A stretch of DNA of 40,818 nucleotides from assembly GCA_016929395.1 (NCBI GenBank), contig JAFGIX010000086.1:1-40818 (forward strand). Reading direction: 5' to 3'. Every line of letters starts with the position of its first letter. Positions within the stretch are counted from its first letter, which is position 1. A program made the translations under genes and the position numbers. This stretch comes from Candidatus Zymogenus saltonus (GTDB lineage Bacteria > Desulfobacterota > Zymogenia > Zymogenales > Zymogenaceae). A model generated the notes under the pieces. It saw nothing but the letters and a program-made list of their open reading frames with translations, ran no database searches and was not told the DNA's origin. Below are positions 1 to 40,818 of the stretch, piece by piece.

Positions 1-30
1 TACCATCCTCGCATTTTTTGCATTAGCCAT
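1..30 (-). CDS. Start of a gene leaving the window (partial)
   Basis: Only the first ten codons are visible, reading MANAKNARMV on the minus strand. The ATG at 28-30 is preceded by a strong ribosome site, GGAGGAAATA directly before the ATG, and a good sigma-70 promoter lies about 60 bases upstream (90-118). That combination makes a real gene likely although the product cannot be named. The fragment shows no domain or signal peptide in what is visible. Confidence 0.6.
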   Translation of the reverse strand, partial: MANAKNARMV

Positions 31-89
31 TATTTCCTCCGGTAGTATATATTTATCGTTTCTTTATAGAATCGGCAAATGTATTGTGC

Positions 90-118
90 AATATATTGGT
101 ATATTCGGGTTTTGTCAA
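90..118 (-). promoter_or_regulatory. Sigma-70 promoter of the left-edge gene
   Basis: On the minus strand a perfect -35 box TTGACA (113-118) is followed by a 17-base spacer and the -10 box TATATT (90-95, 5 of 6 to consensus). Transcription would begin near 83, giving a leader of roughly 50 bases before the ATG at 30. Confidence 0.75.
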
Positions 119-466
119 CAAAGTTTTGGGGGAATTGGAGGCTCCAGAATTTTTTAATTTGTATTTAGTCGTAAAGAAATGAGGCGAGGCAGACGGTGGA
201 AATACAAATGGGCGAATTGCATGATCGATATCGACAGGAAATTTCATTCCGATTTCATTTATTCTTAATAGTTTTTGTAGGAAAGGGATTATTTAGCATG
301 AGAAATGAAAAGAAAGGGTCTATCACATTAATTAGACACGAAGGAAAAGTGAAAACCTACTCTGAAAAGGGTGGTTGGGGATTCGCTGTTTGCTGTTTGA
401 TATTGAAACTCAGTCCAAAGCCATCAAAACAAATTGGGGGAACGAAAAGAAAGAAGAATTTTACCC
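119..466. other. Noncoding gap after the hybrid kinase gene
   Basis: This gap lies between the 3' end of the hybrid kinase gene and the promoter of the edge gene. Short open frames on both strands lack ribosome sites and recognisable sequence. I see no hairpin terminator and no repeat. Confidence 0.5.
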
Positions 467-3400
467 CTACTTGTCCAGAATCTCCCTGATCTTGCCGTTC
501 AAGTCATTGAGGCGGGCGGGCTTCTGGATAAAACCGTCCCCGCCCTCCATCAGAATATCCTTCGCCTTTCCGTTCTCGGTGTAGCCGGAGGAGATCAGCA
601 CCTTGACATCCGGGTCTATCTCCTTCAATTTTCTGAACGTCTCCATGCCGCTCATTCCGGGCAAGACGTAGTCGAGGATGACCAGGTCGATCTCGTCCCG
701 CATCTCCGTGAAAAGGCCGATCCCTTCCTCACCGTTGGTCGCGGTAATCACCTTATATCCCGTATCTTTAAGGAAATCGCTCCACATATCAACCACAATC
801 GCCTCATCGTCAATGATAAGGAGGGTCTCGTCCCCGGCTGCCTTTCCGATATCCATTTCGGAATCGGCCGCCTTTGCCGCTTCGGGAATCGCGGGGAAAT
901 AGAGCTTAAAGGAGCTGCCCTCCCCGACTTCGCTGTAGACGGTGATTATCCCGGAGTGCTTCTGCATGATGCCGTATATCGTCGAGAGCCCCATTCCCGT
1001 TCCTCCCTTGTGCTCTTTCGTGCTGAAAAAGGGCTCGAAGATGCGCTCCTTTACATCCTTTGTCATGCCGATTCCGGTGTCCGTTACGGTCAGCACCACA
1101 TAATCCCCCTTCTTCGCGCCGATGTGCATCCTGACAAAATCCTCATCCAACAACTTGCTTCTGGTCTCGATAATAAGCCTCCCGCCCATCGGCATGGCGT
1201 CCTTGGAGTTGATACATAGGTTCAAGAGGCACTGCTCGAGATGTCCCCTGTCCCCCTTTATCGTCAAGAGGTCCTCCTCAAGACAGGTCTCGATCGTGAT
1301 GGACTTTTCAAATATGCCGGAGATTAACGGCAGTATCCTTTCAACCACGTCGTTCAGGTTGAGATTTGTAAACTTGTACTCCTCCCCTCTGGCGATGTTC
1401 AAGAGCTGTTTCGTGAGGTCGGACGCCCTCAGCGTTCCGTCATAGATCGTTTTCAAGGCCTTGTAGTCGGGATCGTCCTCATCCTTTTTGATAAGGAGAT
1501 ATTCCGAATAACCCATGATCCCCACGAGAATATTGTTGAAGTTATGGGCCATCCCTCCGGCCAGGGTGCCCAAGGCCTCCATCTTTTGGGTCTGGACAAG
1601 CTGGGCCTCGAGGCTCTTCTTCTCGGTCATGTCCTTTATTATCCCCTGATAGCCGATTATCTCTCCGGTCTCGTCTCTCCTCACAGACGACGTAACGAGG
1701 GTCTCTATAAAAGTCCCGTCCTTTTTTCTAAAGGTGATTTCATAGTCCGTCAAAAATCCCTCCCTGTTCAGGGCCTCTTGAATTTCTTTCCTGTAGTCGG
1801 GATCTTTGTAGATATCCTTTAAATCCATATTTAAAAGCTCATCCCGGGCATAACCAAAAAGCTTTTCGCCCGCCTGATTTATATCTTCAAATCTTCCCCC
1901 TATCGTTGAAAGATAGATCGTATCCCTGGAGGATTGGAAAAGATTGCGGTACCTTTCCTCACTCTCCTTCAAGGCCTCCTCGGCCGCCTTTCGCTCCGTT
2001 ATATCACGAATGATTATGAGAATCGCAGGCTCACCCCTATACATAATCATGCTTGCATTGAACTCTACGTCCACCCTGCGACCGTTTTTATGCTTTGCCG
2101 CCGATTCATATGTTGAAGGCACATACTTGCCGGAAATTCTGTTTCTGTAATTAGCAGAAACCTTGTCGGCCTCGTCCGGATGTACGAAATCGAAAAAATC
2201 CGTGTCAATTATTTCATTGGCATCATAACCGCCTATTTCACACACGCGTCGATTTACGTACTTGATCTTTTTTTCTTGAACAATAATAATGCCGTCATTC
2301 GCCTGCTCCACAAGTATTCGATATTTCTCTTCGCTTTCAACGAGCGCCTCTTCGGCCTTCTTCTTTTCCGTAACATCGCTTAAAAATGTGAGGGAAGCGG
2401 GTTTCCCGTCCCATGTTATCGAAATGCCTGTTCCCTCGACCCACCTTATGCTTCCATCTTTCCTTAAGAGCCTGTAGAGATTCGGTTTGAGGAAATCCTC
2501 TCCGTTAATCTCCTTGAAATATCTCGAAAGGACCTCCTCTAAATCTTCGGGGTGAATAAACTTCTCTAAGGGTATCGAGGCAAGCTCTTCTTCCGAGTAT
2601 CCCGAAATCTCTACGGTTTTTGGATTTGAAAATTTGACAAGATTGTCTTGAAGGACGAGTATGGCCTCCTTGGCGCTGTCCACCAACGTCCGATATTTGT
2701 CCTCCGATTCAATCAGCGCCCTCTCGGTCAGCACCCTGTCATTTATATTCCTGGCAACGATATTGATAGATACAACAGATCCACCCCTATCTTTCACCGG
2801 CCTTGTGATGGTGGAAAACCACTTGTAATCACCTTTTTTATCTATTGCCCTGATTTCGGCCTCGAAGGAATTCCCCTTTAAACTCTCTTTAAGGGCTTCC
2901 CTGAGAATTGAATAATCATCGGGGTGAGTAGTCGTCAAGGAGTTTTTCCCGATTATCTCGTCTCTCCGATAACCGCTCTCCCTGAGAAACGAATCGTTGA
3001 CCTGAAGAAACGCGCCCTTTAGATCGATGGTGAAGATAACATCTACGGCATTTTCGATTATATCCCTGTACTTCTCTTCGCTTCTCTTTAACGCCTCCTC
3101 CGCCAATATCCTCTTGGAGATATCTCTACAGATGCAAAAGACGACATCATCTCCCCCCCACCGTCCCCTTGTGCATTTTGCCTCTACCGGAATCGACGTC
3201 TTGTCTGTCTTTAATAAAGGTACAGCGTAGATACCGGAGTTACCTTTAAAAAGAGCGCCAGCGATCTTATCCTTATTCTGCCCCCTCCCGATAGAGAGGA
3301 GATTATTGAAATCGGTGCCTAAAAGCTCCTCGATCGGATACCCGAGCCTCCTCTCCACCGCCGGATTGACATGAACGATCTTGCCGTCATATTGATAGAT

Positions 3401-4411
3401 AAAGAGGAGGTCCTCCATAGTATCAAAAAGGGTCTGCAGGTTTTCTCTCCCCTTTTTAACCTCTTCCAGGGCTCCGGCCGCACGGAGAGCCTCGTAGCTG
3501 AAGGACGCCAGAATTTGGCCCATCTCGGAATCTTTATCATTAAAGGATGATCTGGCCTTGTTATGAAGAGTGATTATGCCTTTTATCTCATCCGTTGAAT
3601 CGTTGAGGCTAAATACGAGGAGAGAGCCGTCTTTGTATCCATTCCACCCGCTTTTCTTAAGTCCCCCCGCCTTTTCAATGTCTTCAATAAGCGTCGCCCC
3701 CCCTTCCCTCAAGGCTTTCTCCAATATCGTGCCCTTTTCAAGAGGGAGGGGAATTTTTTCCGCCGCGTGTCCGGGGTCAAGGGAATGAGCGAGGATCAGC
3801 GAATCGTCTTCAATGATATACAGGCTTCCCCCCTCTACATCCATGTTTTCCTTAAACTCCTCAAGGAGTATTCTCCCCATCTCCTTGATCTTTGAGGCGG
3901 CCGTCAGTTTTCCGGTCGACTTGACAATCGCCCTCAAACGTCTGTTCGTATCCGTTAGCTCCCTGCTTTTCTCCCTGATGGCGTGTTCCGCGGCTTCTCT
4001 TTCATTTTCGAGCCTTATCCTTTCAAAGCACCTGTCCAACGTGGCCAAAAGCTCCCGTTCCTCGAGAGGTTTTTGGAGGTAGTCATAGGCTCCCTCCTGA
4101 ATCGCCTCGATGGCCGTATCGGCGGCTTCACGGAGGACCATCATCACGCAGATCAAAGTGGGCCTTTTCCCCCTCAACCACGAGAGGAGGTCAATCCCTC
4201 TCTCCCCCCCGAGACAAACATTTACGAGAGCCACGTCCGCGTCAAAATCCTCGATTTTGTTACAGGCCTCCTCAACGCCCTTCGCCGCCTCGGTCAGGTA
4301 TCCCCGCGACTTGAGCACCTCGTTCAGGCTCTCGATAGAATCCCGGTCGTCATCTACGATAAGGATGCGACGACCGGAAGAGAAATCCTTATTACTCCCG
4401 TCAACGGCCAT
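467..4411 (-). CDS. Hybrid sensor histidine kinase, REC-GAF-PASx5-HK-REC
   Basis: A 1314-residue soluble signalling kinase with no membrane segment, so it should sense cytoplasmic signals. Order: receiver-like domain (about 15-130), short coiled coil, GAF (about 155-320), five PAS domains (about 333-945), histidine kinase core, C-terminal receiver (about 1195-1310). The phospho-acceptor His956 lies in the AGGMAHNFNN motif; the ATPase has the DTGIGM and GGTGMGLS boxes. The C-terminal receiver is complete: Asp1201-Asp1202, Asp1247 in LDYVLPG, Lys1297. The N-terminal receiver is degenerate: Asn64 replaces the phosphorylated Asp (codon AAT) and Val92 the switch Thr/Ser, though Asp20-22 and Lys114 remain. 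GGGAGGAATT precedes the ATG, about 15 bases away. It stands alone, with no partner regulator visible. Targets are unknown. Confidence 0.9.
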   Translation of the reverse strand: MAVDGSNKDFSSGRRILIVDDDRDSIESLNEVLKSRGYLTEAAKGVEEACNKIEDFDADVALVNVCLGGERGIDLLSWLRGKRPTLICVMMVLREAADTAIEAIQEGAYDYLQKPLEERELLATLDRCFERIRLENEREAAEHAIREKSRELTDTNRRLRAIVKSTGKLTAASKIKEMGRILLEEFKENMDVEGGSLYIIEDDSLILAHSLDPGHAAEKIPLPLEKGTILEKALREGGATLIEDIEKAGGLKKSGWNGYKDGSLLVFSLNDSTDEIKGIITLHNKARSSFNDKDSEMGQILASFSYEALRAAGALEEVKKGRENLQTLFDTMEDLLFIYQYDGKIVHVNPAVERRLGYPIEELLGTDFNNLLSIGRGQNKDKIAGALFKGNSGIYAVPLLKTDKTSIPVEAKCTRGRWGGDDVVFCICRDISKRILAEEALKRSEEKYRDIIENAVDVIFTIDLKGAFLQVNDSFLRESGYRRDEIIGKNSLTTTHPDDYSILREALKESLKGNSFEAEIRAIDKKGDYKWFSTITRPVKDRGGSVVSINIVARNINDRVLTERALIESEDKYRTLVDSAKEAILVLQDNLVKFSNPKTVEISGYSEEELASIPLEKFIHPEDLEEVLSRYFKEINGEDFLKPNLYRLLRKDGSIRWVEGTGISITWDGKPASLTFLSDVTEKKKAEEALVESEEKYRILVEQANDGIIIVQEKKIKYVNRRVCEIGGYDANEIIDTDFFDFVHPDEADKVSANYRNRISGKYVPSTYESAAKHKNGRRVDVEFNASMIMYRGEPAILIIIRDITERKAAEEALKESEERYRNLFQSSRDTIYLSTIGGRFEDINQAGEKLFGYARDELLNMDLKDIYKDPDYRKEIQEALNREGFLTDYEITFRKKDGTFIETLVTSSVRRDETGEIIGYQGIIKDMTEKKSLEAQLVQTQKMEALGTLAGGMAHNFNNILVGIMGYSEYLLIKKDEDDPDYKALKTIYDGTLRASDLTKQLLNIARGEEYKFTNLNLNDVVERILPLISGIFEKSITIETCLEEDLLTIKGDRGHLEQCLLNLCINSKDAMPMGGRLIIETRSKLLDEDFVRMHIGAKKGDYVVLTVTDTGIGMTKDVKERIFEPFFSTKEHKGGTGMGLSTIYGIMQKHSGIITVYSEVGEGSSFKLYFPAIPEAAKAADSEMDIGKAAGDETLLIIDDEAIVVDMWSDFLKDTGYKVITATNGEEGIGLFTEMRDEIDLVILDYVLPGMSGMETFRKLKEIDPDVKVLISSGYTENGKAKDILMEGGDGFIQKPARLNDLNGKIREILDK

Positions 4412-4574
4412 GATCGTCTGCTAATTCCTCCCAATTGGCACGGTACTCCCGGTGATACCTAAAAGATCACCGGATTTAAACAAGTCACTCAACACCCCTA
4501 ACACCGACATTTAGCGAAGTCTCTCTATCGTACCCCCTTCTTCATCCGCAAAGGCGCTCACGACTAACGCCGCA

Positions 4575-4603
4575 ATAATCCTGGCTTTCCGAAAGCTTGT
4601 CAA
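4575..4603 (-). promoter_or_regulatory. Candidate promoter of the hybrid kinase gene (proximal)
   Basis: TTGACA at 4598-4603, a 17-base spacer, then GATTAT at 4575-4580 (4 of 6). It lies about 165 bases upstream of the kinase start, so a long leader would result. A second candidate lies further upstream. Confidence 0.4.
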
Positions 4604-4693
4604 CACCATCAACTCAAAAAATCACTTTGTTTTCGGATTATCTCTTAATAGGATCAAATTATAGAAAGATTGCCTTTTCAATTAAAGGATTTG

Positions 4694-4722
4694 ATTATAA
4701 TTACATTCGACCTCAATTGCAA
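4694..4722 (-). promoter_or_regulatory. Candidate promoter of the hybrid kinase gene (distal)
   Basis: TTGCAA at 4717-4722 (4 of 6), a 17-base spacer and a perfect TATAAT at 4694-4699, reading toward the hybrid kinase. The AT-rich surroundings fit a promoter region but also raise the odds of a chance match. Confidence 0.4.
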
Positions 4723-4791
4723 GGGCAAACAATAAGATAAGAGTCTAAATGCGTGAGGGAGACTGCCAGATTACGACACCTTCAACAGTGA

Positions 4792-4826
4792 GCCGCAGCA
4801 TCTTCCTCTCATCACGATGCTGCGGC
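4792..4826. repeat. 11-bp perfect inverted repeat (hairpin)
   Basis: Arms GCCGCAGCATC (4792-4802) and GATGCTGCGGC (4816-4826) pair perfectly around a 13-base loop. No T run follows on either strand, so it is not a typical intrinsic terminator. It sits about 120 bases past the stop of the 4947-5039 ORF in that ORF's direction, and could be an RNA-stabilising hairpin or a REP-like element. Confidence 0.55.
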
Positions 4827-4946
4827 GCGAATATCGAGAGACCCCCCCTTTTAGGGCCGGCGTCTCTAAACCGCGATGAATCGGGCCGGTTTAATCCCCA
4901 TCAAATCGATCGCAGTGTCAGGCATTCTCTTTCGATTCCGCCTCGA

Positions 4947-5039
4947 TCAAAATAATTTCGGCGGTAGTCTTCGGCCGGTCACGGCCGTCGCCTGCTTAAA
5001 GGCCTTCCACACCATATTCGTCTTTATGCTCTTCGCCAT
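4947..5039 (-). CDS. Short ORF with strong RBS, 30 residues, unknown
   Basis: The ATG at 5037-5039 is preceded by AGGAGGGGGGAG, an excellent ribosome site, and the product begins MAKSIKTNMVWKAFKQA. It ends after 30 residues with TGA. An overlapping frame continues with protein-like sequence ending TAEIILIEAESKENA and a stop, so this may be a longer small protein of about 45 residues broken by a frameshift. It is basic, with no signal peptide. The opening loosely resembles the left-edge gene (MANAKNARMV). The gap 4727-5171 otherwise holds only a hairpin. Confidence 0.35.
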   Translation of the reverse strand: MAKSIKTNMVWKAFKQATAVTGRRLPPKLF

Positions 5040-5171
5040 CTCCCCCCTCCTGTTATAAAGCTTAAAAATTTTTATATGAAAAGTATTTATAAATTATGCC
5101 CCCATTTCAATTACTATTAATTCAGTTTGTTTTAGATCAGCTCCTGCTTTTAAAAATAGTCCGCCGCGCGC

Positions 5172-5642
5172 TCACCCGACGAGATAGGTGCCACGTCCCA
5201 CCGCGATCGTCTCCCCGTTGTCATTTGTAAGCTCCATCCCTATCGTCGCCACCTTCCCACCCATTCTCACGGTTGATCCCTCGCACAAGAAGTACTCTCC
5301 GAGGCCGGGCCTCAAATAATCGACCCTGAGGTCCACCGTGCTGACCTTCTCGACGCGCCGAAAAATATCCTCCTTCGACATCCCCTCCATCTTCTCTATC
5401 ACCTCCACCGCCGCCATGATCCCGCCGACGATATCGATGAGGGAGGAGATTACCCCGCCGTGGAGCATGCCCCTGATAAAATTCCCTATCAGCCCCTCCT
5501 TCATCTGTATCCTGACCGTGACGCCTTCCCGGCCGACGGCAACGACCTCAAGCCCCAAGAACATGTTGTAGGGCATCCGTTTTTCGTAGGTATCTTTTAG
5601 AAGCTCAACGGCCCCCGCAAAATCGCTTTTATCACCGGACAT
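5172..5642 (-). CDS. PaaI-type hotdog thioesterase
   Basis: A 156-residue single hotdog-fold protein, the usual length for PaaI/YdiI-like acyl-CoA thioesterases, which hydrolyse acyl-CoA thioesters in the cytoplasm. The diagnostic helix reads GMLHGGVISSLIDIVGG, with the HGG motif at 61-63 and Asp70 at the acidic position typical of the family. The later strand STVDLRVDYLRPG (about 101-113) is also characteristic. AGAGGAAATCAAT precedes the ATG. It is followed on the same strand by the hybrid kinase after a long gap and preceded, 128 bases away, by the CsaA-like gene. The natural acyl substrate cannot be read from the sequence. Confidence 0.85.
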   Translation of the reverse strand: MSGDKSDFAGAVELLKDTYEKRMPYNMFLGLEVVAVGREGVTVRIQMKEGLIGNFIRGMLHGGVISSLIDIVGGIMAAVEVIEKMEGMSKEDIFRRVEKVSTVDLRVDYLRPGLGEYFLCEGSTVRMGGKVATIGMELTNDNGETIAVGRGTYLVG

Positions 5643-5770
5643 ATTGATTTCCTCTATCCTTTGATCCCGCCTCTATCCCGTCGGGTTTCTTTGGAAAAAT
5701 AAAAAAGGTGTCACCCCTCAAAAAAACGTGACTGATTTTACCCCGGACAGATTGACTTTCCATCGGGCGT

Positions 5771-6097
5771 TCAATAAACCCTGACGCCGTTTCCGACCGA
5801 TCTCTCCGGGGCGAGGAGGACCACGCCACTGTCGCCGTCGACCCCCAGTATTAAGACCTCCGACTTGATCCCGGCAATCCGCTTGGGCGGTAAATTCGCC
5901 ACGCAGACAACCTGCCTTCCGACAAGCTCCTCGGCCTTGTGAAGGTCAACAATCTGGGCGCTCGAAAGCCGCGTCCCGAGCCCGCCCAAATCGATCGTAA
6001 GCACGTAGGAGGGAACCCTCGCCTTTTCGTTAAGCTTTACCGAGACGACCGTCCCCACTCTCATATCGACCTTTCTGAAAAGCTCGTAATCTATCAT
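5771..6097 (-). CDS. csaA: CsaA-like tRNA-binding domain protein
   Basis: A 108-residue protein made of a single EMAP/Trbp111-type OB fold, the same size as CsaA. Members dimerise and bind tRNA, and CsaA has been linked to export chaperoning. Recognisable segments are FRKVDMRVGTVVSV at 8-20, SSAQIVDLH near 45, GRQVVCVANLPP near 60 and the closing VVLLAPERSVGNGVRVY. I chose the ATG at 6095-6097 because GGGGGTATTT lies directly before it and the protein then starts in register with the family; the open frame extends 20 codons further up without a better site. The thioesterase gene follows on the same strand after 128 bases. Confidence 0.85.
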   Translation of the reverse strand: MIDYELFRKVDMRVGTVVSVKLNEKARVPSYVLTIDLGGLGTRLSSAQIVDLHKAEELVGRQVVCVANLPPKRIAGIKSEVLILGVDGDSGVVLLAPERSVGNGVRVY

Positions 6098-6113
6098 AAA
6101 TACCCCCAACCGT

Positions 6114-6142
6114 TTTTTAATATAAAGTCGACGGGATGTCAA
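6114..6142 (-). promoter_or_regulatory. Candidate promoter of the csaA-like gene
   Basis: TTGACA at 6137-6142, a 17-base spacer and TAAAAA at 6114-6119 (4 of 6). The transcript would begin only about ten bases before the chosen ATG, just including the GGGGG ribosome site, which supports the downstream start of the gene. Confidence 0.4.
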
Positions 6143-6850
6143 AAGGAAAAACCGCAAAAAACGCGCTTTCCATCGATTGTCGTTTTCAAGAGATTATTCG
6201 GATCGAGAGGCAGGCCTCGACCGACCGGACAAATACCTCTTATCGGCTGTTATTGTATTTTATGATTTTTAAGTCTCTCGGACCGAAGCCGGGATTCGAT
6301 GAAGTGCGATTTTATACGGGATAAACAGGTTGGATCTGTCCAGCGGGCACAAATGCGAAAAAATCGAAGCGGTCAGTGAAGGAACGATAGAGACCACGAA
6401 TCGTCGGAAGATTTAACAGAGGCGGCCTTGGCCCTTTTTTAAGGGCGAAGGGCACGAGCAATCACTTGATTAAAAAAATGGAATTTTGAGTTAGTCGTAA
6501 AGCCTGTCTGAAATCTGTGAAGTACTGAATTAGAGTGATTAAATCACAGAGAAATAACGAGATTTGAGAGCCAAAAATCGGCCGGGACGGGAGCTTTTTT
6601 CAACCTCGTCCGCCCCTCGTCCATTGCCCAGTTTTCACCCGATTCCCCCGACCTCCGACCCCCCTGTTTTCACCCAACCCCGCTTACGACCCATGACATG
6701 CTCTCTTTGGGTCGTGTCTCTTCCCCCCTTCTTAGGATGCTTTTTAATTTCCCTACCTTGAGGGGAAGCCGATTAAAAGCCCCTATCTCCCCATTTCCTG
6801 CAAGCGGTTTTATGACAGGGGCGCCTTTTATCTATTTATCTTTCGGGGAA
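6143..6850. other. Noncoding gap with C-rich tract downstream of lptD
   Basis: No convincing gene on either strand. From about 6590 to 6800 the plus strand is pyrimidine-rich, that is G/A-rich in the direction of lptD transcription. It contains CCCCTATCTCCCC (6780-6792), whose complement matches a motif also found after the aldolase gene. The stretch 6789-6830 is a degenerate copy of the repeat at 6854-6966. Confidence 0.55.
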
Positions 6851-6853
6851 GCC

Positions 6854-6966
6854 CATGACCCGCAACCCATTTTCTCATCACCCGCAAGCACTATTAGCAA
6901 CAATGGCATTCCTAATTCTTTGTCCAGTCTAAGTGGAGGTTCATGACCCGCAACCCATTTTCTCAT
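6854..6966. repeat. 25-bp direct repeat, two copies, with imperfect extension
   Basis: An identical 25-base unit beginning CATGACCCGCAACCCATT occurs at 6854-6878 and 6942-6966, starts 88 bases apart. Similarity continues imperfectly for about 18 more bases past each copy (CCCGCAAGCACTATTA versus CCAGCGAGCACTTTTA). A weaker copy lies at 6789-6830. The block ends at the lptD stop and looks like a decaying local duplication. Confidence 0.8.
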
Positions 6967-7002
6967 TGCCAGCGAGCACTTTTACGACCGGGGCGGCAGA
7001 TA

Positions 7003-9165
7003 TTACCTGAATCTCATCGAGCCCAACCCTTCGAGCGTAAGGGTCAGCATGAACCCATAGTCTTCGCTGTTGTCTTCGTGTTCCCAGCGCTTACGATAAA
7101 GCTCAAGATATACTCCCCAGCATTGGGGATGATAGTCGATACCTATACCCAAATAGTCGGGCCCTATTTCATTCTCTTCTTCATCTTCGCTATCGTCCCC
7201 GCTTCTCAGATAGTTAATGGAATAAAAATATAGGTCCAGGTCATCGTAGACCACGAACTTCAGCTCTCCGTTTATATACTCGTATTCACGCAGTCTGAAT
7301 CTCTCCTCATCCTTCTTATAGACGTGCTTACTCACATTGTTGTAACTAACCGAAAGATAGTCGCCCCTTAGATCCTTCAGGGTAATGCCCCCGGAGATCA
7401 ACGTAAAATCATCTAAGAAATGATCATACTCCGTCTTGAAGGTCAAGTTCAAATAGTCTGAAGGCTTGGAACTGAGAATTGCGTAGGTGGTTATGTAATT
7501 TCCATGAACATCGTACGGCACGCTGTCGGGGTCTTTATCAAAATCTATATTGACTCCCAACTCAAGATTCAATAAATTTCTTGTGAGCGCATCTCTCTCT
7601 GGTGATGCGACATTCCCCGCGAGACTATTGATCAGGGCAAAAGACAATATGCTCTTGCCCCAGACCCTGTCCTTGTCATCCAGCCTTGGGTATTTGTTCT
7701 GGTCGATATAGGGCGAAAACGTATAACCGACAGCCGGACTCAGCGTATACTCTATTGAATTGAACGATCCGAGATCGGTGTCATATGTCCATGAATAATC
7801 CGCGTGAGTCTTTACGCCGGTCTCGAAGGTAAATCGGTCCATACTCGACGGGTAGTCCCTGTCGTTTTCGGGCCACCACCATGTAAATATTCCATCAATC
7901 CACGGCTCCACGGTGACAGGTCCCATGGCGATGGGGGCGGTCAGCCCCGGCCGGGCATCAACGCGCATTCCCCTGACGCCCCTTTTACGATAGAAATTTG
8001 AAAAGGATGAGTCCATATCAAAGACCAGGGGTGTCCCCGGGATATTATACGGCTTCGTTATGAAAAGGAATTCGGGCAGGACCTGGATCGTCTTCCTGTC
8101 CTTTTTGTCGTCCATATCATCACGGTATATGAAATTGATGTAGAAATCCGCCCAGCTGACTTCCTTTTTAAAGGAAACTTTTGATGTCAGGTATCTCGGC
8201 TTACTTTTGATCAAGTCGTCGTAGAATGACCCCAGATCATCATAGTAGTCGTCATCGCTGACGAGGTTTATATCCCATATGGTATATACATTCCAGGGAA
8301 GCTCTTGTTCGTGGTCAAAGTTAAACGCCCAGCGAAAATCATCTTTTATCAAGTCCTCTATGAAAGAGAAGTTTGTCTGACCTTTCAGGTTTTCCTTTAG
8401 AAAATATCTGTATTCGAGGCCGAGCTTTACGCCGCGTTTTGTCATGATGTCTGTGACGATCGTGGCATCCGTACTCTTGTTTATCGCCCAAAAATAGGAG
8501 AATAGGAATTTTGCGCCGCTCTCATCGGAAAAACCGACTCTTGGGATCAGAAAACCGGATTGACGCTTGGTCTTGACGGGTATGATCGCATAGGGCCAGT
8601 AGAGGACCGGGATTTCCTTTACGTGAAAGGAGCTTCCCCAGGCCGTGGCATAGCCCTCCACGGTCAGGTCGGCCTCTCTCGCCTTAATCTTCCAGGCGGG
8701 AGATTCCCCGTCACAGGTGGTGAAAGTGCCTCTCAAAAGGTGGTAGTCCTTCTCCCCTAACTTCTCCAGCTCCTTGCCGGAGATATAGAAGTTCTTTTCC
8801 GCGTAAAAGATCATGCCGTTGTAGATAATGCCGGTCTGGGTGTCCATCTTTATCTTTACCAGGTCGCCCTCGACCTTATCCTCGCCGTCGTATAGGGAGA
8901 CGTTGCCTTCCGCCTCGGCCATCTTGGTCTCCGCCCACAAGGTCACCTTGTCGGCCTTGAGCAGGGCGTTTCCTCTCGTTATTTCGACATTACCCTCGGC
9001 GGTGTAAACCGCGTTTTCCCGATCATACGTAAGCATGTCGGCGGAAATCAGGATAGGTATGGTTTTATCGCCAAAATCCATATCCTTAAACTGAGCAAAG
9101 GAGACAGTCGATGCCGATAGTATGAAAAGGACTACGTAAGTGAACAGATATTTTCTTTTAAACAT
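7003..9165 (-). CDS. lptD: LPS-assembly outer membrane protein LptD
   Basis: A 720-residue outer membrane protein that inserts lipopolysaccharide into the outer leaflet at the end of the Lpt bridge. A signal peptide (1-24, ending VSFA before Gln25) leads to an OstA-type periplasmic jellyroll (about 35-145: ISADMLTYDRENAVYTAEGNV and following) and then the LptD barrel, with the family signature around ExPVLYWPYAIIPVKTKRQSGFLIPR near 185-210. The C-terminus ends in SMRFR, an aromatic-containing barrel end. Only two cysteines are present, Cys151 after the jellyroll and Cys682 near the last strands, so one inter-domain disulfide is possible, versus two in E. coli. No strong ribosome site is seen. 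The partner LptE is not visible. Confidence 0.92.
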   Translation of the reverse strand: MFKRKYLFTYVVLFILSASTVSFAQFKDMDFGDKTIPILISADMLTYDRENAVYTAEGNVEITRGNALLKADKVTLWAETKMAEAEGNVSLYDGEDKVEGDLVKIKMDTQTGIIYNGMIFYAEKNFYISGKELEKLGEKDYHLLRGTFTTCDGESPAWKIKAREADLTVEGYATAWGSSFHVKEIPVLYWPYAIIPVKTKRQSGFLIPRVGFSDESGAKFLFSYFWAINKSTDATIVTDIMTKRGVKLGLEYRYFLKENLKGQTNFSFIEDLIKDDFRWAFNFDHEQELPWNVYTIWDINLVSDDDYYDDLGSFYDDLIKSKPRYLTSKVSFKKEVSWADFYINFIYRDDMDDKKDRKTIQVLPEFLFITKPYNIPGTPLVFDMDSSFSNFYRKRGVRGMRVDARPGLTAPIAMGPVTVEPWIDGIFTWWWPENDRDYPSSMDRFTFETGVKTHADYSWTYDTDLGSFNSIEYTLSPAVGYTFSPYIDQNKYPRLDDKDRVWGKSILSFALINSLAGNVASPERDALTRNLLNLELGVNIDFDKDPDSVPYDVHGNYITTYAILSSKPSDYLNLTFKTEYDHFLDDFTLISGGITLKDLRGDYLSVSYNNVSKHVYKKDEERFRLREYEYINGELKFVVYDDLDLYFYSINYLRSGDDSEDEEENEIGPDYLGIGIDYHPQCWGVYLELYRKRWEHEDNSEDYGFMLTLTLEGLGSMRFR

Positions 9166-9212
9166 TTTAAATACGCTTAAAAAAATAAAACAAAAGGGCT
9201 TTGCTGGTTATT

Positions 9213-9241
9213 TTACTATCAAAAAAGACGCTCTGTGTCAA
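9213..9241 (-). promoter_or_regulatory. Candidate promoter of lptD
   Basis: TTGACA at 9236-9241, a 17-base spacer and TAGTAA at 9213-9218, reading into lptD with a leader of about 40 bases. The -35 is perfect and the -10 is weak. Confidence 0.45.
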
Positions 9242-9542
9242 GTTAATTGTATTGTATTTATATTAATATGAATAATAGAGGGAGATCGAGCTTTCAAGTT
9301 CAAGGGTTCTTGAATGGATGCCGGTAAGCCGGCTGAAGCCGAGTTCTTTCGGGAGGATTCATACGAAACGAGGTTGACATAGTTTTAGCCGAGGGGAAAC
9401 CCGTTGCCGTGAAGATAAATAGTCTAAAAATCCCCCGGGTGGTGTGACCGCATTTATAAAGAGGTTTATGACGAATAGGGTTTAAAAGGGGTGTTACGTA
9501 ATATACCCGAACCGGTTGGTTTGGTTTGGGTGTCCCTTTGGG
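9242..9542. other. Noncoding gap upstream of lptD
   Basis: Between lptD and the interrupted secreted-protein gene I see no gene, no strong hairpin with a T run and no clear repeat. A short inverted run around GCCGGTAAGCCGGC near 9320 could fold locally. Confidence 0.4.
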
Positions 9543-9995
9543 CTATCTGATGTATAGCATGAATTTTTTACACCCGTTGGGATTAGAATCCAAGTGGATG
9601 GTTTTGTCTCTCCAGTCGATTTTGCGGCTCCCCAGGCCCGGGTTCGGGCGGGTGAAACAGGCATCCGCATTGATGAAGCGAAGCGGTCCCCCATATTCGT
9701 CGTAGATGATGGTCTCAACACACTTAGCTTCCGGTACCGGTATGCATGCCATGAAATAGCGACCTGATGCATTGTATCCGGCTATATTCAGCCAATACTT
9801 GTTTTTATTCCAGGAGGGCGTCTCGTTTTCCGATGTGATGTGCGGATACGTTATATCATAAGTGCTCGGGGTTCAGGTGTGGTGACCGACGGACCCGGTT
9901 GTGTAGATGTTGATCTCCACATCCCCCGCGCTGGCAATGACAGGAGCCGCGACCGCCAGAAGGAAGACCGGAACAACAATTAAAGGTCTCTCCAT
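9543..9995 (-). pseudogene. Small secreted protein gene interrupted by in-frame TGA
   Basis: From the ATG at 9993-9995 (AAGG four bases before it; another in-frame ATG at 10005-10007) the frame encodes a clear signal peptide, MERPLIVVPVFLLAVAAP to ASA, with predicted cleavage near residue 23, then a short exported region to Thr40. Codon 41 is TGA (9873-9875). The same frame then stays open for 109 codons to TAG at 9543-9545, giving a coherent sequence with four cysteines (FMACIPVPEAKC, NADACFTR, NPNGCKKF). The continuity argues for one gene of about 150 codons. The TGA may be a recent nonsense mutation, a sequencing or assembly error, or a selenocysteine codon. By eye I find no convincing SECIS hairpin directly after it. 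I do not recognise the family. Confidence 0.6.
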
Positions 9996-10134
9996 AGGCC
10001 TTTCCATCCCATGAGCCGGATTATTAAAAGCCTCGGCAATCAATATTAAATCCCCAGCTTACCCCAACGCCCCGACTCGAATGACAACTATCGGTCAAGA
10101 AAACAAGCCCTTCTTGGACGGCATCCCCATTTGA

Positions 10135-11427
10135 TTACTTGATGGCCTCCACCCTCGACTTGACGTTCTTCTTGAGGATTTCCAGAATCTCGGGATACCT
10201 CTGGACGACGGCCTTCAGATCGTTTCTGGTGATCTCCAATAACCTGAGGTCGCTCTCGGCGATTACGTCTGCGGTCCTTGGCTTTCCGGTTATCAACGCT
10301 ACCTCTCCGAAAAAGTCCCCGGGCAAGAGCCGGGACGTGAAGTCCCCCCCACCCTCTTTTTTGGCGACCACCTTTACGTATCCCGACTGAATGAAATACA
10401 TGGAATCCCCCGGGGCCCCCTGCTTTATGACCACATCGCCCTCGCCGAATCTCCTCGGCTTGAACAGGTCGAGAATAACGCTCCTCTTCTTGGCGGAGAG
10501 GGATGAAAAGAGGGGAGATGTTGCAAGAATGGTGTCGAGAATCCTCTTCTTGTAGAAGTTCAGCAGCACGTCCCTAACCTGGGGATGGTCTTCCACAACG
10601 TTGTCCATATCCCTCTTCGTCAGCTCGAGGAGGGTCGTTTCTACAACCGCCTTTATCGTGGCAAAGCGGACCGCATTTGAAAAGAAGCCTATCTCCCCGA
10701 AAAAATCCCCCTCCCCCAGGCTGTTTATGTACACCTCTTCCCCTTGTTCGCTCCGCTTTGAGACGCTCACCTCCCCAGATACTATGCAGTATATGGAATC
10801 CCCCTCTTCACCCTCCCTCAGGATAACCTCCCCGGCAGAGAAAGTGATCGGTTTGATTTTATCCACAACGGCTATGAACTCATCGCGGGACAGATCCGAA
10901 AAGAGCTCTATCTTCTCCTGCTTGCCCGCCATCTTTGTTGAATATGATGACATCACCCTCTTTCTGGAGAGGGAATACTCCGACATCTGAGGGTCGTCCG
11001 GGTCGATGAGGTCCATTATATCCGGCTCTTCCGGCTCCGAGACGACCTCGGCTTCTATCACCCCTTTCCCGCCTCCCAGTCCCAAAGCCGGCTCTTCTCC
11101 CTTCTGCTTTCTATAGAGCTCGGCGATTCTGCCTTTTACATCAGCGTTATTCGGATCGATCTTTAAGATAATCTTATTTACCGCTATGGCTTTGAGGAGC
11201 GTCCCTGTGTCCGTATATTTTTTTGCCGCAAAGTTGTAATGTTTTATAGCCTCGTTTTTCTGGCCCATCTTGACGTAACACTCGCCCACCTTGGTGTGAA
11301 TCGCCGGAGAATTGGTCAGTCTGATGACCTCGAGATAATCATTTATCGCATCCTTGTATTTCCCCTTGGATGCCTTGAGCTCTCCCGATTTAACGAGCTC
11401 GGTCGCCCTTTGTTTTACGTCCGACAT
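10135..11427 (-). CDS. TPR protein with two cyclic-nucleotide-binding domains
   Basis: A soluble 430-residue protein. Residues 1-108 form helical TPR-like repeats (AINDYLEVIRL, AIKHYNFAAKKY, IAVNKIILKIDPNN). An acidic linker with PDDPQ leads to two CRP-type cyclic-nucleotide-binding domains (about 173-285 and 303-420). The second has a canonical phosphate-binding cassette, FFGEVALITGKPRTA with Glu375 and Arg384. The first is altered (FFGEIGFFSNAVRFA, with Arg254 but no Pro before it). There is no DNA-binding domain or enzyme domain, so it probably acts as a ligand-controlled scaffold. The frame opens at GTG 11436; I prefer the ATG at 11425-11427, which has AGGTGA upstream. It appears to be transcribed alone. 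Confidence 0.85.
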   Translation of the reverse strand: MSDVKQRATELVKSGELKASKGKYKDAINDYLEVIRLTNSPAIHTKVGECYVKMGQKNEAIKHYNFAAKKYTDTGTLLKAIAVNKIILKIDPNNADVKGRIAELYRKQKGEEPALGLGGGKGVIEAEVVSEPEEPDIMDLIDPDDPQMSEYSLSRKRVMSSYSTKMAGKQEKIELFSDLSRDEFIAVVDKIKPITFSAGEVILREGEEGDSIYCIVSGEVSVSKRSEQGEEVYINSLGEGDFFGEIGFFSNAVRFATIKAVVETTLLELTKRDMDNVVEDHPQVRDVLLNFYKKRILDTILATSPLFSSLSAKKRSVILDLFKPRRFGEGDVVIKQGAPGDSMYFIQSGYVKVVAKKEGGGDFTSRLLPGDFFGEVALITGKPRTADVIAESDLRLLEITRNDLKAVVQRYPEILEILKKNVKSRVEAIK

Positions 11428-11546
11428 TTTCATCACCTATATAATAATGAGAGAGATACTATTTTTAAAAACGTTCAAACAACAAGCGGTTTTCTCTTTG
11501 TCTTGAATCCGGCCAAGGCGGATGTGGCAAAAACTTTTTACAAGCC

Positions 11547-11562
11547 CTGTACATATATACAG
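11547..11562. promoter_or_regulatory. LexA-box-like palindrome CTGT-N8-ACAG
   Basis: CTGTACATATATACAG matches the gammaproteobacterial LexA consensus CTGT-N8-ACAG, including the alternating AT core. It lies 120 bases upstream of the TPR/cyclic-nucleotide-binding gene. Deltaproteobacterial LexA proteins often use other motifs, and eight fixed bases are expected about once per 65 kb by chance, so the assignment is tentative. The gap 11437-11705 holds nothing else evident. Confidence 0.25.
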
Positions 11563-11705
11563 AAAATACGGATCCCCCCCCTGTCCACAAGGAAACAGTT
11601 GATTTAATTGAACTCCCTTCTTTGAAAAATTCCCGGGTGCCGCGTTAATGATAGCAAATGGCGGGAAAAGTGTAAAGAATTTTATGTTTTTAATAAGATG
11701 CGGGC

Positions 11706-12671
11706 CTACAGGCCGAAGAGGCTCTTTGCGTTTTCGTAGACCCACTTCCTCTTCACCTCCTCTTTTAAGGGCAGCTCCATCACGCCGTCGGCTAGCTCCT
11801 TTATCGAAAGGCCCATGAAGAGCCAGGTGGAGCCGAAGAGGATCTTATCCTTCAAGATCGAATTTCCGTATCTTATGAGGGCCTCCCACCCCGCCCCCGG
11901 CGTCCCGAGGTACTTCGGCAGGTAAGAGGCTATGTCGATGTAGATGTTTTTGTTCCGCCACGCCACGGCGACCATCTCCTCCACCCAGGGCCATCCCCCG
12001 TGCCCCGCGATCATCTTGAGCTCCGGGAAGTCCTGAGCCACGATGTCGAGATAAATCGGGCGCTCCACCTCCATGGTGTGGGTGGAGTAATTTATCGAGA
12101 GGTGAAACCATACAGGGATATCGAGCTCGACGCAGGTGGAGTAGAGGGGATACATCTTGGCGTGATGGGGGGGAATTTGAAACATGAAGGGGCGAACGGC
12201 GATTCCTCTCAAGCCCAGGTCGTAGCACCTCCTGATTTCCCTGACGGCGTCCATCCCCTTCAGGGGGTCGATCCCGGCGACCCCTACGAACCTGTCCGGA
12301 TACCTCTTTACCATGTCGGCGTAGTAGTCGTTTTTGAGACCCTTGATCCCGCTCTTGCTCTCCTCGTCCAGATTGAAGATGACCGCCTTTTCCACCCCCA
12401 TCTCATCCAGCTGCTTCATGAATTCTTCGATCGGCGTAATAAGGGGCTGCACCCTTGGCTTTAGCTCTTCCCTCAAAACATCGTTCGGAAGGGTCGTTTT
12501 CATCCGGTAGAGCTCCTCCGGCATCATGCCGAGAACGGGCGCCACCCTCGGGCCGAAGACGTCCTTCAGGTAGCCCGCCATCTGCGGGGGGAGAGACGCT
12601 ATCAGGTCCAGCATAACCTCTTCCGTCGGGAGATAGCAGAGGGAGTCTATAATCTTGTATTTTTCGCCCAT
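11706..12671 (-). CDS. Amidohydrolase-family protein lacking usual metal ligands
   Basis: A 321-residue TIM-barrel protein of the amidohydrolase-2 (ACMSD-like, COG2159) family, most of which are metal-dependent decarboxylases or hydrolases. The fold is clear from VGVAGIDPLKG near 130, RPFMFQIPP near 160, WFH at 188-190, AGHGGWPWVEE at 222-232 and KILFGSTW at 276-283. The usual N-terminal HxH pair is absent: where D-x-H-x-H is expected the protein reads Asp9-Ser-Leu11-Cys-Tyr13. The late metal Asp (GSDW in relatives) is Thr282. His190 and His224 remain. It may therefore be a non-catalytic relative or use another chemistry. GAGGTAAAAA precedes the ATG. It lies 277 bases downstream of the class III aminotransferase on the same strand, with a terminator between. 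Confidence 0.8.
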   Translation of the reverse strand: MGEKYKIIDSLCYLPTEEVMLDLIASLPPQMAGYLKDVFGPRVAPVLGMMPEELYRMKTTLPNDVLREELKPRVQPLITPIEEFMKQLDEMGVEKAVIFNLDEESKSGIKGLKNDYYADMVKRYPDRFVGVAGIDPLKGMDAVREIRRCYDLGLRGIAVRPFMFQIPPHHAKMYPLYSTCVELDIPVWFHLSINYSTHTMEVERPIYLDIVAQDFPELKMIAGHGGWPWVEEMVAVAWRNKNIYIDIASYLPKYLGTPGAGWEALIRYGNSILKDKILFGSTWLFMGLSIKELADGVMELPLKEEVKRKWVYENAKSLFGL

Positions 12672-12747
12672 TTTTTACCTCGAAGTTCTTTTGGTCTTCT
12701 CCAATCTTCTTCAAATTAAACTGCCTTAAATCTCGGTGACATTTCCA

Positions 12748-12765
12748 ATATTAGTATCCTAATAT
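12748..12765. promoter_or_regulatory. Inverted repeat, possible operator of the amidohydrolase gene
   Basis: ATATTAG (12748-12754) and CTAATAT (12759-12765) are perfect arms around TATC, placed 77-94 bases upstream of the amidohydrolase start. The position and symmetry fit a repressor or activator site, but no cognate regulator gene is nearby. Confidence 0.35.
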
Positions 12766-12831
12766 CCTGTTAAGCCCCGTTGCCCGCCGTCACGTTCGCA
12801 AAGGGGCAGGCATTCAAAATCCTTGAGGATC

Positions 12832-12885
12832 AAAAAATGGGGAGATTGAACATTATTTGAAATAACGAGCAATCCCCCCTTTTTT
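12832..12885 (-). terminator. Terminator after the SCP2/aminotransferase operon
   Basis: Read on the minus strand, GGGGGGATTG pairs with CAATCTCCCC with one mismatch, an inner TTATTT-C-AAATAA arm extends the hairpin, and a run of six T follows. The plus strand also ends in TTTTTT, so it may work both ways. It lies about 65 bases after the aminotransferase stop. Confidence 0.75.
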
Positions 12886-12948
12886 ATCGTTTTCAATTTT
12901 CAGACTCTGTGCCTGCCGTCACACCTTAAAGCATTTTTCGTCCAAAGA

Positions 12949-14205
12949 CTAAACTTCCGAGGGCCCGAAGACCTTCCTTACCTCCTTGAAGGCCTCATCG
13001 GCGACGTTGATGGACTTTTCTATGTCCGCCTTCTCGTGGGCGGCGCTGACAAACCAGTTGTGGTGCGGGTGGAAGAAGACGCCCCGCTTCATCGCCTCGA
13101 TAGAAAACAGTTGGCTGTTTCTGAAATCGCCCCTGTCCTTGAAGGTCATGAATAGCGTCGCCGGCGGGCCGGTCACCTCGACCTCCAGCTCGTGGGCCTG
13201 GGCCATCTCTTCGAGGCCGGATTTAAGAAGCTCCCCCATCTTCTTTATCTTTTCGATGGCGTTGTCCCTCTTCAGGATTTTAAGGGTGGCCAGAGAAGCC
13301 GCCATGGGAACGGCGGAGAGCCAGTAACTACCGGTGTAGAACACGCCGGAGGCGCTTATCCTCATCTTATCCGTTCCCACCATTGCGGAGAGGGCGTAGC
13401 CGTTGGCGATCGCCTTGCAGTAGCAGGATATGTCCGGCTGGAAGCCGAAGAGCTCGTGCGAACCTCTGAGGTCAAGCCTGAAGCCCGCCCTGATGTCGTC
13501 CAAAATCAGGACTATCCCCTCCTCGTCGCAGGTCTTTCTTATTCCCTTCCAGTAACCCTCCGGGGGCATCACCTGATTCGCCCAGGTCGGGTGGTGATAC
13601 GGCGTTAGGATCGTCCCGGCTATCTCGCCCTTATATTTTCTCGCCAGTTCGTTGAACTCGTCCAGATCTCCCCATGTTACGTAAAGGAGATTTTGAACGT
13701 CCTCATCGATGACGCCGGCGTGCCCGGCACCCGTAGCCCACGGCGCCGTACCGTGATAGGCGCCCTTTGCCATGATGATCTTCTTCCTCTTTGTGTGGTG
13801 TCTTGCGATCATCAGGGAGTGGTTGGTCATGTCGGCGCCGTTCTTGCCGAACACGACCCAGTCCGCCATGGGGATGAGCTTGGTGATGTGCTCTGCAAGC
13901 TCCACCATAATCTCGGCCGGGTGGTTGCAGATATCCGCCTTCTTCTTCTGCTCCTCGGCGGCCTTGTCCACCTCCGGGTGGTTATAGCCCAGGACCATCG
14001 GGCCGTAACTGCACAAGTAGTCTATATACTCGTTTCCGTCTACGTCCCAGTACTTGCATCCCTTGGTCTTCTCTATGTAGTATGGAGAGGCCAGGGGGCC
14101 GACGATAACCGGCGTCATGTGGCCGTATATTCCCTGGGGGATCACCTCTGCCGCCCTCTTAAAAAGACTGATTGATTTTTTATATCTATCCGTGTATTGA
14201 GTCAT
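12949..14205 (-). CDS. Class III aminotransferase, GSA-aminomutase-like
   Basis: A 418-residue PLP enzyme of fold type I, class III, closest by motif to the glutamate-1-semialdehyde aminomutase group (COG0001). The PLP ring-contacting Asp236 is in ILDDIRAGFR and the Schiff-base Lys264 in CYCKAIANGY. The phosphate-loop region reads FGKNGADMTNHSLMIAR (about 119-135). The LDDIRAGFR and CKAIANGY forms differ from classical HemL (FDEVMTGFR, LGKIIGGG), and no other haem-synthesis gene is nearby, so a different omega-amino or beta-amino acid substrate is more likely. GGAGGAAAAA gives a strong start. The SCP2-like gene ends 48 bases upstream, so the two are probably co-transcribed. Confidence 0.85.
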   Translation of the reverse strand: MTQYTDRYKKSISLFKRAAEVIPQGIYGHMTPVIVGPLASPYYIEKTKGCKYWDVDGNEYIDYLCSYGPMVLGYNHPEVDKAAEEQKKKADICNHPAEIMVELAEHITKLIPMADWVVFGKNGADMTNHSLMIARHHTKRKKIIMAKGAYHGTAPWATGAGHAGVIDEDVQNLLYVTWGDLDEFNELARKYKGEIAGTILTPYHHPTWANQVMPPEGYWKGIRKTCDEEGIVLILDDIRAGFRLDLRGSHELFGFQPDISCYCKAIANGYALSAMVGTDKMRISASGVFYTGSYWLSAVPMAASLATLKILKRDNAIEKIKKMGELLKSGLEEMAQAHELEVEVTGPPATLFMTFKDRGDFRNSQLFSIEAMKRGVFFHPHHNWFVSAAHEKADIEKSINVADEAFKEVRKVFGPSEV

Positions 14206-14253
14206 TTTTTCCTCCGAACTTATAACCGTTTAGTTCTATAAGCAGCTAAACGC

Positions 14254-15018
14254 CTATTCGAGATATGCGCCCGCCTTTTCCATCAGAAAAGCGAGCTGCT
14301 CGATAATGGCGAGAGAGCCGGAAAGCTCGATGTCTCCCAGCGCTACGGCCGCCATGAGATCAAGCTGGTTGGTGAACATCGCATAGGCAATATCGAAGTT
14401 TTTAAAGCCGAGGTAGGCGTTGTAATCGTCCGGTCTCCCCTTGACGGCCTTGAAGTCCTTCCCCTTCTTTACGATATAGACCGAAGGTCCGCTATTTGCC
14501 CCGTCCTTTATCTCCACGTGGGCGATCCCGTCCGGGATCTTCTTTACCACGTCCGCCATCGACTTGTCCGCCTGCCCCACCTGGGCCGCGCCCATGACGG
14601 CGGCGTAAAGGAGAAGGGTTGCGATGAGGTCTTTCTCCTCGCCCTTCGGATTCTTCTCATTCATGTAATTGTCGAGGATATCGCCGATCTTCTCGAACTT
14701 CTTGGTGAGTCCCAGCTTCAACAAGCCCTTTACGGGAAGCGGTATCCCGAAGCCCTTTTTGGCCAGCATATTTGATACGACCTTGTGGGATATGAATACC
14801 AGGCTCACGGTCGATTTCTTTTCCTTCCCCGGCGTGACGACGATTCCGTCGTTTACAAACTCCACCTGGGCGGCAAGGTCTTCCGGGGCGGAAAACTGAA
14901 TTACGCCATTAAGACCCTTTAAGATCTTTTTGGCATCTTTGTCTTTTTTTGCTATCTCTTCAAAGAGCGGAAGTATCGCGTAGAGAAACAGCCTTGCTTT
15001 AACTAAATTCTCCGACAT
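14254..15018 (-). CDS. SCP2-like sterol/lipid-carrier-fold protein
   Basis: A 254-residue cytoplasmic protein with no signal peptide or membrane helix. The second half (about 165-252) resembles an SCP2-type lipid carrier domain: a mixed sheet with GPSVYIVKKGKDFKAVKGRPDDYNAYLGFKNFD split across it, then helices ending LGDIELSGSLAIIEQLAFLMEKAGAYL, where the G-x-I-x-L-S-G-S turn is typical. The first half (about 35-110) seems to be a divergent second copy. Proteins of this fold carry fatty acyl or sterol-like ligands. AAAGGAGGAATATAC precedes the ATG. It is the first gene of an operon with the class III aminotransferase. The assignment rests on fold-like pattern only. Confidence 0.5.
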   Translation of the reverse strand: MSENLVKARLFLYAILPLFEEIAKKDKDAKKILKGLNGVIQFSAPEDLAAQVEFVNDGIVVTPGKEKKSTVSLVFISHKVVSNMLAKKGFGIPLPVKGLLKLGLTKKFEKIGDILDNYMNEKNPKGEEKDLIATLLLYAAVMGAAQVGQADKSMADVVKKIPDGIAHVEIKDGANSGPSVYIVKKGKDFKAVKGRPDDYNAYLGFKNFDIAYAMFTNQLDLMAAVALGDIELSGSLAIIEQLAFLMEKAGAYLE

Positions 15019-15049
15019 GTATATTCCTCCTTTAACCTATTAATGTAAT

Positions 15050-15078
15050 ATATTAAATGATTAGATGATCTATATCAA
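15050..15078 (-). promoter_or_regulatory. Candidate promoter of the SCP2/aminotransferase operon
   Basis: TTGATA (15073-15078), a 17-base spacer and TAATAT (15050-15055) read into the SCP2-like gene, leaving a leader of about 25 bases that holds the AAAGGAGG ribosome site. Confidence 0.55.
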
Positions 15079-15472
15079 GTCATAATAGTCCGCCTCCGAA
15101 AAATCCCTAACTCCCTTAGCCGATTACGACCTCTCATAGTCAATTCCGTCCACCCCTTGCCACATCCAGCGAATAGACTTCACCGCACCAACGGCACCGG
15201 CGTGAAAAGGCCCGTACGCCGCCGCCCCTGTCGGAAACATTGCGGCCGTTCCGCACCCGGCCCACCTTCCAGCCCTCGATCCCCTTTCAGCTCCCACCCG
15301 TTCTTCTACGCCCCATCCCCCTTGACCCCCGACCCCCTACGCTAGCCCCCCCGTTTACCATCCCATCCCACCCTACCGCTCCCCAGCCGATTATAATTAC
15401 GGCACCTCACCATAATTACGACCTCCCCATAATTACAGCCCCGCCCGTAAAAATCTCGGCAGCCTCGATCCG
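15079..15472. other. Gap after crotonase: C-rich tract and ATAATTAC motifs
   Basis: This gap follows the crotonase stop. Three copies of ATAATTAC stand at 15393-15400, 15412-15419 and 15429-15436, spaced 19 and 17 bases apart with C-rich filler. From about 15250 to 15390 the plus strand is pyrimidine-rich, so the crotonase transcript would be G/A-rich here. Open frames in it are low-complexity shadows. Confidence 0.55.
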
Positions 15473-16297
15473 TTAAGTTCCGGGGAACTTCGGCTTTCTC
15501 CTCTCGCCGAAGGCGGTAATCGCCTCGAAGAAGTCCTCCGACGGCAGGATGTTTGCGCTCCTGTTGGCGACGTAATCGAGGCCGTCGGCCACGTTCTTGT
15601 CCCTGCAGTAGTGTATCACCTCCTTGGCGGACATGACCGCCAGGGGCGCCTGCTCCGCTATCTCTTCGGCCAATGCCTGCGCTCCGGCAAAGAGGGCATC
15701 CATATCCGGGTAGACCTCGTTTACGAGGTTTATCTCCTTCGCCCTGTCGGCGCTGATGCTCCTGGTGGTGTATGTAAGCTCCTTTGTGTGGCCTTCTCCG
15801 ACTATTCTCGGGAGCCTCTGAAGGGTTCCCGCGTCGGCCACTATCGCCACCCTCGCCTCCCTGACGGAGAAGGTCGCGTCCTTGGACGCCAGGCGTATGT
15901 CGCAGGCGGTGATGATGTCCACCCCGGCGCCGATGCAGTAACCGTGCACCGCGGCGATAACCGGCTTTCTGCACTTTTCAAACGCCGTTATGGAATCCTG
16001 AAGCTCCAATATCTTTTTCACCATATTGAGCCTCTTTCTCCCCATGATGCCCTTTTCGGACAGCCCGGGCACCTCGGGGGCCATCCCTATAAGGTCGATC
16101 CCCGCCGTGAAGCACTTTCCCCTTCCGGCCAGGATCACTACCCTTATCTCGTCGTCATCGTCAAGCTCCGCCATCACCTCGATGCTCTCCCGCCAGAAAT
16201 CGGGCCCGCAGGCGTTCAGCTTATCCGGGCGGTTCATAAAGACCCAGGCGATGGCTCCCTTTCTCTCAACATCAAAGACCTTATACTTCTTTGTCAT
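15473..16297 (-). CDS. Enoyl-CoA hydratase/isomerase, dienoyl-CoA isomerase-like
   Basis: A 274-residue crotonase-fold enzyme acting on acyl-CoA. The oxyanion-hole segments are KCFTAGIDL (about 61-69) and HGYCIGAGVD (118-127). Three acidic residues match the catalytic set of delta3,5-delta2,4-dienoyl-CoA isomerase (rat Asp176, Glu196, Asp204) in motif and spacing: Asp127, Glu147 and Asp155, followed by AGTLQRLPRIVG, nearly the same as in ECH1. This favours double-bond isomerisation over hydration. The frame opens at a TTG (16318), but the ATG at 16295-16297 has GAGGGG six bases before it and fits the family start. It is divergent from transketolase. No other beta-oxidation gene is in the window. 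Confidence 0.85.
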   Translation of the reverse strand: MTKKYKVFDVERKGAIAWVFMNRPDKLNACGPDFWRESIEVMAELDDDDEIRVVILAGRGKCFTAGIDLIGMAPEVPGLSEKGIMGRKRLNMVKKILELQDSITAFEKCRKPVIAAVHGYCIGAGVDIITACDIRLASKDATFSVREARVAIVADAGTLQRLPRIVGEGHTKELTYTTRSISADRAKEINLVNEVYPDMDALFAGAQALAEEIAEQAPLAVMSAKEVIHYCRDKNVADGLDYVANRSANILPSEDFFEAITAFGERRKPKFPGT

Positions 16298-16402
16298 TAT
16301 AATCCCCTCACTACTCAAATTTCATTCAACAAAGGTCCAAGTCACTATTCAAACTGCAAACTTGAAGCGTCACTGCAATATCAATCTTAAATATCAATCT
16401 TA

Positions 16403-16431
16403 CTAATATAATAGGCGGCCCTTCGTGTCAA
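16403..16431 (-). promoter_or_regulatory. Candidate promoter of the crotonase gene
   Basis: A perfect TTGACA (16426-16431) is followed after 17 bases by TATTAG (16403-16408); an overlapping TATATT gives a 15-base spacer. The leader would be about 100 bases and contains the near-repeat TAAGATTGATATT / AAGATTGATATT. Confidence 0.45.
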
Positions 16432-16745
16432 GAATTTTTAGAGAAAATGTTTTATGTAGAAAAGAGCCTGCCTTATTTGACATATTTTTATTCCTTAACG
16501 AGAGAATTTATGCTATTATCATAACCTGTTTACAAGGGAGGTTTTTTTAAGGCTGGCCTCGCTTTTTCAAGGGCGCTTCCCGATAAAAGGGGGAGAAGAT
16601 CATCGCCTAAATCGATAAAATGGAGATCTTATAAAAAACGGATTGACTGGGTGCGGCGAAACGTACTGTTTGATTTGAAGGCTTGAGGATGGACGAATAT
16701 CTGAATTCCACATCTCGTATATGAAAGTGAAGATCGGAGGAAAAG
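16432..16745. other. Divergent control region before transketolase
   Basis: No gene. On the plus strand TTGACA at 16477-16482 is followed by AT-rich sequence with possible -10 boxes (GAGAAT at 16502, TATGCT at 16509, TATTAT at 16514), all at poor spacing, so the tkt promoter is not settled. The strong tkt ribosome site GGAGGAAAAG ends at the ATG. Confidence 0.35.
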
Positions 16746-18755
16746 ATGAAAGGAATGGTAAAGGGGGATTTTGAGACGGCCTGCATAAATACGATCAGGC
16801 TTCTTTCCGTGGACGCGGTCGAGAGGGCAAAATCGGGCCATCCGGGGATGCCGATGGGTGCCGCGGCGATGGCATATACGCTCTTTACGAAGTTTCTGAA
16901 ATTCAATCCGAAAGACCCCGGCTGGCCTGGGAGAGACAGGTTTATCCTCTCTGCCGGCCACGGCTCGATGCTCCTCTACTCCCTCCTCTATCTCCTCGGG
17001 TATGATATCAGCCTCGATGACATCAAGGACTTCAGGCAGTACGGGAGCAAGACCCCCGGCCATCCCGAGCACGGGCACACCCCCGGCGTTGAGATGACCA
17101 CGGGGCCGCTGGGTCAGGGCTTCGCCAGCGGCGTGGGGATGGCGATAGCCTTAAGACACCTGGCCGCCCGCTACAACAAAAAAGATTTCAAGCCCGTAAA
17201 TGACTCAGTCTTCGCGATCGTCGGCGACGGCGACCTGATGGAGGGGATAAGCTCGGAGGCGGCGTCACTGGCGGGGCACCTGGGGCTCTCCAACATCGTG
17301 TATCTCTACGACGACAACAAGATCTCGATCGAGGGGAGCACTAAAATCACCTTTACCGAGGACGTGACGGAGAGGTTCAACGCCTATGGCTGGCGGGTCT
17401 TTACGGTACAGGACGGAAACAACGTAAAGAATATCGCCACCGCGATAAAAAAGGCGATAAAGGAGGGGGAGAAGCCATCCCTCATCAGGATAAGAACACA
17501 CATAGGGTTCGGCAGCCCCAACAAGGTCGACTCCGAGTCCGCCCACGGGTCGCCCCTGGGGGAGGAGGAGGCGGTAAAGACCAAGGAGAACCTCGGGTGG
17601 CCGACAGAGCCCCAATTTTATGTGCCGGACGGGGTAAAGGAGTTTTTCGAGGGGGTCGGAAAGAGGGGAGAGCTCCTCAACGACAAATGGAGCGCCCTCA
17701 TGAACGAGTACTCGAGGCGCTATCCCGATGAGGGGAGGGAGCTGAGCGACATCTTCGATGGTAAGCTGCCGAAGGGGTGGGAAAAAGCGCTCGAAATCGA
17801 GTTTGAGGCGGACAAGAAGATCGCCACGAGGGCGGCTTCGGGAAGGGCCATAAACGCCCTCTCCGGGGTTTTGCCGAACATGATGGGGGGCTCGGCGGAC
17901 CTCGCCCCCTCCAACAACACCTATATGAAGGAGTTCCCTGAGTTTCAGAAGGGATCTTACGGCGGGAGAAACATCCGCTTCGGGGTTCGGGAGCACGCAA
18001 TGGCGTCGGCCCTGAACGGGATGGCCCTCTGCGGAATGGTGCCCTACGGCGGGACATTTCTTATATTTGCGGACTACATGCGCCCGGCGATAAGGCTAGC
18101 CTCGCTTATGGGGCTCGGCGTGATATACGTCTTCACCCACGACAGCATAGGTGTCGGTGAGGACGGGCCGACCCACCAGCCTATAGAGCATCTGGCTAGC
18201 CTGAGAATAATCCCGAACCTCACGGTCATCAGGCCCGCCGACGCTGTAGAGACCGCCGAGGCATGGAGGTTGGCGATCGAAAACAGGGGCGGCCCCACGG
18301 CCCTCATCTTAACAAGGCAGGGGCTCCCGATCCTCGACAGGAAGAGATTCCCGAAGGCGGCCGAGATCAGGAAGGGGGCCTACGTGCTTACGGACGACGG
18401 CGGCACTCCGGATGTTGTCCTGATCGGCTCCGGCTCCGAGGTTTCCCTCGTCCTCGACGCGGCGGAGATGCTGAAAAAGGAGAAGGTGAAGATCAGGGTC
18501 GTAAACATGGCGAGCTTCGATCTCTTCGACGCCCAGGGCAGGGCGTATCGGGAGAAGGTCTTGCCGCCGGGGGTATTAAAAATTGCGGTGGAGGCCGCAT
18601 CCCCCATCGGCTGGGATAGATACGTAGGCGACGATGGAAAAATCATGGCCATAAACAGATTTGGGGCATCCGCCCCCGGAAACATCCTCTTCGAGAAGTT
18701 TGGCTTCACACCGGGGGCGGTGCTGAAGACGGTGAAGAAGCTTCTCGAAAAGTAA
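16746..18755 (+). CDS. tkt: Transketolase
   Basis: A full-length 669-residue thiamine-diphosphate enzyme that moves two-carbon units between sugar phosphates in the non-oxidative pentose phosphate pathway. The ThDP/metal motif runs from GDGD (160-163) to Asn191 in DDNKISIEG. Substrate and cofactor histidines are at 31 (SGHPGMP), 72 (AGHGSML), 111 and 267 (SAHGSP). The catalytic Glu416 lies in RFGVREHAMA, and the pyrimidine-binding and C-terminal domains are complete. GGAGGAAAAG precedes the ATG. Class II aldolase follows 24 bases later, so both are probably one transcript for sugar-phosphate interconversion. Confidence 0.96.
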   Translation: MKGMVKGDFETACINTIRLLSVDAVERAKSGHPGMPMGAAAMAYTLFTKFLKFNPKDPGWPGRDRFILSAGHGSMLLYSLLYLLGYDISLDDIKDFRQYGSKTPGHPEHGHTPGVEMTTGPLGQGFASGVGMAIALRHLAARYNKKDFKPVNDSVFAIVGDGDLMEGISSEAASLAGHLGLSNIVYLYDDNKISIEGSTKITFTEDVTERFNAYGWRVFTVQDGNNVKNIATAIKKAIKEGEKPSLIRIRTHIGFGSPNKVDSESAHGSPLGEEEAVKTKENLGWPTEPQFYVPDGVKEFFEGVGKRGELLNDKWSALMNEYSRRYPDEGRELSDIFDGKLPKGWEKALEIEFEADKKIATRAASGRAINALSGVLPNMMGGSADLAPSNNTYMKEFPEFQKGSYGGRNIRFGVREHAMASALNGMALCGMVPYGGTFLIFADYMRPAIRLASLMGLGVIYVFTHDSIGVGEDGPTHQPIEHLASLRIIPNLTVIRPADAVETAEAWRLAIENRGGPTALILTRQGLPILDRKRFPKAAEIRKGAYVLTDDGGTPDVVLIGSGSEVSLVLDAAEMLKKEKVKIRVVNMASFDLFDAQGRAYREKVLPPGVLKIAVEAASPIGWDRYVGDDGKIMAINRFGASAPGNILFEKFGFTPGAVLKTVKKLLEK

Positions 18756-18779
18756 TATTTAATAAGGAGGCTGAGACAA

Positions 18780-19703
18780 ATGCCACTTACCGGAACCAGA
18801 GAGATGTTTGAAAAGGCGTATAAGGGTGGATACGCCGTCGGAGCCTTTAATGTCAATAACATGGAGATAATCCAGGGGATCGTGGAGGCGGCCATTGAGG
18901 AGAGGGCTCCATTAATACTTCAGGTAAGCGCCGGGGCGAGGAAGTACGCCCGCCACGAGTACCTCATCAAGCTTGTCGAGGCGGCCCTTCTGACCACCGA
19001 TCTTCCCGTGGCGCTCCACCTCGACCACGGGGACAGCTTCGAGATCGCCAAGTCGTGCATAGACGGGGGCTTCAGCTCTGTGATGATAGACGGATCGAAG
19101 TTTCCGTTCGAGGAGAACGTCCGCCTCACAAAGGAGGTTGTGGACTACGCCAAGAAGTCCGGAGTGCCCGTGGAGGCGGAGCTGGGGAAGCTCGCCGGAA
19201 TCGAGGATGCGGTGAAGAGCAAGGAGTCGGTCTTTACCGATCCTGACGAGGCGGTCGAGTTCGTGGAGAGAACCGGGTGCGACTCCCTGGCCATATCGGT
19301 CGGTACCTCCCACGGGGCCTACAAGTTCAAGGAGGAGCCGAGGCTCGACTTCGAGCGGATCGAGAAGATCACCGAAAAACTCCCCGGATATCCCCTCGTG
19401 CTCCACGGGGCGTCCTCCGTGCTGCCGGAGCTTGTGGAGACCGCAAACAGGTACGGGGCGAAGCTCCCCGGGGCCAGGGGCGTGCCGGAGGATATGATAA
19501 GGCGGGCCGCCGCACTGGGGGTCTGCAAGGTGAACATCGACACCGACCTGAGGCTCGCCATGACCGCCACTATAAGAAAATACATGGCGGAAAACCCCGC
19601 GGACTTCGACCCGAGACAATACCTCGGCCCCGCAAGGGAGGCGATCAAAGAGGTTGTCAGGCACAAGCTCAAAAACGTCCTGGGGTGCGCCGGCAAGGCT
19701 TAG
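18780..19703 (+). CDS. fba: Class II fructose-1,6-bisphosphate aldolase
   Basis: A 307-residue zinc-dependent aldolase that splits or forms fructose-1,6-bisphosphate in glycolysis and gluconeogenesis. The LHLDHGDS motif gives the catalytic Asp82 and zinc ligand His83. Glu134 in VEAELG, His178 in VGTSHGAYKF and His209 in LVLHGASS complete the expected metal and phosphate sites. The C-terminal CKVNIDTDLRLAMT segment binds the second phosphate. AAGGAGG stands before the ATG. The gene directly follows tkt. The related tagatose-bisphosphate aldolases share these motifs, but the tkt neighbour favours FBA. Confidence 0.92.
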   Translation: MPLTGTREMFEKAYKGGYAVGAFNVNNMEIIQGIVEAAIEERAPLILQVSAGARKYARHEYLIKLVEAALLTTDLPVALHLDHGDSFEIAKSCIDGGFSSVMIDGSKFPFEENVRLTKEVVDYAKKSGVPVEAELGKLAGIEDAVKSKESVFTDPDEAVEFVERTGCDSLAISVGTSHGAYKFKEEPRLDFERIEKITEKLPGYPLVLHGASSVLPELVETANRYGAKLPGARGVPEDMIRRAAALGVCKVNIDTDLRLAMTATIRKYMAENPADFDPRQYLGPAREAIKEVVRHKLKNVLGCAGKA

Positions 19704-19839
19704 TTGGTTTTTCCGTTTGATGGATTAAGCCTTTGAGTTGAAGGGAATTTTTGTGTTGTGACGAAGACAAAGGCCCCGTTGTCGGGCGGATCGATGAACC
19801 GGTTTCATTGGGAACCCATATATCATTAATTTCGTCAAT

Positions 19840-19925
19840 CAGGCAGAGGGCTGGGAGATAGGGGCAGATAGACGGGGGGCGGAGAGACAGGGATTGCGGA
19901 GACGGGGGACGGCCATCGGAAACTC
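19840..19925 (+). repeat. G-rich tract after fba
   Basis: Downstream of fba the plus strand has repeated G runs separated by short A/T/C spacers, including GGGAGATAGGGG (19853-19864) and GACGGGGGGCGGAGAGACAGGG. The complement of the same GGGAGATAGGGG motif occurs after lptD. Four or more runs of three or more G could form a quadruplex in RNA or DNA. Confidence 0.55.
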
Positions 19926-19981
19926 GGGCAAATAAATGTGCCTAAACGGAAATTCGGATAAGACGGGATAAAAAGATTAGC

Positions 19982-20003
19982 GCGGAGGGGTTTCCCCCTC
20001 CGC
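19982..20003. terminator. Possible terminator hairpin between fba and the TPR gene
   Basis: GCGGAGGGG and CCCCTCCGC form a perfect 9-bp stem around TTTC. On the plus strand AAATTATTT follows; on the minus strand GCTAATCTTTTT follows. Neither has an immediate T run, so termination is plausible but not certain. It lies about 280 bases after fba. Confidence 0.4.
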
Positions 20004-20142
20004 AAATTATTTACAGGAAGCTTGAGCCAATCGAAAACCTATCTCCCTCAACACCGCCCTCCGGTTGAACAAGATATGCTGCTCCCCCCTTCGTGTTGAT
20101 GGCGCTCCCCTCCGTCTTCAATCAGACAGGGAATCTTTGAAT

Positions 20143-20171
20143 GTCATTCCCGACTTGATCGGGAATCCAGT
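20143..20171. repeat. Interspersed palindromic repeat of the ATTCCC/GGGAAT type
   Basis: ATTCCCGA and TCGGGAAT flank CTTGA, within GTCATTCCC...GGGAATCCAGT. This is the core of a small palindromic repeat seen in many proteobacterial genomes (similar to the neisserial dRS3 unit). Only one copy is seen in this window. The remainder of 20004-20352 holds C-rich sequence and CCTATCTCCC (20038-20047) but no gene. Confidence 0.6.
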
Positions 20172-20352
20172 AAAATGTCCACCCTGAATCTTTAGAGGCC
20201 CTGACCCTCCCCCTGCGATTTCAATCGACCCCCAAAACGGCCCCCCTTCATTTCTATGCCCCCCCGCAGCCGACAACGTTGAGTCCTGCTTTCCACCCTG
20301 TCGTCAATCTCCTCTTGCAGATGTTCCCAAAAAGGTGTTTATCTTCGAGACC

Positions 20353-21189
20353 CTAATCGGAGCGGAACTCCCCCTTCCCCCAATCCGGCTCCCTATTAAT
20401 CCCCTCTCCGCACAGACCGGGGTGGAGCTTGTTCGCCTTGTCTCTGTCGCGCTCGGCCATCTTCGGATTCCCCAGCATCATAAAGACCTCGGCCCTCTTG
20501 CAGTACGCATAAGCCATGTACTCCTTCTGGCCTTCCGAATACTTCGATATTGCGCTCGAGAAATCGGTCAGGGCTGAGGTATAGTTCTTCTGTTCAAAAT
20601 AGACCAGAGCCCTGTTGAAGTAGGACTGTGCGAAGGTGTCATCGTTGATTATCGCCTTTCCGTATTCCTCAAGGGCAAGCTCCAGCTTCCCCGTCGATTT
20701 GTAGATTATACCCTTCAGGTTGTAGGCAGGGGCATATCGTTCGTCTATGGTCGTTGCGGTCTCGAGCTCCTTCAAGGCCCCTTCGGTGTCGCCCTTTTTG
20801 TAGTAGATAACCGCGTTCTCGTAGTGGGCCTCCGGCAAATTATATGAAAGGGCGATGACCCTTTTTATATCGGCCGTCGCGAGGTCGAGGTTTCCCTGCT
20901 TCGAGTAGACCTGCGCCCTCTTGAGGCGGACCTTCGCCTCCCCCTCGGTGTCTCCCCCATATAGATCGAGGGACCTGTTGAGGTTGATGAGAGCCTCGTC
21001 GTAATTTTTCGATTCGTACGCTATGACCCCGAGGCTGTAGTGCCGTTTCGCCTCGTTGATCTTGTCTTCATCCACCGCCGTCGTGTCAGGCTCCCCAACC
21101 CTGAAGGGAGTAACACAGGAAACTACAATGAGAGCGATAAAAGGGATAAAAGCCGTGTAAAAAAGCTTCTTCAATGACTTTTTCAACAA
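20353..21189 (-). CDS. TPR-repeat lipoprotein
   Basis: A 278-residue envelope lipoprotein. The signal sequence MLKKSLKKLFYTAFIPFIALIVVSC ends in a lipobox with the acylated Cys25. The mature part is a row of about five TPR units (AKRHYSLGVIAYESKNYDEALINL, KVRLKRAQVYSKQGNLDLA, PEAHYENAVIYYKKGD and so on), a scaffold for protein contacts in the periplasm, as in PilF-like or secretion-linked proteins. The start is TTG at 21187-21189: AAGGAG lies six bases upstream, no ATG is available before the signal peptide, and a TTG leucine codon follows directly. The small secreted-protein gene lies 114 bases upstream on the same strand and probably shares its promoter. The partner is unknown. Confidence 0.75.
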   Translation of the reverse strand: MLKKSLKKLFYTAFIPFIALIVVSCVTPFRVGEPDTTAVDEDKINEAKRHYSLGVIAYESKNYDEALINLNRSLDLYGGDTEGEAKVRLKRAQVYSKQGNLDLATADIKRVIALSYNLPEAHYENAVIYYKKGDTEGALKELETATTIDERYAPAYNLKGIIYKSTGKLELALEEYGKAIINDDTFAQSYFNRALVYFEQKNYTSALTDFSSAISKYSEGQKEYMAYAYCKRAEVFMMLGNPKMAERDRDKANKLHPGLCGEGINREPDWGKGEFRSD

Positions 21190-21303
21190 ATATATCTCCT
21201 TGGCAATTTTCCGTTCCGATTATAATCGATCCGCTCCAAAATATCAATCTGAAATGTCAATCCCAAATATCAATTCAGATAAATTCCGGAGGTGGAAAGG
21301 AGA

Positions 21304-21594
21304 CTATTTCATCGGGCATATGATGTGACTGAGCCTCACCGTTAAATCGCCCGCATCCGACACCCTCGACCCCCCAACGTGAAACGCATACGTAACGAGC
21401 TTCCCGTAGGGATCCCTGAACGTGTAGAGGATAAGGTAGTTTGCGCTGCTCGAACCTACCGTGCTGACGTCGACGAGCTCCCCGGCCCCCGGTGGAATCG
21501 ATTCCGAAGGGAATATCTCCGGCGCCTCGGCAAAGGCATAGGCGGAAAAGATCGCGATTGCAAACAAAACCAAAATAAAAATACACCTTTTCAT
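21304..21594 (-). CDS. Small secreted protein, unknown family
   Basis: A 96-residue protein with a clear signal peptide (MKRCIFILVLFAIAIFSAYAF, cleavage near residue 22 after AFA) and a mature part of about 74 residues. The mature part looks like a small beta-rich domain: GELVDVSTVGSSSANYLILYTFRD, then LVTYAFHVGG and DLTVRLSHIICPMK. I do not recognise a family. The ATG at 21592-21594 has GGAGG seven bases upstream; an upstream in-frame ATG has no such site. It is preceded by a consensus sigma-70 promoter and followed by the TPR lipoprotein gene, so both may serve the same envelope function. Confidence 0.65.
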   Translation of the reverse strand: MKRCIFILVLFAIAIFSAYAFAEAPEIFPSESIPPGAGELVDVSTVGSSSANYLILYTFRDPYGKLVTYAFHVGGSRVSDAGDLTVRLSHIICPMK

Positions 21595-21667
21595 GGCAAC
21601 CTCCAATTTGTTTGTCGTAAAGGTTCAAAGACGTCAAATCCTATGTTCCAAAACTTCCCATCTTTTT

Positions 21668-21696
21668 ATTATAGAGATTAGTGGAGGCGGTGTCAA
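21668..21696 (-). promoter_or_regulatory. Perfect consensus sigma-70 promoter
   Basis: TTGACA (21691-21696), a 17-base spacer and TATAAT (21668-21673), all 12 hexamer bases matching consensus. It should give a leader of about 65 bases before the small secreted-protein gene. Strong constitutive transcription is the expectation. Confidence 0.85.
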
Positions 21697-21751
21697 ATGA
21701 AGCGTACTCTATTTAAAGGAGCTCTTCTTCCATTTCAAATCTCCATAGACC

Positions 21752-21780
21752 TTGACTGAAGCGTTTTTGTTCCATATAAT
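21752..21780 (+). promoter_or_regulatory. Near-perfect sigma-70 promoter, divergent
   Basis: TTGACT (21752-21757, 5 of 6), a 17-base spacer and a perfect TATAAT (21775-21780) read toward the small membrane protein at 21866. The two divergent promoters have their -35 boxes 55 bases apart. Confidence 0.8.
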
Positions 21781-21865
21781 TAAGAAAATGCCCAAATACA
21801 TTCCACCAAATATCCATTATCGGCCGACTGCCCGACGGTCAATTGGTAGATAAAAGGAGGGTGCC

Positions 21866-22234
21866 GTGAACATGACGATGGCCTTTTACGAGCGTCACCT
21901 GAAGGAGAAGTTCAGAAACATCGACAGGCTGACTAAAGAGGAGCTCTCGTGGCTCCTTTCCGTCCACGACAAGAAGATCGAGTATTTCAAGGAGGAACGA
22001 AAGATGCACTTCGGGGCCTTTGCCCTCGTCACTATCCTCTTTTTCATAATACTCCCCCAGGCCCTCGCGGGGGGCGAGTACTCCTTCCCTTTGATGCTCC
22101 TCGAGGGGCTGCTCTTGATCCTGATAATCCCCTACGTCTTCTACTACGCGTGGTACGAGAACCGGCTGAGAAAGATCGAGTCGTTCTACTTCATCATACT
22201 CGAGGCCTTGAACAAAAAGTCGATGGGGAAATAG
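21866..22234 (+). CDS. Small membrane protein, two TM helices
   Basis: A 122-residue protein with a charged N-terminal helix (about 1-45, FYERHLKEKFRNIDRLTKEELSW split across it), two membrane segments (about 49-66 FGAFALVTILFFIILPQA and 76-95 LMLLEGLLLILIIPYVFYYA) joined by a short loop, and a basic C-terminal tail. The start is GTG at 21866 with AAGGAGG six bases upstream; ATGs at codons 3 and 5 are alternatives. No family is recognised. rmuC follows 118 bases later on the same strand and may be co-transcribed. Confidence 0.65.
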   Translation: MNMTMAFYERHLKEKFRNIDRLTKEELSWLLSVHDKKIEYFKEERKMHFGAFALVTILFFIILPQALAGGEYSFPLMLLEGLLLILIIPYVFYYAWYENRLRKIESFYFIILEALNKKSMGK

Positions 22235-22352
22235 AAAGGCCCCAACATTAATCGATGATCATTTCGACCGCAACAGCAACGCCGATTACTCAAAATCAAA
22301 ACGGCGGGAGAAAAGGATTTACACGTCTGTCAAAAGCTGTTAATATAGTGCC

Positions 22353-23492
22353 ATGGATTTTCTTCAACAAAACGCCCCCGTCATTGTCGGGATATTGTTA
22401 TTGCTGCTGGTCCTCCTCGTCATCTTTGTCGCCGTCATCCTGTTCCGAACGGGACGCGGCAGGGGGGCCGGAGACGACGCCGCGACGGACCTGCACCGTC
22501 AGTTCGCCGAGGTGTTCGAGAGGAACACCAAGGCGGTGAACGACCAGCTCTTCAACGTAATGGGGAAGGTCAACGAACAGCTCAAGGGCGTCCAGGGATT
22601 GATAGATAAGCGGCTCGAGGCGAACGCCAGGGCCGTGGCTGATCGCCTCAGGGAAAACAGCCAGACCATGGACAGGACCAGGGAAAACGTGGACAGGAGG
22701 CTCGAAAAAGTGACCGAATCGCTCATGGGCCTCGAGAGCGCCCAGGAGAAGATTTTCGAGGTGGGAAAAGACATCCTGGAGCTTCAGGATATCCTGAAGG
22801 CCCCGAAGCTTCGGGGCGGGTTGGGGGAGTTCTTCCTCGAGGACTTCCTGAGGCAGATACTTCCCCCCAACAACTTCAAGACCCAGTTCGCCTTCTCCAC
22901 CGGCGAGAAGGTAGACGCCGTCATCAAGCTCGGAAGCGGCCTCGTCCCGGTCGACTCCAAGTTCCCCATGGAAAACTTCAAGAAATATATAACAGAGACG
23001 GGGGAGGATAAGAAGAGGCTCAGGGCGGTCTTCGCAAGGGACGTGAAAAAACACATCGACGACATAAAGCAAAAATATATCCGCCCGGACGAGGGGACCT
23101 TCGAGTTCGCCCTCATGTACATCCCGGCGGAGAACATCTACTACGAGACGATCATCCGGGACGAGGATCTGGGGGGCGACAAGTCGATTCTAAGCTACGC
23201 CCTGGCGAACAGGGTGATCCCCGTCTCCCCGAACAGCTTCTACGCCTACCTCCAGGCTATCGTCATGGGGCTCAAGGGGCTTCAGATAGAGGAGAGCGCC
23301 CGGCTGATGTACGGTCACCTCGAGCGGCTGAAAAGCGACCTCACCAGATTCAAGGAGGATTTCGACACCCTGGGCACACACCTGAAAAACGCCCGGAGCA
23401 AGTACGACGACGCCGGGGGAAAGCTCGGGAAGTTCGAGGACAAGCTGGTAAGCGGGCCGCCGGGGGGCGCAAAGGCGATAGAAGAGGATTAA
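22353..23492 (+). CDS. rmuC: DNA recombination protein RmuC
   Basis: A 379-residue RmuC-family protein, shorter than the roughly 475 residues of E. coli RmuC but with the full core. A single membrane helix at 9-31 is followed by a long coiled coil (about 45-140, VNDQLFNVMGKVNEQLKGV and following) and the RmuC nuclease-like domain (about 145-330), with RGGLGEFFLEDFLRQILPP, AVIKLGSGLVPVDSKFPMENF and FALMYIPAENIYYE as signatures. Members limit rearrangement at inverted repeats. No good ribosome site precedes the ATG. It lies between the small membrane protein and dapB, with no other recombination gene nearby. Confidence 0.92.
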   Translation: MDFLQQNAPVIVGILLLLLVLLVIFVAVILFRTGRGRGAGDDAATDLHRQFAEVFERNTKAVNDQLFNVMGKVNEQLKGVQGLIDKRLEANARAVADRLRENSQTMDRTRENVDRRLEKVTESLMGLESAQEKIFEVGKDILELQDILKAPKLRGGLGEFFLEDFLRQILPPNNFKTQFAFSTGEKVDAVIKLGSGLVPVDSKFPMENFKKYITETGEDKKRLRAVFARDVKKHIDDIKQKYIRPDEGTFEFALMYIPAENIYYETIIRDEDLGGDKSILSYALANRVIPVSPNSFYAYLQAIVMGLKGLQIEESARLMYGHLERLKSDLTRFKEDFDTLGTHLKNARSKYDDAGGKLGKFEDKLVSGPPGGAKAIEED

Positions 23493-23707
23493 CGGGGGAG
23501 GTTGACAAAGAGAGCTTCAATGGGAGTTGCAGTGGATGGTTTTTGGTGCGGCCGTCGCATTTTTTGATATTGTTGTATTGAGTCTTTTTACGCACCGCTT
23601 CGGAAAGGTAAATGCAGAGGCGGGAGGCGCGGACTACGGATACTTGAAACAGCGCAGGATTTTGTTGGACTGACGAGATACGAACTACTTGAGATAGGAG
23701 GGGGTCG

Positions 23708-24520
23708 ATGACGCCTGCTAAAATAAATATCGCTGTGACGGGGGCGGCGGGGAGGATGGGAAAGATGGTCATCGGAGCGGTCTCCACGGATGATGGATTG
23801 AAGCTCACCGGAGCCGCCGAGGCGCCGGGGAACCCCGCCGTCGGCACGGACGCCGGAACGGGAGCGGGAGCGGGCGAACTGGGAGTTCCGATCACCGATG
23901 ATATCAGGGCCGCGATCGAGGAGGCCGACGTACTTATAGACTTCTCGACGCCGGAGTCGACCCTGAAGGCGGTCATAGCTGCCGCCGATAAAAAAGTCGC
24001 CGTCGTCACAGGCACCACAGCAATAGACGACGCCGGCGTGGCCGAGATAAAAAAGCACTCTGAGGCGATCCCGATCGTCATGGCTCCCAATATGAGCATG
24101 TGTGTAACCCTTCTCTTCAAGCTCGCCGGGGAGGTGGCGGAGTTTCTGGGCGACGACTTCGATGTGGAGATAGTGGAGGCCCACCACAACCAGAAGGTGG
24201 ACGCCCCCAGCGGAACGGCAAAGAGGCTCTTCGAGATAATCTCGAAGGCACTGAAGAGGGATCCGAAGGAGGTGGGCGTCTACGGCCGGGAGGGTGTCAT
24301 CGGGAAAAGAACGGGAAAGGAGATCGGGGTGTTTGCGGTGAGGGCCGGCGACATCGTGGGGGAGCACACCGTGATCTTCGGCGGGATCGGCGAGAGGCTG
24401 GAGCTCGTCCACAAGGCCCACAGCCGGATGAACTTCGTCAGGGGCGCCGTGAGGGCCTCCAAGTGGATAAAGGGGAAACCCCCGGGGCTCTACAACATGA
24501 GCGACGTTCTGGGGATTTAG
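23708..24520 (+). CDS. dapB: 4-hydroxy-tetrahydrodipicolinate reductase DapB
   Basis: A 270-residue enzyme reducing 4-hydroxy-tetrahydrodipicolinate with NAD(P)H, in the diaminopimelate/lysine pathway in the cytoplasm. The nucleotide loop is GAAGRMG (12-18). The diagnostic VEAHHNQKVDAPSGTA segment supplies His159 and Lys163, at the same numbers as the E. coli catalytic residues. DFSTPE near 78 and TGTTA near 101 are also typical. A glycine- and alanine-rich insert near 42-58 (GTDAGTGAGAGELG) looks low-complexity. GGAGGGGGTCG precedes the ATG. With dapL 1 kb downstream it fits the DapL short-cut route to meso-diaminopimelate. Confidence 0.96.
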   Translation: MTPAKINIAVTGAAGRMGKMVIGAVSTDDGLKLTGAAEAPGNPAVGTDAGTGAGAGELGVPITDDIRAAIEEADVLIDFSTPESTLKAVIAAADKKVAVVTGTTAIDDAGVAEIKKHSEAIPIVMAPNMSMCVTLLFKLAGEVAEFLGDDFDVEIVEAHHNQKVDAPSGTAKRLFEIISKALKRDPKEVGVYGREGVIGKRTGKEIGVFAVRAGDIVGEHTVIFGGIGERLELVHKAHSRMNFVRGAVRASKWIKGKPPGLYNMSDVLGI

Positions 24521-24707
24521 GGGCTGCTATCCATTAAGCTTCAAGCAAAGGTCTTATAGTGGAAGGGGGGGTAGGACAAGTTTTTTTGCCCCCATATTAT
24601 GTGTATATGGCGGTGTCGCGATGTCGCAAAAGATGGGAAATCGATAAGGCAATATTGTTGAGATATTAATTGATATTGCAGGATGGGAAATACATGGGAG
24701 GAGAAGG

Positions 24708-25478
24708 ATGAAGATTGTCAGGTTCTTCGCGGATGAAAGCGTGAAATACGGAATGGTCGAGGAGGATATGATCGTCGACATGGGGGACGAAGAATCCTTT
24801 GAAGACGATTTCGAAATGATCAGATACCCCCTCTCGGAGGTCATTCTCCTTGCCCCCTCAACGCCCTCCAAGGTGGTGGCGGTGGGACTGAACTACCTCG
24901 ATCACGCGGAGGAGGTGGGGATGAAGATGCCCGAATCCCCCATGCTCTTCATAAAGCCCTCGACCTCCATCATAGGCCCGGGCGAGGAGATAGTGCTTCC
25001 CGGGAGCAGCGCCAGGGTCGACTACGAGGGGGAGCTGGGGATCGTGATCGGCAGGGAGGCGAAAAAGGTCACAGTCGAAAAGGCAAAGGACTATATCTTT
25101 GGATATACCTGTCTGAACGACGTGACGGCGAGGGACCTCCAGATAGCCGACATCCAGTTTACGAGGGCGAAGTCCTTCGATACGTTCTGCCCCATCGGCC
25201 CCTGGGTCGAGACCGAGCTTGACCCGACGAACCTCGCCATAGAGACGACCGTAAATGAGAAGGTCGTCCAGTCGTCCAACACCAAGATGATGAACTGGAA
25301 CGCCTTCGAGCTTGTCTCCTTCATATCGAACGTGATGACGCTCCTCCCAGGGGACATCATAGCCACGGGAACCCCGCCGGGGATAGGGCCGATCACATCG
25401 GGCGACGTTGTGGAGATCACCATTGAGAGGATCGGAACTTTGAAGAACAGAGCCGCCTCCGACAAGAAGCTGGACTGA
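24708..25478 (+). CDS. Fumarylacetoacetate hydrolase (FAH) family protein
   Basis: A 256-residue FAH-fold enzyme. The metal site is Glu107 and Glu109 in [12 protein letters not shown] plus Asp138 in [10 protein letters not shown], and the usual [12 protein letters not shown] (155-166) and [17 protein letters not shown] segments follow. Family members cleave C-C bonds or decarboxylate or tautomerise beta-keto acids such as oxaloacetate. GGAGGAGAAGG gives the start. It sits between dapB and dapL, 187 bases after one and 66 before the other. FAH proteins of this type include oxaloacetate tautomerase or decarboxylase, which could touch aspartate-family metabolism, but that role is inference. Confidence 0.88.
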
Positions 25479-25544
25479 TTGTTCCAGTTTATCAGATAAT
25501 TGAAATAGCGCATTTGAGGTTTTTTCCGAGAGGATTGAGTTAGT

Positions 25545-26711
25545 ATGAAAATAGACTATGCCAGAAGGATAAAGAGCCTGCCTCCTTATCTCTTCGACAA
25601 AATCGACACCATAAAAAACGAGATGACGACTAAGGGCGTCGACATCATAGACCTCGGCGTGGGCGATCCGGATATCCCCACACCGAAGCCTATCGTTGAC
25701 GTGATAAGGCGGGAGGTGGAGAGGGGAGAAAACCACAGGTACCCCTTCTATAAGGGTATGGAGGAGTTCCGAAAGGCCTGCGCCGACTGGTATAAGGAGC
25801 GGTTCGGCGTTTCGCTGAGCTATAAGGACGAGGTGCTCTCGGTCATCGGGTCAAAGGAGGCGATCTCCCACATCCCGGTCGCCTTTGTAAATCCGGGCGA
25901 CGTTGTCCTCGTCCCGGAGCCGGGCTACCCGGTCTACGCGATAACGAGCGCATTCATGGGGGGCAAGGCGCACTATATGCCCCTCCTCGCAAAAAACGAT
26001 TTTATGCCGGACCTCGGCGCGATCCCCAAGGAGGTCGCAAAAAGGGCCGTCCTGATGTACCTCAACTACCCAAACAACCCCACGAGCGCTCCGGCTGCCG
26101 ACGGCTTCTTCGAGGAGGTGGTGGCCTTTGCGAAGAAGAACAACGTCATCGTCTGCCACGACGCCGCCTACACCGAGCTCTACTTCGACAACAAAAGGCC
26201 TAAAAGCTTTCTGGAGACCCCCGGCGCTACCGACGTGGGGATGGAGATCCACTCCCTATCCAAGACCTTCAACATGACCGGCTGGAGGATAGGCTTTGCC
26301 GTGGGCAACAGCAAGGCGGTCGGAGGACTCGGCAAGGCGAAGTCGAACATGGACTCCGGGATATTCCAGCCGATCCAGTACGCCGCCGCCTACGCCCTCA
26401 GAAACGCCGATGAGCTTTCGGCCCCCATAAGGGATATATACCAGAAGAGGAGAGACGTGCTGTCCGAGGCGCTCTCGGCCGCCGGCCTCGACTTTATCGA
26501 GCCCGTGGCGACCTTCTACTTCTGGGTATCGACCCCCGACGGGGAGAGCTCCGAATCGTTCGCGGAGCTCCTCCTTAAAAAGGCGAACATCGTCGTCACG
26601 CCCGGAAACGGATTCGGGATGAGCGGCGAGGGGTACATAAGACTCACCCTCTGCACCACCGAGGATAGGCTCAAGGAGGCGGGGGAGCGGATCGTCTCCG
26701 CGATGAAATGA
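25545..26711 (+). CDS. dapL: LL-diaminopimelate aminotransferase (DapL-like)
   Basis: A 388-residue class I PLP aminotransferase. It would convert tetrahydrodipicolinate directly to LL-diaminopimelate with glutamate. Typical segments are DLGVGDPDIPTPKPI (36-50), HRYPFYKGMEEFRKA, YLNYPNNPTSA (172-182), CHDAAYTEL with Asp206 and Tyr209, and HSLSKTFNMTGWRIGF with the Schiff-base Lys240. The close match to DapL over generic aspartate aminotransferases rests on these segments and the dapB neighbour; the other DapL-like LL-DAP or alanine aminotransferases cannot be excluded. The ribosome site is weak (GAGAGG about 12 bases upstream). Confidence 0.85.
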   Translation: MKIDYARRIKSLPPYLFDKIDTIKNEMTTKGVDIIDLGVGDPDIPTPKPIVDVIRREVERGENHRYPFYKGMEEFRKACADWYKERFGVSLSYKDEVLSVIGSKEAISHIPVAFVNPGDVVLVPEPGYPVYAITSAFMGGKAHYMPLLAKNDFMPDLGAIPKEVAKRAVLMYLNYPNNPTSAPAADGFFEEVVAFAKKNNVIVCHDAAYTELYFDNKRPKSFLETPGATDVGMEIHSLSKTFNMTGWRIGFAVGNSKAVGGLGKAKSNMDSGIFQPIQYAAAYALRNADELSAPIRDIYQKRRDVLSEALSAAGLDFIEPVATFYFWVSTPDGESSESFAELLLKKANIVVTPGNGFGMSGEGYIRLTLCTTEDRLKEAGERIVSAMK

Positions 26712-26820
26712 AGTATTTGTCGGGCTGCCGTCCCTATGTATTAATCTCAATCCGAGGGGGGCAGAATTTTAAATTTTCTAGTGGGCAGCTCAAGGGTCTT
26801 CCGCCTGTAGTATTTAACGC

Positions 26821-26838
26821 CGGGGGGATTTGCCCCCG
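26821..26838 (+). promoter_or_regulatory. Short GC hairpin upstream of the cyclase gene
   Basis: CGGGGG and CCCCCG pair around GATTTG between dapL and the cyclase-family gene. No T run follows, so it is not a plain terminator. It may fold in the leader of the downstream gene or protect the dapL 3' end. The support is structural only. Confidence 0.3.
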
Positions 26839-26877
26839 ACTTACCTACTAAAACCATCAGCTTTTCAGGAGTGAATC

Positions 26878-27651
26878 ATGGCAAGGAAATTCGTTGACCT
26901 TTCGATCGCAATCGAGGACGGGCTTCCCTCCGACCCGCCTTTGATGATACCTAAGATCAGGTACGTCGGCCATAAGGAGGGCGCCGAGACGATGATCCCC
27001 TTTTTCCCTGGGATCGTGCCGGAGAGGGACCTCCCGGAGGGGCTGGGGTGGGCCGTGGAGCTCCTCGAGGTCAGCACCCACGCCGGAACCCACATCGACG
27101 CACCGTGGCACTACCACCCGAAGCAGGACAAGGGGAAACCGGCCCTGACGGTGGACCAGATGCCCCTCGAATACTGCATTTCGGACGGCGTGGTCCTCGA
27201 CTTCAGGAGGTTCGCCGACGGCTACAAGATCACCCCGGACGACGTGGACGAGGAGCTGAAGAGGATCGACTACAAGATCAAGCCGGGAGACGCGGTCCTC
27301 ATCATGACCGGCGCCGACAAGTTCTGGGGAAAGCTGGAGTATCTCCTCAGGGGGTGCGGCATGGGCAGAGAATCCACCCTCCATATCCTGAACATGGGGG
27401 TCAACGTCGTCGGCACAGACGCCTGGAGCTGGGACAGGCCGCTTCCCTTCATCGCCCAGGAATATGCCGAGACGAAGGACTCCTCCATTATCTGGGAGGC
27501 GCACTTTGCCGGGATCGAGAAGGGCTACTTCCAGATAGAGAAGCTGACGAACCTCGACAAGATCCCCCAGACCGGCTTTACGTTCTACTGCTTCCCGATA
27601 AAGATAAAGGGCGCATCGGCGGGTTGGATAAGGGCGGTGGCGGAGCTGTAG
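26878..27651 (+). CDS. Cyclase-family metal hydrolase (kynurenine-formamidase-like)
   Basis: A 257-residue protein of the cyclase/KynB family (PF04199). The metal motif HxGTHxDxPxH reads His68-Ala-Gly-Thr-His72-Ile-Asp74-Ala-Pro-Trp-His78. GDAVLIMTG near 141 and VVGTDAWSWDRP near 180 follow the family pattern. Members hydrolyse formyl-kynurenine, cyclic imides or isatin; this protein is longer than bacterial KynB (about 210), and the window has no tryptophan-degradation gene, so the substrate is open. CAGGAGTGAATC precedes the ATG. It follows dapL by 166 bases and is ended by the strong terminator at 27774-27805. Confidence 0.85.
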   Translation: MARKFVDLSIAIEDGLPSDPPLMIPKIRYVGHKEGAETMIPFFPGIVPERDLPEGLGWAVELLEVSTHAGTHIDAPWHYHPKQDKGKPALTVDQMPLEYCISDGVVLDFRRFADGYKITPDDVDEELKRIDYKIKPGDAVLIMTGADKFWGKLEYLLRGCGMGRESTLHILNMGVNVVGTDAWSWDRPLPFIAQEYAETKDSSIIWEAHFAGIEKGYFQIEKLTNLDKIPQTGFTFYCFPIKIKGASAGWIRAVAEL

Positions 27652-27773
27652 GGAAGGCCCTCCCCTTCTGAATGGGTGGTTTTTTTGAGATTGGGGCCGA
27701 CCTCGATTTTAGAATTGATGGGGTCCCGTCGTTGATTTGGCAAAGGGGCCGGGAACTCTCGATTGTCTTAAGG

Positions 27774-27805
27774 AAAATGGGGGGAAGACATCCCCCCATT
27801 TTTTT
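27774..27805. terminator. Strong intrinsic terminator after the cyclase gene
   Basis: AAAATGGGGGG (27774-27784) and CCCCCCATTTT (27792-27802) pair perfectly over 11 bp around a 7-base loop, followed by seven T in all. The A run on the left makes it work on the minus strand too. It ends transcription from the dapB-cyclase side. Confidence 0.9.
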
Positions 27806-28092
27806 ATTTGCGTTACGGAAGGGGCGGTCGGGCCGACGGGGCGAAAGGAATATCCGATTACAAAATCCGCCCCAAATCTATCAGGCCGGCGGGGATATTT
27901 GAAGCCCTCGCTCCCCCGACGCATTTATCAGCTCCACCCCGCAAAGTGGGGGAGCAGACACCCACCCCAATATCTATATGTGAAAACGGTGCCTCTATCT
28001 ACCCCCATCGACATCGATTCGATGTGCCTGTCGCTCCATGAACAAATACTCAAGAAAATACCCCTAAGTCATTTTGAAACCGAAGGGCCGCC
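27806..28092. other. Gap between convergent genes, with a GC hairpin
   Basis: No gene. GCTCC-A-CCC and GGGGGAGC (27931-27955) form an interrupted stem in the 3' region of the minus-strand lipoprotein gene. No T run follows on either side. Confidence 0.4.
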
Positions 28093-28893
28093 CTACTCTT
28101 CGGCAGACGGCACGATCGGCATCGACGGCATCTTCCCGCCCATAACCTCCATCATCATAAGGGTGCCAATTTCATCGTCCGAGGCCTTTGTATAACCCGC
28201 CGGTATCTCGAAAACGTCGTCCGACTGCTCGCCCAGCTCGATGTTGTCGATCTCCCAGCTGTAGATAGAGCCGTCGGCCATGACAAACTCCTTCTTTATG
28301 ATAAGGTCCTTTAGGTCTCTCGCCGACCATACGTAAAACTCCTGAGGCCCCTCGCCGGAAATCGAGACCGTGCCCCTGTACTTTACACAGTCGTGTCCGT
28401 TTACCGTCTCGGTCCCCACCCTTTCATAGTCGACATCAACCTTTTTATAGAGCGATGGATCCCGAAATCCCTCCCCGGACACCGGCTGGTCAAGGGGGCG
28501 CTCAACATACTTCTTGCTCTTTTCAAAGATCTGCCAGGAGAGGTTGAGGTCTGGACGGGTAATTGTGATGAGTTTTATCGGCGCGGGCATTCCCGGCGCA
28601 TCCATCGACGTCTCGGTTCTCGTGCTCGAACAATTTTCCCAGGTCGTGCCTTTGGCAATTGTCTTCCACCCTCCGGCTTCCTTCATCTTCTGCACGAAAT
28701 CCGCCTTGAATTTGCAGTTAAAGGTCTTCGGGCCGTGCTTCTCGGGCTCGGAGACCTCCGGGCCCGATGCCTCCGGGCCAGGGGCGGTATCCTCCTTTTG
28801 TAACTTTTCACAACCGCAGAGGACGAGCATGAACGAGAGTATAACCGCAAACGTAAACACGACCACATATTTACCCGGTCTTTGAATAATCAT
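28093..28893 (-). CDS. Envelope lipoprotein, possibly LolA/DUF4412-like
   Basis: A 266-residue lipoprotein. The signal peptide ends in the lipobox LVLCGC, with the acylated Cys28 (counted from the chosen start). A Pro/Glu/Gly-rich linker (about 35-55) leads to a beta-rich domain of about 200 residues. Segments such as LNLSWQIFEKSKKYVERP, ETVNGHDCVKYRGTVS and EFYVWSARDLKDLIIKKEF resemble the half-barrel lipoprotein-carrier-like fold of DUF4412 proteins, which monitor or bind lipid-like ligands. I chose the ATG at 28891-28893 because GGAGG stands eight bases upstream; the ATG two codons earlier is too close to it. It stands alone behind its own promoter. Confidence 0.7.
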   Translation of the reverse strand: MIIQRPGKYVVVFTFAVILSFMLVLCGCEKLQKEDTAPGPEASGPEVSEPEKHGPKTFNCKFKADFVQKMKEAGGWKTIAKGTTWENCSSTRTETSMDAPGMPAPIKLITITRPDLNLSWQIFEKSKKYVERPLDQPVSGEGFRDPSLYKKVDVDYERVGTETVNGHDCVKYRGTVSISGEGPQEFYVWSARDLKDLIIKKEFVMADGSIYSWEIDNIELGEQSDDVFEIPAGYTKASDDEIGTLMMMEVMGGKMPSMPIVPSAEE

Positions 28894-28916
28894 CTTCATT
28901 TCCTCCTTTTTTTTAG

Positions 28917-28944
28917 ATTATATTATATATATTATATATTTCAA
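28917..28944 (-). promoter_or_regulatory. Promoter of the lipoprotein gene
   Basis: TTGAAA (28939-28944), a 16-base spacer and a perfect TATAAT (28917-28922). The leader is very short, about 20 bases, and holds AAAAAAAAGGAGG. The surrounding TA-rich repeats could hold further -10 matches. Confidence 0.65.
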
Positions 28945-29052
28945 GAATTGTTTTGAAAATTTTATCCCATTTTACGTTGCTTTTTTGATGTTTTATGGTA
29001 GAAATGAATAGCATATTAGTGGGATTTTCTAACTTTTTTAATGAGGTGGATT

Positions 29053-29802
29053 ATGGAAAATGGCGGTAGTTATCTCGATATTGCCAACAGCCCCGGAATG
29101 TGGGTGGCGTGCAGCGCAATTATCGTGGTGGTGCTTGTACAGGTGATCCGGCTGATAGTCATCTCCTTTAGGGCCGGGACGGAGATAGGCCTTACGAAGG
29201 CGCAGATGCTGAGGGCCGTCCGCTCCGGCTTCACCACGGCGCTGGTCCCTTCGATAGCGATTCTGTTGGGACTTGCCATCCTGATGACACAGCTCGGAGC
29301 GCCCTTCCCGTGGATGCGGCTCTCGGTAATCGGCTCGGTTACCTACGAGCTTATGGCGGCGGGACTGGCCTCAAAGGCGCTGGGGCTTGTCGATTTCTAC
29401 AGCACATTTGACGGACAGGTCTTCACCAATGTGGTATGGACGATGTCCCTCGGGGTGTTCTTTGGCCTTCTTGTCGTGGCGCTTTTTACTCCGAGGATCA
29501 AATGGCTGAAGGACAAAGTGGCCGGGGGTGACGAGGGGTGGATGAAGGTGATGACGGCGGCGGCTTTCTTCGGCGCGGTCGGCTACATGGTGGCGGAGCC
29601 CGCCGTTAAGGGAGGCTCCAATCTTATCGCCCTCCTTGCAGGATTCTTATGCATGGGCCTTCTTGGCGTGATCATCACCGTTGGAAAACAGAACTGGCTG
29701 AAGGAATGGGCCCTTGCGCTCGCGATTGTCGGCGGCATGGCCGCCGCGGGCCTTATGTTCCACTTCTTTGGGATAGGAGGGATTGAAGATGTCGTCAAAT
29801 AA
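29053..29802 (+). CDS. Multi-pass membrane protein, DUF5058-like
   Basis: A 249-residue inner membrane protein with about six or seven hydrophobic helices. The opening SYLDIANSPGMWVACSAIIVVVLVQ, the EIGLTKAQMLRAVRSGF loop and PFPWMRLSVIGSVTYELMAA agree with my recollection of the DUF5058 family, whose function is not established. The conserved PWMRLSVIGSVTYE stretch between helices could line a substrate path. The ATG at 29053-29055 has GAGGTGG just upstream; the frame opens four codons earlier. The second membrane gene overlaps its end by 14 bases, and an M20 hydrolase follows, so the three probably form one unit. Confidence 0.7.
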   Translation: MENGGSYLDIANSPGMWVACSAIIVVVLVQVIRLIVISFRAGTEIGLTKAQMLRAVRSGFTTALVPSIAILLGLAILMTQLGAPFPWMRLSVIGSVTYELMAAGLASKALGLVDFYSTFDGQVFTNVVWTMSLGVFFGLLVVALFTPRIKWLKDKVAGGDEGWMKVMTAAAFFGAVGYMVAEPAVKGGSNLIALLAGFLCMGLLGVIITVGKQNWLKEWALALAIVGGMAAAGLMFHFFGIGGIEDVVK

Positions 29803-30499
29803 GGAGCAGATATTTCAGGAAAAGTTCATAGTCCCGGTTCACCGCACGGGGAGAATCACGATACTTGTGGCCATTGTATGCCTCTTTTTCCCGGGTCTTT
29901 ATCTATACCTCTTTCACGGTCTGGCCCCGACCATTGGACCCCTCATGAAAGCGCTTATTGCCGTTTGGTCTTTCATGGTCGTGATGGGTATTCTGGAGCC
30001 GATCATCTATTTCCCTATACTCGGCCTCGGCGGCACGTACATGTCGTTTCTGGTAGGAAACGTCCTGAACCTCAGGGTTCCCGTCTCCGCCACGGCCCAG
30101 CAGGTTGTGGGGACTAAAGAGGGGACGGCGGAGGCGGAGGTCGTCTCCACCCTCGGCATCGCGGGGTCTCTAATCGCCAGTGAGCTTGTCATGATAGTAG
30201 GAATCCTGTTGTTGATTCCCTTCATCAAGGAGATCAATGATTCGGGCGGAGCAATGGAGGTTGCGCTGAATCAGGTTCTTCCGGCCCTCTTCGGGGCGCT
30301 GGGCGGAGTATTTCTCTTCAGGGTGCCGAAGCTCGGGATCGTGCCGTTGGGGCTCGGCTTCATTATCGCGGGTATCGGCCTCGCTCTCGGCGTAAAGATC
30401 CCGTCGTCGATAGTGATCCCGCCGATGGTGGTCCTCTCGATTCTCGCGGCCTGGATAATGTACAAGAAGGGCTGGGTCAAGGGCGAGGGGATGATGTAA
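29789..30499 (+). CDS. Multi-pass membrane protein, partner of the upstream gene
   Basis: A 236-residue protein with about six or seven membrane helices and a short basic N-terminal tail (MSSNKEQIFQEKFIVPVHRTGR). A conserved-looking central part reads IYFPILGLGGTYMSFLVGN, then a hydrophilic loop VVGTKEGTAEAEVVSTLGIAGS. The sequence is unlike the first membrane protein, so the two are not recent duplicates. The start is the ATG at 29789, inside the end of the upstream gene, with AGGAGGG eight bases before it. That indicates translational coupling and a fixed ratio of the two products. No family is recognised with certainty; a two-component transporter is the working inference. Confidence 0.7.
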   Translation: MSSNKEQIFQEKFIVPVHRTGRITILVAIVCLFFPGLYLYLFHGLAPTIGPLMKALIAVWSFMVVMGILEPIIYFPILGLGGTYMSFLVGNVLNLRVPVSATAQQVVGTKEGTAEAEVVSTLGIAGSLIASELVMIVGILLLIPFIKEINDSGGAMEVALNQVLPALFGALGGVFLFRVPKLGIVPLGLGFIIAGIGLALGVKIPSSIVIPPMVVLSILAAWIMYKKGWVKGEGMM

Positions 30500-30517
30500 A
30501 AGGAGGTTTATATCGAT

Positions 30518-31780
30518 ATGGATTACAAGGACGCATTTCAAGAAGTTGATAAGAACGAAGGCTACATCGTCGACCTCCTGAGCAAGCTGATCAGGGTGGA
30601 TACCTCCGTCCCTCCGGGGGAAAACTACGAGAAGCTGATAGAGATAGTCGAGCCGGAGTTCGAAAAGATCGGTTTTACCAACAAGAGGGTTGTCATGCCG
30701 GACGACGTGGTCGCCCAGATACCGTGGAAGATCAGCGGCCCCAGGGTGAACCTCGTTTCATCGGTGAAAAACGGCAAGCCGAAGGCCTCCGCCTACGCTC
30801 ACATGGACGTGGTGCCGGCGGCCGATCAGAAGTGGACTCAGGATCCCTTCGGGGGCGAGGTAATCGACGGAAAGCTGTACGGCAGGGGCACCGTTGACAT
30901 GAAGAACGCCATTGCCGCCTTCATCGGAGCCATGAAGGTCATATATGACATGGGATTGGAGCCGAACTACGAGATGAACTGCTGTCTCTGCACCGATGAG
31001 GAGATCGGCGTCTATCCGGGGGCGCGCTACCTGGCCGAGCAGGGCTACTTTGAGCCGCACCTCCTGTGGCTGGAGCTCGGGGCGATGGAGCCGATTCTGA
31101 CGATCGGGGCCGCCGGCTCCATAAGGATAGACATGACGACGATGGGAAAGAGCGCCCACTCCGGCATGAACTACCTCGGGATAAACGCCATAGAGGAGAT
31201 GGTTCCCATCTTAAACGAGCTTTTAAAGCTGAAGGCCGACGTGGAAAAGCGGCTCTCCAGGATACCCACCTTCCCGCTGCCGGGAAACCCCTACGACAAG
31301 ATGACGCCGATGTTCAACCTCGCCATCATAAACGGCGGCACCAAGGAGAACATCGTCCCGGAGGAGGCGGTCCTGACCATAAACCGACGCTACATCATTG
31401 AAGAGAAATTCGATGACGTCATAGGCGAGATCACTGCTGCGATCAAGAGGGGAAGGGAGAAGTCAAAGCTTCTGGATGTCAAGGTCAACGTGGTTCACGC
31501 CTACCCGCCCCTGGAGCTCGACCCCGAAACTCCGGCCCAGGAGAAGCTGAAGGCGGCGATGAAGGCGGTAAAGGGTTATGAGTATTTCATCTCGGGAGGG
31601 ATAAGCGGTTCTACAGACCTCGGGTTCGTCCAGGAGGTGATGAAGTCGAAGAAGCTCGACGTGGCGGGATTCGGCGCCGTCAGGGCAACGAACATCCTCG
31701 CCCACGCGGCGGACGAGTTCATCTTCATCGAGGACCTGATCGACATGACCAAGGAGCTGGTTCATTACATCGCGTTTTGA
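30518..31780 (+). CDS. M20-family metallohydrolase (peptidase/deacylase)
   Basis: A 420-residue cytoplasmic enzyme of the M20 (ArgE/DapE/ACY1/CPG2) family. The di-zinc site is visible: His95 in AYAHMDVVPA, Asp127 in GRGTVDMKN, the general base Glu161 and Glu162 in CTDEEIG, Glu186 in LWLELGAMEP and His396 in NILAHAADEF. The dimerisation lid lies near 195-310. Substrates in the family are acylated amino acids, dipeptides and succinyl-DAP; the present substrate is not evident. DapE is unlikely, since the window has the DapL route, which bypasses it. AAGGAGG precedes the ATG. It follows the two membrane proteins by 18 bases. Confidence 0.9.
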   Translation: MDYKDAFQEVDKNEGYIVDLLSKLIRVDTSVPPGENYEKLIEIVEPEFEKIGFTNKRVVMPDDVVAQIPWKISGPRVNLVSSVKNGKPKASAYAHMDVVPAADQKWTQDPFGGEVIDGKLYGRGTVDMKNAIAAFIGAMKVIYDMGLEPNYEMNCCLCTDEEIGVYPGARYLAEQGYFEPHLLWLELGAMEPILTIGAAGSIRIDMTTMGKSAHSGMNYLGINAIEEMVPILNELLKLKADVEKRLSRIPTFPLPGNPYDKMTPMFNLAIINGGTKENIVPEEAVLTINRRYIIEEKFDDVIGEITAAIKRGREKSKLLDVKVNVVHAYPPLELDPETPAQEKLKAAMKAVKGYEYFISGGISGSTDLGFVQEVMKSKKLDVAGFGAVRATNILAHAADEFIFIEDLIDMTKELVHYIAF

Positions 31781-31811
31781 CCGTTAGCTGAAGATTGTAA
31801 AAACCCACAAA

Positions 31812-31838
31812 GAAGGGGGGCTTGATGGCCCCCCTTTT
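31812..31838. terminator. Intrinsic terminator after the M20 gene
   Basis: AAGGGGGGC and GCCCCCCTT pair around TTGATG, followed by a T run to 31838. It closes the membrane/M20 cassette and, in reverse, sits just after the convergent PilW-like gene. Confidence 0.88.
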
Positions 31839-31857
31839 TGTTACTATCCACACCCCT

Positions 31858-34800
31858 TTAAGGATTCGGGCATATCTCAAGATTGTCATATTTTGCGCCG
31901 TCGCTGTATATCCTGAAAGCCGGCCGACCGGTCTTAAATAAATCCAAGCTATCGGTCCAGGTGAAGTCCACGTTGCCGCCGTCGTTTGCGGTGGCTGCGT
32001 CCGGGCCTCCCGTATCGGTATAGGTGTAGAGGCTCCCCGTTGAGTCGTAGAGCCTTACCCGTATCGTGTTGTCATCTACGTCCAACTTCATTGTAACAAG
32101 AGTATCCTCGGGAAATGCCGGACTGCTCGTGCTGTTTGAAATGTCGACGCCGAACCTGTAGTTCCAAGAACCGTTGTAACGGGAGATCCTCAAATCCACA
32201 TCCCCGTTGTCGCCGTAATCCCCATATTCGTTTCTGAGCATCACAGTGTAGTAGTGTGTGTTGTTTTGGAGTCTTACAATGAATCCCGCCATTGTACCCC
32301 CAGATGGGGCTCTAGCATCATCATCAAAATAGATATCCGCCTTCATGCTGTAGTTGTCGTGAGTGCCTATCACGGTTCCAGTAGCGTGATCCACGCTGGT
32401 CTGCCAGTAAGGCTCCGCGGCCGGATTTTTCAATATCAACAGCTTCGTGCCACTATTATACTCCTCTGCAACCACCCACGATCCATTGAAATTCCTTATC
32501 CACCAATTTCCACCGTAAACATCCCAATTGTCAGTAGGATGAGTATTCAGGGTATAACCCTTATCCGCCTCGAAGTCGTCAATGAAGCACGCCGGGGTCG
32601 GCGGTTCAGGGTAGAGGTAGGCGATACAATTATTTGCGTCCGTCGCCATGAAGTACTCGGGGAACGGATCGCCCGTCTCTCTCGTAAAGCCCACCGTAGT
32701 TCCGGTCGAGGGGCTGCTGAACTCTCCTGCGTTTGACGGTGTTACCGTCCAGGCGACCGGGGCGATTGCCGGATAACCGGTCAGGACATCGGTTATCGTA
32801 AGCTCAACCTCCACTCCCTCAGGGAAGGTCCCGTCATCCGCCACTATGGTCAAAGGCGGACAACCGCACACCTGGAAGTTGTCGAACTTGGCTATGATGT
32901 TTTTGACGCCGAATCCGGCGGTGCCGTAGAAGAAGTTCCTGTCGTGGGCGGAATATCCCGTTATGGTGCCGAAATCGAGCTTCTGGTCGTCTATCCAGAT
33001 ATCGAAATACTGACCATCAAAGGTTCCATATATCCTGTGATAGTTGCCGTCATCGTACTGCTTCGTGAAGTAGTTCGGCGCCTCCGGCGTCACGTCGTTA
33101 CCAACCTGGTTGATAACCAATGTTACCGGGTCGGGAGACGACCAGTTGGGATTGTCTACCCTGTAAAACCGCACAAGGGGATCCCCGCTGGAGTCCTTTG
33201 TCCACACCACGAAATAACCCCTGTTGAGCACATCCATAGTGGGTGAGCCGTCAACCGCCGAAATGGTTTCCTTGCCGCCGGCCGCCCTGAATATTATGAT
33301 AACCCCCTCATCCACCGACGACGGCAGATAGTAATCTCCTACGCTTACCTCGTCGACCGGAGCGTAGCTGGGCTTATCGGGGCCTCCGATGTACTTGAAG
33401 CGGAAGTTCATCGTGTACTGATCCCATGCCATTTCGGAATTATCCTCTCCCACAACCGACTCGTCCAGATCGATCCACACAAAGGACTCGCTGTTTACGT
33501 AGCCTATCGGCGGCTGTACCGACGGGGGCAAAAACATCGTTCCGGGCGTTTCCCAGAGAGCCTTAAAAGGTACCGATCCCGAGATGAAGAACTCGTCGCA
33601 GAACTGCATCATCAGAAGCTTAAATGTATCGGCGTCCGGGACCAACACGGGAGATGTGCTCTCCGTGATGTTGGCTGTGGAAAAACCGCTCCACTCGCTG
33701 GAGTTCTCGTTGAAGAAGGGGAATCTCGCCTTGTCGTCGGTAAGGCCGTCGTCTGCGCTTGTCGAGAAGTTTTCCATTATCTTGATCCCGCCCGCACATC
33801 TATCCACAACAGTCGGGACAAAGGGGGCCGCTTCGTTGTGTATGTACAAAGTGCCGCCGGTATCCCAATATCTCATATTGATGTGCCCGGCGTTGGTTAT
33901 ATCAAGAACGCCGTCGTAATCCGTGGAGGCCCAGCCTGCGGGGAGCCCCCTTGTCAACACTTTTCCCCTGAATACGCCGGTGTTGTTTCCCGTCTCGGTT
34001 AAGGTAACATACTCCACATCCTCATACGTGGAAGTCCACTCGTACACCATAACGGTCAAATCATCCGGAAGCGCGGAGGTATCTCTACAACAGTCTCTCA
34101 CTTCGAGATAAACGGTGTCCCCGGTCCTTAAGGCGTTAGCCGATGTAAGCCTTTCGGTATAGCAGGAGTCCCGATACATAAAGAGCACCTCGTCCGGAAC
34201 CACAGGCAGGATCATATACTCTGTGGCCGAGTATGATCCATAGTCGGTGTGTACCATTATAGTGATTTCGGTGAGAGAACAACCGCTGAGAAGCTTTATC
34301 GGAATAATCGCCTTGGCCTCGGAATTGGAATAGACTTGCACCGTTATCAGGTCATAAACACCGGTGCCGGTGTTAAGAAATCTCGCGTTACTGCTGCCGC
34401 CGGTTATCGTAAACGTAACCGGGTTGTTGATTACATCATCGCAGTTGGTTGTGGGCGGGACATTGAGGATTATTCTCGCCTCTATATCGAGGTTGTCGTA
34501 TTCACAACCGTCTCTGAAAAAGCCGTCCGTCATCTCCCCACTTCCGTATGGATCGGTGTGCGGCCCCTTTGCCCTCAAAACGAGGTTGAGCCCCTCGGGG
34601 CATTCCGCGAGGCTTGCATCGATCTCCTTTTCATCAACATCGGGGGCCGTGTATTCCGTGCCGGAGGTGTCCTTGTGGGCGATAAGCTTTATCCTTTCCA
34701 CCACATCGAGGTTGGCGCATCCCGTTACAAGATACTTGGCTATGAATTTCAGGCTGTCGCTGTCCCAGGGCAGGTAGTGCGGCGGGGACAGGGAATCTTC

Positions 34801-36978
34801 TTCTTTATTTGTAAGCTCGCCGAACGTATCGGCCGAGGGATCGGCAATGTTTTCCACCTCTCCGTAAATCTCGTAATCGCGCTCCGACGATTTATGGACG
34901 GGATACCCGCCGCAGTCGAAACCCTCGACATAAACATAGGTGTCATTTCCCCTACATCCGGAATCGTCATAATTTGGCGGATCCGCGGTTATATAGAAGG
35001 GACGCAGCCCCGTCTCCAGGACAATCTCTTTGGCAACGGTCGGCACAGTTGTATCCCATCCGTCCGGCTCGGGATCGGCCAAGGGCTTGTCCTCATACTT
35101 TGTCGCATTTGCCTTTATGCCGAGGGATGTGGGATAGGTTTTGGATGTATCCATTATCTTGGGCGCCTCGTACCATATCTTGTACATGCCCGATTCATCC
35201 TCGACCTCAAGGGCTATATTAGGGTCGCCGGAATCGAAATAGCTCCTTGTCCCTCCCGACTCCATTATGAAATATTTACCGGGAACCTGATTTGATCCCA
35301 ATGTTCCACTGGTGCCGCCGTCGTAAAACTCAAATTCTATCTGGGCGCCGTCGACCTCGAAGCCGTTGCAGTCTTTGGCATAAACCTCAAAGGCCTTATA
35401 AGGCGCATCGTCACACGCGTAGGCAGAAATCACGACATCTTTGAACTCCAATGTGGCCGGAGGCCCCACAATAAAGGGAACCGTGATAGAAGAATAAACA
35501 GGGAACTCTTTATCTACTCCGTTTATATTTGCCGTGATGGTAGAGTCGGCGGATATTGTGATCGTTACGGGTTTCTTCGCCTCTCCTGTCGGCGCGTCCG
35601 GCCTAAGTTTTATTCCCGAAACCTCGCCGTTGGCGTCGGTCATCGGATTTCCCTCCCCATCGACACTTGTGACATCCGAATAGTCGAGGAGGGAAAGATT
35701 GGCGGTGGAATAGAAGTTTACCTTTCTGTTGGCGATGGGCAACCCTTCCTTATCCTTCAAGGTCGCCGTCAGCTCCACCTCGTTATCGGGACACCTCAGC
35801 TTCGGCGGAGTGGCGGATAGGTTAAGCCGTCCGTACGGATTCAGGATCAGGTTTTTCGGTGTTGCGGAGGCCGAGAGAAAGAGCCTTCGGTAATGGTCCG
35901 AATACGGAATAAATTCTCCGTATGTCGGATACTGCTTGGTGTTACAGTGCGAGATGAAGCACTCCCAGTCTGTAAGGCCGTTGCAGTCTGTGAGAAACGG
36001 CTCCTGATCGCGAAAACCTGAATCCCCGCAGGACCACCCTTTCGGCAGGCCCGACTCATAAGTAGCAACCGATCCCACCGGATATGTACCATCGTCGTTC
36101 CATTTCGGGTCCTCTTTTGAGCTCCTTATCAGGAGATCAAACTCGACACGCCTGATCCTTCCCATCTCCTCCCTCGTAAGGATATAGGGAGGTTTTGGAA
36201 CTATACGGTTTCCGTTGTCGTCGGTCGTGACCGGAAGCGGGAGGTTCTCTTCATCGTAGTATCTAATAATGAAATTCTCGACGTTGTCCGCAATGGTGTC
36301 CGGCTTGGGATTGACAATATAGGGATTTGTGGCGGCATTGTAGACATTGCTTTCATTGTGCAGCTTAAACGTGTATCTGTACAGGCTGTATGGCGGCCCG
36401 TTCAGGTATAGCTTGACCGCGTCCATCTGACCCATGGCATCATCGTCCGCGGTATCATCCAGATCGTACCCGCACAACATCACCTCGGAATCTTTGACAT
36501 TTCCGTCCCCATCCATATCGAAATACACGTCCATATAGTATTCATGGGGACCGCCCGTGGCGAGGGTGTTCAGCTCCGGGTCGTGGACGATCTCCGTCGG
36601 TGGAGTATCATCCTCCATATCGAGGTATGGCGTATTGATCGCCAGCGTAAGTATCTCGTCCGCCTGAATCACCCCGTCGTCATCTTCGTCCATAACCGCC
36701 GTAAAGTAGTGATCCGATGCGGACTCTATCTTCATGCCGTTTTTGATATTATAGCCGGAGTTCTGTACGGTCCGGGTGAGGTATTCCATTGCAAAATGCC
36801 CGGTGTTTTCCACCTCCAAGAGGGCCCCTTCGGTCACATAGCTTCTCTTCTGGGCGATGAACACCTCGAAGACCGCCGCCATGATTATCATCGATATCAG
36901 GACGGTAATCAGTATCTCGACCAGAGTGAAGCCCTCTTTCGACCCGAAACATTTAATCAGTTTTCTTATCTTTTCCAT
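31858..36978 (-). CDS. Giant PilW-like minor pilin with adhesin-like extension
   Basis: A 1706-residue protein whose start is a prepilin leader: cleavage after Gly16, then FTLVEILITVLISMIIMAAVF, with Glu21 at mature position +5. Ordinary PilW proteins have about 200-400 residues. Residues 17-370 are PilW-like and carry two canonical EF-hand loops (97-108 and 154-165). From 370 on come Ig-like modules (about 385-505), three modules with a cysteine pair ending in a DC motif (Cys522/537, 675/689, 939/963), then two lectin-like beta-sandwiches (about 1065-1370 and 1465-1706), the last with WDVYGGNWWIRN and PAFRIYSDGAKYDNLEIC. This suggests a surface adhesin at a pilus tip. GGGGGATAAA precedes the ATG. 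It is last in the pilin operon. Confidence 0.8.
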   Translation of the reverse strand: MEKIRKLIKCFGSKEGFTLVEILITVLISMIIMAAVFEVFIAQKRSYVTEGALLEVENTGHFAMEYLTRTVQNSGYNIKNGMKIESASDHYFTAVMDEDDDGVIQADEILTLAINTPYLDMEDDTPPTEIVHDPELNTLATGGPHEYYMDVYFDMDGDGNVKDSEVMLCGYDLDDTADDDAMGQMDAVKLYLNGPPYSLYRYTFKLHNESNVYNAATNPYIVNPKPDTIADNVENFIIRYYDEENLPLPVTTDDNGNRIVPKPPYILTREEMGRIRRVEFDLLIRSSKEDPKWNDDGTYPVGSVATYESGLPKGWSCGDSGFRDQEPFLTDCNGLTDWECFISHCNTKQYPTYGEFIPYSDHYRRLFLSASATPKNLILNPYGRLNLSATPPKLRCPDNEVELTATLKDKEGLPIANRKVNFYSTANLSLLDYSDVTSVDGEGNPMTDANGEVSGIKLRPDAPTGEAKKPVTITISADSTITANINGVDKEFPVYSSITVPFIVGPPATLEFKDVVISAYACDDAPYKAFEVYAKDCNGFEVDGAQIEFEFYDGGTSGTLGSNQVPGKYFIMESGGTRSYFDSGDPNIALEVEDESGMYKIWYEAPKIMDTSKTYPTSLGIKANATKYEDKPLADPEPDGWDTTVPTVAKEIVLETGLRPFYITADPPNYDDSGCRGNDTYVYVEGFDCGGYPVHKSSERDYEIYGEVENIADPSADTFGELTNKEEDSLSPPHYLPWDSDSLKFIAKYLVTGCANLDVVERIKLIAHKDTSGTEYTAPDVDEKEIDASLAECPEGLNLVLRAKGPHTDPYGSGEMTDGFFRDGCEYDNLDIEARIILNVPPTTNCDDVINNPVTFTITGGSSNARFLNTGTGVYDLITVQVYSNSEAKAIIPIKLLSGCSLTEITIMVHTDYGSYSATEYMILPVVPDEVLFMYRDSCYTERLTSANALRTGDTVYLEVRDCCRDTSALPDDLTVMVYEWTSTYEDVEYVTLTETGNNTGVFRGKVLTRGLPAGWASTDYDGVLDITNAGHINMRYWDTGGTLYIHNEAAPFVPTVVDRCAGGIKIMENFSTSADDGLTDDKARFPFFNENSSEWSGFSTANITESTSPVLVPDADTFKLLMMQFCDEFFISGSVPFKALWETPGTMFLPPSVQPPIGYVNSESFVWIDLDESVVGEDNSEMAWDQYTMNFRFKYIGGPDKPSYAPVDEVSVGDYYLPSSVDEGVIIIFRAAGGKETISAVDGSPTMDVLNRGYFVVWTKDSSGDPLVRFYRVDNPNWSSPDPVTLVINQVGNDVTPEAPNYFTKQYDDGNYHRIYGTFDGQYFDIWIDDQKLDFGTITGYSAHDRNFFYGTAGFGVKNIIAKFDNFQVCGCPPLTIVADDGTFPEGVEVELTITDVLTGYPAIAPVAWTVTPSNAGEFSSPSTGTTVGFTRETGDPFPEYFMATDANNCIAYLYPEPPTPACFIDDFEADKGYTLNTHPTDNWDVYGGNWWIRNFNGSWVVAEEYNSGTKLLILKNPAAEPYWQTSVDHATGTVIGTHDNYSMKADIYFDDDARAPSGGTMAGFIVRLQNNTHYYTVMLRNEYGDYGDNGDVDLRISRYNGSWNYRFGVDISNSTSSPAFPEDTLVTMKLDVDDNTIRVRLYDSTGSLYTYTDTGGPDAATANDGGNVDFTWTDSLDLFKTGRPAFRIYSDGAKYDNLEICPNP

Positions 36979-37010
36979 TTTATCCCCCGCTCACAAATTA
37001 TTGTCAAAAA

Positions 37011-39380
37011 TCAATCTTTCGGGCTCTGTATGAATTTTTCGAGGTACTCCTCTCCCTCGAGCCATCCCACCCGCTCTACGCCGTACGACGACGGGCAGTA
37101 GGGGGGCCAGTATGTGGGATCCAGAAAACCGGGGTCCCATCCGTAGAACCTGTTCGGTGGACTATATTGACACAGCGCGCAGGTGCCACAGCCGCAATTG
37201 TCTTCAAGACATGGATTGTCACAATTGAACTGACCCGGGGCCTGTCTCCTGTCCCAGAGATTAATCAAACATCCTTTAATATACTCCCCCTTGCCGTCCC
37301 AATCTTCCAGCTTGGTAATGAAGTTGTGCAGACCGGCTGAAAAGTAAGTCGACCCCGCACCCGTCCCTCCCCGGACGGAATAGATGTCGAGGTCATCCCT
37401 CCCCGAGAAGAAGGCTAAATTGTAATAGGTTGTTTCCGCCTTGCTCATTCTGAGGGTGTCGTTTGCGGGGGGCCTTCCGCCGATTTGTCCCCTGAATCCC
37501 CCGGTAAAGCTATTGGAATAATCCGTACCGCCCACGTATGCGTCGTCCCAGCTGTTGGAGAGCACGGTTACCAGGTCCCCGATAACCGCAAAACCCTTCG
37601 TCTCTGTGGTGTTTGTGTCTCCCTGGATATAGACGGGATTATCTGAAACAAATGTCGTGGGACAAATAAGCTTGGTGGTCTTCCATATCTTGATGCCCTG
37701 CATCACTTGTGTATGTCTATTGGAGTAGTACGGACTTGGCGGGCCGGTCGTTGCATCATAGGACGCCCCCCATGCAGTGGAGGAAGTCTCAGCTACCGTG
37801 GGAGTTCTTGAAACGTATATGAGGAGTTTTGTCGGGTCGCCGGTATTTTTGTCGATGAGAAAATCTTCAACGGACTGGTCATTCTTGTCGCCGTCATACT
37901 GCTCGTCGAGGTAGTGCTCGTAAAACCACTCCTCCAGCCTCTCTAGATTCACCGTTGTGAGGGCAACGCCGTTCATGTTATTACGCTGGTCGTTCTTCTC
38001 AAGGTAAACGGGATAGTAATTTCCATCAGGCTGGGATGTGTTCATATCGCTGCTCGGGAACTGATATGTCACCCCCCCGAGGGGATTTGCAACGGTCTCC
38101 GGAGAAAAGACGATTATCCCGTCCCCCACATCGCCCGCGGTATCGACGTTGAACCCATCGCCCGCCATAAAGACCGCCTCCGTAACGTCTTCAACCTTTA
38201 CGCCGTCCGTGTAGCTTGGGGAGTCGAAGGCGAAGTCCTTGGTCGCCGCATAGATATGGAGTGTTCCGGTGACGTCGGCCGTTGAGGTTGGGGGCCAGTT
38301 GTTAATGACGGGGTATTCGATGACGATGGCAATGCCGAAGTATTCGCTTCTGGTCGGCCCTTTTGCCCTGTTCTCGTAAAACGATTCCCTGAAAAGGGCG
38401 TTAAAGTGGATGGTGGGGGACTTGGGAACTCCCACCATCACGTATGTACAGTCGTTTTCGTCCGTAAAGCGATCCATCTGGGCTTCGGCGTTGGTTGAAT
38501 CGATATCGACATTGATCTGAACGTAGTCGCAGTCGTTTGTCCTGTTCCCAAAGCCGTCGTAGGTGGCGAGACACTGGTTTTCGGTCCCGATGATATCGAG
38601 ATCGTGGATCTTGACCCTCATGCCGTTGCCCCTGTGGCCCTGGTTGAAAATCGTATTCCACTTTATCGTTCCCGCAGCGGTAATGAAGTGGGGAACCCTT
38701 TCGCTACCCGGTTGTGTATAGTTTTTGATCCAGATCATGTCTGAAGGGCCGAACCATATATTCCCGTTTGTATGCACTCTGCCCCAGGAGTTCATGACAG
38801 GGCCGTTGTGCCAGGCAATGTCGTCATCGAAGAAGGCGAAGTACTGCACCAGAGGTGTTTCGAGAATCCTTATCTGTCTTTTTAGATATTCCCTCCCGGA
38901 CTTGTTCGAGGGCTCCGCAACGACTTCCACCGCGTATGGATAGGCGAAGTGGATAATCTCCTGGCACGATGTATACGTCCTGTAGATGAATCGGTTCTTC
39001 TGGGGATCCGGGTTTTCCGGGATGATCCTGTATTTCACCTTCGAACCGCTGCAGTCGTCAAAGAGGTCCATGAAGGCATAGCTGTGCTTTGTAACGTTGT
39101 CCTCTTTATAGGTCGTTCTCTCGGTGCCGGAAAAGGGTTCGAGCTGGGTAATGATCTCATCGTGGGTGATCAGCATGGCGGCCTCGAGACCGGCCTCGGC
39201 GCAGTTCATCGTATCCCGATTTTTTTCGTAATTACTCACAATAGAGGTCTCGAGGGTGACGTTCGTGACGTAGCCTACGGCTATAACCGTAAGCGTCATC
39301 ATAATAACCAACGAGAGCATCAATATGTAACCCTTATTGGATTTTATGATCTTATTGAATTTCCCATTTTTTGCCGTCAT
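37011..39380 (-). CDS. PilX-like minor pilin assembly protein, 789 residues
   Basis: Residues 14-60 match the PilX N-terminus: NKGYILMLSLVIMMTLTVIAVGYV as the membrane segment, then the ETSIVSNYEKNRDTMNCAEAGLEAA helix typical of the family. The remaining 700 residues are a large beta-rich periplasmic or surface region, longer than usual PilX. The C-terminus has a cysteine cluster: Cys720, 724, 729, 731, 734, 737, and Cys762 beyond it. I chose the ATG at 39378-39380 because GGAGGAGGGATAAA precedes it; the frame opens 16 codons earlier at a poorer site. The PilW-like gene starts 32 bases downstream, and both have the same GGGATAAAATG start region. The order matches PilV-PilX-PilW minor pilin operons. 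Confidence 0.8.
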   Translation of the reverse strand: MTAKNGKFNKIIKSNKGYILMLSLVIMMTLTVIAVGYVTNVTLETSIVSNYEKNRDTMNCAEAGLEAAMLITHDEIITQLEPFSGTERTTYKEDNVTKHSYAFMDLFDDCSGSKVKYRIIPENPDPQKNRFIYRTYTSCQEIIHFAYPYAVEVVAEPSNKSGREYLKRQIRILETPLVQYFAFFDDDIAWHNGPVMNSWGRVHTNGNIWFGPSDMIWIKNYTQPGSERVPHFITAAGTIKWNTIFNQGHRGNGMRVKIHDLDIIGTENQCLATYDGFGNRTNDCDYVQINVDIDSTNAEAQMDRFTDENDCTYVMVGVPKSPTIHFNALFRESFYENRAKGPTRSEYFGIAIVIEYPVINNWPPTSTADVTGTLHIYAATKDFAFDSPSYTDGVKVEDVTEAVFMAGDGFNVDTAGDVGDGIIVFSPETVANPLGGVTYQFPSSDMNTSQPDGNYYPVYLEKNDQRNNMNGVALTTVNLERLEEWFYEHYLDEQYDGDKNDQSVEDFLIDKNTGDPTKLLIYVSRTPTVAETSSTAWGASYDATTGPPSPYYSNRHTQVMQGIKIWKTTKLICPTTFVSDNPVYIQGDTNTTETKGFAVIGDLVTVLSNSWDDAYVGGTDYSNSFTGGFRGQIGGRPPANDTLRMSKAETTYYNLAFFSGRDDLDIYSVRGGTGAGSTYFSAGLHNFITKLEDWDGKGEYIKGCLINLWDRRQAPGQFNCDNPCLEDNCGCGTCALCQYSPPNRFYGWDPGFLDPTYWPPYCPSSYGVERVGWLEGEEYLEKFIQSPKD

Positions 39381-39484
39381 TTTATCCCTCCTCCTCTCTC
39401 TTATTCGTGAAAACATTTTACGTATCATGACTCAACCCCTCTTAAAAACTTTTTTAAAACCAACGACAAACAAACCGCTTATTT

Positions 39485-39534
39485 TCAATTAATCCCCTTT
39501 GCCCCATCTTCAATTAATCCTCTTTGACCCATCT
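39485..39534. repeat. Tandem 25-bp repeat, two copies
   Basis: Two adjoining 25-base units (39485-39509 and 39510-39534) begin TCAATTAATCC and end CCCATCT, with two mismatches. They lie between the PilX-like and PilV-like genes, at the edge of the C-rich tract. Confidence 0.8.
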
Positions 39535-39790
39535 TTCCCCAACTACTCCCTCCCAACCAATAATCAACCCCCCCATACAACCCCCACCCCCCGCTCATCA
39601 AATCCCCATCTCCCCACCTTCATTTCCCCATCTCCTCCTCGTCTCCTCCCGTCCCCCCTAACCACCCTCCCATCATTCCCCCCATTTCCCCCGCCCCCCC
39701 GATATCCCCCATCTCTCCCCAATTATCCCCCCCTCATCATCTCCCATTCCCCCCTCCCCCCCTTCATCTGACCAACCCCCGCCTTCCCTT
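39535..39790. repeat. Extreme C-rich/G-poor tract between the pilV- and pilX-like genes
   Basis: Over about 250 bases the plus strand has only about seven G, and many runs of four to seven C. In the direction of pilin transcription this is G-rich with A/T spacers, with GGGGAGATGGGG as the complement of 39604-39615 and a looser copy at 39707-39720. Many G runs could give quadruplexes. Open frames here are low-complexity and not genes. Confidence 0.75.
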
Positions 39791-39863
39791 TTAAACGCCG
39801 CTCATCTCTGATTATCTTGGATCCTCTGATTGCCCCGAAGTTTTTATCATTTTTACGGCCCTT

Positions 39864-40682
39864 TTACATGGAGCTTCTCACTATCAGGGTCTCAAATTCA
39901 ATGTTTCTTTCTCTTTTCGTCATATCCGTAAAGGTACACTCGACGGTCACTTTTGCGACATCGGCCGCTGTTGTGTCGGTAACGTCTGTCGCAAGGGTAA
40001 CGTGAGACAATGTCCTCTTTGAGCCACTGCCGGCCACTTCGAGGAGGGCTATAGGCTCGATCATTGTTCTACGTTTAATAATCCATCCCCATTTTCTCTT
40101 TTCTGCGTTTGACATTGCGTTAAACCGGTCGTATGTTTTCACTTCGAGGGTATTCATGTTAACATATTCCAGCGAGGACCATATCCCATCGCCGGCGTTC
40201 TCGTCCCCATGATTTTCGTTTCCGTCATCGTACATAATCAACGCTTCATCCATACGTCTTTGATAGTCATCCGCGGTTATGTTGGCTGAGGCCAGTTTTG
40301 CATTCAGGTCATTGGTTATTGCGGTAAGTCCCGCGGCTCCGGAGAGGACTCCTGGCAGGGCAAATCCTCCTATTGTGCCGTAGTTGGGATCTCTTGAGAG
40401 GATGTAGCTAAAATTAAGGACGGTGCTGTATCTTATATCCACCTCTTTTGTTGCGACTTTTCTCAACTCCTCCATTTTGGCGTGTGCGAGGGTAACGGAG
40501 TATTCTATCTGTTTGTTGGTAACTCTGGTTCGGGTTGAGTATACCAGCATTGCGCCCACGGCCATAATGCCGACCGAGAATATGGCAAGGGCGATCATTG
40601 TTTCTATCAGGGTAAATCCGTTTTTTCTTGAGCGAGGCTTGCCGAAGATATTGAAGAATTCCGCAATTTTTTGTAATTTCAT
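39864..40682 (-). CDS. pilV: PilV-like minor pilin
   Basis: A 272-residue type IV prepilin of the PilV class. The leader KNG is cut after Gly22, and the mature protein starts FTLIETMIALAIFSVGIMAVGAML, with Glu27 at mature position +5. The middle has a helical stretch LAHAKMEELRKVATKE typical of PilV. The C-terminal half is a beta-rich pilin head (LLEVAGSG, VTVECTFTDM), with a single cysteine. AAGGAATATTAGG precedes the ATG. It is the first complete gene of the pilin operon, and the distance to the PilX-like gene (483 bases) is unusually long, filled by repeats and the C-rich tract. Confidence 0.85.
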   Translation of the reverse strand: MKLQKIAEFFNIFGKPRSRKNGFTLIETMIALAIFSVGIMAVGAMLVYSTRTRVTNKQIEYSVTLAHAKMEELRKVATKEVDIRYSTVLNFSYILSRDPNYGTIGGFALPGVLSGAAGLTAITNDLNAKLASANITADDYQRRMDEALIMYDDGNENHGDENAGDGIWSSLEYVNMNTLEVKTYDRFNAMSNAEKRKWGWIIKRRTMIEPIALLEVAGSGSKRTLSHVTLATDVTDTTAADVAKVTVECTFTDMTKRERNIEFETLIVRSSM

Positions 40683-40707
40683 CCTAATATTCCTTCCATT
40701 ACTATTT

Positions 40708-40818
40708 TAGCAGTATTCCCCATTACTTTTTCGTCCATGGGCACTTACCGTTTTTGTTCTTTTCTTTGTCGAAGAACCATATAATTGGTTTCCCCGTCAC
40801 CTTTTCGAGGGATACCGC
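40708..40818 (-). CDS. C-terminal end of a gene entering from the right edge
   Basis: The frame ending at TAA 40708-40710 is open to the edge and reads KPIIWFFDKEKNKNGKCHGRKSN in part, ending EYC. It stops 25 bases before the PilV-like start, a usual operon spacing. Another frame is open to 40745. In such operons this place is often held by a FimT/GspH-like pseudopilin, but the visible 36 residues do not prove it. Confidence 0.3.

Follow-up and report, generated by a model that had tools for sequence, protein, structure and literature searches.

Modular type IV pilins have been defined and surveyed, with more than 1200 proteins in 264 architectures, and the extreme example cited has 860 residues (PMC8179133). 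In Streptococcus sanguinis, PilC consists of a pilin module followed by Ig-like and ConA-like lectin modules, and it binds glycans (PMC9934059). PilC and PilB are displayed on the pilus of this organism (PMC9934059, PMC8179133), whose minor-pilin set is without PilY1. Thermus ComZ and CofB of ETEC are large minor pilins that likewise carry a large extra module and for which a tip location has been proposed (PMC8179133), although their modules, a beta-solenoid in ComZ and a beta-repeat plus beta-sandwich in CofB, differ from the Ig-plus-ConA plan. More generally, the H, I, J and K pilins form a tip complex in which the cap is the subunit that lacks Glu5 (PMC10191384). Pilus extension in Myxococcus xanthus requires PilY1, and fusing sfGFP to PilW jams the machine (PMC7541494), so that accommodating a bulky J subunit is no trivial matter.

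We identified a gene in Candidatus Zymogenus saltonus that encodes a very long PilW-like pilin, called giant PilW below. The protein is probably a modular pilin that displays an adhesin at the pilus tip in place of PilY1. It follows a principle that has already been described, in a modular pilin with Ig-like and lectin modules (PMC9934059). In a literature search, no paper naming Candidatus Zymogenus or Zymogenia was found. The stretch of DNA analysed, referred to as the window, comprises bases 1-40818 of a 114163-base contig in a genome of 3.76 Mb that is 99.6% complete.

The gene occupies positions 31858..36978 of the window on the minus strand (stop codon 31858-31860), and the parts of the gene and the other genes of its operon given below are on the same strand. 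It consists of 1706 codons, begins with ATG, and has no internal stop or frameshift. Orthologues of 1708 and 1680 aa, each a single open reading frame, are present in two other genera of Candidatus Zymogenaceae and align with giant PilW end to end at 49% and 45% identity (E = 0 over the full length). In this comparison 19 of its 26 cysteines are invariant. The end-to-end alignment with single-frame orthologues excludes a fusion artefact, a frameshift or two separate genes, and the original prediction of one 1706-residue protein therefore stands. No match was obtained in G001, the family's fourth genome, which is 88% complete and in 550 contigs, and no tandem DNA repeats were found in the gene. 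Most pilins of the phylum that the orthologue search matched are encoded by open frames of ~120-380 aa. Giant PilW is ~4.5-8 times longer than most of them, in agreement with an earlier estimate of four or more times the usual length of PilW.

The predicted N-terminus of the protein reads MEKIRKLIKCFGSKEGFTLVEILITVLIS. It contains a class III leader peptide (residues 1-16, 36931..36978), MEKIRKLIKCFGSKEG, which is followed after the predicted cleavage site by FTLVE and thus has Gly16, Phe17 and Glu21. That this is a genuine prepilin leader, as had been proposed from Gly16/Phe17 and Glu21, is borne out by an alignment of 12 giant PilW homologues from four families in which G16, T18 and E21 are invariant. 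The N_methyl Pfam model scores 20.9 bits in the window protein, 0.3 below the cut-off of 21.2, and the orthologues and most other giant PilWs exceed the cut-off. An AF2 model of residues 1-930, built from a 12-sequence alignment (mean pLDDT 65), begins with a 54-residue helix at residues 19-72. We assign residues 17-72 (36763..36930) to the pilin helix alpha-1, with E21 as Glu5 of the mature protein. The leader with Gly-1, Glu+5 and a hydrophobic alpha-1 is that of a modular type IV pilin.

Residues ~84-377 are modelled as a mostly beta head, and residues 1-377 together make up a PilW-type pilin module. Its head (residues 73-377, 35848..36762) is 58-61% identical between genera. The PilW family PF16074 does not match the window protein, and it matches the homologous region of three other giant PilWs at sub-threshold level (E 3e-5 to 2e-3). 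The head also contains two EF-hand-like loops of 12 residues each. The first, DEDDDGVIQADE, lies at residues 97-108 (36655..36690) and is kept in the two orthologues, while the second, DMDGDGNVKDSE, at residues 154-165 (36484..36519), is also found in members of f1, f21 and f45, three of the four families. At a guess, these loops might bind calcium. A calcium site in the pilin head would recall the calcium binding reported for PilY1.

The giant pilW gene is the last of a minor-pilin operon whose genes lie on the same strand in the order fimT/gspH, pilV, large pilX and giant pilW, an H-I-K-J set. An NtrC-type regulator is encoded upstream of the fimT/gspH-like gene. Only the 3' end of the latter is in the window (40723..40818, on to contig position 41442; H subunit, 239 aa). 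It is followed by a PilV-like minor pilin of 272 aa (39864..40682; I subunit) and by a large PilX of 805 aa (37011..39428; K subunit), which carries PilX_N and is separated from giant pilW by 32 bases. Both orthologues of giant PilW occupy the same operon, and the position next to fimT/fimU, pilV and pilX genes is that of PilW, the J subunit. Large PilX has no Glu5, as expected for a capping subunit (PMC10191384). The operon neighbours, PilX_N, the K subunit without Glu5 and the PilW-type head are all shared with PilW and PilX of Pseudomonas and Myxococcus, whereas the length of PilW, the 805 residues of PilX and the absence of pilY1 from the operon are not. The original prediction recognized the modular adhesin-type pilin but overlooked this enlarged partner, which always accompanies giant PilW. 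A hairpin of the G6/C6 type followed by a T run (31815..31842), read from the sequence between convergent genes, is likely the terminator of the operon. The gap between pilV and pilX (39429-39863) is 435 bases long, C-rich and of low complexity, and contains a 25-base unit twice (39484-39535).

Behind the pilin module, residues 380-930 (34189..35841) are predicted to form a stalk of about four Ig-like domains of the invasin/intimin type. At the sequence level the Ig-like domains claimed earlier are visible as a weak Big_1 Pfam match below the cut-off, at residues 400-442, and Big_1 is weakly detected in the first Ig-like domain of the window protein and of most homologues. They are also supported at the fold level. 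VIA matches of the modelled stalk include invasin (1cwv, Z 11.5), intimin (6tpl, Z 11.2, and another at 10.5) and FdeC (Z 10.2). Alignments of single domains have an rmsd of 2.7-3.0 A, and those of multiple domains have a high rmsd, presumably because the interdomain angles differ. The model thus supports a resemblance to the tandem Ig-like, Big_1-type adhesive rods of invasin and intimin, which are the best structural matches of this region. Invasin and intimin are anchored by an outer-membrane barrel, whereas the carrier here is a pilin.

The stalk is followed by three further modules. The first (residues 931-1056, 33811..34188) is beta-rich in the AF2 model and contains the motif TETGxxTGxFRG; no Pfam family was matched by this module in giant PilW. 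In the search of the phylum with the mature region, matches to it fall at positions ~870-970 of the search model. The motif-bearing beta module (residues ~950-1050, window ~33830-34130) recurs in very large proteins of the phylum, of ~1500-3300 aa. The second module (residues 1057-1375, 32854..33810) is mostly modelled with pLDDT below 50 and ends in KFDNFQVCG, as does the terminal domain. An internal duplication of these two was considered but is not claimed, as only 27 columns at their ends align (hhalign E 0.0015, probability 17%). The third (residues 1376-1459, 32602..32853) is a small beta domain, probably Ig-like, and with pLDDT up to 80 it is the best-modelled part of residues 915-1706.

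The last 247 residues (1460-1706, 31861..32601) are predicted, with modest model confidence, to adopt a ConA-like lectin-type fold. The AF2 model of residues 915-1706 was built from three sequences and has a mean pLDDT of 42, with values of ~30-74 by block in the lectin-type domain. In it, residues 1460-1706 form the two-sheet jelly-roll sandwich of the ConA-like lectin/glucanase superfamily. VIA matches are legume lectins, CBM66, galectin-8 and C-terminal modules of GH32 at Z 11-12, with an rmsd of 3-4 A over 135-180 residues, and Foldseek finds legume lectins at E ~1e-4 to 1e-3. We disregarded the GH43 entries at the top of the Foldseek list, which have an rmsd of ~26 A. No Pfam lectin family reached its cut-off, either in giant PilW as a whole or in separate scans of the end domains, and a sequence profile of the C-terminal part gave only non-significant matches in the PDB (CBM66, E 0.27; galectin, E 0.48). 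The G002 orthologue has a 3keto-disac_hyd match (E 1.3e-5, below the cut-off), which did not recur in the isolated end domain and was not used as evidence. The lectin fold sought at the C-terminus is therefore seen at the level of predicted structure, with low to modest model confidence, and such a fold is not in itself proof that the domain binds sugar.

The predicted protein is thus a pilin head followed by domains that are not specific to pilus biology, an Ig-like stalk and a ConA-like end. Among the described systems it is closest to S. sanguinis PilC, in which a pilin module also precedes an Ig-like fold and a ConA-like lectin. However, S. sanguinis is monoderm and its PilC has ~53 kDa and one Ig module, whereas the present organism is diderm with the secretin PilQ, and giant PilW exceeds PilC more than threefold in mass. 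Moreover, the carrier here is a PilW/J-type pilin within a full H-I-J-K set, with an extension of ~1300 residues, several Ig-like domains and an enlarged K partner.

When 395 genomes of the phylum were searched with the mature region, the pilin-plus-Ig part also turned up in ten others, from families f21, f45 and f88, where giant PilW has ~1600-2100 residues wherever the gene is complete. Four families have the operon of fimT, pilV, large pilX and giant pilW, and the large PilX proteins are homologous between them. Among the 395 genomes, those with giant PilW and those with full-length large PilX are the same 13. A search with nine large PilX sequences gave full-length matches in exactly this set and a partial match in another f45 genome. 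Giant PilW and large PilX are therefore co-inherited. The distal modules of giant PilW vary by family and include the ConA-like domain, Big_2 repeats and an H-type lectin domain (H_lectin), the last near the end of a distant homologue in one f21 member. Profile comparison detected no homology between the end domains of families f1 and f45.

PilY1 (PF05567) was not detected by profile search in the genome itself or in the family's three other genomes. Because the PF05567 model matched none of 14 control genomes, we calibrated this absence on the phylum instead, where 72 of the 148 genomes sampled were positive in the same search. The absence of pilY1 that the original prediction had asked about is accordingly found at the level of this model, although a divergent PilY1 could be missed by it. 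None of the 13 giant-PilW genomes gave a match, with G013 as positive control in the same run. Among sampled genomes with PilO, PilY1 is present in 64 of the 108 without giant PilW and in none of the six with it (Fisher p 0.006), or none of seven if G002, in which PilO was not found, is counted (p 0.003). Since the 13 giant-PilW genomes come from just four families, the p-value overstates independence. The association between giant PilW and the absence of PilY1 is suggestive. Giant PilW is not itself a member of the PilY1/PilC family, as it lacks the PF05567 beta-propeller. It resembles that tip adhesin in being large and modular, with a variable adhesive part expected at the tip together with FimU/FimT, PilV, PilW and PilX. 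However, PilY1 is a non-pilin with a PF05567 beta-propeller, whereas giant PilW is a pilin.

The genome encodes a complete type IVa pilus machine (PilA, B, C, D, M, N, O, P, Q and T). PilB, PilT and PilC form one cluster with a sensor kinase, PilM-N-O-P-Q form another, and a PilA-type pilin adjoins an NtrC-type regulator. A second PilT-type ATPase and PilD are also encoded. With a complete machine and PilT-type ATPases, the organism likely makes a retractable type IVa pilus. A 1314-aa hybrid histidine kinase with five PAS stretches, a GAF domain and two receiver domains is also encoded in the window (467-4411), and other very large sensor kinases are present in the same genome (L052).

We infer the location of giant PilW at the tip from the H-I-J-K operon only. 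In the proposed mechanism, prepilin peptidase would remove the 16-residue leader, and the PilW-type (J) module would join FimT/GspH (H), PilV (I) and the large PilX without Glu5 (K) in the type IVa tip or priming complex. The other 1300 residues would form a rod that extends from the tip and consists of the Ig-like stalk, the further beta modules and the ConA-like end, and this end would bind a glycan carried by neighbouring cells or by a surface. Displayed in this way, the rod would provide the adhesion for which PilY1 serves elsewhere and would thereby functionally replace PilY1, and large PilX would perhaps take over capping and priming. By analogy with the jamming of the M. xanthus machine, tolerance of giant PilW may need a matching large PilX.

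The extension could instead be a structural or mechanical device, with giant PilW and large PilX priming and capping the pilus and the lectin-type fold only packing on the partner or on the cell's own polysaccharide. PilY1 itself is needed for extension in M. xanthus (PMC7541494), the two large genes always co-occur, and large PilX is conserved along its full length across families (25-59% identity), more than distal PilW. We nevertheless consider this unlikely, as the distal modules of PilW are not only variable between families but also the fastest-evolving, a pattern more in keeping with ligand contact than with a fixed scaffold. Compared between genera, the pilin module has an identity of 0.58-0.61, the first Ig domain of 0.51-0.55, the remaining stalk of 0.34-0.40 and the modules after it of 0.45-0.52, and the value falls to 0.23-0.30, with many gaps, in the C-terminal sandwich, the fastest-evolving module. 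A conserved base and a fast-evolving end fit what is expected of a ligand-facing tip.

A further reading, quite improbable, is that the operon belongs not to an adhesive pilus but to a secretion-type type 4 filament that exports polysaccharide or protein, comparable to the hps locus of cyanobacteria with HpsA and the pseudopilins HpsB-D. PilX does resemble HpsA (E 6.7e-10) and PilV HpsB (E 2.5e-7), and a second, GspE-like ATPase is encoded on contig 58. However, the scores for HpsA, HpsB and HpsC (37, 31 and 13 bits) are far under the equivalog cut-offs of 400, 150 and 200, no polysaccharide gene cluster adjoins the operon, and the genome has one complete type IVa machine with PilT-type retraction ATPases and a single PilO. 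Export alone would also leave the Ig-plus-lectin rod without a reason. That giant PilW acts outside the pilus, anchored in the membrane by its helix or cleaved and shed as a plain surface or secreted lectin, might be argued from a size that is extreme for export through PilQ and from the indirect nature of the evidence for pilus incorporation, but it is highly improbable, as a mere membrane anchor would not keep a leader and Glu5 that are invariant in four families or a gene strictly linked to those of the H, I and K pilins.

A pilin-borne tip adhesin that stands in for PilY1 thus remains the preferred reading, and the predicted ConA-like end, the predicted invasin-like stalk and the lack of a detectable pilY1 partly support the earlier proposal of an alternative to the PilY1-type tip adhesin. 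A broader proposal is possible, though we lean slightly against it: these bacteria may have a distinct, PilY1-independent diderm type IVa tip, in which a co-inherited giant modular PilW (an adhesive rod with exchangeable lectin-type ends) and large PilX (a cap and primer) replace both functions of PilY1. In M. xanthus the start of a pilus requires both the minor pilins and PilY1, which caps the tip. With a full machine, PilT-type ATPases, enlarged PilW and PilX and no detectable PilY1, the present lineage offers a natural test of which of the priming, capping and adhesive roles of PilY1 can be separated. The modular-pilin principle, demonstrated in a monoderm, would here be carried to very long PilW-borne rods in secretin-bearing bacteria, with end domains that differ between families.

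Further large PilW-like pilins are encoded in these genomes. Each of the three genera has a second minor-pilin cluster (L022:13629-20000, on into L023; L024:12700-19244; L028:7898-13835) that encodes an NtrC regulator, FimT, PilV, a PilW-like pilin of 1383-1395 aa that has fibronectin type III domains, and a PilX_N-type protein of ~450-477 aa. In G003 this cluster is near the first. Members of families f88 and f21 have a second large PilW-like pilin shortly downstream of giant PilW, of 1319 aa and more than 1649 aa (L094:13659-17615 and L095:15055-19995).
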